From contig JAPOOG010000077.1 in assembly GCA_026713545.1 (NCBI GenBank), positions 101,238-165,237 of the forward strand: a stretch of 64,000 nt of DNA, in the 5' to 3' direction. Under the pieces are notes generated by a model. That model made no database searches and was not told the origin of the DNA. It saw only the letters and a list, made by a program, of their open reading frames with translations. Source of the DNA: Bryobacterales bacterium (GTDB taxonomy: Bacteria; Acidobacteriota; Terriglobia; Bryobacterales; UBA6623). Positions 1 to 64,000 of this stretch are shown here, in pieces; the stretch's first letter is position 1; the number at the start of each line of letters is the position of its first letter. The translations under genes were made by a program, and so were the position numbers.

Positions 1-309
1 GTAATTACCTACACGATCAGCGGCCTCCTGTCCGCGCTCGGAGGCATCATCTTCAGCGCCCGCGTGACGGTCGGCGATCCCTGGGCCGGCCGCGGTCTGG
101 AACTCGATGCGATCGCCGCCGTGGTCATCGGCGGCACCAGCCTGTTCGGCGGCGTGGGGACGATGTGGGGCAGCCTGCTCGGGGCATTGATCATCACGAT
201 GATCAACAACGTTCTCAACCTGCTCAACGTTTCCCCGTACATGCAAGGTCTCGCCAAGGGCATCATCATCCTCGCCGCCATCACTCTCTACAAGAACAAA
301 GAGGCGTAG
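1..309 (+). CDS. Sugar ABC transporter permease, C-terminal part (RbsC-like)
   Basis: Only the last ~102 codons lie in the window; the gene begins upstream. The translation holds a GxxSLFGGxG region (GGTSLFGGVGT) followed by hydrophobic stretches and ends in YKNKEA, which is the pattern of the BPD_transp_2 permeases of ribose/xylose-type importers. Such proteins form the inner-membrane channel with a dimeric ATPase and a periplasmic binding protein. The binding protein follows on the same strand after about 100 bases, so the two are probably parts of one importer whose ATPase gene would lie to the left of the window. The sugar is not identifiable. Confidence 0.85.
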   Translation, partial: VITYTISGLLSALGGIIFSARVTVGDPWAGRGLELDAIAAVVIGGTSLFGGVGTMWGSLLGALIITMINNVLNLLNVSPYMQGLAKGIIILAAITLYKNKEA

Positions 310-413
310 AACCCGGACGCCTGCAAAGCAGAGCAAATGGACCCGGGCTATGGGACAGGGAAAACACCTGTCCGCGGGAATGGCGACAATAGGGGCAAGG
401 CGGATCAGGGAAA

Positions 414-1427
414 ATGGATCGACTCTCCGGACGTAGGGCGTTTCTTGTATCCATAGCATCCGCGTTCCTCGTCAGCGCCTGTTCTCCTTCTGATCGCGGC
501 CGCCTGGAGGGCAGCCCGGAAGGCTTCGACGCCCGCCGTTGGACCATCGGCTTCAGCAACGCGTCGGAAACCAACACCTGGCGCACGGCGCTCCGTGAGT
601 CCATCGAAGAGACCGTCGCCGCTTACGACAACATCGACCTGCTCGTCACCGACGCCAATGACTCCCCCGCCAAGCAGGTCGCCGACCTGGAAGACCTGCT
701 CGCGAAGGGAGTCGATGGCCTGATCATCGGAGCGGCGAACACCCATGTGAGCAATCCGGCCATCGAGGAATGCGCCCGCTACGGCATCCCGACGGTGATT
801 GTCGACCGCAAGGTCTCGACGGACAAATACACGACCTTCGTCTCGACCGATCACGCCTGGATGGCCGCCACTGCCCTCGAAAAGCTGATCGAGTTCATCG
901 GCGGACGCGGCAAGATCGCCATCATCGAAGGCCTGCCGGGAGCCGGACCGGCGGTGGAACGAAACGCCGGCTATGACCAGGTCCTTTCGAGGCACCCGGA
1001 AGTCGAGGCAATCCGCCAGGCCGGCGACTGGTCCCGCGCGAGCGGCCAACGAGTCATGGAGAACATCGTGACCGCCAATCCGGACCTGGACGGCATCCAC
1101 TTCGACGGCGGCGAGATGGCCGTCGGCGGGGTGCAGGCCCTGCGCGCCGCCGGCATCAATGACGGCGACATCAGGGCCGGCAAGCCGTTCCTGACCTGGA
1201 ACGACGGTTACAACGGCGGCTTGAAACTCATCAGGGCGGGCATCGGCAAGTTTTCGGTCCAACATCCGCCCCGGCTGCACGGCAGGCTCTGCGTTGAATC
1301 GCTGGTGAGAATCTTCCGGGGAGAACAGGTCCCCAAGGAGCAACCGATGAAGCTCGACTTCATCACGCCGCAAAACGTCGACCAATACGTCGAGCTTGAC
1401 AAACCGGACGATTATTGGGCGCTGTAA
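414..1427 (+). CDS. Periplasmic sugar-binding lipoprotein (RbsB-like, Peripla_BP_4)
   Basis: The 337-residue protein starts with a twin-arginine-like stretch (GRRAFL), a hydrophobic core and a lipobox VSAC, so Cys23 is the likely lipidated residue. The rest has the two-lobe layout of LacI/RbsB-type binding proteins: WTIGFSNASETNTWR near the N-terminus, a DLLVTDAND strand, GVDGLIIGAANTH and a hinge-side NPDLDGIHFDGGEMA segment. It would capture a sugar outside the inner membrane and hand it to the permease encoded just upstream. An AGGGA motif lies four bases ahead of the ATG. The ligand is unknown; the family assignment is firm. Confidence 0.88.
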   Translation: MDRLSGRRAFLVSIASAFLVSACSPSDRGRLEGSPEGFDARRWTIGFSNASETNTWRTALRESIEETVAAYDNIDLLVTDANDSPAKQVADLEDLLAKGVDGLIIGAANTHVSNPAIEECARYGIPTVIVDRKVSTDKYTTFVSTDHAWMAATALEKLIEFIGGRGKIAIIEGLPGAGPAVERNAGYDQVLSRHPEVEAIRQAGDWSRASGQRVMENIVTANPDLDGIHFDGGEMAVGGVQALRAAGINDGDIRAGKPFLTWNDGYNGGLKLIRAGIGKFSVQHPPRLHGRLCVESLVRIFRGEQVPKEQPMKLDFITPQNVDQYVELDKPDDYWAL

Positions 1428-1502
1428 GAGTCCACAGGACACCTTTTCGATGGCGGCAGTGCGCGTTAGGCCGTCCGCGCGAATTTCACTGCGGACCCTC
1501 TC

Positions 1503-1666
1503 TAACAGTCCGTGGTGAAACCCCGCGTAGCGCCGAGAGCGGTGAGGCGCCCGGCTGACAAGGCGCGACGAAGGAGCATATTGGACATATTCGACCGAGG
1601 AGCAACGCAGTTCAGGCCGGATGCATCGTCGCTTGAATCCAGCGGGGGTTTTGCCACGGGCTGTTA
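1503..1666. mobile_element. Small element with terminal inverted repeats (MITE-like)
   Basis: The left end, read from 1503, begins TAACAGTCCGTGG; the right end, read on the other strand from 1666, begins TAACAGCCCGTGG. About 21 of the first 25 positions match, with one single-base gap. The 164-bp interior has no open frame of note. The right tip supplies the TAA stop (1664-1666) of the hydrolase gene on the minus strand. A 40-base piece of the left half recurs at 3849-3888. Size, ends and lack of a transposase fit a miniature inverted-repeat element; mobility is an inference. Confidence 0.55.
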
Positions 1667-3469
1667 AGGTATGACCGGCAGCAAGACGTGCGACGGCTGG
1701 GCGCTGTTGTGATGCACGGTCTGGCGCGCCACCTTCACCTTTTTGCTCTTCCCAAATGGCTCTCCGGTGTTGGGATGACGGTCGAACTGCGGGAAGTGAC
1801 TGCTCGTAATGTCGACTCGGATGCGATGCCCGGGAAGGAAGGCATTGCTGGTGCCAAGCAGGTCGATTTCGAAACGGTAGACGGTGCCCGGCTCCATCAG
1901 CTTCGGCTTGTCCTGTCCTTCGCGGTGGCGCGCTCGTAGGATTCCTTCCGCGACGTTGTACGCTTTTCCGTCGGGATAGACGTCAACGAGTTTCGCCACC
2001 CAGTCCGTGTCGACGGCATCCGAGGAGGCGTACAGCACGATCTTGACGGGGCCGGTGACATCCACTCCCTCTTTCAGGAAATCGCTGCTGTAAACGAGGA
2101 CATCGTTGCGCCGCTCGACGCGGCGTTGGTCCACCGGCCCGATCGGCGTGGGGGTCCCGCAGCAATTCGCGCCGCCGTGACTCGGGACGGGATGGTTCGG
2201 GTCGTAGCGGTAGTGATCGCTGGGCTCCTGTTCAGGTCGGTCCCACGAAAGCGAGCCGTCTCCGCGGTAGCTGTTGGCTTGCCCGCCGCTATGAAAATAG
2301 AGTTCGCGGTATCGGGTTTCGGGAAGCGGATAGTCATCATGAAAGCGCCAGCGATTGCGTCCCATTTGAAACAGGGCCACCGGCGGCTCGGACTCCATGC
2401 CATTGTCGATGCCCTTCAGAGTGTAGTCGTACCAGCGAAGCTGGACGGCGAGTTCATCCACGAAGTTGGTGGGGCCGAAGTCGAGGTCGCCGTGCTTGCG
2501 GGAAGGGCCATGACCCCAGGCGCCGACCTGTAGGCGCGCGCCTTGGCGGGCGGCCTCGGTTGCGCCGTGGTTGCGAAGGCCGGTGTAGCCGTTGAGCGTC
2601 CCCTGGAGCAGTATGTCGAACCAACCGCCGAAGTTGTAGGCGGGCGCTTGCATCTTGTCGAAGTGCTCCTCGACGCTGACGGCCTTCCAATAGTCGTCAT
2701 AGTCGGGGTGCTCGATCCAGTCTTCGTAGAACTTGGCGTCGCGTCCGACGAGCCGGGGCATGTCGATGAGCGGCAGATGCCAGATGACCTTGTCGTAGCT
2801 GATGTTTTCAGGTCCGCCTTCCAGGGTATGAGCCCCGGTGTTCTGCATGATGTGCGATTCCTGGCGGACCGGCCCCCAGCCAAAGGCGAGTGAGAGCCGG
2901 AAGCCGCCATTGAGCGTGAAAGCATGGTGATACCAGCTCGTGGCGGCGACATCCGGGAACAGCGATGTGAGATGCGGCGGCTGGAGTTTGGCGGCCTGCC
3001 ATTGGTCGGACCCAAGGTAGGACCCGCCCTGCATGCCTACTTTGCCGTTCGACCAGGGCTGCGTCGCGGCCCATTCGACGGTGTCGTAGCCGTCTTTGAA
3101 TTCGTAGCGGGCGGGGTCCCAAACTCCTTCGGATTCGTGACGGCCGCGAACATCCTGGAAGACATAGACGTAGCCGCGCCGGGCGAAAAACACGGCCGCA
3201 GCATAGGCCGTCGCGAAACGCTCGGTGCTGTAGGGAGTTCGCGAGACAAGCACCGGGTGCTTGCCGTCACCGACCGGGCGATAGATATCGGCGTAGAGAA
3301 TGACTCCGTCGCGCATCGGGATCGGAACCCGGTTTTCGACAACGATGTCGTTGCGGGGCGGCATCCGCGGCGGGAAGACAGGCGTGCGGTCGGCAGCGAT
3401 CGCGGAGGGGAAAAGCACCGGTGCCGTAAAGGTGAGGAGAAGGAGGGTAAGCCGAATTGTCGAACTCAT
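1664..3469 (-). CDS. Secreted CocE/NonD family (S15-type) alpha/beta hydrolase
   Basis: The chosen ATG at 3469 gives a 601-residue protein with a clear signal peptide (MSSTIRLTLLLL..., cleavage near SAIAA). The open frame runs 23 codons further upstream but those precede the signal peptide. Family marks are the early PMRDGVILYADIYRP strand, the nucleophile elbow GGSYLG (Ser150 from this start), the WGHG segment that can carry the catalytic His, and a C-terminal jelly-roll half with DTDWVAKLVDVYPDG. Relatives cleave acyl, ester or amide bonds (cocaine esterase, X-Pro dipeptidyl-peptidase, glutaryl acylase). A second member, at 20894-22600, shares this layout. Substrate unknown. The stop codon lies inside an inserted repeat. 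Confidence 0.9.
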   Translation of the reverse strand: MSSTIRLTLLLLTFTAPVLFPSAIAADRTPVFPPRMPPRNDIVVENRVPIPMRDGVILYADIYRPVGDGKHPVLVSRTPYSTERFATAYAAAVFFARRGYVYVFQDVRGRHESEGVWDPARYEFKDGYDTVEWAATQPWSNGKVGMQGGSYLGSDQWQAAKLQPPHLTSLFPDVAATSWYHHAFTLNGGFRLSLAFGWGPVRQESHIMQNTGAHTLEGGPENISYDKVIWHLPLIDMPRLVGRDAKFYEDWIEHPDYDDYWKAVSVEEHFDKMQAPAYNFGGWFDILLQGTLNGYTGLRNHGATEAARQGARLQVGAWGHGPSRKHGDLDFGPTNFVDELAVQLRWYDYTLKGIDNGMESEPPVALFQMGRNRWRFHDDYPLPETRYRELYFHSGGQANSYRGDGSLSWDRPEQEPSDHYRYDPNHPVPSHGGANCCGTPTPIGPVDQRRVERRNDVLVYSSDFLKEGVDVTGPVKIVLYASSDAVDTDWVAKLVDVYPDGKAYNVAEGILRARHREGQDKPKLMEPGTVYRFEIDLLGTSNAFLPGHRIRVDITSSHFPQFDRHPNTGEPFGKSKKVKVARQTVHHNSAQPSHVLLPVIP

Positions 3470-3538
3470 GAGCAATGTGAACAGGAAAAGCCGTTTCGGG
3501 CGCACCACCAGTTTCGCGCAAAGATGTGAATAACGCAA

Positions 3539-3848
3539 AGCCTCACGATCGGCCTCGGCGTGTCCGCGCCCCCCGACGAGCCGAAGCTCATCTTCGACTC
3601 CTGCTGTTCCAACAACAACCCGTGATCCTCAAAGGCAAGGTCCTCGCCACGGAAAGGAGTGGGACGACGTAAGGACGTGTTCACGGTGTTGTCCATGCCC
3701 CACAAGAGCTGAGACGCCTCGGCTCTCGGACGGCTGCTCGACAGCGGTATCGAGAACCAAAGACTCGCTTCTCCGCGAGAAGAAAACCCCAGCCCGTCAA
3801 GCCATCGAGAACCCTTGGCCTGCAACTCGAGGTTGCACTTCTCTGGCC
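3539..3848. other. Intergenic stretch without a recognised gene
   Basis: Between the hydrolase and the DUF3604 gene I see no frame with protein-like content. A short perfect inverted repeat (CTTCTC-CGC-GAGAAG, about 3767-3781) is the only structure noted. The region may hold the promoters of the two divergent genes, but no convincing -35/-10 pair stood out. Confidence 0.5.
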
Positions 3849-3888
3849 GTCCGTGGTGAAATCCCGCGTAGCACCGAGAACGGCGAGG
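3849..3888 (+). repeat. Truncated copy of the 1503-1666 element
   Basis: These 40 bases match 1508-1547 of the inverted-repeat element at 36 positions. Only the left part is present; the TAACA tip is missing and the copy runs directly into the start region of the next gene. Its last bases provide most of the GAGGAG ribosome binding site (3885-3890) ahead of the ATG at 3893. Confidence 0.7.
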
Positions 3889-3892
3889 AGCG

Positions 3893-5383
3893 ATGAAAGA
3901 CTACCAACTCTTCTGGGGCGATCTTCATAATCACAACGCGGTCGGATATGCGCGCGGGTCGATTGAGCGGACGTACGACATAGCGCAAGAGCATCTGGAC
4001 GTCCTCGCTTTCACGCCGCACTCCCAATGGCATGACATGCCGACGATGCCGAATGACGCGCACATGAAATGGGTCGACGGCTTCAAGGTTCTCCATGAAA
4101 ACTGGCCGAAAGTACAGCGGCTCGCTGCAGAATCGAATCGCAAGGGCAAGTTTGTCTCGATCCTCGCGTATGAATGGCATTCGAGCTTTTTCGGTGACTA
4201 TTGCCTCTACTACCCGGCAGATCACTCTCCGTTGAAGTATCACGACCATGTCCGTGACTTGCAGAACTATGTCAAGGGCACCGGGGCGATGATCGTCCCG
4301 CATCACTTGGCGTACAAGCAGGGTTGGCGCGGCGCGAATTGGGACTATCTGGAACCCTCGGTGAGTCCGGTGATGGAGGTCATGTCCGAACACGGGCTGT
4401 CGGAGCACGACCGCGCGGGGTTTCGATACATCCGCCACAGCATGGGCGGACGCTGGACCCGCAACACGCTGCAGGCTGCCTTGCAGCGAGGATTCCGTCC
4501 CGGCGTCATCGCCAGTTCGGACGACCACCTCGGTTACCCCGGAGCTTACGGAGAAGGACTGGCGGGCATCTGGGCCAAGGAGCTTTCGCGCGCAGCGATC
4601 CTGGACGCGCTCTGGAACCGCCGCACCATCGCCGTCAGCGGCGACCGCATCCGCTTGTTCGCCACGCTCAACGATCAACTGATGGGATCGGAGATCCCTT
4701 TCACGCGTGAGCGCGAGTTCGAAATCTCTTGCCAGGGAAAGGACGAAATCGAGAAAATCGAGATTCTCAAGCACAATCGTGTCGTCTACCGCTATTTCCC
4801 TGAAGACTACGTTCGCGACGATGGACCTTGGCCCGGCCGGGTTCTCTCGAGGATCGAATTCGGGTGGGGGCCTTGGGGCGACCTCAACATGACGCGCATT
4901 GCCGATTGGGACGCGACGATCACGGTCACTAATGGAAAGATCGCATCCTTGACTCCTTGTTTTCAGTCAGGACCATTCGATGAAGACCGCCGGGACCACG
5001 TTGTGGAACGCAAGGAGTCATCCTGCCGCGTGCGGCTCTTTACATCACGCAAGCAGGCTTACGAAGAGAAGCCAACCAAATCCGTGCTGCTTGAGATCAT
5101 CGGTGGCCGTGACGCCGTGATCCGCCTTGCTGTCAGCAAGCCTGCGCCGCTTCAGTTCCAGCGCACCCTCGGTGAACTTGCCGAGAACAGCGAAGTCGAG
5201 TTCACGGGTCCGTTTACGGCCGAGTCCGTGCTGATTCACCGGCTTGTCACGCCTGAACTCTACAACGCCCGCTTCCGCCACTCCGACTACGGCCGCGCGG
5301 GGAGAGCTGACTACTACTACGTACGCGCCACGCAGGCTAATGGCCACCAAGCTTGGTCAAGCCCGTTTTGGGTGGAGGCCTGA
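3893..5383 (+). CDS. DUF3604 protein, PHP-like metal-dependent hydrolase fold
   Basis: The 496-residue product opens with LFWGDLHNHN and then has FTPHSQW near residue 41-47 and IVPHHLAYK and ASSDDHLGYPG further on. These His/Asp clusters match the metal sites of the PHP superfamily as arranged in DUF3604 proteins. No signal peptide is visible, so a cytoplasmic location is likely. The C-terminal ~200 residues look beta-rich and may be a separate domain. DUF3604 members have no settled reaction; a hydrolase role is inferred from the fold. The start is supported by GAGGAG directly upstream, which lies in repeat-derived sequence. Confidence 0.85.
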   Translation: MKDYQLFWGDLHNHNAVGYARGSIERTYDIAQEHLDVLAFTPHSQWHDMPTMPNDAHMKWVDGFKVLHENWPKVQRLAAESNRKGKFVSILAYEWHSSFFGDYCLYYPADHSPLKYHDHVRDLQNYVKGTGAMIVPHHLAYKQGWRGANWDYLEPSVSPVMEVMSEHGLSEHDRAGFRYIRHSMGGRWTRNTLQAALQRGFRPGVIASSDDHLGYPGAYGEGLAGIWAKELSRAAILDALWNRRTIAVSGDRIRLFATLNDQLMGSEIPFTREREFEISCQGKDEIEKIEILKHNRVVYRYFPEDYVRDDGPWPGRVLSRIEFGWGPWGDLNMTRIADWDATITVTNGKIASLTPCFQSGPFDEDRRDHVVERKESSCRVRLFTSRKQAYEEKPTKSVLLEIIGGRDAVIRLAVSKPAPLQFQRTLGELAENSEVEFTGPFTAESVLIHRLVTPELYNARFRHSDYGRAGRADYYYVRATQANGHQAWSSPFWVEA

Positions 5384-5435
5384 GGGTGAAAGGACTGTCG
5401 CATCAAGCAGCGGCTTGAATCTGGTCTGTTAGCCT

Positions 5436-5498
5436 GCATTTCTCACAACGCGGCGAGGCGAAGTGCGTGAGAGGGCCGTCAGGACGAGGCGCGAGCCG
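5436..5498 (+). repeat. 63-bp dispersed repeat, copy 1
   Basis: This stretch is about 86% identical to the reverse complement of 61491-61553, some 56 kb away. The central block GGTGAAGTGCGTGAGAGGG-like sequence is nearly unchanged in both. It lies in the 247-bp convergent space between the DUF3604 gene and the HlyD-like adaptor gene, where I see no gene. Confidence 0.75.
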
Positions 5499-5630
5499 GG
5501 CGGAGGAAAAAGGCGCGCGCAGGCGTACTTGAACCGTACGTTGAGCACGGCAAGCAAGCGTTGCGAAGGAAAAGCGAAGTCATGGCGGTCGTATCGCGTG
5601 CTTCGACCGTCGGGTGGTGAGAGATGCAGG

Positions 5631-6824
5631 TCAACGGGGTTGGACCTTGACGCCGTCGTCGATGGCGTCATCGGGATGGGTGATCAGCGTGTCGCCCTCT
5701 CCCAAGCCGGACAATACTTCAGTGATCAAACCATTGCGATGTCCCAGCTCGACGGGCTGCCGCCCCGCCATGCCTTCTTCAACAGCGAACACCGCCCACC
5801 CCTCGCCATGGCGAAAAAGCGTGCTGCTCGGAATCTGGAGAACGTCTTCTCCCTCCCACAGGATGAATCGAGCCTCGACTCGATAGCCGTCACCCAGACG
5901 CGCCCATTGCTCAGGCGGCGATGTGATATCGGCGATGACCAGCACTCTCTGCTCCTCTACACCCAGCGCCGAGATCTTCGTGAAGCCGACCGGTTCGACG
6001 ATGCGGACGAGACCTCGCAAAGGATGCTCACCGCCCCAGCGCTCGAAGAGGACGCGGGTTCCGGGGCCGACCTTCACGGCATCGGCCGACAGAAGTTCAA
6101 CCTCGACCTCGAGTCCACGTGGATTCGCGATTTCAAGGAGTGGCTCGCCGGCGTCGACGACGCCCTCGCTCTCGTGCACGATCTTCAAGATCCGGCCGCC
6201 GACAGGGGCGCAAACCGCTACGGTCTCGGCCGGATTCTGCGACTGCTGCGCGGCGGAATGACGCAGCGCGGTTCTTGCCGCCTCGAGCTCATGGCGAGCC
6301 ACTTCGACGGCGTATTCTGCGGATCGCTCTTGCGCCTGGCTGCGTTCGGCCGATGCCGAAATTTCGTCGAGGACATCGTCGGCGATCGTGCCCGCGGCAT
6401 GCAGTTCTCGTGTTCGTTTGAGTTGCGTCTCCCAGCGGCGGGCCTCGGCGGCGGCGGCTTCCACTTCTTTCTGCGCGCGCTTGAGGGCGGCCTCCGCCGC
6501 TGCGACCCGAGCTTGCGCCTCAGCGCGGCTCCGGGGGTCGAGCACCGTGGATCGCAGCGGGTCGAGAAGAAGCAATGTTTCTCCCCGCTTGACGATGTCG
6601 CCCACGTCGGCGTTGAGCCGCCGCGCGAAACCGTCTACAGGAGCTGAAACCACGAAGCGATCGATCACACGGGTCTTCCCTTCCTCTTCCACGGATACTT
6701 GCAGCGGACCGCGCTTGACGACCGCTGTTTCAACGAGGATCGGCCGGGGCATGAAGCCCCAAACAATCGCGGTCACTACTCCGCCGATAAACAGCAGCCA
6801 GAATAGAATGCGCCTGAATCTCAT
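5631..6824 (-). CDS. HlyD/MacA-like periplasmic adaptor of an ABC export system
   Basis: The 397-residue protein has one N-terminal membrane anchor (about residues 5-23), a first half of a lipoyl-like domain (SAPVDGFARRLNADVGDIVKRG), a long Ala/Glu/Arg-rich coiled coil from about 95 to 185, the second lipoyl half (CAPVGGRILKIVHESEGVV) and a beta-barrel region. That order is typical of adaptors that bridge an inner-membrane transporter to an outer-membrane channel or a periplasmic partner. It is the last gene of a tight three-gene minus-strand set (ATPase, permease, adaptor; gaps of 10 and 6 bases). No TolC-like gene is adjacent. Substrate unknown. Confidence 0.88.
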   Translation of the reverse strand: MRFRRILFWLLFIGGVVTAIVWGFMPRPILVETAVVKRGPLQVSVEEEGKTRVIDRFVVSAPVDGFARRLNADVGDIVKRGETLLLLDPLRSTVLDPRSRAEAQARVAAAEAALKRAQKEVEAAAAEARRWETQLKRTRELHAAGTIADDVLDEISASAERSQAQERSAEYAVEVARHELEAARTALRHSAAQQSQNPAETVAVCAPVGGRILKIVHESEGVVDAGEPLLEIANPRGLEVEVELLSADAVKVGPGTRVLFERWGGEHPLRGLVRIVEPVGFTKISALGVEEQRVLVIADITSPPEQWARLGDGYRVEARFILWEGEDVLQIPSSTLFRHGEGWAVFAVEEGMAGRQPVELGHRNGLITEVLSGLGEGDTLITHPDDAIDDGVKVQPR

Positions 6825-6830
6825 CGGTTT

Positions 6831-9188
6831 CTATTCATTCGTCTTCAAGACCGCCACGAGATCGAGCGTATCCAGCTTGCGCCGCACCGCCAAGGCCGAA
6901 ATCAGTGAAGAGGTCAGCACGACTGTCGCAGCAAAGGAATATGTACTCGGCTGAATGACAAAGGGGAAGCGGAATAGATCCGTCTCGAGCGCTGTCGTGA
7001 TGTACCTGCAGAATACCCCACCGATCAAGTATCCCATCGGAATCGCTGCGAAAGTGAGAACCGCAAGCTCTCCTAGAAGGATGAACGAGATCTCACCCCG
7101 CGTGAAACCCAAAACACGCAGGCTGGCCAGTTCGCGGCTGCGTTCCGAGAGCGCGATCCGCGCGCTGTTGTACACCACGCCGAAAGCAATCGTGCCCGCG
7201 AAGAGCGTGATGAAGAAAGCAAACGTCAACAACTGCTCGGCCATCGTTTCGTGGAAGTTCCGCAGCACCTTTTCACGGACGCTGACCGCAGCGACCCGGG
7301 GTGCTTTTTTGAGGGCTGAATAGATTGCTGGTTCAAGCAGCGAGTCGGAAGCGAGATACGCTCCCGAGACAGCCCGCCCCTCACGCATCAATCGATTGAG
7401 GACTTCGATATCCATGTACGCCGACAGGCCGATGAACTGCTGAACGAGCCCGGCGACGGTAACTTCACGAATGGGCCGTTGGCCTTCGAGGACTTCGACC
7501 GTGATCGTGTCCCCGGGCTTCACTTTCAGAAGGCCAGCCAGGAAATCAGTGAGCAGGATGCCTGCCGGTGGCATCTCGATCGGCTGTAGATCGACATCGA
7601 GCACGCGATTGAGATCACCTCCCTGTTGAACCCCCTGAATCACCGTGCGGTAGTCGTGGTGCTCTGACCGCAAACGAACCGGCACAGAGCGAAAAGCCTC
7701 ACCGTGCACAACCCCGGGCAGGCTCTCCAACTCGTGAAGAACGCGGTACGAGGTCGGTTCGACGAACGTGACGGTCATATCGTCTCGTTGAACGAGCCCG
7801 AACTGGATGCGCATCATCAGCATCACCATGTCGCTGAAGAAGAAACCTAACATCAGAATCGCACAGGCCATGGCGATTCCCAGAGAGGCAAGCAGCGACT
7901 TGACAGGTTGCCGCTCGATGTTGCGAATGATCATGCAAGTCGGCTGGGCGAGCCATCTCCGCAGCCCGAACCGTTCGACGATGCTCACACTGTATTTGGC
8001 TGGCGGCTCGGGACGCATTGCCTCCGCTGGAGGCTGCAAAGCGGCTTGGCGAACCGCATGAATCGTCCCTGCGAGCGCCGCCGCGGCGCTGACGAGTGCT
8101 GCCGTAACCACGACGTACGGCTGAAGGATGTAGTCGAGATATGGAAAGCGGTAGAAATCCATGTACATGGCGCTCATGCCCTGCCCGAAGCGTGTGCCGG
8201 CCACAACGCCGCCCAGTACGCCGAAACCGACAATCGCAAGCACGAACTTCACGTAGTGCAAACCGATCGAAGCATTGCTGTAGCCGAATGCCTTGAGGGT
8301 CGCGACCTGTTCTCGCTCAGTGCGGACGAGACGTGTGACGACGACGTTCAACAGAAAGGCAGCCACGCCAAGAAAGATGACAGGGTAGATGGTGGCCATC
8401 TGTTCGAGTTGACGGAACTCTTCGGACAAATAGCGGTGAGAGACTTGATCTTTGCGGCCGTAGGCTCCCAGACCTCCGTAGCGCTCGATGATGCCGTCAA
8501 TGCGGTTCAGCACTTCCTCCAACTGGGCGTCCGGTCTGAGAGCGAAAGCGATGTCGTTGAAGGCCTCTTCCATGTCATAGGCAGCCTCCAATGGAGTGCG
8601 AGCCGTCCAGAGAATGCCGAAAGTCTGAAAGTCGGGAATGATGGAGCCCGGCGCGATAGGAAAAACATATTCCGGCGACAACGCAATCCCGACGATCTTC
8701 AGTTCCTTGCGTCGGCCGTTGACGATGGCCGTGACTTGGTGTCCCGGTTCGAGTCCGTGCGCTTTGGCGAACGACTCGTGGACCACGACCTCATCGTCCC
8801 GGCCGGCTTCGATGAGCCGTCCTCTCCGCAGATAGAGCTGATTGAGGACCGGCTGGCCGTGGTCGGGGATCGAGACGAGCCGTCCGGTGATGGGGTCGTC
8901 GAATCCTTCCACTTCCAGGTTGGCGGGCGCCAGGACACGGGTCTGAGCGTGATCGACCCCCGGGATCTCTTCGAATCTCCCCCTTATGCTTTCAGGCGCC
9001 CGCTTCAATGAGGCGAAGGCTTCTGCGAAATGGTAATCGCCGTAGTAGGAAGCCTGCGTGCCGCGGAGTGAATCGAGCGTGCTCAGCGACATGACAAATA
9101 CCGCGATACCACTCGTAATGACGAGCGCAATCGCCAGAGCCTGACCTTTCATCGCCCACAAGTCGCGGCGCAGCTTGCGATTGAGCAT
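6831..9188 (-). CDS. ABC transporter permease with two FtsX modules
   Basis: The 785-residue protein begins with a membrane segment (GQALAIALVITSGIAVFVMSL), a MacB-like periplasmic domain, then a membrane bundle near residues 270-380. The pattern then repeats: a second bundle start near 440 (LLASLGIAMACAILMLGFFFSD), a second periplasmic domain and a final bundle. This fused-pair layout is found in large FtsX-type permeases such as those of the AcvB/LolCE-like and macrolide-export groups. It sits between its ATPase and adaptor genes, so the three likely form one mechanotransmission-type machine that moves or extrudes an envelope substrate. Confidence 0.9.
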   Translation of the reverse strand: MLNRKLRRDLWAMKGQALAIALVITSGIAVFVMSLSTLDSLRGTQASYYGDYHFAEAFASLKRAPESIRGRFEEIPGVDHAQTRVLAPANLEVEGFDDPITGRLVSIPDHGQPVLNQLYLRRGRLIEAGRDDEVVVHESFAKAHGLEPGHQVTAIVNGRRKELKIVGIALSPEYVFPIAPGSIIPDFQTFGILWTARTPLEAAYDMEEAFNDIAFALRPDAQLEEVLNRIDGIIERYGGLGAYGRKDQVSHRYLSEEFRQLEQMATIYPVIFLGVAAFLLNVVVTRLVRTEREQVATLKAFGYSNASIGLHYVKFVLAIVGFGVLGGVVAGTRFGQGMSAMYMDFYRFPYLDYILQPYVVVTAALVSAAAALAGTIHAVRQAALQPPAEAMRPEPPAKYSVSIVERFGLRRWLAQPTCMIIRNIERQPVKSLLASLGIAMACAILMLGFFFSDMVMLMMRIQFGLVQRDDMTVTFVEPTSYRVLHELESLPGVVHGEAFRSVPVRLRSEHHDYRTVIQGVQQGGDLNRVLDVDLQPIEMPPAGILLTDFLAGLLKVKPGDTITVEVLEGQRPIREVTVAGLVQQFIGLSAYMDIEVLNRLMREGRAVSGAYLASDSLLEPAIYSALKKAPRVAAVSVREKVLRNFHETMAEQLLTFAFFITLFAGTIAFGVVYNSARIALSERSRELASLRVLGFTRGEISFILLGELAVLTFAAIPMGYLIGGVFCRYITTALETDLFRFPFVIQPSTYSFAATVVLTSSLISALAVRRKLDTLDLVAVLKTNE

Positions 9189-9198
9189 TCTCGTCGAG

Positions 9199-9939
9199 TC
9201 ACCAATACAGTTCGCGCGCGGGTTTCTTCCGTTCGTTCGTGTCGACTTGAGTTATGAAGCCGTTGCTGAGCTGGATCACTCGGTCGGCCATATCCGCGAT
9301 GTCGGCGTTGTGCGTGATGACGGCGGTCGTCGTTCCTAGCTCGCGATTGGCGCGCTCCAACGCTTCCAGCACGACGATGCCGGTTTTGGAATCGAGCGCT
9401 CCGGTGGGTTCGTCGCACAGCAATACGGCTGGGTTCTTGGCGACCGCTCGGGCGATCGCGACGCGCTGCTGTTCCCCGCCCGAAAGCTGCGCAGGGAAAT
9501 GATTCATGCGGTCCGTCAAGCCTACCACTGCCAGTGCGTCTTCCGGTTTCATCGGATCGCGCGAGATTTCGGTGACGGCAGCGACGTTCTCAAACGCCGT
9601 GAGGCTCGGAATCAAGTTGTAGAACTGAAAGACGAAACCGACGTAATAACGCCGATACTCCGTCAGCTCGCGGTCGGAAGCGCGCGTCAGATCCTTGTCG
9701 TGATAGCTGACCCGCCCGCTCGTGGCGGTATCGAGACCGCCCAGAATGTTCAGTAGCGTGGATTTTCCGCTGCCGGATGGCCCCAGCAAGACAACCAGTT
9801 CACCGGAGTACAGCTCCAAGTCCACTCCGCGCAAAGCCTGGACCTTGACCTCGCCCATGTCGTACACCTTGGCGAGATCACGCGCTTTGAAAACGATGTC
9901 TCGTGGAGACTGCTTGACTTGGTCGTTCGAGGACGACAT
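9199..9939 (-). CDS. ABC transporter ATPase, LolD/MacB type
   Basis: The 246-residue protein has Walker [10 protein letters not shown] (about residues 53-61), a Q-loop in [10 protein letters not shown], the signature [14 protein letters not shown], Walker [14 protein letters not shown] and the H-loop ITHN. Both the short length and the DEPTGALD motif are typical of ATPases that pair with FtsX permeases. It is the first gene of the minus-strand set with the permease (10-base gap) and adaptor. It would drive the permease from the cytoplasm. Confidence 0.93.
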
Positions 9940-10065
9940 TGCCGACCGGGAGGCCGATGGCCGTCCCTTACTCTATGATCCCACTCGCTTGATGTTCGTA
10001 AAGGGACAAGATGCGGCCAACCTCCAACAGCCCGCGCCGCGGTTGCAACCGCAAGCGCACCGGGG

Positions 10066-10929
10066 TCACTTCTTCATTCCCGGATAGAGCGACCGTACCG
10101 CCAAAACCCGAGCCTTCTTGTCGCCGAGTTGGGGGTCCGCATAGAAGCCGACAGTACAGTTCAGGCGGAAGAAGTAGGCATCTCCCGGCGTAGCGGCGTG
10201 CCGGCCTTCAACCCCGCTCTTGCCCCCGCCGGCGACCATGTCCCCATAGCCTTCGAGAAGCAGATAAATCTCTTCTTCCTTGATGTGGTGATGCGGGTGG
10301 TTCGTTCCGCCCGCATCGAACTCCATCAGGAAAAGACTTGTCAGGACTTGGCCGGCCGCGATCAGATCCCGCTTGCTGTCTTTGCCTCCCATCAGGAGCA
10401 GATACTTCGTCGAAGCGGGGTGCCCCGGCAAGACTTGTTTCCTGGCTAGTGAGGCGTTGGAGATCTGCAGCTTGCCGGATAGGTCGGTCCCGGATGCTTC
10501 CGAAACGTGGTATCCCATAAGCACGACACGTAGGGGATTAGCGGAGTTGTTCTTGAGGGCATGGTTGGAACCGGGAGCCAGGTACATGAAATCATCCGGC
10601 TTGACAGGAACAGTCTCATCACCGTATTGCAGAACTCCCTTACCCTCGAGGATGAAGTAGATCTGCTCTTCCTTCGTGTACTGCACCGCAGTGCAGCTTC
10701 CGTTCGCAGCAACCTCGATCACGCCATAGCGCGCAACTCCCTTCACCACCGACGTTTGATCGTCTCCGGCCCCGAAGAGCGGGCGATATCGGCACGTTGA
10801 AGTGCTGAGGTCTGACGCCATGGGCGCAACGTCCGGAACGCGGCGATAGAGGAAAGTGGGGTCTACGGGGCGATCCGCCTTGGCGGCCGTGCTGCACGCA
10901 AGGAACGCTGCCACAAGTGCACTTTTCAC
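10066..10929 (-). CDS. Secreted two-cupin protein
   Basis: I place the start at the GTG at 10929 because AGGAG lies six bases ahead and the first residues then form a signal peptide (MKSALVAAFLACSTAAKA, GTG read as Met). The 287-residue product has two cupin domains. The first has ILEGKGVLQYGDE and PGSNHALKN; the second has HPHHHIKEEEIYLLLEG followed by PGDAYFFRLNC. The second carries the metal-binding pattern HxHxxxE; the first lacks its leading His pair. Bicupins include oxalate decarboxylases, germin-like enzymes and sugar isomerases, but no exact match is recognised. It appears to be a single-gene unit. Confidence 0.82.
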   Translation of the reverse strand: MKSALVAAFLACSTAAKADRPVDPTFLYRRVPDVAPMASDLSTSTCRYRPLFGAGDDQTSVVKGVARYGVIEVAANGSCTAVQYTKEEQIYFILEGKGVLQYGDETVPVKPDDFMYLAPGSNHALKNNSANPLRVVLMGYHVSEASGTDLSGKLQISNASLARKQVLPGHPASTKYLLLMGGKDSKRDLIAAGQVLTSLFLMEFDAGGTNHPHHHIKEEEIYLLLEGYGDMVAGGGKSGVEGRHAATPGDAYFFRLNCTVGFYADPQLGDKKARVLAVRSLYPGMKK

Positions 10930-11330
10930 GATCTCCTGTTTAGGCCTCAAGTTTCTCTCCCCCGGACGGTCATCGTAGCAGGGATTGAAGGACGGACCGG
11001 GATCCGTAGGTAGAGGGATGCCTTCTTCGGGCATCGCAGAGACTGAAAGGCGCCGGCAGGTTCTACAAAACTCGCTTCGGGCCGCAGGTCGTCACCCGAT
11101 TGACGACGGTGAAAAGGGTGAGTCCGGCTGTACTCGCTCGTTCCAAGGGATAGAGCGTCAAGGTCTTGATGCCCGGCGTAGCAGGGCAGGGCTTCCATAA
11201 CCGGCCCCTTTCCGGGGTCGCGGTAACACCATCGGCTCAGTTACATCTTTCCAATGGAACCGAGCATCGCGGGGATCGGTATTACTGGACCATGACTTTC
11301 TGACATTCGTATTTGACCACACACGCTTGT
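10930..11330. other. Intergenic stretch without a recognised gene
   Basis: This 400-bp divergent space between the bicupin and the PIN/TRAM gene contains no frame with protein-like content. Its right edge leads into the promoter candidate at 11331. Nothing else was recognised. Confidence 0.5.
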
Positions 11331-11359
11331 TTGTGCCCTTCACGGGCCGATGATATACT
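11331..11359 (+). promoter_or_regulatory. Promoter candidate for the PIN/TRAM-ispD-ispF genes
   Basis: A -35-like TTGTGC (11331-11336) is followed after 17 bases by TATACT (11354-11359). A TG one base ahead of the -10 gives an extended -10 (TGATATACT). The gene start lies about 70 bases downstream. The -35 is weak, the -10 is good. Confidence 0.5.
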
Positions 11360-11435
11360 CAGAATGGATCAGATTGGAGACTTGTCGCGATTCCAGCGAT
11401 GTCTCTGGAAGATGGCCTAACTCAGGGAGAAGGGC

Positions 11436-12518
11436 GTGGTGGACCTTTGGATTTGTCGAGGTGTACTCCTCATCGTCTTCTGCGTTCTCTCCTATCACGT
11501 TCAGCCTTTTGAACTCGAGCCGATTCCAGCTATCGCATTCGGATTGCTGATCGGCTCCGTGATCATTCTCGCTGAGGTTCGTCTCCGCCGCATCAGTTTG
11601 AAGCGGCTGATCGGCTCCGCGATCGGTTCGGTTATTGGCATCCTCGGCGCGTTCTTGATGAGCCAGGTCATGGCAGACGGACTGCGGACCGAGAACTTGG
11701 CTTTCCTGCAGGTCAGTGTGCTTCTGGTGATGTGGTTCCTGGGATGGGTCGTCGGCGGCGCTAAGGGAGATATGCTGAATCTTGGCGCGCTGGGAGGCCT
11801 GTTTGGTGGAGACCAGAGCAGCAAGAAGTCTTACAAGATCCTCGACACAAGCGTGATTATCGATGGTCGCATTGCAGATGTGGCCGAAACGGGATTCGCC
11901 GAAGGGGTGATCGTCGTGCCGCAGTTCGTGCTTTGGGAACTGCAGCTTGTGGCTGACTCGTCGGACCCACTCAAAAGGAATCGGGGGCGGCGGGGCTTGG
12001 AGATTCTTCAGCGTGTCCAGAAGATGTCAAATCTGGAGGTCAAGATTGTCGAAACCGACTACCCCAAAATCAATGAGGTGGATCTCAAGCTCATCGAACT
12101 CGCCAAAGATCTCAGAGGGAAAATCGTGACCAACGATTTCAACCTCAACAAGCTGGCGCAATTGCAGGGTGTAGAAGTCCTCAACCTCAACGAGCTTGCG
12201 AACTCGCTCAAACCTGTCGTATTGCCCGGCGAGACGATGCGCGTGTTCATCCTCAAAGAGGGCAAGGAACATAGTCAGGGTGTCGCTTACCTGGATGACG
12301 GCACGATGGTCGTCGTTGACAATGCTCGCCGTCAAATCTCGAAGACGGTCGAGATAGTGGTGACAAGCGTCTTGCAGACGACGGCCGGCAAGATGATTTT
12401 CGGGCGCTACGACGAGAAATCTCCGTCACATTACGCTAGCGCCGAGAACGAACGTCCTCTCCCAATCGGCAAGGGGAGCTGTTCCCCTCACAAGTTCGAG
12501 CAAACCGTGGGCCGCTGA
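11436..12518 (+). CDS. Membrane PIN/TRAM domain protein (YacL-like)
   Basis: The 360-residue protein has four N-terminal membrane segments within residues 5-115, a PIN nuclease domain opening with KILDTSVIIDGRIADV and closing with IVTNDFNLNKLAQ, and a C-terminal TRAM-like part (GETMRVFILKEGKEHSQGVAYLDDG). Acidic residues of the PIN site (Asp in LDTS, Asp in TNDF) are present. The gene starts with GTG after GGGAGAAGG. This architecture is conserved next to ispD in many bacteria, as here (3-base gap). The RNA target is not known. Confidence 0.9.
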   Translation: MVDLWICRGVLLIVFCVLSYHVQPFELEPIPAIAFGLLIGSVIILAEVRLRRISLKRLIGSAIGSVIGILGAFLMSQVMADGLRTENLAFLQVSVLLVMWFLGWVVGGAKGDMLNLGALGGLFGGDQSSKKSYKILDTSVIIDGRIADVAETGFAEGVIVVPQFVLWELQLVADSSDPLKRNRGRRGLEILQRVQKMSNLEVKIVETDYPKINEVDLKLIELAKDLRGKIVTNDFNLNKLAQLQGVEVLNLNELANSLKPVVLPGETMRVFILKEGKEHSQGVAYLDDGTMVVVDNARRQISKTVEIVVTSVLQTTAGKMIFGRYDEKSPSHYASAENERPLPIGKGSCSPHKFEQTVGR

Positions 12519-12521
12519 TCC

Positions 12522-13262
12522 ATGAAGGTAGTAGCGATTCTCCCGGCCGCGGGGTTGGGAACCCGGATGGGAAAGTATTCGGGGGCGGAATCGGCAGGGA
12601 CGAGCCGAAAGCAGTTCATGCTGTTGGAGGGCGCACCGATTCTGATTCACACGACTCGCAAGTTCGTTGCGGCAAAGAGTGTCTCGGAGATCATCGTCGC
12701 GGTTCGCCGCGAAGATATTGTTCCTCTGGAAAGGCAACTCGCAGAAGAGCGTTATTCAAAGCCCGTTCGGCTCGTGGAAGGAGGCCGCAACCGCCAGGAG
12801 TCGGTTGGCAACGCGCTGACTCAGGCGTCGGCGCAGACGGAACTCGTCGCCGTGCACGACGCGGTGAGACCGTTCGTGACCGTGGCTCAGATCGAGGAAA
12901 CGATCCGGAAGGCCTCCGAGGTCGGGGCCGCCATCCTGGGTATTCCTCCGGTGGACACGATCAAGCTAGCCGACAAGGCTATGATTCAGTCAACCCTACC
13001 GCGGGAACGAACCGTACTTGCGCAGACGCCGCAAGTGTTTCGGGCGGCGTTGTTACGGGACGCCTTTGCTTGCGCTGCGCGGGACAGCTTTATTGGCACT
13101 GATGAGGCCAGCCTCGTGGAGCATCTGGGCGAATCGGTGCACGTCGTTCTCGGCAGTGATCGAAACATCAAGATCACTCGGCCCAGCGACATGGCGCTGG
13201 CAAGACTGTTCTATCAGGAAGAAGCCGGACAACTCTCCGAAGCCAGAACGGCATCTGGATGA
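12522..13262 (+). CDS. ispD: 2-C-methyl-D-erythritol 4-phosphate cytidylyltransferase
   Basis: IspD joins CTP and MEP to give CDP-ME in the non-mevalonate isoprenoid pathway. The 246-residue sequence has the nucleotidyltransferase start ILPAAGLGTRMG, the KQF motif, VEGGRNRQESVGNAL, AVHDAVRPFV and the late NIKITRPSDMALA that are hallmarks of the family. An insertion-like GKYSGAESAGTSR lies between GTRMG and KQF and is a little longer than usual. It sits between the PIN/TRAM gene and ispF and overlaps ispF by four bases (ATGA), which suggests translational coupling. Confidence 0.96.
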   Translation: MKVVAILPAAGLGTRMGKYSGAESAGTSRKQFMLLEGAPILIHTTRKFVAAKSVSEIIVAVRREDIVPLERQLAEERYSKPVRLVEGGRNRQESVGNALTQASAQTELVAVHDAVRPFVTVAQIEETIRKASEVGAAILGIPPVDTIKLADKAMIQSTLPRERTVLAQTPQVFRAALLRDAFACAARDSFIGTDEASLVEHLGESVHVVLGSDRNIKITRPSDMALARLFYQEEAGQLSEARTASG

Positions 13263-13804
13263 GCTTGGACTTGCGGGTCGGCATCGGATACGACTCCCAC
13301 CGGCTCGTTGACGGTCGCAGGTTGATTCTGGGTGGAGTAGAGATTCCGTTCGAGAAAGGGCTTTCCGGACACTCCGACGGGGATATTCTCTTTCACGCGT
13401 TGACCGATGCCTTGCTGGGCGCAATGGGTCTTGGTGACATCGGTCAGTATTTTCCACCCTCTGACCCGCAATGGAAGGACGCCGATAGTGCGATATTCCT
13501 TGCGCGCACAAGGCGATTGCTCGAAGACAACGGATACCGCATCGTCAATGTGGATACCGTGATCGGCTTGGAGCGCCCGAAAATCGGACCCTATTACAAC
13601 GTCATTCGAAAAAGAATCGCCGACGTGTTGGGAATCGAGATGGGACGAGTGGGCCTTAAGGGGAAGACGGCCGAAGGCCTGGGTCCGGTAGGTGAAGGTT
13701 TGTCGGCCGAAGCCCATGTCGTGGCTCTCGTCGAGCGGATTGAAGAACAGGCAATCTTACGAGAAAAACACGGACGAAGCCATGTCCAATACCGCCGCGT
13801 TTGA
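13259..13804 (+). CDS. ispF: 2-C-methyl-D-erythritol 2,4-cyclodiphosphate synthase
   Basis: IspF converts CDP-ME 2-phosphate to MEcPP with release of CMP. The 181-residue sequence carries the metal-site pair in GIGYDSHRL (Asp and His), the third ligand in SGHSDGD, ALLGAMGLGDIGQYFPPSD, and the GLKGKTAEGLGPVGEG loop. It follows ispD with a four-base overlap. It is about 20 residues longer than usual at the C-terminus (EKHGRSHVQYRRV), and this tail overlaps the end of the convergent mutase gene by 48 bases. IspE, the step between the two, is not in the window. Confidence 0.96.
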   Translation: MSLDLRVGIGYDSHRLVDGRRLILGGVEIPFEKGLSGHSDGDILFHALTDALLGAMGLGDIGQYFPPSDPQWKDADSAIFLARTRRLLEDNGYRIVNVDTVIGLERPKIGPYYNVIRKRIADVLGIEMGRVGLKGKTAEGLGPVGEGLSAEAHVVALVERIEEQAILREKHGRSHVQYRRV

Positions 13805-16015
13805 TGGATCGCGGTTGCGAGCGGAGTCAAGGTAGGCGCGGAAGGCGCTGGCGACGAGCAGCCGGGCGTCCGGTCCGTAGCCGCGAAGCTCCGAATCAAT
13901 CCAGCGATTCAGTTCTTCTCTGTCGCATTCCCCTATAGACAGTTTCTGCGCTCGGAATTCCAGTTGGGGAATGAATGTTGCTCCGAAGTGTCGCTTGCTG
14001 TCGAGCGGCACAAGATCCGAAATGCGGTAGCTGTAGTCAGGCATTTCGATGTCGATGATGTCCAGCATAACCTTCATAAAGGCGTCTGAAAACTGCTGCA
14101 CCTCCTCGTCCACCTGGCGCCTCTTGTCCATGAACTGTTCGTCGGAAACGTCTGCGCCGAGGGGCTCCGTACCCATTTCGATATAGACCTTGTTCTTCGG
14201 CTCCGTGCCGGAGGGACGGATGCTCACCTTGAGGCTGCCCTCGAATTGGAAGGTGAGAAAGTTGCGAGCACCGCGATCCGTTTCGGACTTGAAGTCGCCC
14301 CACTTCGCCGTATCCCAATAATCGTTCACGGACTCGACTTTGAGCCCAGCCACCTGTTGCGGCGGATCTGTTCGTAGGCGTTGCTGGATCTCCTTCATGG
14401 CTGCTGTGCCGGCAGCACCTTGCATGACTGTGGAGCGGAGCATGCTACGAAAGTATCCGTAGCGCTTGTACGTGTCGATCAGGTACTCGTAGATCGTTCT
14501 CCCGGATTCCTTCAGCTCAGCCGCCAACTCAGAGAGGATGACCGCGGCGCCGGCGGCATCCTTGTCGCGAATCTCGGGCGTGACCAGCAGGCCGTGGCTT
14601 TCTTCGGCTGCGATGATGAAGTCCGACGGCCTTGCCTCTACGTTACCGAAGCTCCCTTCTCTTTCGAGGTGATCAATGACATCACCCACATATTTGAAGC
14701 CAACAAGCAGATCACCGATCACCGATGCGCCAAACGTTTTGGCGATGCGGGCCATCAGCTCGGTCGTGACCTGCGTCTTCAAGACGAAGGGGCGGGAGGG
14801 CAGTTTGTTGAACCGCTGGAGGGATTCCAATCGATAACGAGTGAGAATCGCGGCAATCTCGTTGCCGTTGACAAAAACGTAGTCTCCCAGCCAGGGAACC
14901 GCGCCTCCAATGCGGTCGGCATCGGGGTCGGTGGCCATGATCAGGTCAGCACTAACCTTCTTCGCCACTTCAATCGCCGATTCCAGCGACTCAGGTACTT
15001 CCGGATTGGGTGTGCGGAACTTGACGTTAGCGAAGTCTCCACGATACTCCTTCTGCGAGTCAACCGTGAAAAACTGTTTCCCTTCCGCGAAACCCATGGC
15101 CTTCAGGCAGGCTCCGACGGTGTTGCGTCCCGTGCCGTGCAGCGGCGTGTACACGATCTTTGCGCCGCCGGTTCCCGAACCGAGGCGCAATCCCAGGTTG
15201 AGGTCGACATAGGCCTTGCGGTCCTCAGGTGTGATCGATCGCACGAGTCCGGACCGCAGGGCGTCGTTGTAGGGCATGATATCCACGGCTTTGATGCCCT
15301 CTACGATCCTGACCATTTGCTCGTCGTAGGGCGGTATCTCCTGTCCGCCACGATCGTTGTAGAACTTACCGCCGTTGTCGTCGGGATGATTGTGGGACGC
15401 GCTTACATTCAAGCCGCCATGGGCGTTGAAGCGGCGAATCAGGAAAGACAGCTCCGGTGTAGAGAGGTAGCCGTTTTTTTTGTCCGGCAGAAGGTAAACT
15501 TCGACTCCACCGGTGCAGTAGACCCCGGTCGAAATGCGAGCGAAATCTTTCGAAGAAAGGCCCTTCATCGGATTGCACTCACCGGAGGGATACACTTGCC
15601 GGAGATCGGCATATCGACGAACGTCATAGGCGACGACGACCTTGAGAGCGGCGCCTGTCCCAAATCGCTCGCGGAGATACACCAAATGGCCCTGAACCGA
15701 AGTAGCAATCGTGAAGGGGTTGATACGGTTGGGTCCGATTCCGACCGGACCGCGGCGGCCGCCCGTGCCGAACGGCATGACCCGATAGAAACTGTCGAGC
15801 AGGAGGTCGAACTTGCCGGCTTTGACGATCCAGGCAAGCAGCGGTTTGTAATCGGCGCGCCCGGCCGGAACCAAGCCCTCGAACTTGTCGCGTCCCAGCC
15901 AATCCGCCAGGTTCGCTAAAGCGGTTGCCCGGATTTCCTCGCTAACGTTGAGTGAGGCGAAGCCGTCGCGGGCACGATCCAATACTTCTTGTCGATTCAA
16001 TCGGATGTCCTTCAA
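13757..16015 (-). CDS. Phosphoglucomutase/phosphomannomutase family protein with C-terminal extension
   Basis: The 752-residue protein has the family landmarks in order: FGTGGRRGPVGIG (about 83-95), the phosphoserine loop in NVSASHNHPDDNGG, the metal loop ATDPDADRIGGA, the sugar loop AAEESHG and the phosphate loop RPSGTEPKNK (about 600). It should interconvert hexose 1- and 6-phosphates in the cytoplasm. About 138 residues follow the phosphate loop, far more than in common bacterial mutases; this tail looks helical and matches nothing I recognise. The gene is the last of a minus-strand run with moeA, moaC and the VWFA-related gene and converges on ispF with a 48-base overlap. Confidence 0.9.
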   Translation of the reverse strand: MKDIRLNRQEVLDRARDGFASLNVSEEIRATALANLADWLGRDKFEGLVPAGRADYKPLLAWIVKAGKFDLLLDSFYRVMPFGTGGRRGPVGIGPNRINPFTIATSVQGHLVYLRERFGTGAALKVVVAYDVRRYADLRQVYPSGECNPMKGLSSKDFARISTGVYCTGGVEVYLLPDKKNGYLSTPELSFLIRRFNAHGGLNVSASHNHPDDNGGKFYNDRGGQEIPPYDEQMVRIVEGIKAVDIMPYNDALRSGLVRSITPEDRKAYVDLNLGLRLGSGTGGAKIVYTPLHGTGRNTVGACLKAMGFAEGKQFFTVDSQKEYRGDFANVKFRTPNPEVPESLESAIEVAKKVSADLIMATDPDADRIGGAVPWLGDYVFVNGNEIAAILTRYRLESLQRFNKLPSRPFVLKTQVTTELMARIAKTFGASVIGDLLVGFKYVGDVIDHLEREGSFGNVEARPSDFIIAAEESHGLLVTPEIRDKDAAGAAVILSELAAELKESGRTIYEYLIDTYKRYGYFRSMLRSTVMQGAAGTAAMKEIQQRLRTDPPQQVAGLKVESVNDYWDTAKWGDFKSETDRGARNFLTFQFEGSLKVSIRPSGTEPKNKVYIEMGTEPLGADVSDEQFMDKRRQVDEEVQQFSDAFMKVMLDIIDIEMPDYSYRISDLVPLDSKRHFGATFIPQLEFRAQKLSIGECDREELNRWIDSELRGYGPDARLLVASAFRAYLDSARNRDPSNAAVLDMASSVFFS

Positions 16016-16075
16016 AAAGTGGTCGATGGAGAAGAGCCGCCGCGCATTGCGGGACCCGCTTCGGGGAGCCCGATC

Positions 16076-17260
16076 TTATCGCACCGCGATCGGTTCGACC
16101 GGCTCGCCGCTGGGAACCGGCGCGGGGCCTTGCCAGTACCCTGGGCGGGCACGCACCTTGGCCCTGTCGTAGAATACTTCCACTTCGATACGGTGGAAGA
16201 TGCCGCTATCGTTGAGATTGTTCGGCCGGTAGCTCAGCAGATACTGGCTGCGCAGATCTTCGCCGATGCCCATGATCGCTTTTTGGATGCCGTCCTCTGT
16301 CATCGGGGAATAGACTCTGCCACCTGTTCCCACAGCGAGAAGCTCGAGGGGATTGTTGAAGAGCAGGTTCTTCACGCCGCGAACGAGATCAATCACGATG
16401 GGAATCACGTTAGGCGTTGCTCGTACCCGATGCTGCATCTGCGTCGTTGGAGTTTCGGCTGCTCCGGGAATGGATGCCCTGGCCTGCACACCCGGCGGGA
16501 TGGAGGGAGGAATCGGCTTGTCGTCGCGCTTGAACCAGCCTTTGATCGTCGAGAGCCTCACCGGGTAGATCATGATGTCTTGGATCTGCGCCGTGCGCAT
16601 GGTCTCACCTAAGCCCACTTCGCTGGCAGTTTCCTGCGACTCCGAGATGACCACAATCACCTTGCGATGCGTACTCGGCCGTTTCACGAGCATTCGGATG
16701 CCTTCATATACGGCATCGCTCAGCCGAACGGCGTCGCTGCCCAACGTGATGTCTTTGAGGGCTTTTTCAATCTTCTTCTCGTCGTTCGTAAAGTCCTGCA
16801 TCAGGCGGACTCGCTGATCGAAAGCGATCAAGGCTGCTTGGCCGAACTCGCCCAATACCATGTCGGTGAAGAGGATGGCTGTCTTGGTGACCTCGGGCAG
16901 GATACCTTCGACTCGATCGCTCGATTGGACACAGATCACCATGGAGATCGGCAGGAAGGCAACCTCGAAGCTGTCGATCACTTGGGGTTTTCGGTTGTCG
17001 TAGATCCGGAAGTCGAACGCCTCCAAACCGTTGACATAGATGCCTTTGCGATCGGTGACCGTGACCGGTACCGTGACGACATTGACTTCTGAACCAAAAA
17101 CCAGGTCGTCTCCTAGAGAAAGTACCGCGTCGTTTTCGTCCTGCTGAGCATCGAGGGGCAACGTACCGAAGGCGGCGATGAGCGTCACCATGAGGGCTGC
17201 ACGCACAGTCACATTCACATTCACATTGGTGGGGCGGCGGGAACGAGCGTGGGGTTTCAT
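16076..17260 (-). CDS. VWFA-related secreted protein, acidobacterial type
   Basis: The 394-residue protein starts with a basic region rich in repeated Asn-Val codons, then a signal segment (ALMVTLIAAFGTLPLDAQQ). The sequence after it (VNVVTVPVTVTDRKGIYVNGL, FRIYDNRKPQVIDSFE, later LFTDMVLGEFGQAALIAFDQRV and RKVIVVISESQET) follows the VWFA-related family that is highly expanded in Acidobacteria. The usual metal-binding DxSxS is replaced by a CVQSS stretch, so metal-dependent binding is doubtful. Function in the family is not established. Neighbours are moaC (30-base gap) and the mutase (60-base gap). Confidence 0.87.
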   Translation of the reverse strand: MKPHARSRRPTNVNVNVTVRAALMVTLIAAFGTLPLDAQQDENDAVLSLGDDLVFGSEVNVVTVPVTVTDRKGIYVNGLEAFDFRIYDNRKPQVIDSFEVAFLPISMVICVQSSDRVEGILPEVTKTAILFTDMVLGEFGQAALIAFDQRVRLMQDFTNDEKKIEKALKDITLGSDAVRLSDAVYEGIRMLVKRPSTHRKVIVVISESQETASEVGLGETMRTAQIQDIMIYPVRLSTIKGWFKRDDKPIPPSIPPGVQARASIPGAAETPTTQMQHRVRATPNVIPIVIDLVRGVKNLLFNNPLELLAVGTGGRVYSPMTEDGIQKAIMGIGEDLRSQYLLSYRPNNLNDSGIFHRIEVEVFYDRAKVRARPGYWQGPAPVPSGEPVEPIAVR

Positions 17261-17290
17261 GACAATCGTCTTGTCGGCATCCCTTGTTCG

Positions 17291-17815
17291 CTATACGTTT
17301 CGCTCGACAATCCGGTTTCGGCGCAAGCCGTCCTCTCGCTGATAGAGCCCGCTCTTGCCCCCTTCTTTCTCGAGGAGATAGATGTCGCCGATTTCGATCG
17401 ATTTGTCGAGAGCTTTCGTCATGTCGTAGACGGTGAGCGCGGCGATCGAGACAGCAGTGAGAGCTTCCATTTCAACTCCGGTCGGCGCCGTTGTCGTTAC
17501 GCTGGATTCGATCTCGGCGCCACCGGGAACGAGTCGGATCTCAATGTCGGCGTGAGTGATCGGCAGAGGATGACAGAGGGGAATCAAATCGCTGGTGCGC
17601 TTCGCTGCGTTGATCCCGGCGACGCGCGCGACTTCCAGCGGGTCGCCCTTGGGATTGTCCGGGAGTTGCCGAGTCACGGCGGCAGGCATTTTCACGAAAG
17701 CGTGGGCGCGAGCGGTCCGGCGAGTGGGCGTCTTGTCACTGACATCCACCATGCGCGCCGCGCCGCGCTCGTCGTAGTGAGAGAGTTTGCTCACCTGGGT
17801 AGGATCGAGATCCAC
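17291..17815 (-). CDS. moaC: Cyclic pyranopterin monophosphate synthase
   Basis: MoaC completes formation of cyclic pyranopterin monophosphate, the first stage of molybdenum cofactor synthesis. The 174-residue sequence has MVDVSDKTPTRRTARAHA, GINAAKRTSDLIPLCHPLP and GVEMEALTAVSIAALTVYDM-like core motifs, with the conserved KRTS, CHPLP and MEAL elements. The C-terminal tail is a little longer than usual. Its start lies inside the 3' end of moeA (25-base overlap), so the two are probably coupled. MoaA is not seen nearby. Confidence 0.96.
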   Translation of the reverse strand: MDLDPTQVSKLSHYDERGAARMVDVSDKTPTRRTARAHAFVKMPAAVTRQLPDNPKGDPLEVARVAGINAAKRTSDLIPLCHPLPITHADIEIRLVPGGAEIESSVTTTAPTGVEMEALTAVSIAALTVYDMTKALDKSIEIGDIYLLEKEGGKSGLYQREDGLRRNRIVERNV

Positions 17816-18999
17816 TCCCCGGCTTTCCAGAAATCACGGTCCGGCGTGGCCACCAGGAAGCAGTCCGCACGGGCCAAGGCGACCAAATCGCCCGACCCCT
17901 GCCATTGTACCGGATCGACCCTTACGTCACCGTAATCGCCGCTCAGAACGGCTGGCAGGAAGCGAGTCAAGACGGGTTTGTGCTTGAAATCGTTGATCAA
18001 CCGGGCACTCGTGAACCTCAGCGGGGAATCCTTGTGGCCCGCGAGCAAGTCGATCGCCAGACGCGCAAACAGCTCGAAGGTTACCATCGTCGAAATCGGA
18101 TTCCCCGGCAGACCGAAAACGGGCTTGCCGCCGACTTTCGCGAACACAAGCGGCTTGCCGGGCTGAATGGCAACGCTGGTGATGAAGAACTCCGCTCCCA
18201 GATCACGCAGCGCGCTCTCGACGAAGTCATACTTGCCAACCGAAACCCCGCCGGAGAGAAGCAGGAGGTCGGATCGCAGGCCATCCTCGATCAAGTTCCG
18301 TGTGCGGTCCTGAACGTCGGGCGCAATGGGTAGGATTCGGGGCTCGCCCCCCGCCCGCAGCACCTGCGCCGCAAGCGAATAGGCGTTCGAGTTGCGAATC
18401 TGATAGGGTTCCGGCGTCGCCTCGATGGGAAGAACTTCATCGCCGGTGGAAAGAATGGCGACTTCGGGACGGCGATGGACTGTCACTCGATCACAGCCGA
18501 CCGAACCTAGTAACGCAATCTCCGGATACCCCAAGAGCGTACCCCCCTCCAGCACGACAGCGCCTTCACGGCTTTCGCTGCCCTGAAAGATAAGATTTTT
18601 ACCGCTGGGCACCCCGCGGTCCAACCTGACTTGCCGGCCGTCACGCTGCGAGTACTCCTGCATGACCACGGCATCTGCGCCTTCCGGCCCCGGGGCGCCA
18701 GTCATGATCTGCACCGTCTGGCCGTGCTCGATGCGGAATTGTGATGCCTCGCCCGCTCGGGTCTCTCCGATGACTTCCAACACCACCGGCGGATCGACGA
18801 CATCGGAGGCGATGACCGCGTAACCGTCTCTGGTCGAGCGATTGAAAGGCGGATAGTCTCGATCGGCGACCGTGTCGTTGGCGAGTACGCGTCCCAGCGC
18901 CTGATCAAGCGTTGTCGTTTCGGGCGGCGGGAGAGCCGGCCCTTCCTCCATGTGCGCGGTGATCAAAGCTCGGGCTTCGTTGCAAGGAAGGAGAGGCAT
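17791..18999 (-). CDS. moeA: Molybdopterin molybdenumtransferase
   Basis: MoeA inserts molybdate into adenylylated molybdopterin. The 402-residue protein shows the four-domain MoeA pattern: ALGRVLANDTVADRDYPPFNRS with the SxxDGYA element, the EGADAVVMQEYS region, IRNSNAYSLAAQV, LLLSGGVSVGKYDFV and VFGLPGNPIS, followed by a C-terminal beta domain. It is the first gene of the minus-strand group and overlaps moaC by 25 bases. The presence of moeA and moaC implies molybdoenzymes encoded elsewhere. Confidence 0.95.
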   Translation of the reverse strand: MPLLPCNEARALITAHMEEGPALPPPETTTLDQALGRVLANDTVADRDYPPFNRSTRDGYAVIASDVVDPPVVLEVIGETRAGEASQFRIEHGQTVQIMTGAPGPEGADAVVMQEYSQRDGRQVRLDRGVPSGKNLIFQGSESREGAVVLEGGTLLGYPEIALLGSVGCDRVTVHRRPEVAILSTGDEVLPIEATPEPYQIRNSNAYSLAAQVLRAGGEPRILPIAPDVQDRTRNLIEDGLRSDLLLLSGGVSVGKYDFVESALRDLGAEFFITSVAIQPGKPLVFAKVGGKPVFGLPGNPISTMVTFELFARLAIDLLAGHKDSPLRFTSARLINDFKHKPVLTRFLPAVLSGDYGDVRVDPVQWQGSGDLVALARADCFLVATPDRDFWKAGEWISILPR

Positions 19000-19228
19000 G
19001 CCCTCTATTATCGTGACAATGCGTCATTACCGTCTTGAAGGGCATGCCGGGAGTTCATGTAAACAACGACAGGCGTAACAACCGTAGAAGAGTGGGAACG
19101 TTGGTGACGAAGATGCGCCGGCTTCGCAGGCCCGCCGGCCCTCCCGACTCGATCCAAAGCGTATTCGGGATCAGATTTGACAGCGTTGACCGCCGCTGGG
19201 CTGTGCTTTTCTGAGGGGGCGAATCCAG

Positions 19229-20530
<1,302 letters not shown>

Positions 20531-20893
20531 GGTTGTATTCTGAAGTCCCCGAAGGCGCCGAGGAAAGGTTAGCGATCCGGCTCAGCGGAATAGCGAGAAG
20601 AATCTGCCGGGGGGGAAGAACCGATGCAAATCCAATTCTAGCCGTTCATCCCGTAAGGTGTAAAATCCACTGTCTCGCGGTGCCCCGGAATGTCCCGCTC
20701 ACGAGTAGATCGGTCGGAATTCGATACCGTTCAGAGCTCGAGGCTACGAGGCTGCATTGTGCAAGAATCTCCATCGGATGTGAAACCGCCAAGTGTGATC
20801 TCTCTTGGTCTGCTTCCGGACACCGCCGGCGGTACAATAACCCCGGCCGGAAGAGATAACAATGTCTCCGGTAGTGTCCAGTAGGAACACTCG
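20531..20893. other. Divergent intergenic space purA/hydrolase
   Basis: No gene is seen. TACAAT at 20833-20838 on the plus strand could be a -10 for the hydrolase, but no good -35 lies at the right distance. A GC-rich inverted repeat (CACCGCCGGCGGT) is next to it. Confidence 0.4.
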
Positions 20894-22600
20894 GTGAACT
20901 CTCTTCAAACCGCGGCAGCCGTGACCGCACTCTCTCTCGCCATCCATTGCGTTCCCGTCGACCGGCCTGCACCCGAAGAACTGATGGTGGCCATGCGGGA
21001 CGGGGTTAAGCTGCGCACGAGCATCCGCCGGCCGGGTTTCGGCCGATACCCTGTCGTGCTCATCCGCGGCTACGACACCGACTTCTGGGGCGGCATCTCC
21101 AGCCGCTTCCTCGATGCAGATTACGTCTTCGTCGGTCAAGCGACCCGTGGACACCTCGGCTCGGAAGGTTCCCAGGGCATGGACAACCGTTTCTTCGACG
21201 ACGCGCGGGACGGCTACGACTGCATCGACTGGATCAGCCGGCAACCTTGGTGCGACGGCAAGGTCGCCATGTACGGCAGTTCCTACTATGGCGCGACCCA
21301 GTGGCTCACCGCACCCGAAGCGCATCCCAATCTGAAGGCAATTGTTCCTCAGAACGTCAATCCCGATCCCTGGCAACGCATGTATCGCGACCACGGCGCC
21401 ATCCAGCTCGCCCACACCGCCCGCCGCATTTATGACTATTCTGCGCAAGCCAAGCAACAGGTTGAGGAATTTGGATGGTGGAATTGGTATCGTCACTTGC
21501 CACTCATCACACTCGACACCGTTGCGGGTACGCGCCCTAACAAGCTCTACACCGACTATGTCTCCCACTCGACCTATGACGACTTTTGGAAGGCCATCGG
21601 CACCCGCCACAAGCTCAACAAGATCCGCATCCCCGTGTATCTGATGAGCGGCTGGTACGACAACTATCCCGGCGCGACGCTCGAGTATTTCGAGAAGCTG
21701 ACAAAGCTCGGTGCGTCAGACGAGATCCGGGTCGCTATCAGTCCGACCACGCACTCGCGAAACCGTGTTGTGGGAGACCGAGACTTCGGGGGAAACCCCG
21801 AAAAAGACGAGATCGGACTGGCGATTCGCTGGCTTGATTATGTCGTAAAGGGAACCGAAAACGGTATTCGCGACGAACCCAAGATCCGCCTCTTCGTCAT
21901 GGGAATCAACGAATGGCGACTCGAAAACGAATGGCCCCTCGCTCGCACCCGGTTCACGAAATACTACTTCCATGCCAACGGCGAAAAGGACGGCACGCTC
22001 GGCGCCGCTCCGACGCAAGACGAGCCGCCTACGCGCTATATCTACGATCCTGACGACCCGGTCCCTACGCTCGGCGGCAACCATTCCGCGACGGAGATAC
22101 CGGGTATCATTCGGGCCGGTCCCGTCGATCAGCGCCCCAACGAGAACCGTCAGGATGTCCTGGTCTTCACGAGTGAGCCGCTGGACCGGGATCTCGAAGT
22201 CACGGGCCCGGTCGCCGTGAAGCTCCACGCCGCATCTTCTGCGCGCGACACAGACTTCATTGCACGTCTCATCGACGTCTACCCGGACGGCCGAGCCTTC
22301 AACCTCACCGAAGGCATCCTCCGCGCTCGGTTTCGCGAGTCCATCTGGGAACCGCCACTCCTGCTCGAGCCGGACAGACCCTACGAGTACACGATCGATC
22401 TGCTTCCGACCGCCAATGTCTTTCGGAAGGGTCATCGCATCCGAGTGCATATCACGAGCAGCAACTTCCCCATGTGGGACCGCAATCCGAACACCGGCAA
22501 CGAACAGGGAATGGACGCGGAACTCAAGATCGCCCAACAAACCATCTATCACGACAGGGCTCGTCCGTCGCACATCCTGTTGCCCGTGATTCCCGAATGA
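20894..22600 (+). CDS. CocE/NonD family (S15-type) alpha/beta hydrolase
   Basis: The 568-residue product has MVAMRDGVKLRTSIRRP, the nucleophile elbow YGSSYYG (Ser130), the GWYDNYPGA segment, a late DTDFIARLIDVYPDG and HRIRVHITSSNFP. These parallel the hydrolase at 1664-3469 almost motif by motif, but this one has only a short hydrophobic N-terminus and no clear cleavage site. The start is GTG, supported by AGGA seven bases ahead. The reaction is likely hydrolysis of an ester or amide; substrate unknown. The his leader promoter begins 16 bases after its stop. Confidence 0.88.
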   Translation: MNSLQTAAAVTALSLAIHCVPVDRPAPEELMVAMRDGVKLRTSIRRPGFGRYPVVLIRGYDTDFWGGISSRFLDADYVFVGQATRGHLGSEGSQGMDNRFFDDARDGYDCIDWISRQPWCDGKVAMYGSSYYGATQWLTAPEAHPNLKAIVPQNVNPDPWQRMYRDHGAIQLAHTARRIYDYSAQAKQQVEEFGWWNWYRHLPLITLDTVAGTRPNKLYTDYVSHSTYDDFWKAIGTRHKLNKIRIPVYLMSGWYDNYPGATLEYFEKLTKLGASDEIRVAISPTTHSRNRVVGDRDFGGNPEKDEIGLAIRWLDYVVKGTENGIRDEPKIRLFVMGINEWRLENEWPLARTRFTKYYFHANGEKDGTLGAAPTQDEPPTRYIYDPDDPVPTLGGNHSATEIPGIIRAGPVDQRPNENRQDVLVFTSEPLDRDLEVTGPVAVKLHAASSARDTDFIARLIDVYPDGRAFNLTEGILRARFRESIWEPPLLLEPDRPYEYTIDLLPTANVFRKGHRIRVHITSSNFPMWDRNPNTGNEQGMDAELKIAQQTIYHDRARPSHILLPVIPE

Positions 22601-22616
22601 TTTGCCTCTGAGTCCC

Positions 22617-22644
22617 TTGACCGTTTGTCGCCTCGTCATATACT
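22617..22644 (+). promoter_or_regulatory. his operon promoter
   Basis: TTGACC (22617-22622) and TATACT (22639-22644) are separated by 16 bases; each matches the sigma-70 consensus at five of six positions. Transcription would start around 22650-22655, at or just before the ATG of the His leader peptide. Confidence 0.7.
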
Positions 22645-22654
22645 GAAACTTCGA

Positions 22655-22735
22655 ATGCGGTTCGAGCGGCATCACCGGCATCATCACTACGCCCATGCAA
22701 GGCGCAGCGGCCGGCGGCTGCGCGGAAAACGGTAA
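22655..22735 (+). CDS. hisL: Histidine leader peptide
   Basis: This 26-codon frame reads MRFERHHRHHHYAHARRSGR and then six more residues before TAA. Six of the nine residues 6-14 are His. Such runs upstream of his genes serve as sensors: when charged tRNA-His is scarce the ribosome stalls in the run and changes the fold of the RNA downstream. There is no ribosome binding site ahead of the ATG, and the predicted transcript start is only 0-5 bases upstream, so translation may begin on a leaderless or nearly leaderless message. An attenuator follows directly. The His content and the context make a chance frame unlikely. Confidence 0.85.
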   Translation: MRFERHHRHHHYAHARRSGRRLRGKR

Positions 22736-22791
22736 ACGTCCAACTTTTCCGAGACCCGAAGCCCGCCGGCATCGTGCCGAGCGGGTTTTTT
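22702..22791 (+). promoter_or_regulatory. his attenuator: pause hairpin, antiterminator and terminator
   Basis: Three competing pairings are visible. The first hairpin pairs GCGCAGC (22702-22708) with GCTGCGC (22717-22723). The terminator pairs CCCGCCGGCA (22762-22771) with TGCCGAGCGGG (22775-22785; one bulged A) and is followed by six T. The antiterminator pairs GCCGGCGG (22710-22717) with CCGCCGGC (22763-22770), eight perfect base pairs. It uses the loop of the first hairpin and the 5' arm of the terminator, so the states exclude each other. A ribosome stalled at the His codons (22670-22696) would block the first hairpin, favour the antiterminator and let RNA polymerase reach hisI. Confidence 0.85.
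22760..22791 (+). terminator. Attenuator terminator of the his operon
   Basis: A ten-pair GC-rich stem with a TCG loop and one bulged A is followed by TTTTTT at 22786-22791. It ends about 22 bases before the hisI start codon, so it can only act as a conditional stop on the operon's own transcript. Confidence 0.85.
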
Positions 22792-22813
22792 GTTTATTAA
22801 TGAAAGGTGCAAC

Positions 22814-23188
22814 ATGGAAGTGAACTTTTTGAAAACAAACGGGCTGGTGCCGGCAGTGATTCAAGACGCGGCTGACAGCACGGTCCTGATGGTCGGTTTC
22901 ATGAACCAGAAAGCCCTGGATCTGACGCGCGAAACCGGCCGAGTGACGTTCTACAGCCGATCGCGAGACAAGCTTTGGACGAAGGGCGAGACCTCAGGCC
23001 ACTACCTGTTGGCGAAAGAAATCCTGGTCGATTGCGACGAAGATACGCTGGTCATCAAGGTCGAGGCGCTAGGTCCGGGCGTTTGCCATAATGGCTTTAG
23101 GAGTTGCTTCTATCGCCGTTGGGAAGGCGGTGAGTGGAAGCAGGTCGACCAGCCGGCTTACGATCCCGCCTCGGTTTACAAGTCGTAG
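22814..23188 (+). CDS. hisI: Phosphoribosyl-AMP cyclohydrolase
   Basis: HisI opens the adenine ring of phosphoribosyl-AMP, the third step of histidine synthesis. The 124-residue protein has TVLMVGFMNQKAL, FYSRSRDKLWTKGETSGHYL, the metal site DCDEDTL and CHNGFRSCFYR. There is no fused HisE (phosphoribosyl-ATP pyrophosphatase) domain. I choose the ATG at 22814 because it aligns with the family start; an in-frame codon at 22790 would lie in the terminator T tract. It is the first gene of the seven-gene his operon. Confidence 0.95.
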   Translation: MEVNFLKTNGLVPAVIQDAADSTVLMVGFMNQKALDLTRETGRVTFYSRSRDKLWTKGETSGHYLLAKEILVDCDEDTLVIKVEALGPGVCHNGFRSCFYRRWEGGEWKQVDQPAYDPASVYKS

Positions 23189-23205
23189 TTTCTTCCGGGC
23201 ATCCC

Positions 23206-24468
23206 ATGCTGAAGATCATCGGGAGCACTGACGAGCCTGCTCTGGAGCGGTTGTTGAAGCGGCGTCAGACGCGTTGGGACCGCGCCGAGGCGACTGTGAC
23301 ACCGATTCTGGAGGCTGTCCGCAAGCGTGGCGACCGGGCTCTTCTGGAGTACGCTCGCAAGTTCGATCGGCTCGAAAGAGCGTCACTTCGCATCCCCGCT
23401 GCTGAGCTGACCTCTGCAGAAAAGGAACTTCCCAAAGACTTGCGGCGAGCCATCCAGACGGCCTCGCGTCAAATCCGGCGGTTTGCCGAACTACAGAAGC
23501 CGCGCAGTTGGACGAAGTCCATAGGCGGAGCAAAGCTTGGCCAGATCGTTCGTCCTTTGTCTTCCGTGGCCGCCTACGTTCCCGGCGGACGCTACCCTCT
23601 GCCCTCGACGCTGATGATGACGGTCATCCCGGCCCAGGTGGCGGATGTGCCCATCGTGTCCGTCGCGTCTCCTGGACCCTCGCCCGCGACGTTGGGCGCC
23701 GCCGGCTACCTTGGCGTGTCGAACTTCTTCCACATGGGCGGTGCGCAGGCCATCGCTGCATTCGCCTTCGGGACGGAATCCGTGCCTCGCGCCGAACGCA
23801 TCGTCGGACCCGGCAACATCTACGTCGCGGCGGCGAAGAAGCTGCTCGCCGGGAGTGTCGGAATCGACTTTTTTGCGGGCCCAACGGAGATTCTTTTAAT
23901 CGCCCCCAAGGAGGCCACAACGAAGGACGCCCGGGGCCTCGCCGCCGACATGCTTGCACAAGCCGAGCACGATGTAGACGCGAGTGCCGTGTTGCTTACG
24001 AGTTCGAAGCGTCTTGCCCGATGGGTTGCGGCGGAGGTCTCTCGGCAACTCGAAACGCTGACTACTCGTGACGTCGCATCCAAATCCATCGCACGTAACA
24101 GCGCCATCATAGTGGTTTCGTCCTCCGACGAGGCGATGGAACTCGCAAATCGCTTCGCCCCGGAGCATCTTTCCGTTCCCGATGCCTCATGGCTGGACAG
24201 CATCAAGAACGCTGGCAGCATCTTCGTCGGGAGTTGGAGTCCTGAGGCGGCCGGTGACTACGCATCCGGCCCGAATCACGTTCTGCCGACCGGAGGAGGC
24301 GCCACCCTGCGCGGCGGTCTGTCGGTGTTGGACTACGTAAAGATCATCTCCGTTCAGGAGTTGAACGAGAAGAGCCTGCGCGCCCTTGCACCGGCTATCA
24401 CGACACTGGCGCGCGCCGAGGGCCTGGAAGCCCATGCTCGATCGATTGAGGCGCGTCTCGATGGCTGA
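23206..24468 (+). CDS. hisD: Histidinol dehydrogenase
   Basis: HisD performs the last two oxidations, L-histidinol to L-histidine, with NAD and Zn. The 420-residue protein has YVPGGRYPLPSTLMM, AGAQAIAAFAFG-like (GGAQAIAAFAFGTE), VGPGNIYVAAAKKL, GPTEILLIA, APEHLSVPD and AAGDYASGPNHVLPTGG, which include the catalytic Glu-His pair and zinc ligands. The ATG at 23206 follows hisI by 17 bases. The open frame continues upstream into hisI but homology starts at MLKIIG. It overlaps hisC by eight bases. Confidence 0.96.
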   Translation: MLKIIGSTDEPALERLLKRRQTRWDRAEATVTPILEAVRKRGDRALLEYARKFDRLERASLRIPAAELTSAEKELPKDLRRAIQTASRQIRRFAELQKPRSWTKSIGGAKLGQIVRPLSSVAAYVPGGRYPLPSTLMMTVIPAQVADVPIVSVASPGPSPATLGAAGYLGVSNFFHMGGAQAIAAFAFGTESVPRAERIVGPGNIYVAAAKKLLAGSVGIDFFAGPTEILLIAPKEATTKDARGLAADMLAQAEHDVDASAVLLTSSKRLARWVAAEVSRQLETLTTRDVASKSIARNSAIIVVSSSDEAMELANRFAPEHLSVPDASWLDSIKNAGSIFVGSWSPEAAGDYASGPNHVLPTGGGATLRGGLSVLDYVKIISVQELNEKSLRALAPAITTLARAEGLEAHARSIEARLDG

Positions 24469-25546
24469 CACAACCCTGACGGTGCGGCCGCAACCACGCG
24501 AAGCCATCGTGCGGATGGCTCCCTACCACCCTCCCACAAGCGGACGGCGCGGTAAGTTGCGTCTCGACTTCAACGAAAACACCGTCGGCTGCTCGCCGCG
24601 TGTGGCGGCGTTGCTGAAGCGGATTGCCGAACCTGACTTTTTTGCAATCTATCCCGAATACACCGAAGCGTCTCCAAAAATCGCGGAGTGGCTGGGACTC
24701 GGCCACGATCAACTGCTTCTCACGAACGGCACCGACGAGGCGATCCAATGCCTCATCAACACCTACGTCGATGCAGGCGACGAGGTCCTCTTCACGTGGC
24801 CGACATATGCGATGTATCAGTTCTATGCTGAACTCGCCGGAGCGACTCCCCGGCGGGCGCCGTACCTGCTTCCAGAATTGGCATTCCCTCTCAAGGAGCT
24901 TCTGGACAGTATCTCTGAACGCACGAGTGCGATCCTTCTCGCCAATCCGAACAACCCTACCGGAAGCGCGATCGGAATAACCGAAATCGAGCAGATCCTC
25001 GATCGGGCCGGAGAAGCGGTGGTGCTGATCGATGAAGCGTATTTCGAGTTCTACAATGTCACGGCGCTCGACCTGCTTGAGGCCCATCCGAACCTTTTCG
25101 TGAGCCGTACCTTCTCCAAAGTCTATGGCATGGCCGGATTCCGCCTCGGCTGTCTGCTATCACAGGCTGAAAACGTCGCTGCGATCGCCAAAGGGCAGTC
25201 ACCCTACAGCGTGAATTCGTTGGCCGCGGCTTGCTCTCTGGAGGCGATTGACGACCAGGAGTACATCAACAACTACGTCACCGAGGCGCTCGTCGCGCGG
25301 CAAGTTCTCGCAGCCGGCCTCTCCGATCTCGGAATAAAGCACTTTCCCAGCGAAGCGAATTTTGTCCTGGCGCGGTTCGGGGATCGGTCGAAGGCTGTCT
25401 GCGACCGGTTGCGCGAGCGGGGCATCCTGATACGCGACCGCAGCCACGAGATTCCCGGAACCGCTCGGATCACAGCCGGAAGGCGCGACCAAGCCGAAAA
25501 ACTACTCGAAGAGCTAAAGCAGATCCTGACCGACATCAAAGGTTGA
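24461..25546 (+). CDS. hisC: Histidinol-phosphate aminotransferase
   Basis: HisC transfers an amino group from glutamate to imidazole acetol phosphate using PLP. From the ATG at 24461 the product is 361 residues, with [43 protein letters not shown], and the PLP lysine in [14 protein letters not shown], and a conserved Arg in PGTARITAG. An alternative ATG at 24434 would lengthen the overlap with hisD. A role in other aminotransfer reactions is possible in this family, but the operon position settles the assignment. Confidence 0.94.
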
Positions 25547-25553
25547 GCGCATC

Positions 25554-26153
25554 ATGAAAATAGCTTCCATCGTCAGGAATACCAATGAAACGCAGCTCCG
25601 CGGCCAACTGCGCATCGCGGGGAAAGGCAAGTACAACGTCTCGACGGGAATCCATTTCTTCGACCACATGCTCGAGCTGTTCGCTAAGCATGGTGGCTTT
25701 GATCTCGATCTCAAGGCTAGCGGCGACCTCAATGTTGACCAACACCACACCGTCGAAGACGTCGGGATCGTGCTCGGCCAATGCTTCTCAAAAGCTCTCG
25801 GAGATCGAGTCGGTATCAACCGTGCCGGCTACTTCGTGATGCCGATGGACGAGTCCCTCGCCGTCGTTGCGGTCGATCTCAGCGGGCGTCCGGCGCTGGT
25901 CTATCACGCTCCTACGAGCTTCCGTCTCGTCGGGGATCTGCAAGCCGAGCTTTTGCACGACTTCTTCGACGGTTTCGTAAACCACTGCGGCTGCAACCTG
26001 CACGCTCGCGTGCTGTACGGACGATCGAATCACCACAAGATCGAAGGACTGTTCAAATGTTTCGCGCGGGCCATGCGCTTTGCCTGCTCGACGGACGAAC
26101 GGCTGAAAGACCAGCTCCCGAGCACCAAGGGATTGCTGGAGGTGAAAGCGTAG
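25554..26153 (+). CDS. hisB: Imidazoleglycerol-phosphate dehydratase
   Basis: HisB dehydrates imidazoleglycerol phosphate. The 199-residue protein is the single-function form without a phosphatase domain. Metal-site motifs are present twice, as the family requires: HFFDHML with [10 protein letters not shown], and the later HDFFDGF with [13 protein letters not shown]. Histidinol-phosphate phosphatase must therefore come from another gene, which is not in this operon. Gaps to hisC and hisH are seven and four bases. Confidence 0.96.
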
Positions 26154-26157
26154 CTCC

Positions 26158-26760
26158 ATGATCGCCATCTTTGACTACGGCGCCGGCAACCTTCGGTCCG
26201 TCGAGAATGCCCTCGACGCGATCGAAGCGAAGTATGAGATCGTCAATGACGCCGAAGGTCTGAGCCGGGTCGACAAGATCATTCTGCCTGGCGTCGGCCA
26301 CTTCGGACAGTTGATTCGGTCGCTAGACTCGCTTGGTGTTCGCGAAGCCTTCAAGGAACGCATCTCCGCTGGCGTGCCCTTTCTCGGCATCTGCTTGGGA
26401 TTGCACGCCCTCTTCGAGAGCAGCGAAGAAGCACCGGAACTCCACGGCCTTGGCGTCTATCCCGGTGAAGTCAAGCGGTTCCCCAAGGACGCACGCGTGC
26501 CTCACATGGGTTGGAACGAACTGGTATCGCAAGGCAGTCCACGGTTACTCGCCAACCTCCCGTACCGGCCTTACGTCTATTTCGCACACAGTTACTACGT
26601 GCCCGAAGACATCGGCAGTGACAAGTCAGCCGCTTTCTGCGAATACGGAGTTCGCTACACGGCTGCACTGGAAGCCGGAAACGTGTTCGGCGTACAGTTC
26701 CACCCCGAAAAGTCCGGCTCGGTTGGCCAGCAGATTGTCCGTAACTTCCTGGCATGCTAG
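26158..26760 (+). CDS. hisH: Imidazole glycerol phosphate synthase, glutaminase subunit
   Basis: HisH releases ammonia from glutamine and passes it to HisF. The 200-residue class I amidotransferase has the start [16 protein letters not shown], the nucleophile Cys in [23 protein letters not shown], the oxyanion-side YFAHSYYV and the His-Glu pair in [10 protein letters not shown]. All catalytic residues are in place. It overlaps hisF by seven bases, fitting equimolar production of the two subunits. Confidence 0.96.
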
Positions 26761-27518
26761 CGAAGCGCATCATTCCCTGCCTGGATGTCAAAGCAGGGCG
26801 TGTTGTCAAAGGCGTCAACTTCGTCGGGTTGCGCGATGCGGGCGATCCGGTCGAGTTGGCCAAAGTCTATAACCGCGACGGAGCGGATGAGCTGGTCTTC
26901 CTTGATATCACTGCCTCCAGCGACCGCCGTGAAATCATGAAAGACGTCGTCGAGCGGACCGCCCGGCAAGTCTTCATTCCGCTCACGGTGGGTGGCGGCA
27001 TCCGCTCCGTCTCAGACGCTCGGGACATTCTCGTTGTCGGCGCGGACAAGGTATCGGTCAACACCGCCGCTGTCGAGCGCCCCGAGTTGATCACCGAACT
27101 CTCCGAGGAGTTCGGTGCGCAGGCGGTCGTTCTCGCCATAGACGCTCGCCGCAACGGTCCCAGCCACTGGAATGTCTACACCTATGGAGGCCGCAAAGAC
27201 ACGGGTATCGACGCCGTTGAGTGGGCCGCTCGCGGCGAAGGGCTCGGCGCCGGTGAAATACTGCTCACCTCGATGGACCGTGACGGCACTCAAGTCGGCT
27301 TTGACTGTGAGCTTACCCGCGCTATCTCCCGCAACACGCACATCCCAGTCATTGCGAGCGGCGGAGGCGGGCGGCCCCAGGATTTCATTAACGTACTCGA
27401 CCAAGGAGAGGCCGACGCCGCATTGGCTGCGTCGATCTTCCATTACGGGACGCACACCGTCATCGGTCTCAAGCAGACGCTCAAGGAATATGGCGTCGCG
27501 GTGCGCACGACGGGCTAG
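26754..27518 (+). CDS. hisF: Imidazole glycerol phosphate synthase, cyclase subunit
   Basis: HisF uses ammonia from HisH to form imidazole glycerol phosphate and AICAR. The 254-residue half-barrel repeat protein has [72 protein letters not shown] and IASGGGG. The catalytic Asp residues in CLDV and AIDA/MDRDG positions are present. Its start overlaps the hisH stop. After its end comes a 141-bp gap before hisA, the largest in the operon. Confidence 0.96.
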
Positions 27519-27659
27519 ATCGACCGTGCCACACTGCAACTACTCTCTTGACAGGGCTGTCCGCTGGTTCACGATCGAAGAACTTGACTCCAGAATCTGG
27601 AATATTCCGGAATCATTCCAATTCCACGGCCGGCAAGCAAAGAGGCGTCTCACAACACC

Positions 27660-28385
27660 ATGATCATTCCCTGCATTGATCTGATGGGCGGCAAAGTTGT
27701 CCAATTGATCCAAGGACGCAAGAAGGCGCTGGAGGGCGAGTCGCCCGAAGTGATGCTCAAAAAGTTCGCGGCCTTCCCCGAGATTCAGGTGATTGACCTC
27801 GATGCGGCGATGGGCAGGGGGTCGAACAACGACATCGTGCTGAAGTTGGCATGCAGCGCCATCGTGCGGGTGGGCGGCGGTGTCCGGTCGGTCGAGCGGG
27901 CCCGCGAACTCGTCGAAGCCGGTGCCTCCAAGGTCATTATCGGCACCTCCGCTTTTGATGCAAACGGCGTCCGACATGACTTCCTGAGGGAAGTCAGCCG
28001 GGCGATCGGGAAGGATCGGCTCCTATCCGCGCTTGATTCAAAACGCGGGCATATCGTCGTCAAGGGCTGGCAAGAGGCCACTTCATGGCGGGCGGAAGAG
28101 GTCATTGGCCAACTCGAACCCTATAGTGGGGGATTCCTCTGTACCTACGTCGACAAAGAGGGGATGATGCAGGGGACCGACCTCGATTGGTATCGCCGTC
28201 TCCGCCTAGCCACACGGCTGGAGCTGACCGCTGCCGGAGGCATTACCACCATCGAAGAGATCAAAGCGCTCGACGAACTCTCGATCCACGCAGCACTGGG
28301 AATGGCGATCTACACCGGACGTCTGAATCTCGACGAATTGACGGACCTGCAAAATAAAGGCTCCCGTGGATGCACGGGAGCCTGA
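27660..28385 (+). CDS. hisA: ProFAR isomerase, divergent HisA
   Basis: HisA isomerises ProFAR to PRFAR before HisH/HisF act. The 241-residue barrel starts IIPCIDLMGGKVVQLIQG and has VIDLDAAMGRGSN, VRVGGGVRSVERA, ALDSKRGHIVVKGW and TAAGGITTIEEI. Both catalytic Asp positions (in CIDL and ALDS) are present. The CIDLMGGKVVQLIQG start differs from the common ALDLIDGKVVRL pattern, so this is a divergent branch. A 141-bp gap separates it from hisF; a TTGACA lies in it (about 27549) but no matching -10 was found. A terminator for the facing gene lies inside its last codons. Confidence 0.9.
   Translation: MIIPCIDLMGGKVVQLIQGRKKALEGESPEVMLKKFAAFPEIQVIDLDAAMGRGSNNDIVLKLACSAIVRVGGGVRSVERARELVEAGASKVIIGTSAFDANGVRHDFLREVSRAIGKDRLLSALDSKRGHIVVKGWQEATSWRAEEVIGQLEPYSGGFLCTYVDKEGMMQGTDLDWYRRLRLATRLELTAAGGITTIEEIKALDELSIHAALGMAIYTGRLNLDELTDLQNKGSRGCTGA
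28358..28383 (-). terminator. Intrinsic terminator for the dksA-like gene, inside the 3' end of hisA
   Basis: Arms AGGCTCCCGTG and CACGGGAGCCT form a perfect 11-pair stem with a four-base loop. On the minus strand the stem is followed by TTTATTTTG, a usable T-rich tail; on the plus strand no T tract follows. The hairpin therefore suits the minus-strand gene ending at 28427, although it lies within hisA codons. Confidence 0.72.
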
Positions 28386-28426
28386 TATCATCCTTCGGCG
28401 TCGCGACCACTCGTGTAACGAGTGTT

Positions 28427-28837
28427 CTAGTAAGAGTAAGAGCGTTCCCGGCGCCGGCGCTCCTGCGGCTCTTCCGACAGTTCTTCTTGGCACGTCACAC
28501 AATAAAGCGCCCACGGAACCGCCTGGAGCCGCTTGATAGAGATCGGATCGTTGCACTCGGGGCAAATCCCGTATCCACCGGCATCGACCCGGACCAGCGC
28601 CTCCTCGATCTCGCGAAGCAACATCACATCAATGTTGTTGCGGTTGAGAAAAATCCATTCCTCATGGCTCTGCACGGGAAGATCCTCCAAGGCGGGAGGG
28701 TCCTCACCGCGGTCGAGAGCCTTAGCCGCTTTCGACGAGCCCAAGCTGGTTTGTATTTCCTCCGCTTTGGCTTCCAACACGGTACGAAACTGCTTGATCT
28801 GAGCCTTTGTCACTCCGTTCGTCGTTCCCTTAGTCAT
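28427..28837 (-). CDS. DksA/TraR family zinc-finger protein
   Basis: The 136-residue protein has a helical N-terminal half (KAQIKQFRTVLEAKAEEIQ...) and a C-terminal C4 zinc finger, CPEC with 17 residues to CVTC, within GYGICPECNDPISIKRLQAVP. DksA-type proteins enter the secondary channel of RNA polymerase and help the stringent response; family membership is clear but a true DksA role is not certain because the coiled-coil tip is not the classical one. A strong GGGGGAGTG lies just before the ATG. It converges on hisA with 41 bases between stops. Confidence 0.88.
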   Translation of the reverse strand: MTKGTTNGVTKAQIKQFRTVLEAKAEEIQTSLGSSKAAKALDRGEDPPALEDLPVQSHEEWIFLNRNNIDVMLLREIEEALVRVDAGGYGICPECNDPISIKRLQAVPWALYCVTCQEELSEEPQERRRRERSYSY

Positions 28838-29534
28838 TTTTCACTCCCCCGTTCTCAGTTAATCCGGTCCGACGGGCTTATCAGTCCATGGTCGGTTCGA
28901 TTCAGGTCTTGTTAGACCCCACACGAACCCGTTGGGTTTCAGTTTCCTCCACACGAATGACAAAGTCGCTTGCGAGGCCGCACCCGCGCGGGAAACAACT
29001 GAGCCCACAACAGGGCCAGTCGTCGGATGACTACCGCCTAACTACGTCGACACCGGAAAACCTGATTCAAAAACCTACTGAAGCCGCGGGATCACCCGTC
29101 TGACCCGGCGACAGTGCGGGAATTTCCTCCGATTATACGTACGAGGTCACTCTTTGGCAAGGAAAAAATGCACACCCGTTACTACGCGGCCCCGCGGTCA
29201 GCAGCACTGACAGACTGCGACAACCACCTCCACCAATACCCAGCAAGGTTCTATCACATGCTGTCAAGTATCTTGTGGCTCAGAATTGTCAAATACAACA
29301 TGACCCCGAAGGCGGGAATGTTTCCAACACAAGATGATCCTGAGAATACAGCGGTTGGCACATGTCAACCCGGAGTGAAACGGCCGATCCCAAACAGCCC
29401 GAGAAGGTGAACACGCAGCCAGAAACGTCACAATTACGGGGGGGCCGATATCCTTTCGATGAACGACCGGTCCCGCACGGATTTTGAGCCGCCGCCGGTC
29501 GCCCTGTCCTGCATCATCTGCATTCTAGGGACGG
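28838..29534. other. Long intergenic stretch, no gene seen
   Basis: About 700 bp lie between the DksA-like gene and the cytochrome gene. Open frames here have no protein-like content. Two minus-strand TTGACA hexamers (29292-29287 and 29267-29262) could belong to a distant promoter for the DksA-like gene, but neither has a good -10. A run of seven G at about 29439 is the only other oddity. A small RNA cannot be excluded. Confidence 0.5.
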
Positions 29535-30080
29535 CTACTGGGCGTCATGACAGAGGTTGCACTCATTTGATGCTTTGCGGCGGTCGTGGCAGGCCATGCA
29601 AGCCATCATGTTGGTGGGCTTTTCCTGGAAGATGACTTCGCGCTCGGCGACAGGTCCATGACATTCCTGGCAGGAAATCTTGGCCTCCTTGTGATGCCAC
29701 TCATGTGAAAAGTAGACGTAGTCGGGCACTTTGTAGACTTTGACCCAAGGGATTTCTTTGCCTTGCTCTTCAAAGCCGGAAAGTCTTTGGATATGTAGGC
29801 TGTCGGTCCTGACGGCTGCATGGCAGGCCATACAGGTAGTGGTGGACGGATAGCCCGCAAGGAAGCCGGGGTCTTCGATCTTGTGACAGTCGAGGCATTC
29901 CAAGCCAAGCCCGACATGGACTCTGTGGCTAAAGGGCAGCGGCTGTTCGGGAGGCGGGAGAGGTTCGAAAGGCTTGGGTTTGCCAACAGGAGCGCTGGTT
30001 TGGGCGGCCAGGAACGAGAGCGTAACGAGGGCGGCAGCAACGAGGATGGCGCAGAGGCGCATACGGTGGGGCAGGCGCAC
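29535..30080 (-). CDS. Secreted pentaheme cytochrome c
   Basis: The 181-residue protein has a signal peptide (LCAILVAAALVTLSFLAAQ) and five CxxCH heme sites at about residues 62-66, 83-87, 137-141, 161-165 and 174-178. Additional His residues (FSHRVH, FSHEWHH) can be distal ligands, so bis-His hemes of the cytochrome c3/c7 type are likely. It would shuttle electrons in the periplasm. The pairing motif SHxxH before each cluster resembles the multiheme subunit of alternative complex III and related chains, but no such genes are beside it. Confidence 0.9.
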   Translation of the reverse strand: MRLPHRMRLCAILVAAALVTLSFLAAQTSAPVGKPKPFEPLPPPEQPLPFSHRVHVGLGLECLDCHKIEDPGFLAGYPSTTTCMACHAAVRTDSLHIQRLSGFEEQGKEIPWVKVYKVPDYVYFSHEWHHKEAKISCQECHGPVAEREVIFQEKPTNMMACMACHDRRKASNECNLCHDAQ

Positions 30081-30310
30081 TTCATCGCGCCACTACGTCT
30101 AGAGTAATGCGAAAACATCGAATCTGTCATCGCAGGGGGTGAGGTGCTTGTCGCTACCGCCGGCGGAGCCCTGGGAAAAAATGACCGCAGCAAAGTCGGG
30201 AAGGCACAGCAGCGATGAGACCGATATAGGACTGGGCCAGCATCGGGGTAACGCAGCGATCTTGGTTCGAACGGAAAGGGATGATTTGCAGGAAAGAAGT
30301 CAGAGGCCGT

Positions 30311-31195
30311 CTACGAGAGTTGACGATGACTCCCGGTCCACTGTTGTCGCTCGCGGCGGGTCACGCTTGCGGTGATGCTTCCAACGCCGCGAACGAAACC
30401 TTCAACACGGTCGCCCGGCAGGACCCGCGCTCCCTTCGGACAGCCGGTGGAAAGAATGGCGCCGGCCTCGAACGTAATCACCTCAGTGTGTAGAGCGACG
30501 AGCGCGTCCGGCCGATGGGCCATGTTTCGAACGTAGTCACGAGAGAACTGACGCCCATTGTGGATCGTTACGACCTCCAGCGCGTTCACATCGGGCACTT
30601 CATCCTTGGTGACGATCACGGGGCCGAAGCTGAAGAATGTGTCAAAGCTCTTCGATCGCTGCAGGTAGCGAGCGTTGCGTCGGAGCACGTCGAGCGCCGT
30701 CATATCGAGCGTCACGGTGTAGCCGAGCAGGACGTCCTCGAACGCCTCGATTGGTACCTCTCGGCAGTTTTTCCCGAACACGAGACCCAACTCCCCCTCG
30801 GCATCGACGTCGTCAGAAAGATCGGCCGGAGGCAACTCGATCGCACCACCAGGTTCGAAGAGCGAAGAGGTCGGCTTCATGAAGCTGCCCGGCTCCTCGG
30901 GCTGCATTTCGTTCAAGTCCTCGGCGTGCGATTTGTAGTTCAGGCCGATGCACCAGATCTTCGGCGGTGACGGATATGGCAGGCGCAGCCGTACTTCACT
31001 CAGCCGCAACACCGACACGACGCCGGCCGAAGCCTCGCGCAGTTCCTCGATCACATCGGCTTCGATCAGCGAGAGAAGTTCGGTCGGCAGCCGCGTTCCT
31101 GAACGGGCGTTGACTTCCTCCACCGGTAGTACCTTGTCACCCTGCAGGATCCCAGCCTGCAAGCGGTTTTCGTATTCGAATGTGCAGAGTTTCAT
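30311..31195 (-). CDS. Fumarylacetoacetate hydrolase family protein
   Basis: The 294-residue protein has a small N-terminal domain and an FAH domain with IWCIGLNYKSHAEDL, FMKPTSSL, the metal ligands in DAEGELGLVFGK, GYTVTLDMTA and KSFDTFFSFGPVI, GAILSTGCPKG. Such enzymes cleave C-C bonds or isomerise in aromatic catabolism, or act as oxaloacetate decarboxylases and acylpyruvases; the substrate cannot be told. It follows recJ by 38 bases on the minus strand. Confidence 0.9.
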   Translation of the reverse strand: MKLCTFEYENRLQAGILQGDKVLPVEEVNARSGTRLPTELLSLIEADVIEELREASAGVVSVLRLSEVRLRLPYPSPPKIWCIGLNYKSHAEDLNEMQPEEPGSFMKPTSSLFEPGGAIELPPADLSDDVDAEGELGLVFGKNCREVPIEAFEDVLLGYTVTLDMTALDVLRRNARYLQRSKSFDTFFSFGPVIVTKDEVPDVNALEVVTIHNGRQFSRDYVRNMAHRPDALVALHTEVITFEAGAILSTGCPKGARVLPGDRVEGFVRGVGSITASVTRRERQQWTGSHRQLS

Positions 31196-31233
31196 CTTGG
31201 ATCAGGAGCGGTCCCACAAGCCGCTTGAGGGCA

Positions 31234-32958
31234 TCATGCCGTACCCGCTTCAGCCGCTCGAAAGTCCTCCAGTTTCAGCCGCAAACCGCCACGAAACTCG
31301 TCGCGCTCAATCGAGAAAGCCACATCGACTCTCGAACCGGCGCGCAGTCCCTTCACCTGCTCGGCCATGCGCCACCCGATCGCAGACAGCACAGCATCCC
31401 TCGTCCGCAGCCGCATCTTGACGTGCTTCATCTTCAGGATTTCCGGCGCGTCCAGCAGAGCCACCGGGCCAGCAGAGAACTTCGGTGTGGGGTTCCCCAG
31501 CCCATGTGGGGCAAAGCGGCTCAACTCTGCAAGGGTGTCTTCGTTAACATCGCTGAAGGTGATCTCGGAGTCCAATGAAAGGATAGGAGTGAAGTCTTCG
31601 GTCTTGAGCACCCCCCGAGCATGCTCGTTCAGGCGTCGCCGCAGTTCGGGAATGCGATCGATCGGCAGCGTGCATCCCGCCGCTTGCTTGTGGCCACCGA
31701 ATCGTGTGAACAAGTCTGCGGTCGACTCCAACCCCCCGAGCAGGTGATAACGCGGAATACTGCGTCCCGATCCCGTCGCGAGCCCTGTCGCCGTATCGCA
31801 GCTCATCACCAATGACGGACGGTGGTAACGTTCCACAATCCGGTTCGCCACGATGCCAATCACCCCCACGTGCCATCCATCGCCTGAGGCCACGATGAAA
31901 GGAGTGTCCTCGGGGTCCGGTAGATCTTCAAGCTTCTCGATGATCTCGTTGAAGATCGAAACTTCGGTCCTCTGCCGCTGACGGTTCAACTGATCGAGGT
32001 GCCCGGCGATACGCGACACCTCAGCTTCGCTGCGGGCATCGAACAGATCGATGACGGCCCGAGCGTCGTCCAGCCGTCCCGCGGCGTTGAGTCGCGGACC
32101 GATCCGAAAGCCCACGTCGCCCGCGCTGAGTCTCTTGTTGAGATCGAGCCCCGAGACGCCGATGAGCGCACGCAGTCCCAGGTTTTTGGGATTCCTCAGA
32201 CCTTCGAGTCCCAGCTTCGTAAAGACACGGTTTTCGCCAATGAGCGGCACCATATCGGCCACCGTCGCGATGGCGACCATCTTGAGAAGCGAAGTCAGCA
32301 CGCGATCAAGCTTCTCAGCAGGCCATCCCAGATCGCTCAGTAGTGCCTGCGCCAACTTGAAAACGACGCCCGCCCCGCACAGGTTCTTGTCAGGGTAGGT
32401 GCACCCTGGCTGATTGGGATTCAGCACCGCGAACGCGGGCGGCATGGAGGCGGTGGGAAGGTGATGGTCCGTGATAATGACATCGACGCCGAGTTCGTTG
32501 GCGCACTGTACCACTTCTGTTTCTCGGATGCCGTTGTCTGCCGTGATGATCAGGCGAACGCCCATACTCGCAGAGCGTTCGATGACCTCGGCGCGCATGC
32601 CGTAGCCTTCGCGAATGCGGTGAGGCACATGAAATTCCGCCGAGCCGCCCACCAGTTCGATCACCGCCCGCAGCAGGACAACCGATGTGGCGCCGTCGAC
32701 GTCGTAATCGCCGTAGATGAGGATTTTTTCCTGTTGCGCAATCGCCCGACGGATTCGGCTGACGCCCTCTCGCATCCCAGCCATGCGATAGGGGTCGTGA
32801 AGTTGGGATAGCTCGGGCCGCAAGAAGCTCAGCGCCCTGGCGGGGTCGGTGATGCCTCGTTGCGCCAGAAGCATACTCGTCAACGCAGACACCTGCGCCT
32901 CTCTCCGAAGCCGCTCGGCTTCGGCCGAGTCGTAACTCCGATAGATCCAACGCTTCAT
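31234..32958 (-). CDS. recJ: Single-stranded-DNA-specific exonuclease
   Basis: RecJ degrades single-stranded DNA 5' to 3' in recombination and repair. The 574-residue protein has the DHH-family metal motifs: ILIYGDYDVDGATS, ITADNGI, VIITDHHLP, and the DHHA1 part with ASGDGWHVGVIGIVA and FGGHKQAAGCTLP, then an OB-like end. Length is typical. It stands between the aldehyde dehydrogenase and the FAH-family gene with short gaps (54 and 38 bases). Confidence 0.95.
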   Translation of the reverse strand: MKRWIYRSYDSAEAERLRREAQVSALTSMLLAQRGITDPARALSFLRPELSQLHDPYRMAGMREGVSRIRRAIAQQEKILIYGDYDVDGATSVVLLRAVIELVGGSAEFHVPHRIREGYGMRAEVIERSASMGVRLIITADNGIRETEVVQCANELGVDVIITDHHLPTASMPPAFAVLNPNQPGCTYPDKNLCGAGVVFKLAQALLSDLGWPAEKLDRVLTSLLKMVAIATVADMVPLIGENRVFTKLGLEGLRNPKNLGLRALIGVSGLDLNKRLSAGDVGFRIGPRLNAAGRLDDARAVIDLFDARSEAEVSRIAGHLDQLNRQRQRTEVSIFNEIIEKLEDLPDPEDTPFIVASGDGWHVGVIGIVANRIVERYHRPSLVMSCDTATGLATGSGRSIPRYHLLGGLESTADLFTRFGGHKQAAGCTLPIDRIPELRRRLNEHARGVLKTEDFTPILSLDSEITFSDVNEDTLAELSRFAPHGLGNPTPKFSAGPVALLDAPEILKMKHVKMRLRTRDAVLSAIGWRMAEQVKGLRAGSRVDVAFSIERDEFRGGLRLKLEDFRAAEAGTA

Positions 32959-33012
32959 GTTTCCCGGAGTCTCGTAGGGGTTGCCCTGTAAGTGACTGTG
33001 CCGATGACCGGG

Positions 33013-34812
33013 CTACTCCGTGCGTACCATCACCTGCCCGTCGTAGTCGAGATCCCTCGCGGCCGGGGTAACGATGGTCTTTCTGTTGATATAGATCTTT
33101 GTCTGCAGGACCTTCGCCCGCCGCACGTCGTCTTCGCTAACGAACGGTACGATGTCCACCTCCGACGCGATCGGTTTCGGTACAGGACGGTTAACGGGTT
33201 TGGGTTGCGCCGCGGTCGGGACCGGACTCGGAGTTGTGGCTCTCGGACCGTTCAGGAAGCGGTCGACGACCTGCGCAGCGGGTCCCGTATTGACACTCGC
33301 TGTCGCTGTGACAGCTCCGGACGCGGCTGCGACACCACGCTGCTGCAAGTACTGGTCTACCGCCGCCGCGACTTTCGGGCGGTCCGGCGAAGTGGCGGCA
33401 CTTGCGACAGTCTTGCCGGCAAAGAAACTTTTGGCCTCATCACTCTCGAATGCTGCCTCCACCTCCCGCACCTTGTAAGCAACGCGCTTGATGTTGATCA
33501 AATGCATGGGGCCTATGTTGTCGCCCGTGATGTTTCCAGCGATCGCGCCACATCCGAGCGTCATCGATGGCAGAACGTTCGTAGTGATGCCCGTCGAGCC
33601 TTGCGGCGCCGCCGTGTTCACGAGGATACGAAAGGCCGGCATCGCCAAACCAAACTCACGAATCCGCTCGTCGCTCTTCGAGTAGATCACGCAGGTGTGC
33701 CCGCGCCCGCCGAAGTTCACGATCTCCGCCGAGGCCTTCAGCGCTCCGGCGAAGTTCTCCGCGAAGTGTACGCTCAAGACGGGCGAGAGCTTCTCGGCGG
33801 AAAGCGGATGCTCGCGGCCGACGCCCCTCAGCTCCACGACTAGCGCCCGGATATCCTCCCCGACCCTGAAGCCGGCCATCTCGGCAATGCGCTGCGGTGA
33901 CTGCCCCACGCATTCGGGGTTCACACGAAAGTCCTTGGTGATCAGCAATGCAGCCAATTCGGACGTCTGCCGCTCATCGCAGACATGGGCGCCGTGCTTC
34001 CTCAGCGCCGACCAGACAGCATCACGGTTCTTCTCCTCGCTGATGACGCACTGCTCGCTGGAGCAGACCGTCCCGTAGTCAAACGACTTGCCGTCGATGA
34101 CGGAGCCGATCGCTTCATCGACATCGGCCGTGTCATCGAGCAGCACGGCCACATTGCCCGGACCAACGCCGAGTGCGGGTTTGCCGCTTGAATACGCCGC
34201 GCGCACAATCCCCGGACCGCCGGTGGAGAGGATCAGGCTCGTGAGGCGGTGCTTGAGTAGCTCGTTCGTACCTTGGATCGTCGCTTTCGTAAGGCACTGG
34301 ACGACGCCCTTGGGGGCGCCCGCGGCTTCAGCGGCTTCGGCGAGCAGCCTCGCGGATTCGCACGTACAGTTGACCGCCCGTGGATGCGGGCTCACGACAA
34401 TGGCGTTCTTGCTCTTGAGCGCGATGAGAATCTTGAAGAAAGCCGTGGATGTCGGATTCGTCGTCGGCAGAATGGCGGCCACGACTCCCGCAGGCTCGGC
34501 GATTTCGAGAATCCCCTTGTCGGGGTCCTCGTCAATCACGCCAACGGTTTTCATCGGACGGATAGCCCGATGCAGGAGATCCGAGTTCAGCAGGTTCTTG
34601 ATGGTCTTATCACGGACATTGCCGTAGCCGGTTTCTTCAACCGCGAGCTTGGCCAGCGACTCGGCGTTGGCACGCGCAACGGCCGCTGCCTGATCGAGGA
34701 TGCGGTCGACCTCCTCCTGCGTGTGCTTCCGAAACTGAAGGAAGGCTTCGTGCGCCGCCGCGACCTTAGTGCGGACTTCTTGAATCGACTGCAGATCCTT
34801 ATCCGCCACCAT
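33013..34812 (-). CDS. Microcompartment-type acylating aldehyde dehydrogenase with long tail
   Basis: The first ~470 residues match the CoA-acylating aldehyde dehydrogenases of EutE/PduP type: PAGVVAAILPTTNPTST, STGGPGIVRAAYSSGKP, GVGPGNVAVLLDDTAD and the catalytic Cys250 in GTVCSSEQCV. They convert an aldehyde, CoA and NAD to acyl-CoA. The protein is 599 residues, about 130 more than usual. The extra part has two similar short helices in Ala/Pro/Thr linker (about 479-490 AAAVDQYL and 513-521 AAQVVDRFL) and a C-terminal module (551-599) with KIYINRKTIVTPAARDL. A shell-protein gene lies nine bases upstream. Confidence 0.9.
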   Translation of the reverse strand: MVADKDLQSIQEVRTKVAAAHEAFLQFRKHTQEEVDRILDQAAAVARANAESLAKLAVEETGYGNVRDKTIKNLLNSDLLHRAIRPMKTVGVIDEDPDKGILEIAEPAGVVAAILPTTNPTSTAFFKILIALKSKNAIVVSPHPRAVNCTCESARLLAEAAEAAGAPKGVVQCLTKATIQGTNELLKHRLTSLILSTGGPGIVRAAYSSGKPALGVGPGNVAVLLDDTADVDEAIGSVIDGKSFDYGTVCSSEQCVISEEKNRDAVWSALRKHGAHVCDERQTSELAALLITKDFRVNPECVGQSPQRIAEMAGFRVGEDIRALVVELRGVGREHPLSAEKLSPVLSVHFAENFAGALKASAEIVNFGGRGHTCVIYSKSDERIREFGLAMPAFRILVNTAAPQGSTGITTNVLPSMTLGCGAIAGNITGDNIGPMHLINIKRVAYKVREVEAAFESDEAKSFFAGKTVASAATSPDRPKVAAAVDQYLQQRGVAAASGAVTATASVNTGPAAQVVDRFLNGPRATTPSPVPTAAQPKPVNRPVPKPIASEVDIVPFVSEDDVRRAKVLQTKIYINRKTIVTPAARDLDYDGQVMVRTE

Positions 34813-34821
34813 CGCGGATCG

Positions 34822-35118
34822 TTATCCCTTGCCGCCTTGCGCGGCCCTGTTCTTCGGCACGATCTTGGTGTCGGCCTCTTCGTGAGGGTTGGGGATGACG
34901 TGAACGCTGACCAATTCGCCCACTCGCCGGGCTGCGGCCGCACCCGCGTCCGTCGCCGCTTTGACCGCGCCGACATCGCCACGGCACGTCACGGTGACAA
35001 ACCCGGCGCCGATGTACTCCTTGCCTTCGAGCACCACCTTCGCGGCCTTGACCATCGCGTCAGCGGCCTCGACAGCTCCCACAAGGCCCTTCGTCTCAAT
35101 CATTCCCAGAGCTTCCAC
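34822..35118 (-). CDS. Bacterial microcompartment shell protein (BMC-H)
   Basis: The 98-residue protein is a single BMC domain: [20 protein letters not shown] at the start, a pore loop YIGAG in place of the usual KIGSG, and [16 protein letters not shown]. Such proteins form hexamers that tile the shell of a protein-bounded organelle. The start is GTG, supported by GGGAG seven bases ahead. The next gene encodes the aldehyde dehydrogenase, nine bases on. No vertex protein, BMC-T, alcohol dehydrogenase or phosphotransacylase lies in the window, so the rest of the organelle genes must be elsewhere. Confidence 0.95.
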
Positions 35119-35393
35119 AGGTTGGCTCCCTGCCTCTCAGCGTAACCGTGAAAGTACCACAACCACTCGAATACCCACAAGCCGAAAAAATTGACGTCTC
35201 TCCGCCGTGTGATTCAAGCGTGAATTCTCTGTTCGGCACCCAAGGTGCGATATACGAACACATCTTTGAAGCATCGAGCACTCGCGGTATCTTTCCGATT
35301 GGAGCACGGCCATTTCAAATTGCGGTGTCACTCGTTATAGGCACGGCTGTTGGTATGCTTTGGCTTGGTAACGACTGCGACAGGCGAAGAGAG

Positions 35394-36527
35394 ATGATAC
35401 CCATGAACTCGATGAAGGTTTCCGGACACGATCACGTGCTCGTCGTGGCATCTGCCCTGGCGCTGTATCTCGCTCTTCCTCATCCAGCCTCCGCCAACGA
35501 AGACATCCGCCTCGAACCGCGCGTTCAGGCCATGCTGCAGATCAAAGCCGCGCCTTACACAAAGCTGGCTAACGGTAGCGCCCTTACCGTCGAACACAAG
35601 TTCACGTACATCACGCCCGACAACGGCCAAACCTGGCTCGATCGCATTCCCCTGTTTGCGGACGGAGCTGATCTCAAAGTCAGCAATGAGCGCGTGCTTA
35701 CTCGCACCCGGGACGGAGCGATCATTCTGGCCTTTATGAACCTCAACTCGCGGGACTGGGGTTGGGACGACCAGAAGAACGCACCCGACCGCGAAGTACG
35801 ACTCGACGTATGGACCATCCGCAGCCTGGACGAAGGCCGCACTTGGCAGGATGCGCAGCGCATTCAAGGCGGTTGGTGCGGCGCCGTACGAGACATCATT
35901 CAGACCGCTTCCGGCCGCGTGGTTCTCACTGCGCAGGTCTTGACGGACAACCCGCCTCGACACGTCACACGAACCTATTCCTCCGACGACGACGGCAAGA
36001 CCTGGAAGCCGAGCAACATCCTCGACCTCGGCGGACACGGCCACCACGACGGCGCGATAGAAGCCACAATCGTCGAGCGCCGCGATCACAGGATCTGGAT
36101 GCTACTCCGTACGAATCTCGATTACTTCTGGGAAGCATTCTCAGACAACCAGGGTCGCTACTGGAGAGAGATGCGGCCCACCAAGATCGACGCCAGCAGC
36201 TCTCCGGCTTACCTGACACGGCTCCAAAGCGGCCGACTCGTGATGACCTGGAACCGGCTTTATCTCGAAGGCAAGAATACCACCGTACGCCGCGGCGGTT
36301 CCCGCTCGGAAACGCTTGCCAGTTGGGAACGATCGGAACTCTCCATCGCTTTTTCCGACGACGATGGGCAGAACTGGACAGACTCGGTCGTGATCGCCCG
36401 CCACAAAGACAAGTCCAAGCGAGTGTCCTATCCCTGGGTCTTCGAGCGTCGGCCCGGTGAGATGTGGATCACTACGATGCAAGGCGGCCTCAAGTGCCGG
36501 CTCTTCGAAAAGGACTTCGTGAAGTAG
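35394..36527 (+). CDS. Secreted sialidase-fold (BNR repeat) protein
   Basis: From the ATG at 35394 (GAAGAGAG just ahead) the product is 377 residues with a signal peptide (VLVVASALALYLALPHPASA). Five Asp-box-like turns are visible: TPDNGQTW, SLDEGRTW, SDDDGKTW, SDNQGRYW and SDDDGQNW, which mark the six-bladed propeller of sialidases and related proteins. An ERRPGEMWIT segment lies at the end. It may hydrolyse a glycoside outside the membrane; sialic acid as substrate is not shown. In-frame ATGs at 35403 and 35412 are alternatives. Confidence 0.83.
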   Translation: MIPMNSMKVSGHDHVLVVASALALYLALPHPASANEDIRLEPRVQAMLQIKAAPYTKLANGSALTVEHKFTYITPDNGQTWLDRIPLFADGADLKVSNERVLTRTRDGAIILAFMNLNSRDWGWDDQKNAPDREVRLDVWTIRSLDEGRTWQDAQRIQGGWCGAVRDIIQTASGRVVLTAQVLTDNPPRHVTRTYSSDDDGKTWKPSNILDLGGHGHHDGAIEATIVERRDHRIWMLLRTNLDYFWEAFSDNQGRYWREMRPTKIDASSSPAYLTRLQSGRLVMTWNRLYLEGKNTTVRRGGSRSETLASWERSELSIAFSDDDGQNWTDSVVIARHKDKSKRVSYPWVFERRPGEMWITTMQGGLKCRLFEKDFVK

Positions 36528-36531
36528 AGAC

Positions 36532-37278
36532 CTACTTTCTCTTCCTTCGCTGAGGCGGTTGTGGCTCTTGCACAGGAGGAGGGCTCTGTTTGAAGTTGAT
36601 CACGATGTAGGTGATCACTTCGACCGGCAATCCGTTCAGGTATGTAGGCCGGTAGCGCCACTGAAGGACCGCCGCCGTAGCTGACTCCACCAACAGCGGA
36701 TGTCCCTCCAGCACCTTCAATCCCCGAATGGTTCCCTCTTTGGTGACGGTTGCCTCAAGGCGCACAGTGCCGCTGATGTCTTCCTCCACCGCCTCGACGG
36801 GATACACGGGGAGCACGCGGTTGACCAGCTTCGCTGATTGCACGTTGCCGCCGACTCGGATGGGGGCGGGCGGCGGGACGTTCTTTGTATCCGCGCGCGA
36901 AAGATCCAGGATTCCCCCGATCACCCCATCCGGGATTCCCGTTGAGATGCCTCTCAAGGTCGGTCCGGGGACCGCCTCGCCTCCATACACGATCGCATTT
37001 TCTATGGGGACCTCACTTGGCGCCTGCACAATTGCCTCGAACCGGCGCGGCAGCCTGGGAGTTGGTTTCAGGGAGCGTTGCTCCAGTGAGGGCGCCGGGG
37101 GTGGTGGAGCCACCAGCAGAATGGAGCTCGTCAATTCATACACCGGGATCTCGTAGGTGTAAATCAGCGGCAGCAGGAGTGCAGCGCCAATCAGGAACGA
37201 TTGTCCAAGCAGAGAAACCAACAGCGTCCACGGCTTGACGCCACTGCCCTCTCGATGCACGAAGGTTTGATCAAACAC
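36532..37278 (-). CDS. TonB-like energy transducer
   Basis: The 248-residue protein has one N-terminal membrane segment (LLVSLLGQSFLIGAALLLPLI), a proline-rich spacer and a C-terminal TonB fold with VNRVLPVYPVEAVEEDISGTVRLEATV, GTIRGLKVLEGHPLL and AVLQWRYRPTYLNG. TonB proteins carry proton-motive energy to outer-membrane receptors. Acidobacteria hold many such single TonB-type proteins. The codon at 37278 is GTG with no clear ribosome binding site, so the exact start is uncertain. Confidence 0.85.
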   Translation of the reverse strand: MFDQTFVHREGSGVKPWTLLVSLLGQSFLIGAALLLPLIYTYEIPVYELTSSILLVAPPPPAPSLEQRSLKPTPRLPRRFEAIVQAPSEVPIENAIVYGGEAVPGPTLRGISTGIPDGVIGGILDLSRADTKNVPPPAPIRVGGNVQSAKLVNRVLPVYPVEAVEEDISGTVRLEATVTKEGTIRGLKVLEGHPLLVESATAAVLQWRYRPTYLNGLPVEVITYIVINFKQSPPPVQEPQPPQRRKRK

Positions 37279-37391
37279 GGCAGGAACAACCGAAGGTTAC
37301 TCCCTGTAGTCGCTCCCTGGAGCTTCTTTGTTACGAAGAGGGCTCAGAAAATCGTTCGGAGATGTCGGTTTGCACGGCTGCAAGGCTCGAT

Positions 37392-38078
37392 CTAGACGAC
37401 CGATCCTTCCTGGATCTCCTCGGAATTCGTGCCCCGCTCGGTTTCTTTCGGAACACGATTCTGATCGGCTGCGGCCGCCGTATGTTCCTCTTCATCAAGC
37501 TGACGCGTTTCGCGCCAAGTGTGGGCGATGCGGTGTGCCACTGTGATGTTCGACAGTACGGCGATCACCCATAGGACAGGCGCCATGCGGTCAAAAAGCG
37601 CGCCGATGATGATCAGCACAATGCGCTCCGGCCTCTCGAGAAACCCCACCTTGCAACTCTGGATACAATTCTCGGCACGGGCGCGCGCGTAACTCGTGAG
37701 TGTCGAGCCCGTCATGACAACGGCTGTCAGAACGACATAGAAATAGCGGTTTACACTCGCGTAATACACCAGCAACCCCATCAGCAGGATCAGATCGGAA
37801 TATCGATCGAGCACCGAGTCAAGGAATCCACCGAAACGCGTCACCTTGTTGCTCTGGCGCGCGACGGGACCGTCTATCAAGTCGAATACTGCTCCGATCA
37901 CCACCACGATGCCGGCCGAGAAGAATTCGCCGCGACCGAACAACCAAGCGGCGATGCCGTTGATGCCAAGTCCCATGCAGGTCAGCAGATTGGGGTGGAC
38001 TCGGGCCCCGATCAACAGCTTGACGATCAGTCCCACGAGGTAACCTGCCGCGCTTCCGATTTTTTGGGTAACACCCAT
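37392..38078 (-). CDS. CDP-alcohol phosphatidyltransferase family protein
   Basis: The 228-residue membrane protein has the family signature DGxxARx8GxxxDxxxD as DGPVARQSNKVTRFGGFLDS followed by VLD, plus several membrane helices. Such enzymes transfer a phosphatidyl group from CDP-diacylglycerol to an alcohol (glycerol phosphate, inositol phosphate, serine and others). The acceptor cannot be deduced; similarity of layout to phosphatidylinositol-phosphate synthases is possible. The tail after the last helix is hydrophilic. It lies 35 bases after greA on the same strand. Confidence 0.9.
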   Translation of the reverse strand: MGVTQKIGSAAGYLVGLIVKLLIGARVHPNLLTCMGLGINGIAAWLFGRGEFFSAGIVVVIGAVFDLIDGPVARQSNKVTRFGGFLDSVLDRYSDLILLMGLLVYYASVNRYFYVVLTAVVMTGSTLTSYARARAENCIQSCKVGFLERPERIVLIIIGALFDRMAPVLWVIAVLSNITVAHRIAHTWRETRQLDEEEHTAAAADQNRVPKETERGTNSEEIQEGSVV

Positions 38079-38113
38079 TGTGGTTTCCAGTTCAGACCGG
38101 CGCGGTCAGTGCA

Positions 38114-38587
38114 TCAGCCATCCTGCTCGTGGATTGTCTTCAGCCTCAAAATCTCCATCTCCCGCACCCCGCCCGGAGTGCGGACCTCGGTCACATAGCC
38201 CGGTTCCTTGCCCATCAGGGCGCGGCCAATTGGTGACGTCGTTGAGATTTTTCCGTTCGGAGCATCGACGTCCTCAGACGTCACAAGGTAATATTGCATT
38301 TCCTTGTCATTGTCAATGTCGTAAACGACAACCGTCGATCCGAGTCCGACCACACCCTGACGAATCTTGGTGAGATCGACCATCCTCATGTCCGCCAAGC
38401 GCTTTTTTTTCTTTGCCAGCAGAGCACCGACATAGTCCTGGCGCTCTTTCGCCGCGGCGTATTCGGCGTTCTCACTCAAGTCACCCAGTTCGCGCGCTTG
38501 CTGGATTTCTTTCGGTAGCTCGTTCTTCAACTCGTACTCGAGCTTCCTGATCTCGTCTTCGAGCTTCTGAATAAAGTCAAAGGCCAT
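38114..38587 (-). CDS. greA: Transcription elongation factor GreA
   Basis: GreA frees backtracked RNA polymerase by stimulating transcript cleavage. The 157-residue protein has a coiled-coil N-terminal half with the acidic tip GDLSENAEYAAAKE, and a C-terminal FKBP-like half with STVVVYDIDNDKEMQYYLV and SPIGRALMGKEPG. I choose the ATG at 38587; a GTG at 38599 in the same frame is possible. A hairpin with a T run lies 40 bases ahead of the start, between it and a perfect TATAAT, suggesting that its own mRNA is attenuated. Confidence 0.95.
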   Translation of the reverse strand: MAFDFIQKLEDEIRKLEYELKNELPKEIQQARELGDLSENAEYAAAKERQDYVGALLAKKKKRLADMRMVDLTKIRQGVVGLGSTVVVYDIDNDKEMQYYLVTSEDVDAPNGKISTTSPIGRALMGKEPGYVTEVRTPGGVREMEILRLKTIHEQDG

Positions 38588-38626
38588 ACTGTCTTTCACT
38601 CACGATGGTTCGCATGCGGCGGAACG

Positions 38627-38660
38627 AAAAATACCGGTTCCGCAGGCCGCGAACCGGTAT
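38627..38660 (-). terminator. Terminator-like hairpin in the greA leader
   Basis: On the minus strand the arms ATACCGGTTC and GAACCGGTAT (perfect 10-pair stem, ten-base GC-rich loop) are followed by a run of T (38631-38627), then CG. It lies 40 bases before greA and downstream of a promoter-like sequence, with no other minus-strand gene to serve. Confidence 0.68.
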
Positions 38661-38735
38661 CGAAGAGCATTCAATGAGAAACTCCCCACCCCACTTTTCC
38701 AGGCACTCGCGGGCGCTTCCCTGTTATCCGGCTCC

Positions 38736-38741
38736 ATTATA
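38736..38741 (-). promoter_or_regulatory. Promoter candidate for greA (-10 box)
   Basis: A perfect TATAAT reads on the minus strand at 38741-38736. The -35 region at 17-18 bases is poor (CCCGAA/ACCCGA). A start at about 38729 would give a leader of ~140 bases containing the hairpin at 38660-38627. Confidence 0.5.
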
Positions 38742-38912
38742 GGATACGCTCCTGGACGTTCGGGTTGAGCGTTGGGGGTGCGACACAGAAGCAGGCATGA
38801 TGAAGGGGGAACCTTTTCCAACCCAAGGATGATCCTGAAACAGGGTGGGAGGGCTGGTGCACTGCGGATCAGCTACAATAGCGCCAGTTACCGATTCGTT
38901 CCCACAGACTTC

Positions 38913-39692
38913 ATGTTGACTCGCCGAGCCATACTCGCCGTGATCGCCACGGCCGCCTACGCCAAGCCCCACAACTACCCCATCCGCAAGCGCAAGAAGG
39001 TCGAGCGGCTGTTCAAGTCGCCCGACGGCAATCCCAACGGCCTGGAAGCAACCGCCGCGGGCCTGTGGTGCGGCGAGCAGGTGACGGACCGGGCGCATCT
39101 GCTCGACTGGGAAACCGGCCAGCCTCTCGCCTCCTACGAAACGCAGTCGTCGAACACGAGCGGCATTGCGGCCGGCGGCGGGGTTGTGTGGATGGCCGCG
39201 AACGGGCCGGCGGGGGGGCGTCCTGCGCGGCCTCATGATGTGAAGAAGGGGGGCCGGATCGTCAAGCTGGAGATCGAGACGGGCCGCCATGTGAAAAACT
39301 ATCGGACCCCCAACGGGGGAGGCGTGCACGGCGTGCTGTGGGCGCAGGATTCACTGTGGATCACGCAATTCGGTCCGAACAAGAACGTCACGCAGACCGA
39401 CGCCGATCTGCGGGTTCAGCATTCATTCCCGGTGCCGCTGGGGCGAGCCCACGGGCTGGGCTGGGACGGAGCGCATATCTGGTGCATGTTCTCGAACGAT
39501 TTCCGCATATTGAAGTTCGACATCGAGAGCGGGCAGGTGCTGGAAGCGATTCAACTCAACCGGGATGATCCGGACCCGCATGGCATGACCTGGTGGCACG
39601 GCAGCCTGTACTACTGCGACGCGGGCATTGCCCCGGGGCATCGACAGAATACCAGCCCCTACGCCGGCTACATCTGTAAGATCCATGCCTGA
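38913..39692 (+). CDS. Exported protein with propeller-like repeats
   Basis: From the ATG at 38913 the protein has 259 residues and begins MLTRRAILAVIATAAYA, a signal peptide with an RR that could be Tat-directed. The rest has WGLW-type repeats: GLEATAAGLWCGEQ, GIAAGGGVVWMAA, GVHGVLWAQDSLWITQF, GLGWDGAHIWCMF and GMTWWHGSLYYCDAG, spaced about 40-45 residues apart as blades of a beta-propeller of the glutaminyl-cyclase or YVTN kind. I do not recognise a named family. It is alone, between greA (divergent) and the RodZ-like gene. Confidence 0.75.
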   Translation: MLTRRAILAVIATAAYAKPHNYPIRKRKKVERLFKSPDGNPNGLEATAAGLWCGEQVTDRAHLLDWETGQPLASYETQSSNTSGIAAGGGVVWMAANGPAGGRPARPHDVKKGGRIVKLEIETGRHVKNYRTPNGGGVHGVLWAQDSLWITQFGPNKNVTQTDADLRVQHSFPVPLGRAHGLGWDGAHIWCMFSNDFRILKFDIESGQVLEAIQLNRDDPDPHGMTWWHGSLYYCDAGIAPGHRQNTSPYAGYICKIHA

Positions 39693-39782
39693 TGGACTGA
39701 CCACCGATTACTCCTCCACATTGTTGTCGTGCAACTCATCGTTTCTCGTGCCGCTTAGACTGGGCACTGTGCTGTAATTACT

Positions 39783-40712
39783 GTGATGTTTGCGCCACAT
39801 GGCAACTTCGGAGAGTGCTTGAGGGACGAGCGAGAGTCCCGTGGGATCACGCTCCAGGAGATTTCGGCCCGCACCCGCATTAGCGTACGATTTCTGACGG
39901 CGATCGAGGAAGAAGAATTCGGCATCCTCCCGGGCGGCATCTTTAGCTTAGGCTTCGTCCGACAGTATGCTCATCATGTCGGTCTCGACTCGGATGCAGT
40001 CGCTGAGTGTTTCAAGACACTCACGCACCCCGCTACGCCCGATACGTTTTCTTGGGAGGAGAACCGAGACGATCATGGCTCGACGTGGGTCGAGTGCATC
40101 GTGGACCGTGCACGGGAGTATCAGATCACCGGCCCGATCATCGTGACGATGCTTCTCTCATTCATCGTAGGCGCGGTCATGTGGATGCAGTGGGATTCGG
40201 ATTCCAGCTTGGCCACTATCGACCAGAGTCTTTTCGAGGAAGGGCGGCCGTCGCCGGAGTTGCCTTCGACACCGGCAGGTGCGGCTTCTCCGACGACGGT
40301 CGATGTTCGTCCTTACGTTGAAAACAAACCGGTGAAAGCGGTCAATGTGCGGCTTTCCATTTCGGAGACGGTTTGGATCCGTGCTTTGGCGGATGGCGAG
40401 CGGGTCTTCCAGCGAACATTCCACCCCGGTGAATCGCGTCAAGTCGAAGCTGACGAACACGTTAGTTTGTTGGTGGGGAATGCCGGCGGCGTCTCGCTTT
40501 CCCTCAATGGCAAACCGATACCCCCCATCGGCTCCTCCGGACAGGTACGTAGGGTTCTTCTGACTGTTGGTGGAATGAAGATCCTTGCGCCCCCGCCCCC
40601 CGCAACTGAGAACAAAGACGAAAGGGATTCGCCGAGGGCCCAGCGGCTACAGGCATCCAATCAATCTGTAGACAACCAGCCAACTCGGGCAAGCATTGCG
40701 CCGTCTCCCTAG
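39783..40712 (+). CDS. RodZ-like helix-turn-helix membrane protein
   Basis: The 309-residue protein opens with a helix-turn-helix of RodZ type (ECLRDERESRGITLQEISARTRIS, FLTAIEEEEFGILPGGIFSLGFVRQYA), has one membrane helix (about 121-138, IIVTMLLSFIVGAVMWMQW), a Ser/Pro linker and a periplasmic beta domain like DUF4115 (WIRALADGERVFQRTFHPGE, VGNAGGVSLSLNGKPIP). RodZ links MreB to the wall machinery and sets rod shape. The start at 39783 is followed at once by a second Met codon. It precedes the enolase-superfamily gene. Confidence 0.87.
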   Translation: MMFAPHGNFGECLRDERESRGITLQEISARTRISVRFLTAIEEEEFGILPGGIFSLGFVRQYAHHVGLDSDAVAECFKTLTHPATPDTFSWEENRDDHGSTWVECIVDRAREYQITGPIIVTMLLSFIVGAVMWMQWDSDSSLATIDQSLFEEGRPSPELPSTPAGAASPTTVDVRPYVENKPVKAVNVRLSISETVWIRALADGERVFQRTFHPGESRQVEADEHVSLLVGNAGGVSLSLNGKPIPPIGSSGQVRRVLLTVGGMKILAPPPPATENKDERDSPRAQRLQASNQSVDNQPTRASIAPSP

Positions 40713-40749
40713 CACGTTGACTTTGCTTCCCGCCTCCGGAGGTTTCACG

Positions 40750-41973
40750 ATGAAGACCACTCGCCGTAGATTCGGCTTGACAATGACCGGCGGAGGGATG
40801 GCTTTGACCTCCGGTTTGGAGTCCGCCGCCCACGCCGCGCGAGGCAGGGGGACTCGTATCAAGAAGGTCGATGTCATTCCGGTCGGCATCGAGTTTCGCA
40901 CGACGTTCAATATCGGTGTCGGCAAGGTCGGTGGAAAAGGAGTCCCTGGGAAGTACGTCTACGTCAAGGCAACCACTGACGACGGCCGTGTTGGTTGGGG
41001 CGCTACGACTACAGTTCCCAATTGGAGCTACGAGACCGTGGAAGCCGTCGTGGGAACGCTTGAGCAGCACCTAGCACCTCTGGCGATCGGCCGTACGCCG
41101 TTCGAGTTGAACGCCCTCAAGAAGGAGATGGATGCGAAGATCCGCCCCGCCGTCAGTAACGGGGCGCCCTTCGCGAAAAGCGCGCTGGAAATTGCCTTTC
41201 TCGATTTGGCCGGACAGATCACGGACCAACCTCTACATGCGCTTCTGGGCGGCAAGGTGTACGACACGATCGATCTTTGCTACGCAGTCAGCATCGACGA
41301 GCCCGAGGCGATGGCGGCGGAGGTCAAACGTTGGCCGGCTTGTTGGTGCTTCAAGGTCAAGGTTTCGGGTGACACCGACACGGACCTTGTCCGCCTCCGC
41401 GCGATCAGTGATGCCCGCCCCGATGCCGTCATCTGGTTGGATGCGAACCAGTCGTACCAACCGATAGAGCTCGAACGGTTCCTTCAGGCATTGCCCGTGT
41501 TTGACAAGATCCGTTGCTTCGAGCAGCCTGTCCGCAGCGAAGACTGGCTTGGGTTACGGCGTGCCAGGGATAAGAGCCCTTACCCCGTAGCGATCGATGA
41601 AGGCTGCTTCTCGTCGTTTGATGTAGCCCGCATGTCTCGTTTGGATGCTGCCGACCTGGTAGTGCTCAAAGTCCCGAAAAGTGGCGGTGTCACGAACTGC
41701 TACAAGAGCGCCGTCGTCTCCGAGGCGCACGGACTGGGATTGCTCGGCAGCGGACTGACCGATGCAGGCGTGAGCTTCATGGCGGCGATCCATCTCTATT
41801 CGACTCTCGATTTGCTGTTACCGCCGGAACTCAACGGCCCGCAGTTCTTGACGTCCATGATGGCCGGCGGCATTGAGCAGAACGGCGTAACGGTCACGGT
41901 TCCCGACAAGCCCGGTCTCGGCATCACGGTTCCCGAAGACCAGCTACGAGACAACCAACTCAAACTGGGCTAA
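40750..41973 (+). CDS. Tat-exported enolase-superfamily protein (muconate lactonizing subgroup)
   Basis: The ATG at 40750 gives 407 residues starting MKTTRRRFGLTMTGGG, a twin-arginine signal ending near AAHAA. The enolase fold follows, with the KxK pair in FKVKV (Lys202/204), metal ligands Asp231 (WLDANQ), Glu258 (CFEQP) and Asp283 (AIDEG), and the facing Lys307 in VLKVPKSGG. Lys on both sides of the site is the mark of the muconate cycloisomerase/dipeptide epimerase/o-succinylbenzoate synthase subgroup. Most of these are cytoplasmic, so export is unusual. Substrate unknown. It follows the RodZ-like gene by 37 bases. Confidence 0.87.
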   Translation: MKTTRRRFGLTMTGGGMALTSGLESAAHAARGRGTRIKKVDVIPVGIEFRTTFNIGVGKVGGKGVPGKYVYVKATTDDGRVGWGATTTVPNWSYETVEAVVGTLEQHLAPLAIGRTPFELNALKKEMDAKIRPAVSNGAPFAKSALEIAFLDLAGQITDQPLHALLGGKVYDTIDLCYAVSIDEPEAMAAEVKRWPACWCFKVKVSGDTDTDLVRLRAISDARPDAVIWLDANQSYQPIELERFLQALPVFDKIRCFEQPVRSEDWLGLRRARDKSPYPVAIDEGCFSSFDVARMSRLDAADLVVLKVPKSGGVTNCYKSAVVSEAHGLGLLGSGLTDAGVSFMAAIHLYSTLDLLLPPELNGPQFLTSMMAGGIEQNGVTVTVPDKPGLGITVPEDQLRDNQLKLG

Positions 41974-42047
41974 CCACATTCGAGGGTCATTCCGCGCAAG
42001 ATAGAATGGAACTGTAACTTCCAGGGAACGTCGTCATGCATCGCTGC

Positions 42048-42124
42048 GGGCCCGTAGCTCAGCCGGATAGAGCGGCCGCCTCCTAAGCGGCAGGCCGGGG
42101 GTTCGAATCCCTCCGGGCTCGCCA
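42048..42124 (+). tRNA. tRNA-Arg(CCT)
   Basis: The 77-base sequence folds as a tRNA: acceptor arms GGGCCCG and CGGGCTC, D stem GCTC/GAGC, anticodon stem GCCGC/GCGGC around loop CTCCTAA, T stem GGGGG/CCCTC around TTCGAAT, discriminator G and an encoded CCA. The anticodon CCT reads AGG (Arg). The 267 bases after it to the next gene hold no feature. Confidence 0.96.
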
Positions 42125-42391
42125 TGACTTTTTCTTCCTCCGTCGAGCAGTAATTCCCAGGTCTCCTGGATCGACGTTCTTGCAACCTGTGATCTGAAGC
42201 ATAATTGGGCCACTGGTTTTTCTGCCTGTCTGCCAAGACTCTGGTTCAGACGGCAGCCGAACGATTTACGACCCGCTACTGATGACACGGCTGGTTACGC
42301 GTTGCACAAGATTGCATTACCGGATGGCATGGCTTACGCCCGGTGCGGCTCCGGGCGGCTTATCCTGTTGGGGGCAGGAGGACAATGAGAC

Positions 42392-43534
42392 ATGCCACTG
42401 AACATGCTGGGCGCCTACGGAGACTGGGCGGCGGGGATCGTCGGCGAAGAGCCTCCGCAGCTTTCGTTTCGCAGAGCCGAGCACAATCATCCGGACTCCT
42501 GGCGGCGCGAGGCGCGGGCCCGCTACCGCGATTGTCTGTTGCAGACGGATGCCGGTGGGACGCCTCGGCCGACCCTGCAACATCAGCTCGAACACGACGG
42601 ATTGGAAATCGAACATCTCAGCTGGCAATTGCCCTACGGCCCTCCGACCGAAGCATTGTTCCTCAAGCCTGCCGGCGCCAAGGGCCGGCTGCCCGGCGTT
42701 GTGGGGCTACATGATCATGGCGGCAACAAGTACTTCGGAACTCGCAAAATTACTCGTATGGGCGACGACCTGCACCCGGTCATGCGACGCCACCAGGACG
42801 ACTATTACGGTGGTAAGGCCTGGGCCAACGAATTGGCGAAGCGCGGCTACGCCGTTCTCGTGCATGATACCTTCACATTTGCCAGCCGCCGTATGCGGGC
42901 GGCCGATCTGCCCGAGGTCATCAAGGACGGCCTCACGGAAGTCAACCCCGAATCCGAAGAAGAAATCAAGCGGTACAACGAATTCGCCAGAGAGCATGAA
43001 CACCTGATCGCGAAGAGTCTTTTTTGCGCCGGGACAACTTGGCCCGGAATCTTTTGCGCCGAGGATCAGCGGGCGCTCGACTATCTCTGCTCGCGTCCCG
43101 AGGTGGATGCCGATCGGGTCGGATGCTGCGGCCTTTCCGGAGGCGGGTTACGCACCGTCTATCTGACCGGCATCGACGAGCGCATTCGCTGTGCCTGCAC
43201 GGTCGGCATGATGACCACTTGGCGCGATTATCTGCTCAACAAGTGCTACACCCACACCTGGATGATCTACATTCCTGGTCTTGCGCCTTTCCTCGATTAC
43301 CCGGAGATCCTCGGACTTACTGTGCCCAATCCGGTCCTAGTGCTCAATAACCGCGAGGACCCACTCTTCACCATGTCCGAGATGGAACGGGCCGACCGAA
43401 TTCTAAAGGATGTCTATCGCAAGGCCGACGCCGCCGACCACTACCGTGGCAGCTTTTACTCCGGTCCTCACAAGTTCGACCTTGAGATGCAGCAAGAGGC
43501 CTTCGAGTGGTTTGACCGTTGGCTGAAAACGTAG
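42392..43534 (+). CDS. Alpha/beta hydrolase (dienelactone hydrolase/acetylxylan esterase-like)
   Basis: The 380-residue protein has no signal peptide. The alpha/beta-hydrolase core shows LPGVVGLHDHGGNKYFG (oxyanion region), the nucleophile elbow CGLSGGG, a likely acid in VLNNREDPLFT and the His in YSGPHKFD. Length and the WANELAKRGYAVLVHDTF strand resemble abhydrolase_7/dienelactone-hydrolase-like proteins, often esterases for carbohydrates. AGGAGG lies 12 bases before the start. An ATG at 42384 in another frame sits closer to it, but that frame has no protein-like content. Confidence 0.85.
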   Translation: MPLNMLGAYGDWAAGIVGEEPPQLSFRRAEHNHPDSWRREARARYRDCLLQTDAGGTPRPTLQHQLEHDGLEIEHLSWQLPYGPPTEALFLKPAGAKGRLPGVVGLHDHGGNKYFGTRKITRMGDDLHPVMRRHQDDYYGGKAWANELAKRGYAVLVHDTFTFASRRMRAADLPEVIKDGLTEVNPESEEEIKRYNEFAREHEHLIAKSLFCAGTTWPGIFCAEDQRALDYLCSRPEVDADRVGCCGLSGGGLRTVYLTGIDERIRCACTVGMMTTWRDYLLNKCYTHTWMIYIPGLAPFLDYPEILGLTVPNPVLVLNNREDPLFTMSEMERADRILKDVYRKADAADHYRGSFYSGPHKFDLEMQQEAFEWFDRWLKT

Positions 43535-43593
43535 CGGTCAGCCTGGTTCTGGGAAGCAGTCAATCGAGATTATTGATCCGGACGACTGCTCGA

Positions 43594-44631
43594 TTACTCG
43601 AGATCGAGGTTGTAGCGTTTGCCGGTTTCGACGATCGCCGTCCAGGTTGCGTCGTGGATGGGGATGCCGTCCTTCTCGCGCTTTGCCTGCGTCCGCTGCT
43701 CGGGCTCACCGGCGACGAGGATTTCGGACACGCCATCCGCCTTGCGGCTGCTCTTGATCCAATCGATCAGGTCCCCGACATCACGGTCGAAATCACTCCT
43801 GCAGCGAATCCGGTGAATGTCGATGATCGTTGCCCAGAACGAATTACCGACTCGCTTGATGCCTTGCCGCGTGCAGCCGGCACCCGACAGCGCACCGGCA
43901 AGGATGTCCGAAGCGAGACCCAGCGCGAAACCTTTGTGACCCGCGATGGGAAGAATCGCCCCTTCGGGAGGACCATAGAACTCGCTGGCATCCGTGGTCG
44001 GCCGACCCTCAGCGTCGATGATTGATCTCTCTGGCGCGGGCTGACCGGCCGTGCGAAAGTTGCGGAGCTTCCCCTCCGCGACGACGCAGGTCGAGATGTC
44101 GACGATGATGTGGTCTCCTCCGGGGCGGGGAATGCCGATTGCAATCGGGTTTGCTGAAAGCCGCCGGTCGATCCCACCGAACGGAGCCACCAAGCTCCCC
44201 GCGCCGTGTGTGTTCAGAAACAGGATGGATGCGAGGCCAGCTTCCGCCACCATGATCGGATAGTCTCCGGCGCGTCCGATGTGAGAGCATCGACGAGCCG
44301 AGATGCTCGCAACTCCGGACTTGGCCGCTTTCTCGATTCCTACCTCCATCGCCTTGCGCGCCATTACTTGGCCGAAGCCCCAATCGCCGTCAATCACTGC
44401 AAACGCGTCGGCTTCCATGACGACTCGGAATTCGGCCTTGACGTTGACATCACCCTTCTCCATCCAGCGCACATAGCTCGGGATGCGCATGACGCCATGC
44501 GAATCGTGACCGGCCAGATTCGCGTTGACCAGCGCGTCGGCTACGATCCGAGCATCTTCCGAACGGGCGCCGGCGGCCACGAAAATATCCCGTGAAGTGG
44601 ACTTGAGCCGGTCTGCGGTGAACGTAGGCAT
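43594..44631 (-). CDS. Malate/L-lactate/ureidoglycolate dehydrogenase family protein
   Basis: The 345-residue protein is of the Ldh_2 type, an NAD(P)-dependent 2-hydroxyacid dehydrogenase unrelated to classical LDH. Typical segments are NLAGHDSHGVMRIPSYV with the catalytic His, VIDGDWGFGQVMARKAM, HIGRAGDYPIMVAEAG, FGGIDRRLSANPIAIGIP and LPIAGHKGFALGLASDILAGALSGA. Members act on malate, sulfolactate, ureidoglycolate or similar acids; none can be singled out. It lies just downstream of the heme-oxygenase-fold gene on the minus strand. Confidence 0.9.
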   Translation of the reverse strand: MPTFTADRLKSTSRDIFVAAGARSEDARIVADALVNANLAGHDSHGVMRIPSYVRWMEKGDVNVKAEFRVVMEADAFAVIDGDWGFGQVMARKAMEVGIEKAAKSGVASISARRCSHIGRAGDYPIMVAEAGLASILFLNTHGAGSLVAPFGGIDRRLSANPIAIGIPRPGGDHIIVDISTCVVAEGKLRNFRTAGQPAPERSIIDAEGRPTTDASEFYGPPEGAILPIAGHKGFALGLASDILAGALSGAGCTRQGIKRVGNSFWATIIDIHRIRCRSDFDRDVGDLIDWIKSSRKADGVSEILVAGEPEQRTQAKREKDGIPIHDATWTAIVETGKRYNLDLE

Positions 44632-44725
44632 TGCGCGGTAATTCCTTGGTCGGTGACCAGTGTCGGAAACGGTTTGCGAGACGACCGCCGCCCCCGGTGA
44701 GTCCGCGGACGGCTCGTCTACGCCT

Positions 44726-45319
44726 TCACTGCAGGTTGACGGCGTGCCGCTTATACAACTCGTCCAATGCGGCTCGAAGCGATCGGCACATCGTCTCGCA
44801 AGCTTCGGCCGCTATGCGCTGTTCGCCTGGCGACAGCGCTGCGATCCGGTCCAACAGCAGTCGCGGCTCTCCATCATCGTTCTGATGCACTTCGAAGTAG
44901 GTTTCCGCCTTGGCCGATACATCGTAGTGGTCCCGAAGACCCTTCAGTTTGGAGCGGGATGTAGCCGGCTGCTGAGCTTCAAAGGCGTAGAGCGCACCCA
45001 ACGAAGAAGCTCCGTTATCGAACAACCGATCCGCTGTCTCCCGCAGCCTTATGACGGCATCCGTCCGTGGTGAACCAACCTCTGTTCCGAAAGCAGCAGC
45101 GAAGTCACTCCAAAGTCCGGCATGCTCCCGTTCCATCGCCGCAGTGGCAGAGTCTCCATGGCCATTCCAACCCTTGGCAATCAGCGCAATAAAGGCCCCG
45201 TACTCTCGGGCGTAGTCACGCAAAGCTTCGATCGGCAGTGTTCCGGCGCTCCATGCCTGGTAGAACTCGCTGTCGAGTAGATTCCAGTGGCGAATCGATT
45301 CATTCAAACGGGTTTCCAT
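44726..45319 (-). CDS. Heme-oxygenase-fold protein (CADD/TenA-like)
   Basis: The 197-residue helical protein shows EREHAGLW, ALYAFEAQQPATSRSKLKGL and AETYFEVHQNDD, which align with the helices that hold the di-iron site in CADD-type heme-oxygenase-like oxidases. Glu and His ligands of the first helices and the His and Asp of the HxxxD part are present, but the final His three residues after the Asp is Pro. Known relatives make p-aminobenzoate or alkenes, or oxidise amines; TenA and PqqC share the fold. AGGAGG lies 11 bases from the ATG and 8 bases from a TTG one codon upstream, so either start is possible. Confidence 0.75.
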   Translation of the reverse strand: METRLNESIRHWNLLDSEFYQAWSAGTLPIEALRDYAREYGAFIALIAKGWNGHGDSATAAMEREHAGLWSDFAAAFGTEVGSPRTDAVIRLRETADRLFDNGASSLGALYAFEAQQPATSRSKLKGLRDHYDVSAKAETYFEVHQNDDGEPRLLLDRIAALSPGEQRIAAEACETMCRSLRAALDELYKRHAVNLQ

Positions 45320-45528
45320 CAACGGTCCGACCTCCTCAGGCTCAAGAGGTAGACACTCAGCTTACTACGTATGCCGGCATGGAGAGAGGCGTTGCCAAGT
45401 GAAGCGTGCGCCGCATGGCAAAATGGTCCTGGAAAGCCCTGGCAGGGTGCGGACCATGCCACTGCTCACTTCGACGACGGACTCCTGGGCGTTTACGGCC
45501 ACAGGCAGGTCTGCGAAACTCTCCTATC

Positions 45529-47001
45529 ATGCTTGCTCCAACAAGATCCGTTCTCGGCTGCCTGACACTCGTTCTTATGCTGTGCGGTTGTTCCCCAGGA
45601 CCAGCCTCACGTCCCAACATTGTTTTCATATTTACCGACGATCAGGCCCCGTGGGCGCTCGGCGCTTCCGGCTACCCACATGCACTAACCCCGAATATCG
45701 ACCGCCTTTTCAACGAAGGCGCCTACCTGGTGAATGCATTCACCACGACACCTGTCTGCAGCCCGTCTCGCGCCGGCCTCATGGCGAGTCGCTACGGCTC
45801 AGAACTTGGCATCACAGAATGGATTCATCCTCGACGAGAGCCTGAGCTGGGGCTCGATCCCGCTGTTGTTACCTGGCCCGAAGTCCTTCAGCGAAATGGC
45901 TACCGCACGGGTCTCGTTGGCAAGTGGCACCTCGGTGTCCCTGATCGATACCACCCAACGCGAACTGGCTTCGAATACTTCATGGGATTTCGGACCGGAG
46001 GAACGACTCCCTCCAATCCCGTGCTCGAGAAAGACGGCAAGACCAGAGAGTTCGAAGGGCTCACACCCGACATCCTCACTGACCACGCCATCGAGTTTAT
46101 CGGCGACACGGCGAACGGAAACGAACAGAAGCCCTTCCTCCTTGCTCTCCACCATCGAGCGCCGCATGCTCGTTGGCTCCCGGTCGCCGACGAGGACTGG
46201 GCCCCTTTCGAGTCTTTGGATCCCACGCTCCCACACCCGGACTACCCCAACCTTGACATCGAGCGCGTCAAGCGCATGACCCGAGAGTACCTGGCCAGTG
46301 TCAAGAGCGTTGACCGCAACGTGGGACGTTTGCTGACGGCGCTCGAGAAGCGCGGACATGCGGACAACACCGTCATCGTCTTCACGAGCGACCACGGCTA
46401 CAACATGGGCCACAACGGCATCTGGCACAAAGGTAATGGACACTGGGTGCTGACAGAGCCGCTGGCCGCAACCGACAACATTCCCGAGGGCCAACGCCCC
46501 AACATGTATGACCACTCGATCCGCATCCCCACCGCTGTTCATTGGCCCGGAACCATCCAACCCGGCACACGCATTGCGCAGACCATCAGCAATCTCGATT
46601 GGTATCCGACCCTGCTTGCCCTGGCTGGTGTCGATCTACCTGCCGGAGAACTCATCCGCGGCCGCAATTTCCTTCCCATCCTTCTTGGTGAGTCACCTGC
46701 ATGGGACAATGATTTCTACGCCGAATACAGCACCCATCATCAGTCGCGTACTCATATGCGCATGTATCGCACGCCCGAGTGGAAACTTATCCGCGACTTC
46801 CTCAACGAAGGCCGCGATGAGCTCTACCATCTGGCCGAGGATCCTGGTGAGACCAGCAACCTTATCGAGTCTGAAGACCCCGCCGTGAAGGCAGTGAGCG
46901 TCCGCCTGGATGCAAAGATCCTCCAATACATGCGTGAAACGAAAGATCCCGTGCTGCAACAAGCTTCGGCCCGAATAACGGATGAGACTACTCGCCCATG
47001 A
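45529..47001 (+). CDS. Lipoprotein sulfatase
   Basis: The 490-residue protein has a lipoprotein signal with lipobox LCGC (Cys21). The alkaline-phosphatase/sulfatase fold follows: NIVFIFTDDQ (metal Asp pair), the formylglycine site CSPSRAG with Cys77, GLVGKWHLG, VFTSDHGYNMGHNGIWHKG. The CxPSR motif means that it needs a formylglycine-generating enzyme. It would cut sulfate esters outside the inner membrane. Its last four bases overlap the PfkB kinase gene, and a Gfo/Idh oxidoreductase comes next, suggesting use of a desulfated sugar. Confidence 0.93.
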   Translation: MLAPTRSVLGCLTLVLMLCGCSPGPASRPNIVFIFTDDQAPWALGASGYPHALTPNIDRLFNEGAYLVNAFTTTPVCSPSRAGLMASRYGSELGITEWIHPRREPELGLDPAVVTWPEVLQRNGYRTGLVGKWHLGVPDRYHPTRTGFEYFMGFRTGGTTPSNPVLEKDGKTREFEGLTPDILTDHAIEFIGDTANGNEQKPFLLALHHRAPHARWLPVADEDWAPFESLDPTLPHPDYPNLDIERVKRMTREYLASVKSVDRNVGRLLTALEKRGHADNTVIVFTSDHGYNMGHNGIWHKGNGHWVLTEPLAATDNIPEGQRPNMYDHSIRIPTAVHWPGTIQPGTRIAQTISNLDWYPTLLALAGVDLPAGELIRGRNFLPILLGESPAWDNDFYAEYSTHHQSRTHMRMYRTPEWKLIRDFLNEGRDELYHLAEDPGETSNLIESEDPAVKAVSVRLDAKILQYMRETKDPVLQQASARITDETTRP

Positions 47002-47888
47002 CGATCATCTCGATTGGTGAGATTCTCTGGGACGTGATTGGCGAAGAAGAACATCTTGGAGGTGCTCCCTTCAACTTTGCCGTCCATGCCGCTCGGCTTG
47101 GTCACGAGTTGCTTTTTATCAGCGGCGTCGGCGATGACGCAAGAGGCCGACGGACGATCGAGAGAGCAGGTCATCTCGGCATTGCAACAAGCTACATCAA
47201 GACCGTTCCCGGCTTTCCCACCGGAATCGCCGAGGTCGAGATCGACGCTGCAGGGCAACCGGATTTCCATGTGCTTCGCCCCGCCGCTTACGACCGTGTC
47301 GAGCTGGCCGAAGTGGAGATGGCCGCCATCAGCCGGCGACAACCAGACTGGATCTACTTCGGCACGCTACACCAGGTCAGCAAGCCGGCCCGGCAACTGA
47401 CGGAGCGGCTCATCGACGGAAACCTGGGCACGCGCCGCTTCTACGACATCAACCTTCGGCCCAACGGTCATACCCCAGATCTTGTGGAGGCGCTCTCCGG
47501 CCAGGCCACGGTTGCGAAGCTCAACGAACAGGAAGTGATCGTAATGGCGCGCTGGTTTGATCTTCCCGATTGTGCCACGGAGCACTTCTGCCGCCGAGCC
47601 GCTAGCCGCTTTGGCTGGAAAGCCGTCGCTATCACCCGAGGAGCCGAAGGTTGCGTCGTGCTCGTCGGTGACGACTACTGCGAATCTCCTGGCATTCCGG
47701 TTGAAATCGCCGACACGGTGGGAGCCGGCGACGCCTTCGCGGCCGCCTTCCTGCACGGCCTCGACGCCGGATGGCGTGTCCGGCGCATCGCCGCCTTCGC
47801 CAACCAGATTGGCGCTTTCGTAACAAGTCGTCCAGGCGCCACACCCGACGGGACTCTCGACAAGATCCAACCCGACGGTGTGGAATGA
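46998..47888 (+). CDS. PfkB-family carbohydrate kinase
   Basis: The 296-residue kinase has ISIGEILWDVIGEEEHLGGAP near the start with the GGAPFNFAVHAARLG element, and DTVGAGDAFAAAF near the end, the anion-hole and catalytic Asp motif of ribokinase-family enzymes. The GEILWD start is typical of fructokinase-like members, which phosphorylate fructose or related sugars with ATP. It overlaps the sulfatase gene by ATGA, so the two are likely translated together. Confidence 0.92.
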   Translation: MTIISIGEILWDVIGEEEHLGGAPFNFAVHAARLGHELLFISGVGDDARGRRTIERAGHLGIATSYIKTVPGFPTGIAEVEIDAAGQPDFHVLRPAAYDRVELAEVEMAAISRRQPDWIYFGTLHQVSKPARQLTERLIDGNLGTRRFYDINLRPNGHTPDLVEALSGQATVAKLNEQEVIVMARWFDLPDCATEHFCRRAASRFGWKAVAITRGAEGCVVLVGDDYCESPGIPVEIADTVGAGDAFAAAFLHGLDAGWRVRRIAAFANQIGAFVTSRPGATPDGTLDKIQPDGVE

Positions 47889-47960
47889 TAGGATCGTGAT
47901 CCGCGCAACGGACGAGACGACCCGGCGTCGCTCGCACGATAAGCGCTATCGAGAGAAGGT

Positions 47961-49214
47961 ATGTCCACACCTATCCTTCTGATCGGCGGCGGTATGATCG
48001 CACACGATCAGATCCTGCCCACGCTCTATCAGATGCAACGCGAAGGACGCATCGGAGACGTCACTGTCTGCGCCCAGCATGGCCGCACCGTCAAAGCGCT
48101 TGCCCAAGCCGCCACCCTGACAAAGGCCTTCCCCGACCGCAGCTTCCGTCCGCTTCCCGACTACACTACCTGTGATATCGACGCATGCCATCCTGAACTC
48201 TACAAACAGGCCCTTGCCGAACTGCCCCCTCGCAGCGTTGCCATCGTTGCCACCCCCGACCAAACCCACTACCCGATTGTCATGGACGCGCTTCGCTCCG
48301 AGCAGCACGTCTGCTGTGTCAAACCGCTCGTTCTGGATGTATCGCAGTCCATCAAAATCGAACGAGAGGCTCAGAAACGCGGTCTGCTTGTCAGCGTCGA
48401 GTACCATAAGCGCTTCGATCCGCGCAGCCAAATGGCTCGCACCCGAGCCCGCCAGGGGCTCTTCGGAGACTTCAAGCTCGGCACAGCGGTCTTGATGGAA
48501 AAGTGGCACTACCGCTCCTCGAACTTTCAGAACTGGTTCAGCTGCGAAGAGACGGATTCCTTTGTCTACATTGGTTGCCATTATGTGGACTTGGTTCACT
48601 TCATCACCGGTCTCAATCCTACGGCCGTCAGCGTCTACGGCGTTAAAGACCGCTTCCCAAATGGCAATGAGGGCTACCTCTGGACCGACGCTCGTGTCCT
48701 CTGGGAGAACGGCGCCGCGCTCAATGTCCAGAACTCTCTCAGTTTCCCCGACGCCGCGCCCGGTCCGAACATGCAGGGCATGACGCTCTATTTCTCGGGC
48801 AGAGGCAATGGTGCATGGCTTGACCACTCCGACCAATATCGCGGCCTCAAATATTCATTCACCGAAAAGCTCGATGCACCCGGAGGCACGCAACACATAG
48901 AGCCCAGCCCCGATTACTTCATGTACCAGGATCTCGGCGGCCCCGGCCTCGTCCCCTCGGGATATGGTGTGCGTTCCGTCGACTTTCTCGTCAGTGAAGC
49001 TCTCCGCATCGAACGGGAAACAGCCGGCCTGCCCGTGGATGAAGCGCTTGCGGCCCGCCGGAGACTGATCGGAGAGATCGAGCAACAAAGCATCGTGGCA
49101 ACTCCCGGCAACAGCCGCTACAACGAACTCGTCTGCCAAGCCGGACGCCTGTCGATTCTAAACGAAGGCCGACAAGCCGACATCAGTTATGATCCGCCCG
49201 GCGTTAGTTTCTGA
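47961..49214 (+). CDS. Gfo/Idh/MocA family oxidoreductase
   Basis: The 417-residue protein has an N-terminal Rossmann start PILLIGGGMIAHDQ, the motif VKPL in place of the usual EKP with the Lys kept, and VEYHKRFDP, followed by an alpha/beta C-terminal domain. It is an NAD(P)-dependent sugar, polyol or sugar-acid dehydrogenase; the substrate is unknown. No signal peptide is present. It follows the PfkB kinase after 72 bases and belongs with the sulfatase group. Confidence 0.88.
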   Translation: MSTPILLIGGGMIAHDQILPTLYQMQREGRIGDVTVCAQHGRTVKALAQAATLTKAFPDRSFRPLPDYTTCDIDACHPELYKQALAELPPRSVAIVATPDQTHYPIVMDALRSEQHVCCVKPLVLDVSQSIKIEREAQKRGLLVSVEYHKRFDPRSQMARTRARQGLFGDFKLGTAVLMEKWHYRSSNFQNWFSCEETDSFVYIGCHYVDLVHFITGLNPTAVSVYGVKDRFPNGNEGYLWTDARVLWENGAALNVQNSLSFPDAAPGPNMQGMTLYFSGRGNGAWLDHSDQYRGLKYSFTEKLDAPGGTQHIEPSPDYFMYQDLGGPGLVPSGYGVRSVDFLVSEALRIERETAGLPVDEALAARRRLIGEIEQQSIVATPGNSRYNELVCQAGRLSILNEGRQADISYDPPGVSF

Positions 49215-49251
49215 GAATGATGGCGATTCCTTGGGACCGTTCCGAGGACAA

Positions 49252-50478
49252 ATGGACAAGCGATTGACGAAGCCGATGGCAACGAGACGTTCCGAGAAGA
49301 TGAGCAGGAAGCTTCACTTTCTCCTGCTTATCGGATTGACCCTATGCTTCGCACGAATGCCGGCATTTGGCTCGGACGAGTCCCCGGAAGGATTGCTTCG
49401 CAAGGTGAGCGAGGCCTACGCGTCTCTTGACTCTTTTCACTTTGATGCCAGCGAGATTACGATTACCCGTTCCGGCGATATCGAGCGCAGGAACGAGAGC
49501 CGAATTGTGACGGCATCTGGTCACTCGGGACGATTTCGGGTTGCATCGGATCATCCCGTGGACGGCGGTATTGTCGCTTTCGATGGCGCGACGACCTGGA
49601 TTCATCTTGCCGTTCGGAACCAGTTCACCAAGGTCAACGGCGCAATGATCGAAGGGCCCGAGTCACCGGGCCTGCTGCGGCTCAAGAACCGCTTCGTGTC
49701 CCGCTATGCAAACATTGCGGAACGATTGCGGAACGCGGAGTTCGGGCTTCCGGAAGCGCTGGAAATCGATGGTTGCGACGTAGAGTGCCGTGTCGTCAAG
49801 GCTTTGTACGATCCGCCTCGAGGCCTTGCAGCCGAACAGATCATCCGGAAATATTGGATTGCCAACGACCGGCCGCTCATCTATCAGGAGAGTTCTTCGT
49901 TCGAGTTAAGGAATCCCACGAAGGGGAAGAGCATCAGCGTCTCTCAAGAGATCGTGTTCCACCGTGCCACGGTAGGCAAGGCTGTCATGGAAGATGTATT
50001 CATGCCAAGGATCCCCGAAGACGCCGGACTTGTTGTGGAGCTCGAGGACACCGTGTCAAGTCCGCTCGGACGACCAGCGGTTCCCTTCGAAGCAGTCGAT
50101 CTGGACGGCGCACCACATCGATCAGACGATCTCAAGGGCCAAGTCGTCTTGTTGGACTTCTGGGCAAGCTGGTGCATCCCATGCCGTTTGGACCTGCTGC
50201 GCGTCGAAGCTCTCCATCAAGAGTTGTCTGATCAGGGATTGGTTGTTCTGGGAGTGACCGACGAGCCACGGGAAAAAGCGCGCCGTTTTGTCACAGAGCG
50301 GGGATTTACTTTTCCCACGCTCAGCGATGAGGAAGGCGTGTTGTTCCGAGGCTACGAGGTGCGAACGGTCCCCACGGCAGTGATCGTCGGGAGAGACGGG
50401 CGAGTGTCTTCCTATCTGGTCGGCTCGCATTCCGGCGACGATTTGCGAGAAGCCGTCCTGGGAGCGGGCCTCGAATGA
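49252..50478 (+). CDS. Exported protein with C-terminal thioredoxin domain (TlpA-like)
   Basis: The ATG at 49252, four bases after GAGGA, gives 408 residues with a long basic start and a hydrophobic signal segment (LHFLLLIGLTLCFARMPAFG). The middle 230 residues have a lipoprotein-carrier-like beta pattern (SFHFDASEITITRSGDIE, FRVASDHPVDGGIVAFDG). The C-terminal ~140 residues form a thioredoxin domain with the redox motif WCIPC in DFWASWCIPCRLD and cis-Pro in VPTAVIV. It may reduce or guard disulfides outside the membrane. Later ATGs at 49276 and 49300 are possible. It overlaps the DUF2007 gene by four bases. Confidence 0.82.
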   Translation: MDKRLTKPMATRRSEKMSRKLHFLLLIGLTLCFARMPAFGSDESPEGLLRKVSEAYASLDSFHFDASEITITRSGDIERRNESRIVTASGHSGRFRVASDHPVDGGIVAFDGATTWIHLAVRNQFTKVNGAMIEGPESPGLLRLKNRFVSRYANIAERLRNAEFGLPEALEIDGCDVECRVVKALYDPPRGLAAEQIIRKYWIANDRPLIYQESSSFELRNPTKGKSISVSQEIVFHRATVGKAVMEDVFMPRIPEDAGLVVELEDTVSSPLGRPAVPFEAVDLDGAPHRSDDLKGQVVLLDFWASWCIPCRLDLLRVEALHQELSDQGLVVLGVTDEPREKARRFVTERGFTFPTLSDEEGVLFRGYEVRTVPTAVIVGRDGRVSSYLVGSHSGDDLREAVLGAGLE

Positions 50479-50696
50479 GCAACGATATCATTACCGTCGC
50501 CACGTTCGACTCACTGCAAGAGGCCTACTTCGCTAAGAGCCTTTTGGAGTCGCACGGCCTGGATGTGTTCCTCACGAACGAGAACGCGATGCGTGTGTTG
50601 ATGCACCCACACCTGTCAGGCGGCATCGGTATATTGATTGCTGAGGATGACCTGGAGGTGGCGCGGGAAGTGCTCGCGACGATCGACGACGGATGA
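50475..50696 (+). CDS. DUF2007 small protein
   Basis: The 73-residue protein reads ITVATFDSLQEAYFAKSLLE at the start and ends in GIGILIAEDDLEVAREVL. This is the DUF2007 pattern: a ferredoxin-like fold of about 65-75 residues, sometimes described as a signal-transducing or PII-like protein. Function is unknown. Its ATG overlaps the stop of the thioredoxin-fold gene (ATGA). Confidence 0.85.
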   Translation: MSNDIITVATFDSLQEAYFAKSLLESHGLDVFLTNENAMRVLMHPHLSGGIGILIAEDDLEVAREVLATIDDG

Positions 50697-50936
50697 GGGG
50701 TAGTGAGCAACCTGGCGGGTCCCGAGGTTTCAAGTGAATCTCGGATGATGGGCTCGCAATTCGGCGGAATTCGGCTGGAGAACGTGGTGAGCAGAGCATC
50801 CGGCTTGCTCAGCGTTATCACCACGATTCCTCCAGCAGCTTCGCTCTCTCAAGCCTCATCACTTGCCGCTCGAAAGAACAGATCAGGTAGGCGCCTGAGC
50901 AGCCTGATCCCCGCAGGGCTTGTGGTTCGCACTCGG
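50697..50936. other. Intergenic stretch leading into an integrase remnant
   Basis: No gene is recognised. An open frame crosses it but shows no family features until the integrase-like end at 50937. The DNA after the remnant, 50994-51272, is likewise without a gene. Confidence 0.45.
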
Positions 50937-50993
50937 GCGAGGATGGCCGACGTGAGGATCCACGACATCCGTCATTCCTTCGCTTTGCGCTGA
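50937..50993 (+). pseudogene. Tyrosine recombinase C-terminal fragment
   Basis: The translation ends ARMADVRIHDIRHSFALR followed by a stop. DVRIHDxRHSFA is the conserved box around the HxxR catalytic pair of phage-type integrases. The rest of the catalytic domain, including the nucleophile Tyr about 30-40 residues later, is absent in this frame, and I see no continuation in the others. It is best read as a decayed integrase end. Confidence 0.5.
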
Positions 50994-51272
50994 AAGCGCA
51001 TGGTGCGTGCGCGTGCTTGAGGGTCTTGTTGCCGGCGCAGCCCCCGAGCGACAGATCCTGACGGCTGGGCTTGATTATCTGTGCTTGGGGCTGTCCTCAT
51101 TATCCTCAAGCTCGATCGTCCGGACGCGAGGATAGGCGCCGCCATCGCCTTCTATTTCGGAGTGCCGGAAATCAGGAATCGGCAAGGGGTACGACGGAAT
51201 TTGTCCCCTGGGCTGGACGCCTGTGGACTTGCCATGAGCTGAGCCAATTCGTAGTGCCGACCGGACATCGAA

Positions 51273-52061
51273 TCAAGTACGAGGCTCGCCGCCGGAGTAC
51301 ATTCTATCCATGACCTCGACGATGTCTGGGACGCACGCCAAGTAATCTTTCTTGGCTGTCGTGATGAGATCTTCAGGTACCCCGTGCATGGCCTCGGCAA
51401 TCGGCCCTGCAATTGCGGCGAGGGTATCGGAATCCCCTCCTAGTGATATTGCGTTGCGGACCGCATCCTCGAAGCTCGTTGACTCAAGGGCACAGGTAAT
51501 GGCTTCCGGGACAGTTGCCTGACAGGTCTCATTGAAGCTGTAATTCGGTCGAATCTCGTCCACGGTTCGCGAGAGTCCGTATTCGTACCTCTCGACGATC
51601 GTCCGACGGATCTCGCTCGCTGGTAGGCCGCGGAAGGCGAGCCAGATCGCGTGGGTGGTGGCCCGCGCACCCTTCATCCCCTCCGGGTGATCGTGGGTAA
51701 CGCGGGTTACTCGATCAGAGGCCTGAAGCGCATCTTCGAGAATTCGGTTGCGGTTGACATACGCGGCCGGCGAGACGCGCATGGCAGAGCCGTTCCCGAA
51801 GCTCTCGTACGGATCCAGGTTCGTGCTCTGGATCCACTTCGCGAAGAAGCCTCCGTAGCCGCGATGCGGATAGCGTCTACACCAGTGCTGCAAGGTAGCG
51901 GCGGAGGGCCGATCATCAAGAAGAATCTGAGCGACGGCGACAGTACACACTGAGTCGTCCGTAAAGTCGCACTCCGATCCGAAAAAATCGAAGTCCTTAG
52001 TCTTGATGCGGTTCCATTCGTACATGGAGCCCGAGATGTCACCGATGATCGCTCCCCACAT
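51273..52061 (-). CDS. ADP-ribosylglycohydrolase family protein
   Basis: The 262-residue protein has GAIIGDISGSMYE, FTDDSVCTVAVAQ (metal-binding TDD), GNGSAMRVSPAAY, THDHPEGMKGARATTHAIW and SLGGDSDTLAAIAGPIAEA (second metal cluster). These are the marks of DraG-type hydrolases, which remove ADP-ribose from proteins or cleave related bonds. The ATG at 52061 follows AAGGA. No ADP-ribosyltransferase gene is adjacent. Confidence 0.92.
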   Translation of the reverse strand: MWGAIIGDISGSMYEWNRIKTKDFDFFGSECDFTDDSVCTVAVAQILLDDRPSAATLQHWCRRYPHRGYGGFFAKWIQSTNLDPYESFGNGSAMRVSPAAYVNRNRILEDALQASDRVTRVTHDHPEGMKGARATTHAIWLAFRGLPASEIRRTIVERYEYGLSRTVDEIRPNYSFNETCQATVPEAITCALESTSFEDAVRNAISLGGDSDTLAAIAGPIAEAMHGVPEDLITTAKKDYLACVPDIVEVMDRMYSGGEPRT

Positions 52062-52274
52062 CGTTTTTCCTTCTTCTCCCAATCAGTGAGTTCGTAGGGA
52101 CATCACCGGATCTGGCGGGTCCGTAAAGTCTCGCTCGCACCAGGGTCTGACCGCTTGATCGCCCGATCCAATTCATCCGGTGCAAAAGCGCACTTCTGAC
52201 GCCCGCCATCAAGTCTTTTTGTTTCTTTGTTATTTACACGCCAACATCAAGAATTACCACAGAATTCCAGGCCG

Positions 52275-54026
52275 TCACGACCCGGCGGTTGGCTCCACAC
52301 GAACCGTCACCACGTCTGTGTCGTGATACTGTTGATGACGCACTGACGAGGCGAAGTGCCTGAGCAGCCGGAGGGACACCTCCTGGTCGAGAGTCGTGCC
52401 GGCGGTACGTTCCCCGAGCAATGCCATTCGATCTTCGATATTCGTCTCGTCGGTAGCGGCAACAAATTCCAGCTCGGCAGCTCGCCCGTCGCTGCGCGCG
52501 ACGACCAACAGGCTCCGCTCTTCCTGTGGTGTTTCTTCTTCGTCCCGTTGGATGAGGGTGAGCAGCGTTTCCTCACCGACCGCGCGTAGCCGGCGAGTCA
52601 TCGCGGTGTTCCAGCCACGTCTATTACTGAACTCGGTCAGGAACTCATCGATTGTCGGGTAGGCATCGACGTTCAATCTGGTTCGCATGCGGTGACGCCG
52701 CGGTCGGGAAACTTCCAGGAAAAGGGTCATCAGGATTGCCGCGAGTCCGCCAGAAGTCATGCCGTTCCCGAGTAGTTGGCCCCACCAAGAACTGAAAGCA
52801 TCGGGGAAGATCAGTTGATACTGGAACCCGGTTCCGATCCAGAAAGCAACCCCAGCCACCGCGCTCTTTCGGTAGTCGGCCCCATCCTCCACGACCACCT
52901 TCATGCCGAGCACGAAGAGTATTGCCATCAACACGAGGGTGTACGCCCCGACCACAGGGCCTGGAATCGCCAGGATGAGGGCCATGAATTTCGGCAGGAA
53001 CGACAGCACGACAAAGACAATCCCGATATACATCCCGATGGTCCGGGCAGCGGCCCCGGTAATCTCGGTGACCGAGGCGCTCGACGAGTAGGTCGTGTTG
53101 GGCACTGTCGCCGCGAGTCCGGAGAGCAGGTTCCCTACGCCGTCAGCAGCGACCGCGCCCTGCACCGCGCGAAAGTCGACCGCCCGCGGCTTCCGCCACG
53201 AGACCCGCTGGATGGCAACGCTATCGCCGATGGTCTCGATGGCGCCAATCAGAGTCACAAAGATGAACGCCGGCAACAGGGACCAAAACGCCGCGCCGAA
53301 CTGGAGATTGATCCCAGGCCAGGCGCCCGCCGGGAGCCCGATCCAGCCCGCTTTCACAACGCTCTGGGCGTCGTAGATGCCGAACACACCGGCGGACACG
53401 CAGCCGGCCGCGATTCCGATAACCGGCGCCCAAAGACGCCAGACACCGGAGGCGCGGAGAGTGACAGCAACCGTGACGACCAGGGTCGCGAGCGCGCTGG
53501 CAGGCGCGGCCGCTGGCGCAGCCTCTTCCGGAACATCTGTCAGCATGTCGAAGATGATCGGCATGATCGTCACGGGAATCAGCATGATCACCGTTCCTGC
53601 GACGGTGGGTGTGAGGATCCGGCGGAATAGTGACAGCCGTGCCGAGAGAGCAAACTGAAACAGTGCCGAAACGGCGACCAGCGTTGCGAGCAGCCCCGGC
53701 CCACCCTCCGCGATCGCTGTAACGCAGACGGCGATGAAGGCGGCCGACGTGCCCATGAGCAGAATGTAGCCGGAGCCAATGCGTCTGATCCGCACCGCCT
53801 GAAGAATGGTAGTGACGCCGCTGATCGCGAGCGCAGCGAATGGGGCCCATGACAGGTAGGAGTCGCTGCCGCCTGCCGCCCGGACCACAATGATGGGTGT
53901 GAGCACAATCCCGGCTATGGAGAGCATGGCGTGCTGGAACCCGAGTCCGAAGGCGACGGCGCGCGGCGGCCTCTCATCGGGCTCGTAGCGAATGTCCTGG
54001 ATGCCTTCAGATGGTGTCGATGTCAT
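52275..54026 (-). CDS. Nucleobase permease (NCS2/xanthine-uracil type) with extra C-terminal domain
   Basis: The first ~435 residues are a 14-helix nucleobase transporter of the NCS2/UraA family: GLGFQHAMLSIAGIVLTP, AFIFVTLIGAIETIGDSVA, GNLLSGLAATVPNTTYSSS and IPGPVVGAYTLVLMAILF. It would take up xanthine, uracil or a related base. The last ~140 residues (from about 441) are soluble and do not belong to such transporters. A GEETLLTLIQ helix followed by strands and a final LRLLRHFASSV resembles a degenerate histidine-kinase-type ATPase domain; this is tentative. The gene is flanked by convergent or distant neighbours. Confidence 0.87.
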   Translation of the reverse strand: MTSTPSEGIQDIRYEPDERPPRAVAFGLGFQHAMLSIAGIVLTPIIVVRAAGGSDSYLSWAPFAALAISGVTTILQAVRIRRIGSGYILLMGTSAAFIAVCVTAIAEGGPGLLATLVAVSALFQFALSARLSLFRRILTPTVAGTVIMLIPVTIMPIIFDMLTDVPEEAAPAAAPASALATLVVTVAVTLRASGVWRLWAPVIGIAAGCVSAGVFGIYDAQSVVKAGWIGLPAGAWPGINLQFGAAFWSLLPAFIFVTLIGAIETIGDSVAIQRVSWRKPRAVDFRAVQGAVAADGVGNLLSGLAATVPNTTYSSSASVTEITGAAARTIGMYIGIVFVVLSFLPKFMALILAIPGPVVGAYTLVLMAILFVLGMKVVVEDGADYRKSAVAGVAFWIGTGFQYQLIFPDAFSSWWGQLLGNGMTSGGLAAILMTLFLEVSRPRRHRMRTRLNVDAYPTIDEFLTEFSNRRGWNTAMTRRLRAVGEETLLTLIQRDEEETPQEERSLLVVARSDGRAAELEFVAATDETNIEDRMALLGERTAGTTLDQEVSLRLLRHFASSVRHQQYHDTDVVTVRVEPTAGS

Positions 54027-54212
54027 TCTTGTCGTTCGCTCCAGAGCCGGTACGTCGTCAGATCGAAGCAGATCAATAGCAAATTACCTGTCTCCACTTT
54101 CCGGGAGCGCTTGAACCTGTCCTGCTCAGTGAGTGGAGATTTTTCTTCCAGGCTCCGTCACTTTTTCCACGAACGCTTCGGGTGGCCCACAGCTTTGCCT
54201 GGGGCCGTGGCT

Positions 54213-55532
54213 CTAGTGCGGCGGCCGAATGATCTGGTCGACTCCTTTTCGAAAGCCGTATTCCGGACCCAACTTCTCGTAGTCCACGCCGGTGAGGGAG
54301 TTCCAGTCCCACACCACCTGCCCTTCCCGCAAGGTCAGTTCGCAGAACAGCCGTTGACTTCCATCGATAGCCCCGTTTCCCGCATCTCTGAAACGGAACT
54401 TGCCTTGCAGCATCCGGAACCCTGCTATGTCGGCTACGGCTCCCGAGGTGAGATGCCCGAGGTCGTCCCGTTGGATTTGCTGCGCCGGGTTCCACGTGGA
54501 CGCCTTGATTACTTCACCCAAAGGCATCCCCATCGCGAGAAACTTCGACATTGTCGTCTGCATATCCATCATCGCGCCGTTCACCGATCCTTGATGGATG
54601 TCAGTCGAAATGGAGTCCGGATAGAAGCCCTGCTCGATAGCCGGCACCGCATTGCGAAACACAAAGCTGCCGCCGCCATGACCGACGTCGAATTTCACTC
54701 CGCGTTTGCGGGCCTGATACAGGTAGTCGTAAAGTTTACCGTTCTCATCCACCCAAGGCACCGGGCCGCGGAACGCATGTGTCGGCATATCGCCCGGTCG
54801 CAGCCGCTCCAGCACGAGTTCATAGAAAGGCCGCTCCGGCAAGAAATAACCGAAATCCACCATCACCGGAATTCCCGCCAGAGTGCCCGCCTTGACCGCT
54901 TGATCGACCGACTCCCAATCCGGCTGACGGTAATGCGCGCTTTTAACACCTACAATCACGTCTTTGTGCTTCTCCGCCATCCGTGCCACTTCTTCAGGGT
55001 TGAAGTCCTTCTGCTCAGTGATGTCGGTGATCATTCCGAATCCGGCGATGTTGATATGAGCCAGCATCCGCGTTTTCAGTCGTTCCTTGTCAATGACGGT
55101 GTGACGAAAGAACTCGAAGTTCCTCCACCCGGAACTACCCGCGTCCACGGCCGTCGTGACACCTGTCGGTAGCGTGTTCGAGTCCGGCTGTACGCTGTTG
55201 TCGCCCGCCCAAGCCCCCGGGATGTTTGTCGTCGAGAACATATGAACGTGCAGATCGACCAAGCCGGGGGTGATGTAGAGGTCAGTGACGTCAAGGGTCT
55301 TTTCCGCCTTCGATGCGTCAATGGATTCCGAAACTGCAGCGATGACGCCGCCCGAAATGGCTACGTCGCGATGACCCGCGATCCCGTTCTTCGGGTCGAT
55401 TACGTAGCCGCCCTGCAGCAGCAGATCATATTCCCCTTGCTGAAAGGAGAGTGCGAAGGCGAGACAGAAAACGAGTAACGTGGGCACTCGAATCCATGCC
55501 GCCCAACGTGTGGAGAGTTTTTTGGGGTTCAT
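54213..55532 (-). CDS. Exported amidohydrolase (deacetylase/dihydroorotase-like)
   Basis: The 439-residue protein has a signal peptide (VPTLLVFCLAFALS). An amidohydrolase composite domain starts with DLLLQGGYVIDPKNGI, metal motif LVDLHVHMF (HxH), DAGSSGWRNFE, VGVKSAHYRQ with the likely carboxylated Lys, DVGHGGGSF and STDIHQGS. The order resembles EF_0837/AHS-type deacetylases that act on N-acetyl amino acids or ureido acids. Export of such enzymes is uncommon outside lineages rich in secreted hydrolases. The next gene on the same strand upstream encodes the Gfo/Idh protein (82-base gap). Confidence 0.87.
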   Translation of the reverse strand: MNPKKLSTRWAAWIRVPTLLVFCLAFALSFQQGEYDLLLQGGYVIDPKNGIAGHRDVAISGGVIAAVSESIDASKAEKTLDVTDLYITPGLVDLHVHMFSTTNIPGAWAGDNSVQPDSNTLPTGVTTAVDAGSSGWRNFEFFRHTVIDKERLKTRMLAHINIAGFGMITDITEQKDFNPEEVARMAEKHKDVIVGVKSAHYRQPDWESVDQAVKAGTLAGIPVMVDFGYFLPERPFYELVLERLRPGDMPTHAFRGPVPWVDENGKLYDYLYQARKRGVKFDVGHGGGSFVFRNAVPAIEQGFYPDSISTDIHQGSVNGAMMDMQTTMSKFLAMGMPLGEVIKASTWNPAQQIQRDDLGHLTSGAVADIAGFRMLQGKFRFRDAGNGAIDGSQRLFCELTLREGQVVWDWNSLTGVDYEKLGPEYGFRKGVDQIIRPPH

Positions 55533-55614
55533 CCCGGATCCCTCGTTTTATCGATAAACGCCTCGGAAGAAACCACGGCCGCTTCCCGAAAGGATACTCG
55601 TGAGAGAGTGATTG

Positions 55615-56931
55615 TCAGACATTAGGCAGTACCCAAGGCGACCGATACGTCCGCCCGAGATACTTGTTGGCTTCGGCCTCCTCGAATTGCTCCGTTTTTG
55701 GGTCGAAGTGAAGTTTTTGATCGAGCCGCCATGCGATGTTGCCCAAGTGGACGATGCCTGAAGCCACGTGGCCGATCTGTATATCGCAAGAGGGGGTATC
55801 GCCCTCGCGGATACACCTGAAAAAATCACGCTTGTGCTTGATGTCGTCTTCCGACTTGATTCCTGACCCTTCTTTCACCAGTTCGCCCTTGGCGCCGTGC
55901 GCGCGCCAACCGCCGTTGCCGATGATGACGTAGCCGTTTTCGCCGTATATCGCCGCCCCTTCAGCGAAACCTTCGAGCGGCGGACGAGACCAAAGCCGCA
56001 TTTCGTACATGAGAGTTGCGCCGGGGTAGTCCCAGTTCACGATGAGCGTGTCGGGCCACTGCTGCGCGTCGTCGAAGAAGAACTTACCACCACTGGTCGA
56101 GACGGCCGTCGGCCAGTCGGGCAGCTTCTTGCCCTGCGCTTCAAAGCCGGCCTCGAGCCCGCGGCGGGCGTAGTCGATGCGATGGACGCCGTCGTTGCCG
56201 AGGTCGCCGCATCCGTAGTCGAAGAACCAGCGCCAGTTACTATGGAACCGCACCGGGTTGTAGGGCCGCTTCGGCGCCGGCCCGAGCCACATGTTGTAGT
56301 CGACACCCTTCGGAACGGCTTCGTCGGGCGGATGGCCGAGGCTGCGTTGACGGGCGCTTTCCCAACCCTTGGCGTACATCACCTTGCCCAGGACGCCGGT
56401 GCGGATGTAGTCGCACGCCTCCTCATAGGTACTGCCGCTACGTGATTGGATCCCGACCTGTATGACCTTGTTGTACTTCCGTGCGGCCTGCAACATGGCT
56501 TGGCCCTCGCGCATATTGTGCGAAGCGGGTTTCTCGACATAGACATGTTTGCCGGCCTGGCAGGCAAGGATGGTCGGGATGGCGTGCCAATGCGTCGGCG
56601 TGCCCATCACAATGGCGTCGATCGATGGATCGTCGAGCAATCGCCGGAAATCGGTCTCGATCGCCGGACGCTTGCCCTGCAGGTCCTCGACCCGTTTCGC
56701 ACGCTCTTCGAAGAGTCGGGTATCCACGTCACAGATCGTGGCAACCTCTACTTCAGGTAACTCGGCGAAGCCGTACAGCAGTCCTCGGCCGCGGCCTCGT
56801 ATGCCCATACACGCAATCCGGAAACGCTCATTCGGACCGGCCTTTGCTTGACGTGTTCCGGGAACAGCCAAGCCGGCGCCAGCCAGCGCTGATGTATGGA
56901 AGAAAGTGCGACGGTTCATGTTCATGGGCAT
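55615..56931 (-). CDS. Tat-exported Gfo/Idh/MocA family protein
   Basis: The 438-residue protein starts with a twin-arginine signal, NRRTFFHTSALAGAGLAVPG. The Rossmann part has ACMGIRGRGRGLLYG, TICDVDTRLFEERAK, MGTPTHWHAIPTILACQAGKH and the catalytic VEKPASHN. The C-terminal domain has SNWRWFFDYGCGDLGNDGVH, seen in periplasmic members that keep their NAD(P) bound. Substrate unknown. It likely lies in one unit with the amidohydrolase downstream. Confidence 0.92.
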   Translation of the reverse strand: MPMNMNRRTFFHTSALAGAGLAVPGTRQAKAGPNERFRIACMGIRGRGRGLLYGFAELPEVEVATICDVDTRLFEERAKRVEDLQGKRPAIETDFRRLLDDPSIDAIVMGTPTHWHAIPTILACQAGKHVYVEKPASHNMREGQAMLQAARKYNKVIQVGIQSRSGSTYEEACDYIRTGVLGKVMYAKGWESARQRSLGHPPDEAVPKGVDYNMWLGPAPKRPYNPVRFHSNWRWFFDYGCGDLGNDGVHRIDYARRGLEAGFEAQGKKLPDWPTAVSTSGGKFFFDDAQQWPDTLIVNWDYPGATLMYEMRLWSRPPLEGFAEGAAIYGENGYVIIGNGGWRAHGAKGELVKEGSGIKSEDDIKHKRDFFRCIREGDTPSCDIQIGHVASGIVHLGNIAWRLDQKLHFDPKTEQFEEAEANKYLGRTYRSPWVLPNV

Positions 56932-57234
56932 GATGGATGACCTCTTTCGTCCGGCGAAATGAGGAGCCGGTCTGGGGGTATTCTACCAGTGCCCCCGAAT
57001 TCGTGGGCGGTTTAGCCTGACGTGATCGTGGCCGGGGCTCAAGTCCGGAACTCTCCCTGCCACTGTAGATTCGGTGCCCCCCAATCGGACGGTTGGAAAC
57101 GGTGTCTTGCACTTCTCGCCACAAGATCCGAGTGCCTGCCTTGCGATCGCCCGTCAAGTCGTGCGAGTAATCTCGGGATGATACGATGACCTACGAAATG
57201 GCGCTGATGCAAAGACCCAAGCCCTCCCTGAAGC
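56932..57234. other. Divergent intergenic space
   Basis: This 303-bp stretch lies between the divergently read Gfo/Idh gene and the DUF1592 gene. No coding frame, hairpin or clear promoter pair was recognised. Confidence 0.45.
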
Positions 57235-59220
57235 ATGAGCCCCTTTAGTTGTTCCGCAGGACCTTTCGCCCTCCTCGCCTTCCTGATCGTCGTGGAGTCA
57301 GGCTCTGCCCAGCGGGTCGCCAAAGACGCGGATTTCTTTGTCAACCAGCTTCTGCCGGTCTTCACTAAGGCCCAGTGTCGACTGTGCCACAACGACAACG
57401 GCGTCGCGTCTCGAAGCCGCCTGCAATTCCCCGATGCTGCCGCGGACCGCAGTCGCCTCAAGGCTTTCAGTCTCTCTTTGCGCACGTTTGTTGATACCGA
57501 GCAGCCCGCGCGGTCCCTGCTGGTGCTCAAGCCAACGCAGCGCATCGAACATACCGGCGGTCAACGGATTGCTCCCGGCAGTCCCGAGGAAGGAACATTA
57601 CTCACCTGGGTTCGCTATCTGGCCGAACTCCCGGATGTCGAAGGCCGACCCTCCACACCCAGATCAAAACCGCACGGCAGGGTCCGGCGGCTCACTCATA
57701 GCCAATACAACAACACCGTCCACGATTTGCTGGGCGACCAAACAAATCCAGCCGACCAGTTTCCCCAGGAAGACTATATCCACGGCTACCGGAACCAGAT
57801 CGAAGGTCAGGGCATCTCGCCGCTCCTGGCCGGGGGTTACAGTCAAGCAGCCGAGAAGCTTGCCCGAAACGCTTTTCGCGGCGGAGATCATCAACGCCAC
57901 ATTCCGTGTGAACCGACCTCATCAACTGACGAGTCCTGCCGGAACGCCTTTATCCGCTCGTTCGGACGCAAAGCGTTCCGCCGCCCGCTCACGAACGAGG
58001 AAGCACAAACCTATGGCGAACTCTTCCGCCTCGGCGCCAACAGCCGGAATCAGTTCATCGAAGGAGCCCGAATGGTAGTCGAGGCCATGCTCCAGTCGCC
58101 CAGCTTCCTGTTCTATGCCGAGCCGCAGCCTCCGCCTGAGCTTCGTCCTTATCAAGCCGCCGCTTTGCTTTCATATTTCCTGTGGGACACGATGCCTGAC
58201 GACGCTCTGCTGCAAGCGGCAGAAGACGGACATCTCGACACCAAAGACGATATTCGCTCCCAGGCGTCCCGCATGCTCGACGATCCTCGATCCCGGCGGG
58301 CGTTCGGTCAGTTTCTCGCCCAGTGGCTCCGTTTCGACCGCGTGGAGACCGCGGTCCGCGACCGCCGCATCTATCCCGAATTCAGCGCGGAGTTGGTCGA
58401 CTCGATGCTCGAAGAGACACGCCGGCTTTTCAATCATCTCGTTTGGGAGAGCGGCGACTTCACGGAGTTCTTCAGTGGGGACTACGGTTTCCTGAATACC
58501 ACGATGGCGAGGCTCTACGGCTTCGGCGCTCCGAAGGAGGAGTTTCAACGCATCTCTTTCCCAGTCGATTCAGGAAGGGCGGGCATCCTCGGACAAGCGA
58601 CTTTTCTGACAGTCACCAGCAAGCCCGCAGACACTTCACCCACCGAGCGGGGACTCTTCGTGCGAGAGCACTTTCTTTGCCAGACGGTGCCTCCACCACC
58701 GCCTGGTACCGATACCACATTGCCTGCCCTGAGCGACGACAGCCCCATGACGACCCGCGAGCGACTGCGAGTCCACTTGTCGAATCCCGCGTGCGCAGGC
58801 TGTCATCGCCTCGTGGACAACGTAGGTTTCGGTTTCGAACGTTATGACGCGATCGGCCGTTTCCGCGAGCATCAGACAGTGACGATCTTCCCGACACAAG
58901 ACGAACTGCGCCGCAAGGTCAGGACCAAGCCGACGGAATACGCCCTGCCGATAGACCCTGCGGGATTCATCCATGGACTTGCCGGCTCGGCGTTCTCCTC
59001 GCCCGCCGAACTCGGGCGCTACCTTGCAAACGACCAAGGCTGCCAGAAGTGTGTCGTCAAGCAACTCTTCCGCTACGCTCTGGGGCGGCCCGAGACGGAT
59101 GCGGACCAGCCATCCATTGCGTTCGCTTTCGAGCGCTTCCGGAACTCGCGTTTTCAGTTCCGAGAGCTTATACTGGCGATAGTAACGACTGAGTCTTTCC
59201 TGGGGACGCTCCAATCGTGA
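57235..59220 (+). CDS. DUF1592/DUF1588 family secreted heme-binding protein
   Basis: The 661-residue protein has a signal peptide, then a planctomycete-type cytochrome C domain with CRLCH (about residue 48), a DUF1587 part ([19 protein letters not shown]), DUF1595/DUF1592 segments ([39 protein letters not shown]), DUF1588 ([17 protein letters not shown], then CAGCH) and DUF1585 ([24 protein letters not shown]). Two complete heme sites are visible. These proteins occur in Planctomycetes, Acidobacteria and Verrucomicrobia and are encoded beside DUF1552 proteins, as here, with a four-base overlap. The function is unknown. Confidence 0.93.
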
Positions 59221-60515
59221 CGGCACTTTCCAGGCGCTCTTTTTTGCGCGGCATCGGATTGGCAGGCGCTGCGGTTCGCGTCGGCCTTCCTGCGCTCGAA
59301 GCGATGTTCAACTCGAGCGGCACCGCCTATGCCGCCGGACGTTTGGCGGGACAGGGCATCGAGCCGCGCTTTGTCTTCTGGTTCAACGGCAACGGCATCC
59401 CGGAGAAATACTGGATACCCCAAGAGACGGGAGCTGATTTCGCGTTCACTCCCTGTCTGCAACCGCTCGCAGCCTTTCGAAGGGACATCCACATCATCAC
59501 CGGTCTGGACAGTCCCGCGGCGAGATTGCCCGGACCCGGCAACAGCCACTACCCTTCGATGAGCGCTCTTCTCTCGGGCCGTGTCTTCACGGGACGAGGC
59601 GCTGGCGGACCCTCGATCGACCAGGCGGTCGCCCAGAGGATCGGGAACGAAACTCGTTTCCGATCGCTTCAGATCGGGGTATCGCAGGAATCCTTCGGAG
59701 AAAGCATCCAGCGGAACATGAGTTGGGCCGACCGCGACCGGCCGCTGCCTCCCGAGATGATCCCCCATCGACTCTTCGACCGCGTCTTCGGCTTGAAGGA
59801 AGAGCACTGGATCCAGCGCCAGAAGAGCATTCTCGACGCCGTGCGGGAGGATGCGCGATCGCTCCATAACCGTCTGGGCTCCGGAGACAAGACCCGCTTG
59901 GACGAGTATCTGACTTCCATCAGAGACCTGGAAAGATCCATCGCCAGCCTGCCACCCGAGTACCAGCGGGTTGTCGAGCGCCCGGCTGAGGGAGGCGACC
60001 TGCGCGATTGGCCCCGCATTGCCAAGCTCCAAAGCGACCTGCTGGTTCACGCGCTGGCATCGGGCCAGACGCGTGTCGCTTCGTACATGCTGACCAAGTG
60101 CCAGGGCCTTTCACGCTTCCCCTGGCTCGGCTACACCGCACAACGGCATCACGAGTATACGCACGGCCAAGTGGAGACGCCGCGCGGCATGCGAATCCTG
60201 AGGGATATCTGCCGCTGGCATGTCGAGGAGTTCGCTTACCTGGTGGCCCGGCTCAAGGCGACGCCCGAGGGTGACGGCAACCTGCTCGATAACACCTTGC
60301 TTCTCTTCGTGCACGAGCATGCCGAGGCGAACGCACACAAGAACAATGGGTTGGCGATGATCGTCGCCGGGCACGCCGGCGGTGTGAAAACGGGCCTCCA
60401 CACCCGCACTGCGGGGACGAACGGCGACCTGTATCTCACCATCGCGGGAGAAGTCTTGCGGATTCCGGTCAAAGAGTTCCCGACAGCCAGCCAGAAGCTC
60501 TCGTGGCTGGTGTGA
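59217..60515 (+). CDS. DUF1552 family exported protein
   Basis: The 432-residue protein starts with GTG overlapping the stop of the DUF1592 gene (GTGA). A twin-arginine signal, [16 protein letters not shown], leads into the DUF1552 sequence: [77 protein letters not shown] and the late [23 protein letters not shown]. Metal-binding residues of a sulfatase/DUF1501-like fold are plausible. It is always paired with DUF1592-type proteins, and a joint role with its partner is likely but unproven. Confidence 0.92.
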
Positions 60516-60928
60516 GTTTGCCGCCGCCTTCCTGCCTGGCAATAGCGAATTCATCACCGCGACAGGCCTGCCGGTATTTCTCCCGACAGAAGTGCTTCAG
60601 GACGATTCCCTGATCGCGGTTTCTGCCGCGCATGAGAGGGAGAAGTAGAGTTGCGCCCGGCTTGCTTTGCGGCTGAGCGCTCTTGAGAGATCCAAACAGC
60701 AGAAACCCCAGTCAAAGCCAGTTCCGATCGTCAGCCGGCAGTCTCACCCCATCAAGCGCTACGGATGACAGACAGCCTCCCGCATCAAACCTCTTGTTTC
60801 GCTGCTTGAGCCGCTCCCGTCGTGGGTTTCAATGCAAATTGAAAGTTCTCCTTTCTCATCATGAATTCATTGCGCGTTCGCCTCAGCGGTAGTATCCGGG
60901 AGGGCGACGGTCGCTGCTAACGGCGCTT
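60516..60928. other. Intergenic stretch at the start of the repeat-rich region
   Basis: No gene is recognised in the first 400 bp after the DUF1552 stop. The gene-free zone continues to the cysE start at 62248 and from 60929 onward is made up largely of short degenerate repeats. Confidence 0.5.
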
Positions 60929-61039
60929 GCCGTGAAACCCACCGAGAACGGCTGACGGGGCTCGGACACTGGCTCAGAGCAATTTTTTTGCCGAGCAATG
61001 CCGGGCAATGCCGGGCAATTCTGGGCAGGGAAGCAGTGG
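60929..61039 (+). repeat. 111-bp repeat, copy A
   Basis: This copy aligns over its whole length with 61249-61359. Shared blocks include ACCGAGAACGGC, GACGGGG, CGGACACTGGCTCAG and the closing AGGGAA-CAGTG. Near the centre, four 10-base units of the form GCCGGGCAAT follow each other. Confidence 0.7.
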
Positions 61040-61120
61040 CTGGGCGGCGGTCGCGGCAGTCCGGACGGCGGTTATTGAGTGTGTGACCCTTCCGCATCCA
61101 CGGCGAACCGATAAGAAGGC

Positions 61121-61156
61121 CGTGATTCGTGTCTCGTGTTTCGTAAAAAACCTTAA
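61121..61156 (+). repeat. CGTG-rich array 1
   Basis: The sequence runs CGTGATTCGTGTCTCGTGTT and then TCGT, ending in AAAAAACCTTAA. Units of seven bases (TCGTGNN) follow each other. The same pattern recurs at 61400-61470 and 61650-61680 in the same orientation. Confidence 0.65.
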
Positions 61157-61248
61157 TGGCATTGTTGCCAGCTCGGGCGGCTCAACCCTGACATTTTCAG
61201 TGCCCACTTCCCCGCAGTTTCCATGCCCGGTAACAGCCAACGTCGCTC

Positions 61249-61359
61249 GCCGTGAGGACGACCGAGAACGGCAGACGGGGCGCGGACACTGGCTCAGGAA
61301 CAATATTTTTTCTGAACAATGCCGAACAATGGTGAACAATCGTGAACAGGGAAACAGTG
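61249..61359 (+). repeat. 111-bp repeat, copy B
   Basis: It is the partner of 60929-61039 in the same orientation, 320 bp on. The internal 10-base units here read TCTGAACAAT, GCCGAACAAT, GGTGAACAAT and CGTGAACAGG, so the unit has drifted while the period is kept. Confidence 0.7.
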
Positions 61360-61399
61360 ACTTGCCGGCAGGCGCAGTGGTTTAGGCGGCGGTAAAGTC

Positions 61400-61470
61400 C
61401 GTGATTCGTGAAAAGCATAAAAGCCGTGTTTCGTACCTCCTGTCTCGTGATTCGTGAAAAACCCTTAAAG
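61400..61470 (+). repeat. CGTG-rich array 2
   Basis: Pieces GTGATTCGTGAAAA, GTGTTTCGT and TCTCGTGATTCGTGAAAAAC follow one another and end in CCTTAAAGG. It is longer and more broken than the other arrays. Confidence 0.6.
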
Positions 61471-61490
61471 GCCACGTTGCGCGCGCCAAA

Positions 61491-61553
61491 CGGCTCGTGC
61501 CTTGTGCTGACGGCCCTCTCACGCACTTCACCTCGCCATGTGGTGAGCAATGC
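61491..61553 (-). repeat. 63-bp dispersed repeat, copy 2
   Basis: On the minus strand this is about 86% identical to 5436-5498. It lies inside the repeat-rich zone, whereas copy 1 stands alone between two genes. Confidence 0.75.
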
Positions 61554-61580
61554 CGGCCAGGATTTCCACCTCACTATCCC

Positions 61581-61640
61581 CATGCTAAGCAGGCCGGGGC
61601 AGCAAAAAAAGACTGAAGGGCTTCAGTACCCAATGGCAAC
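61581..61640 (-). repeat. Hairpin-bearing repeat, copy 1
   Basis: Shared with 61907-61976 are the blocks ATGCTAAGCAGGCCGG, AAGACTGAAGGGCTTCAGTACC and ATGGCAAC. The inverted repeat ACTGAAG/CTTCAGT (61612-61627) is followed on the minus strand by seven T, so this copy could work as a weak minus-strand terminator. Confidence 0.65.
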
Positions 61641-61649
61641 AGATCTACC

Positions 61650-61680
61650 TCGTGTTTCGTGTCTCGTGAAAAACCTTAAA
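61650..61680 (+). repeat. CGTG-rich array 3
   Basis: It reads CTCGTGTTTCGTGTCTCGTG, then AAAAACCTTAAA. Right after it a related series (GTGGCTCGTGACTAGTGACC and onward to about 61718) repeats a shorter GTGAC/GTGGC pattern. Confidence 0.65.
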
Positions 61681-61906
61681 GCAGTGGCTCGTGACTAGTG
61701 ACCAGTGGCTGGTGAAAGCCTTGCAAGCCCTGATTCGTGATGCACACGGACTTCGCCTCGTCGCCTGGGGGAGAAATGCAGCCTTGATCGGAGACGAAAG
61801 GGCGTGATATCACCCCCGTAATGCGGGCAAGGATTTTTCCTTCGCACGCGCTCCCAAGTTCGCGGTGACGGGAAGTCGAACTCCTGGATTTCCTCCTCGT
61901 TGTCCT

Positions 61907-61976
61907 CATGCTAAGCAGGCCGGAGCGGGGAAAACAAGACTGAAGGGCTTCAGTACCTTGAGGTATCAATGGCAAC
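61907..61976 (-). repeat. Hairpin-bearing repeat, copy 2
   Basis: It is the second copy of the 61581-61640 unit. The ACTGAAG/CTTCAGT inverted repeat is intact (61939-61954) but the T run on the minus strand is broken to CTTGTTTT, so terminator activity is less likely. The next 270 bases, up to cysE, hold nothing recognised. Confidence 0.6.
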
Positions 61977-62247
61977 GTTCCGCTTGGCTCATCAGGGGAA
62001 CTTCCCAGATTGCTCCGACACCAATGCCGTAACGGATTGACAATCCCTTGACGCTTCTCTAGCATCAAGAAAAACCCGCCATGCCGCACCGATCGCAGTG
62101 CTGTTGTAACGAGCCGGCCTCGCGTCGGCTTCCCTGATTCGATCCAGGACTTCCGCATCCCGCGAACCGTTTCCGGAGACCCGACCCGGTGACGCGTTCT
62201 CAGTTGACTCCATCCGTGAAGGCTACTTGCCAGTAGGGGAGGGTCTG

Positions 62248-62931
62248 ATGTTTCAGACGATCCAAGAGCAGTTCGAGACAGTATTTCGACAAGACCCGGC
62301 GGCCCGCAGCCGGCTGGAGATCCTGCTCTGTTACCCCGGTGTTCACGCCATCCTGATCCACCGTGCGGCTCATTGGCTTTACCGGCGGGGCCTTTTCGTC
62401 ATAGCTCGGCTGCTTTCTCACCTTTCTCGTTCACTGACCGGGATCGAGATCCACCCCGGGGCGACGATTGGCGGACGGTTCTTCATCGATCACGGCATGG
62501 GGATCGTGATCGGAGAAACGACCGTGATCGGCGATGACGTGCTGCTCTACCAGGGTGTCACTCTCGGGGGCACGGGGCATGAGAAAGCCAAGCGTCATCC
62601 AACGCTCGGCAACCACGTGGTCATCGGCGCGGGCGCCAAAGTGCTGGGCGATATTTCGATCGGAGATTGGGTGCGAGTCGGGGCCGGGTCGGTCGTGGTC
62701 AAACCGGTCGAGGCCCATTCGACGGTTGTCGGTATCCCGGGGCGTGTCGTCGCGATCCGCGGGATCGCAGTTCAAGACGAGGAACAGGAACTGCTGGAGC
62801 ACGGGCATCTGCCGGATCCTGTCGGCCAGATGATTGCGGCACTCAACGAGCGCGTGATCCAACTCGAGTCCGAACTGAGGGATACCGAGAACAAGCCCGC
62901 CGACCCATTGGCCCGCTTGTCGAGCGGCTGA
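62248..62931 (+). CDS. cysE: Serine O-acetyltransferase
   Basis: CysE acetylates L-serine with acetyl-CoA, the first step of cysteine synthesis. The ATG at 62248, just after GGGGAGGG, gives 227 residues. A helical N-terminal part ([18 protein letters not shown]) leads to a left-handed beta-helix with [61 protein letters not shown] and a C-terminal helix. The His in DHGMG and the GGTG element are conserved. It is of the short bacterial type lacking the long N-terminal domain of the E. coli enzyme. It borders the repeat-rich zone. Confidence 0.95.
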
Positions 62932-63261
62932 CACAGAACCGGTGATTCCAGTGCTTCGCGAAAGCCGCTGAGCCGTGAATTGCAGGCGAGCGGCGCCATG
63001 GTGTCCGTCGTCCTACCCTCCTGCCGCATTCTCCCGGGTCGTCCTTGCTTTGCTCTGATCTCCGGAAATCTCCGAGACGGGGCGATTTTCCCCGGGCTTG
63101 ATGTCCGTGGAGGGCGGCGGTGAAGTCGAAACGGCCAACTCGCTCGGACCCCTGCGCCAGTACGTCCATCCCAGCACGGCTTTTCGCGCCCGAAAAGAGC
63201 TACGCGCGCCAACTCTTTCGGGATGATGCGGCAGGAATCGAGAATGCCAGAGACTGTTGCT
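62932..63261. other. Convergent intergenic space
   Basis: No gene or clear terminator is recognised between cysE and the enolase-superfamily gene that face each other here. Open frames through it lack protein-like content. Confidence 0.45.
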
Positions 63262-64000
63262 TCACCCCCACCAGCTCTCTCCCTCGGCCAAATGGGCCTT
63301 GACAACGTCGGGGTCGAGGTCGATACCCAGGCCGGGTTTATCGGGCACCGTGACGAAGCCGTCTTGACAGAGGGGCTGGTCGTGGACGATGACGTCGTCC
63401 ATCCAGGTACGATCGAAGAAGACGGTTTCGCAGGCGAAGTAGTCACGGATGGTGGAGGCCCAGTGGATGGACGCCATGCCGTTCACGATGCTGCCCGTAT
63501 TGTGGTTGGCGACGGGCAGGAAATAGAGGTCGGCGAGATCGGCCATGCGCTTGTTTTCGAGAAAGCCTCCCGAGTTGCGCAGGTCGGGGTGGATAATGTC
63601 GACCGCAGCGTTGACGATGAATGGCAGCGCCTCGGCGCGGCGCATCCAATTCTCGCCGGTGCAGATGGGGACCGGCGACATGTTAGCCAGCCGCTTCCAG
63701 CTCTCGGAGTAGGCGACCGGCAGGGGATCTTCGAGAAACTTCGGCTTCACATCGGCGAGGGCTTCGGCGAACTCGATGGCGCTGCGCAGATCGAATTCCC
63801 AATGGCAGCCGATCAGGATGTCGTGCTCGAAACCGAGCGCTTCCCGGCAATTCTCGTAGCCTTGGCGAATGCGGAGAACCTCGTCTGTCGAAAGCATGCG
63901 GTTCGACGGGTCGCGGCCCGGGTCGTCGCCCGGCCTGTTCCGCAACGGTCCGAACTTGTGCATGGTGATGCCGTTGGGAGCCTCCTTCACCTGCTGCGCC
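63262..64000 (-). CDS. Enolase-superfamily dehydratase, C-terminal part (mandelate racemase type)
   Basis: The N-terminal part lies beyond the right edge of the window; about 246 codons are present and the frame is open to the end. Visible features are GCHWEFDLRSAIEFAEAL, the metal ligands in KFLEDPLP and CTGENW, DIIHPDLRNSGG and the His of VANHNTGS, followed by VTVPDKPGLGIDLD. The HNTG His as base points to the mandelate racemase/galactonate dehydratase subgroup, not to the Lys-Lys type seen at 40750-41973. It probably dehydrates a sugar acid. Confidence 0.88.
   Translation of the reverse strand, partial: AQQVKEAPNGITMHKFGPLRNRPGDDPGRDPSNRMLSTDEVLRIRQGYENCREALGFEHDILIGCHWEFDLRSAIEFAEALADVKPKFLEDPLPVAYSESWKRLANMSPVPICTGENWMRRAEALPFIVNAAVDIIHPDLRNSGGFLENKRMADLADLYFLPVANHNTGSIVNGMASIHWASTIRDYFACETVFFDRTWMDDVIVHDQPLCQDGFVTVPDKPGLGIDLDPDVVKAHLAEGESWWG

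Follow-up and report, generated by a model that had tools for sequence, protein, structure and literature searches.

The hisIDCBHFA operon of a Bryobacterales bacterium is preceded by a His-rich leader frame

The window analyzed here (i.e., the whole stretch of 64,000 nucleotides) comes from a member of the Bryobacterales (Acidobacteriota), and the original prediction was right in taking its host for an acidobacterium. The seven-gene his operon that had been placed downstream of the leader was borne out by NCBIfam, which names all seven his genes (HisA under the curated cut-off, the other six over it). The gene upstream encodes a CocE/NonD hydrolase and ends at 22600; between it and hisI lies just the terminator of the leader. 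On the + strand between 22580 and 28450, TTGACC/TATACT is the only promoter-like match. The features of the locus are:

22617-22644, + strand: promoter, with -35 element TTGACC (22617-22622), 16-nt spacer and -10 element TATACT (22639-22644), read directly
22651-22655, + strand: predicted transcription start, 0-4 nt ahead of the leader ATG, placed from the -10 position
22655-22735, + strand: leader peptide ORF, ATG at 22655, TAA at 22733-22735, 26 codons including 6 for His
22666-22679, + strand: strand 1 (5' side of the protector), pairs 22666-22670/22717-22721 and 22675-22679/22710-22714
22670-22696, + strand: sensor His codons 6, 7, 9, 10, 11 and 14, read directly
22702-22723, + strand: 7-bp hairpin of the original prediction, GCGCAGC (22702-22708) and GCTGCGC (22717-22723); the complementarity is real, predicted to be transient only, and not conserved
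22710-22721, + strand: strand 2, partner of strand 1 (protector) or, via 22710-22717, of strand 3 (antiterminator)
22758-22791, + strand: intrinsic terminator, stem about 22758-22785, six T at 22786-22791, -22.0 kcal/mol
22763-22770, + strand: strand 3, core of the terminator 5' arm and antiterminator partner of 22710-22717
22814-28385, + strand: regulated operon hisI-hisD-hisC-hisB-hisH-hisF-hisA (NCBIfam), hisI ATG at 22814

Direct reading of 22655-22735 gives the translation MRFERHHRHHHYAHARRSGRRLRGKR, i.e., a short ORF rich in codons for His, the product of the operon itself, and an intrinsic terminator is present between this ORF and the first gene, hisI. Strand 1 overlaps the first His codons of the leader, and GCCGGCGG (22710-22717) and CCGCCGGC (22763-22770) are exact reverse complements. 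Direct reading thus confirmed the promoter, the 26-codon His-rich leader and the terminator with six T as originally described; the parts of an attenuator ahead of hisIDCBHFA are real.

Within the operon, genes are tightly packed except for a gap of 141 nt between hisF and hisA (27519-27659), which in some relatives (L144, L147) holds an apparent NUDIX-type gene. The hisG gene lies outside this operon and follows a hisZ-like frame at another site in the genome; no leader was found between these two.

The leader recurs ahead of hisI in the order and in other families of the phylum

Of the 61 genomes of the order, 60 yielded a HisI match, and 46 of these 60 carry a His-rich leader ORF upstream of hisI, defined by a length of 8-70 codons and 4 or more His within 9 codons. 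Two more genomes have thinner versions of the leader (MTPTVARHHHAFTRRAVS in G026 and MKFVLHYLCTHHAYPSG in G003). A further genome (G006, L007/L143) keeps a promoter-like TATGCT box, a CAT GCC CAT CAT stretch and the terminator ahead of hisI; a standard start codon was sought at the expected leader start and not found, and this leader is possibly decayed or provided with a rare start. In genus g6 (11 genomes, G007-G017), hisI is kept and the leader is absent upstream of it; the operon begins with hisI where inspected. These genomes count against the switch proposed below.

In a sample of the phylum (about 1.2 Mb of acidobacterial DNA), both strands of 40 regions, each no longer than 16 kb, were scanned for a His-rich ORF plus terminator. 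This yielded 32 matches, of which 30 were directly upstream of hisI, one was upstream of hisG and one lay elsewhere. Because 30 of 32 matches stand directly ahead of hisI, the combination of leader and terminator is beyond chance. The hisI-linked matches came from all 20 sampled genomes of f4, a second family of the class, and from 10 of 20 other members of the phylum, the latter having been picked mostly from better HisI matches and not as a random sample. In another acidobacterial family (G209, contig C17, L211), a His-rich leader, MFTASSHFHLHHHHATHRRVN, precedes hisG instead of hisI.

Overall, the promoter, the leader frame, the pairings and the terminator occur again in register in 76 relatives, while the peptide apart from His is highly variable. 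The original prediction was to be abandoned if relatives kept hisI with neither a His-rich frame nor compensatory changes in the pairings; the opposite was observed, as the relatives retain both the frame and matched pairings.

Leader codons are matched to two mutually exclusive pairings

The predicted fold of 22650-22800 (-60.3 kcal/mol, z -1.74) is not striking alone, and the case for a switch is based on comparative evidence, not on this fold energy. Pairing probability by itself, a thermodynamic measure, did not tell the free state of the window from the stalled one, as truncation and 5' pairings obscure the difference; minimum-energy folds with state-specific blocking and synonymous-recoding controls were used instead. 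A column-by-column, motif-anchored covariation table was usable for the Bryobacterales; it mis-registered strand 2 in family f4, where this strand has a different sequence, GCGUGUUGGCGGC, and was dropped.

In ribosome-free RNA of the window, the protector and the terminator were predicted to form. When the first or the third His codon was occupied, the full-length minimum contained the antiterminator 22710-22717/22763-22770 plus further pairs, so that the 8-bp antiterminator proposed originally does appear in folds with a ribosome on the His codons; once the ribosome was moved to the stop codon, the terminator alone remained. Among 77 leaders, an antiterminator of at least 6 bp formed in 76 when the ribosome was modelled on His codons and in 9 when it was modelled at the stop, where the terminator formed in 76. 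Computationally, the leader therefore has the arrangement that marks an attenuator, i.e., an antiterminator that shares the 5' arm of the terminator and is freed by modelled stalling at sensor codons. For full-length RNA at equilibrium in the stalled state, the antiterminator was kept in 25 of 77 leaders only, which would be expected of a kinetic switch but does not prove one. The window's own antiterminator also forms in free, truncated RNA (0.76), and protection in ribosome-free RNA would therefore depend on kinetics.

Both pairings were stronger between strands of the same genome than between permuted strands (antiterminator, -18.4 versus -16.3; protector, -28.7 versus -24.9), with 0 of 5000 permutations for each, also within clades, which partly controls for kinship. 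Moreover, synonymous recoding of the leaders of 46 order members weakened both pairings (P = 9 × 10-15 and 1 × 10-16, Fisher). In the stalled state, capture of the terminator arm fell upon recoding (0.78 versus 0.59, P = 3 × 10-11); in the free state it did not change (0.53 versus 0.55). These results indicate that the codon choice of the leader, and not the peptide alone, is tuned to the switch.

The 7-bp hairpin at 22702-22723, which had been put forward as a pause element, was not supported. Its probability was 0.00-0.01 in ribosome-free RNA, where a different protector built on the His codons reached 0.98-0.99, and no counterpart was found in the third member of the genus; it was thus rejected as a conserved pause or protector element. 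As it reached 0.7-0.98 when early His codons were covered and the terminator arm was not yet made, the hairpin may at most be transient.

The leader frame is probably translated without a Shine-Dalgarno sequence

Zheng et al. (2011, PMC3160421) recognize leaderless genes by a -10 box some 12 bp upstream of the start codon together with the absence of a Shine-Dalgarno sequence, and report that such genes account for 13% on average in three Acidobacteria. Sufficient upstream sequence was available for 44 order members. In 42 of them, a -10 box (TAnnnT, identical to TATAAT at 4 or more of 6 positions) ended 7-12 nt upstream of the leader ATG; in some relatives with alternative in-frame ATGs, our choice favored the ATG near the His run. 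Shuffled controls gave a mean of 1.8 and a maximum of 7 in 200 trials, and hisI starts gave 0 of 45. A TGn extension was also present in 31 of the order members with the box. GGAG, GAGG or AGGA was found before the leader ATG in 0 of 45 cases, as compared to 12 of 34 hisI starts. In the window, the gap between the -10 box and the leader ATG is 10 nt, and the predicted 5' untranslated stretch is therefore 0 to about 4 nt. Elsewhere in the genome, TATACT at 6-9 nt upstream of an ATG showed no excess (15 versus 17 in a reversed control). With its -10 spacing and no Shine-Dalgarno sequence, the leader falls within the sequence definition of a leaderless mRNA, and its translation from the predicted start is probably leaderless or almost leaderless.

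A histidine-sensing attenuator and its alternatives

From the computed parts, pairings, conservation and matched pairing we infer the start site, translation, stalling, termination and histidine response of the following model, in which the leader region very probably acts as a cis-acting, ribosome-mediated transcription attenuator that senses charged tRNA-His and controls hisIDCBHFA. Transcription would begin at the leader AUG or a few bases before it, and a ribosome would load at the 5' end of the RNA without a Shine-Dalgarno sequence and trail RNA polymerase. With ample His-tRNA, the ribosome would reach the UAA at 22733 and cover strand 2, the terminator at 22758-22791 would form and the transcript would stop before hisI. 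With scarce His-tRNA, a ribosome stalled on the His codons would disrupt strand 1 of the protector (22666-22679); the freed strand 2 (22710-22717) would pair with strand 3 (22763-22770), no terminator would form and hisIDCBHFA would be transcribed. In the event of no translation, strands 1 and 2 would pair and the terminator would form. The claim of his attenuation in an acidobacterium is thus well supported as far as a His-specific switch with an exact antiterminator is concerned, and not with respect to the pause hairpin at 22702-22723. Neither the predicted start of transcription so close to the leader ATG nor the spread of the element through the phylum was part of the original prediction.

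One could suppose instead that the leader and terminator act in trans as a small RNA, or that they serve to make a small, His-rich (metal-binding) peptide, with constitutive readthrough into hisI. The terminated transcript would indeed be a small leaderless mRNA, and both the trpL attenuator RNA and its peptide act in trans in Sinorhizobium meliloti (PMC7298713). However, 31 of the 32 scan matches are tied to hisI or hisG, and the non-His residues of the peptide vary greatly while the matched pairings are preserved, so that we consider a trans-acting product improbable. Still less probable is control of hisI by another cis element (a T-box, a histidine riboswitch or a protein-bound leader) beside an incidental His-rich frame: T-boxes and HisR do serve his genes in other phyla (PMC9413887), but no credible Rfam match was found in this stretch of the window (E up to 10) or in eight sources including relatives (E up to 1), and the His-rich frame recurs across families despite differing surroundings. 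That a chance His-rich frame merely adjoins the ordinary terminator of the hydrolase gene would fit with the stop of this gene at 22600 and the lack of a second terminator before hisI; the recurrence of all these parts, in register, in the 76 relatives, together with the promoter and the pairings, refutes this reading, to which we assign next to no probability.

Comparison with known attenuators

Searches against Rfam with positions 21500-24000 of the window (E up to 10) gave no credible match and neither His_leader nor T-box; eight sources including relatives (E up to 1) likewise gave no His_leader and no T-box. By this covariance-model test the attenuator described here is therefore outside both families, although modelling suggests that it would work like His_leader attenuators. 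Like the his attenuator of E. coli and Salmonella (Rfam His_leader; PMC3896937), it has a His-rich peptide, precedes a his biosynthesis operon and has mutually exclusive protector, antiterminator and terminator pairings. Unlike that attenuator, it shows no Rfam similarity, is predicted to be leaderless, has interspersed His codons (HHRHHH, HHGHHHHHH) instead of seven consecutive ones, is followed by hisI instead of hisG as the first gene and has its protector strand within the His codons.

Attenuators with leaderless leaders have precedents. In S. meliloti trpL (PMC7298713), the 5' end of the transcript is at the leader AUG and a terminator lies downstream, as predicted for the acidobacterial 5' end; trpL, on the other hand, is alphaproteobacterial, senses Trp and controls trpE(G). 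The leader peptide of the Corynebacterium glutamicum ilvBNC attenuator is likewise reported to be made without a ribosome binding site (Morbach et al. 2000, cited in PMC10272879); that system, in the Actinobacteria, responds to branched-chain amino acids.

Attenuators of his genes have been described in Proteobacteria and predicted in some Firmicutes (PMC9413887; PMC2965389), with candidates in the Bacillus cereus group, Peptostreptococcaceae and Erysipelotrichales (PMC9413887) and a His leader ahead of hisS/hisZ in bacilli (PMC2965389). The Firmicutes candidates resemble the acidobacterial element in combining a predicted His leader peptide, a terminator and an antiterminator outside the Proteobacteria; they have three to five consecutive His, and the two studies do not cover such an element in Acidobacteriota, for which almost all predicted attenuators were noted to be without assigned function (PMC2965389). 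The literature searched for leader peptides or attenuation in Acidobacteria yielded no description; the most relevant older survey (Lopatovskaya et al. 2010, Mol Biol 44:128) may mention one. As no description was found in Rfam or the literature searched, we count this classical-type switch as new for, and apparently undescribed in, the Acidobacteriota.

Less securely, though more probably than not, this is a phylum-wide histidine attenuator of the Acidobacteriota. It would be ancient there and have no sequence relationship to its proteobacterial counterpart, and ribosomes would start its sensor frame leaderless at the 5' end of the RNA, which would make initiation and coupling to RNA polymerase independent of a Shine-Dalgarno sequence. 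The element is present in the majority of the genomes sampled from one order and from a second family, and it also occurs in additional families of this phylum, which is common in soil; it would thereby extend leader-peptide control past Proteobacteria, Actinobacteria and Firmicutes. The leaderless start would provide a natural setting in which to study how a ribosome loaded at the extreme 5' end can reach RNA polymerase soon enough to couple to it, and the differing strand sequences across recurrences represent many ready-made variants for testing models.

Other amino acid operons of the same genome

In the same genome, no other leader was evident upstream of trpE or leuA. On contig C48 of this genome (G000, L220), a short ORF rich in Ile, Val and Leu, MLEAEPRRIAILQIQSSIIVVAVSSPG, lies ahead of ilvB (at 76120) and is followed by a strong hairpin and a T run, about 150 nt upstream of ilvB; this ORF and hairpin are likely a branched-chain attenuator.
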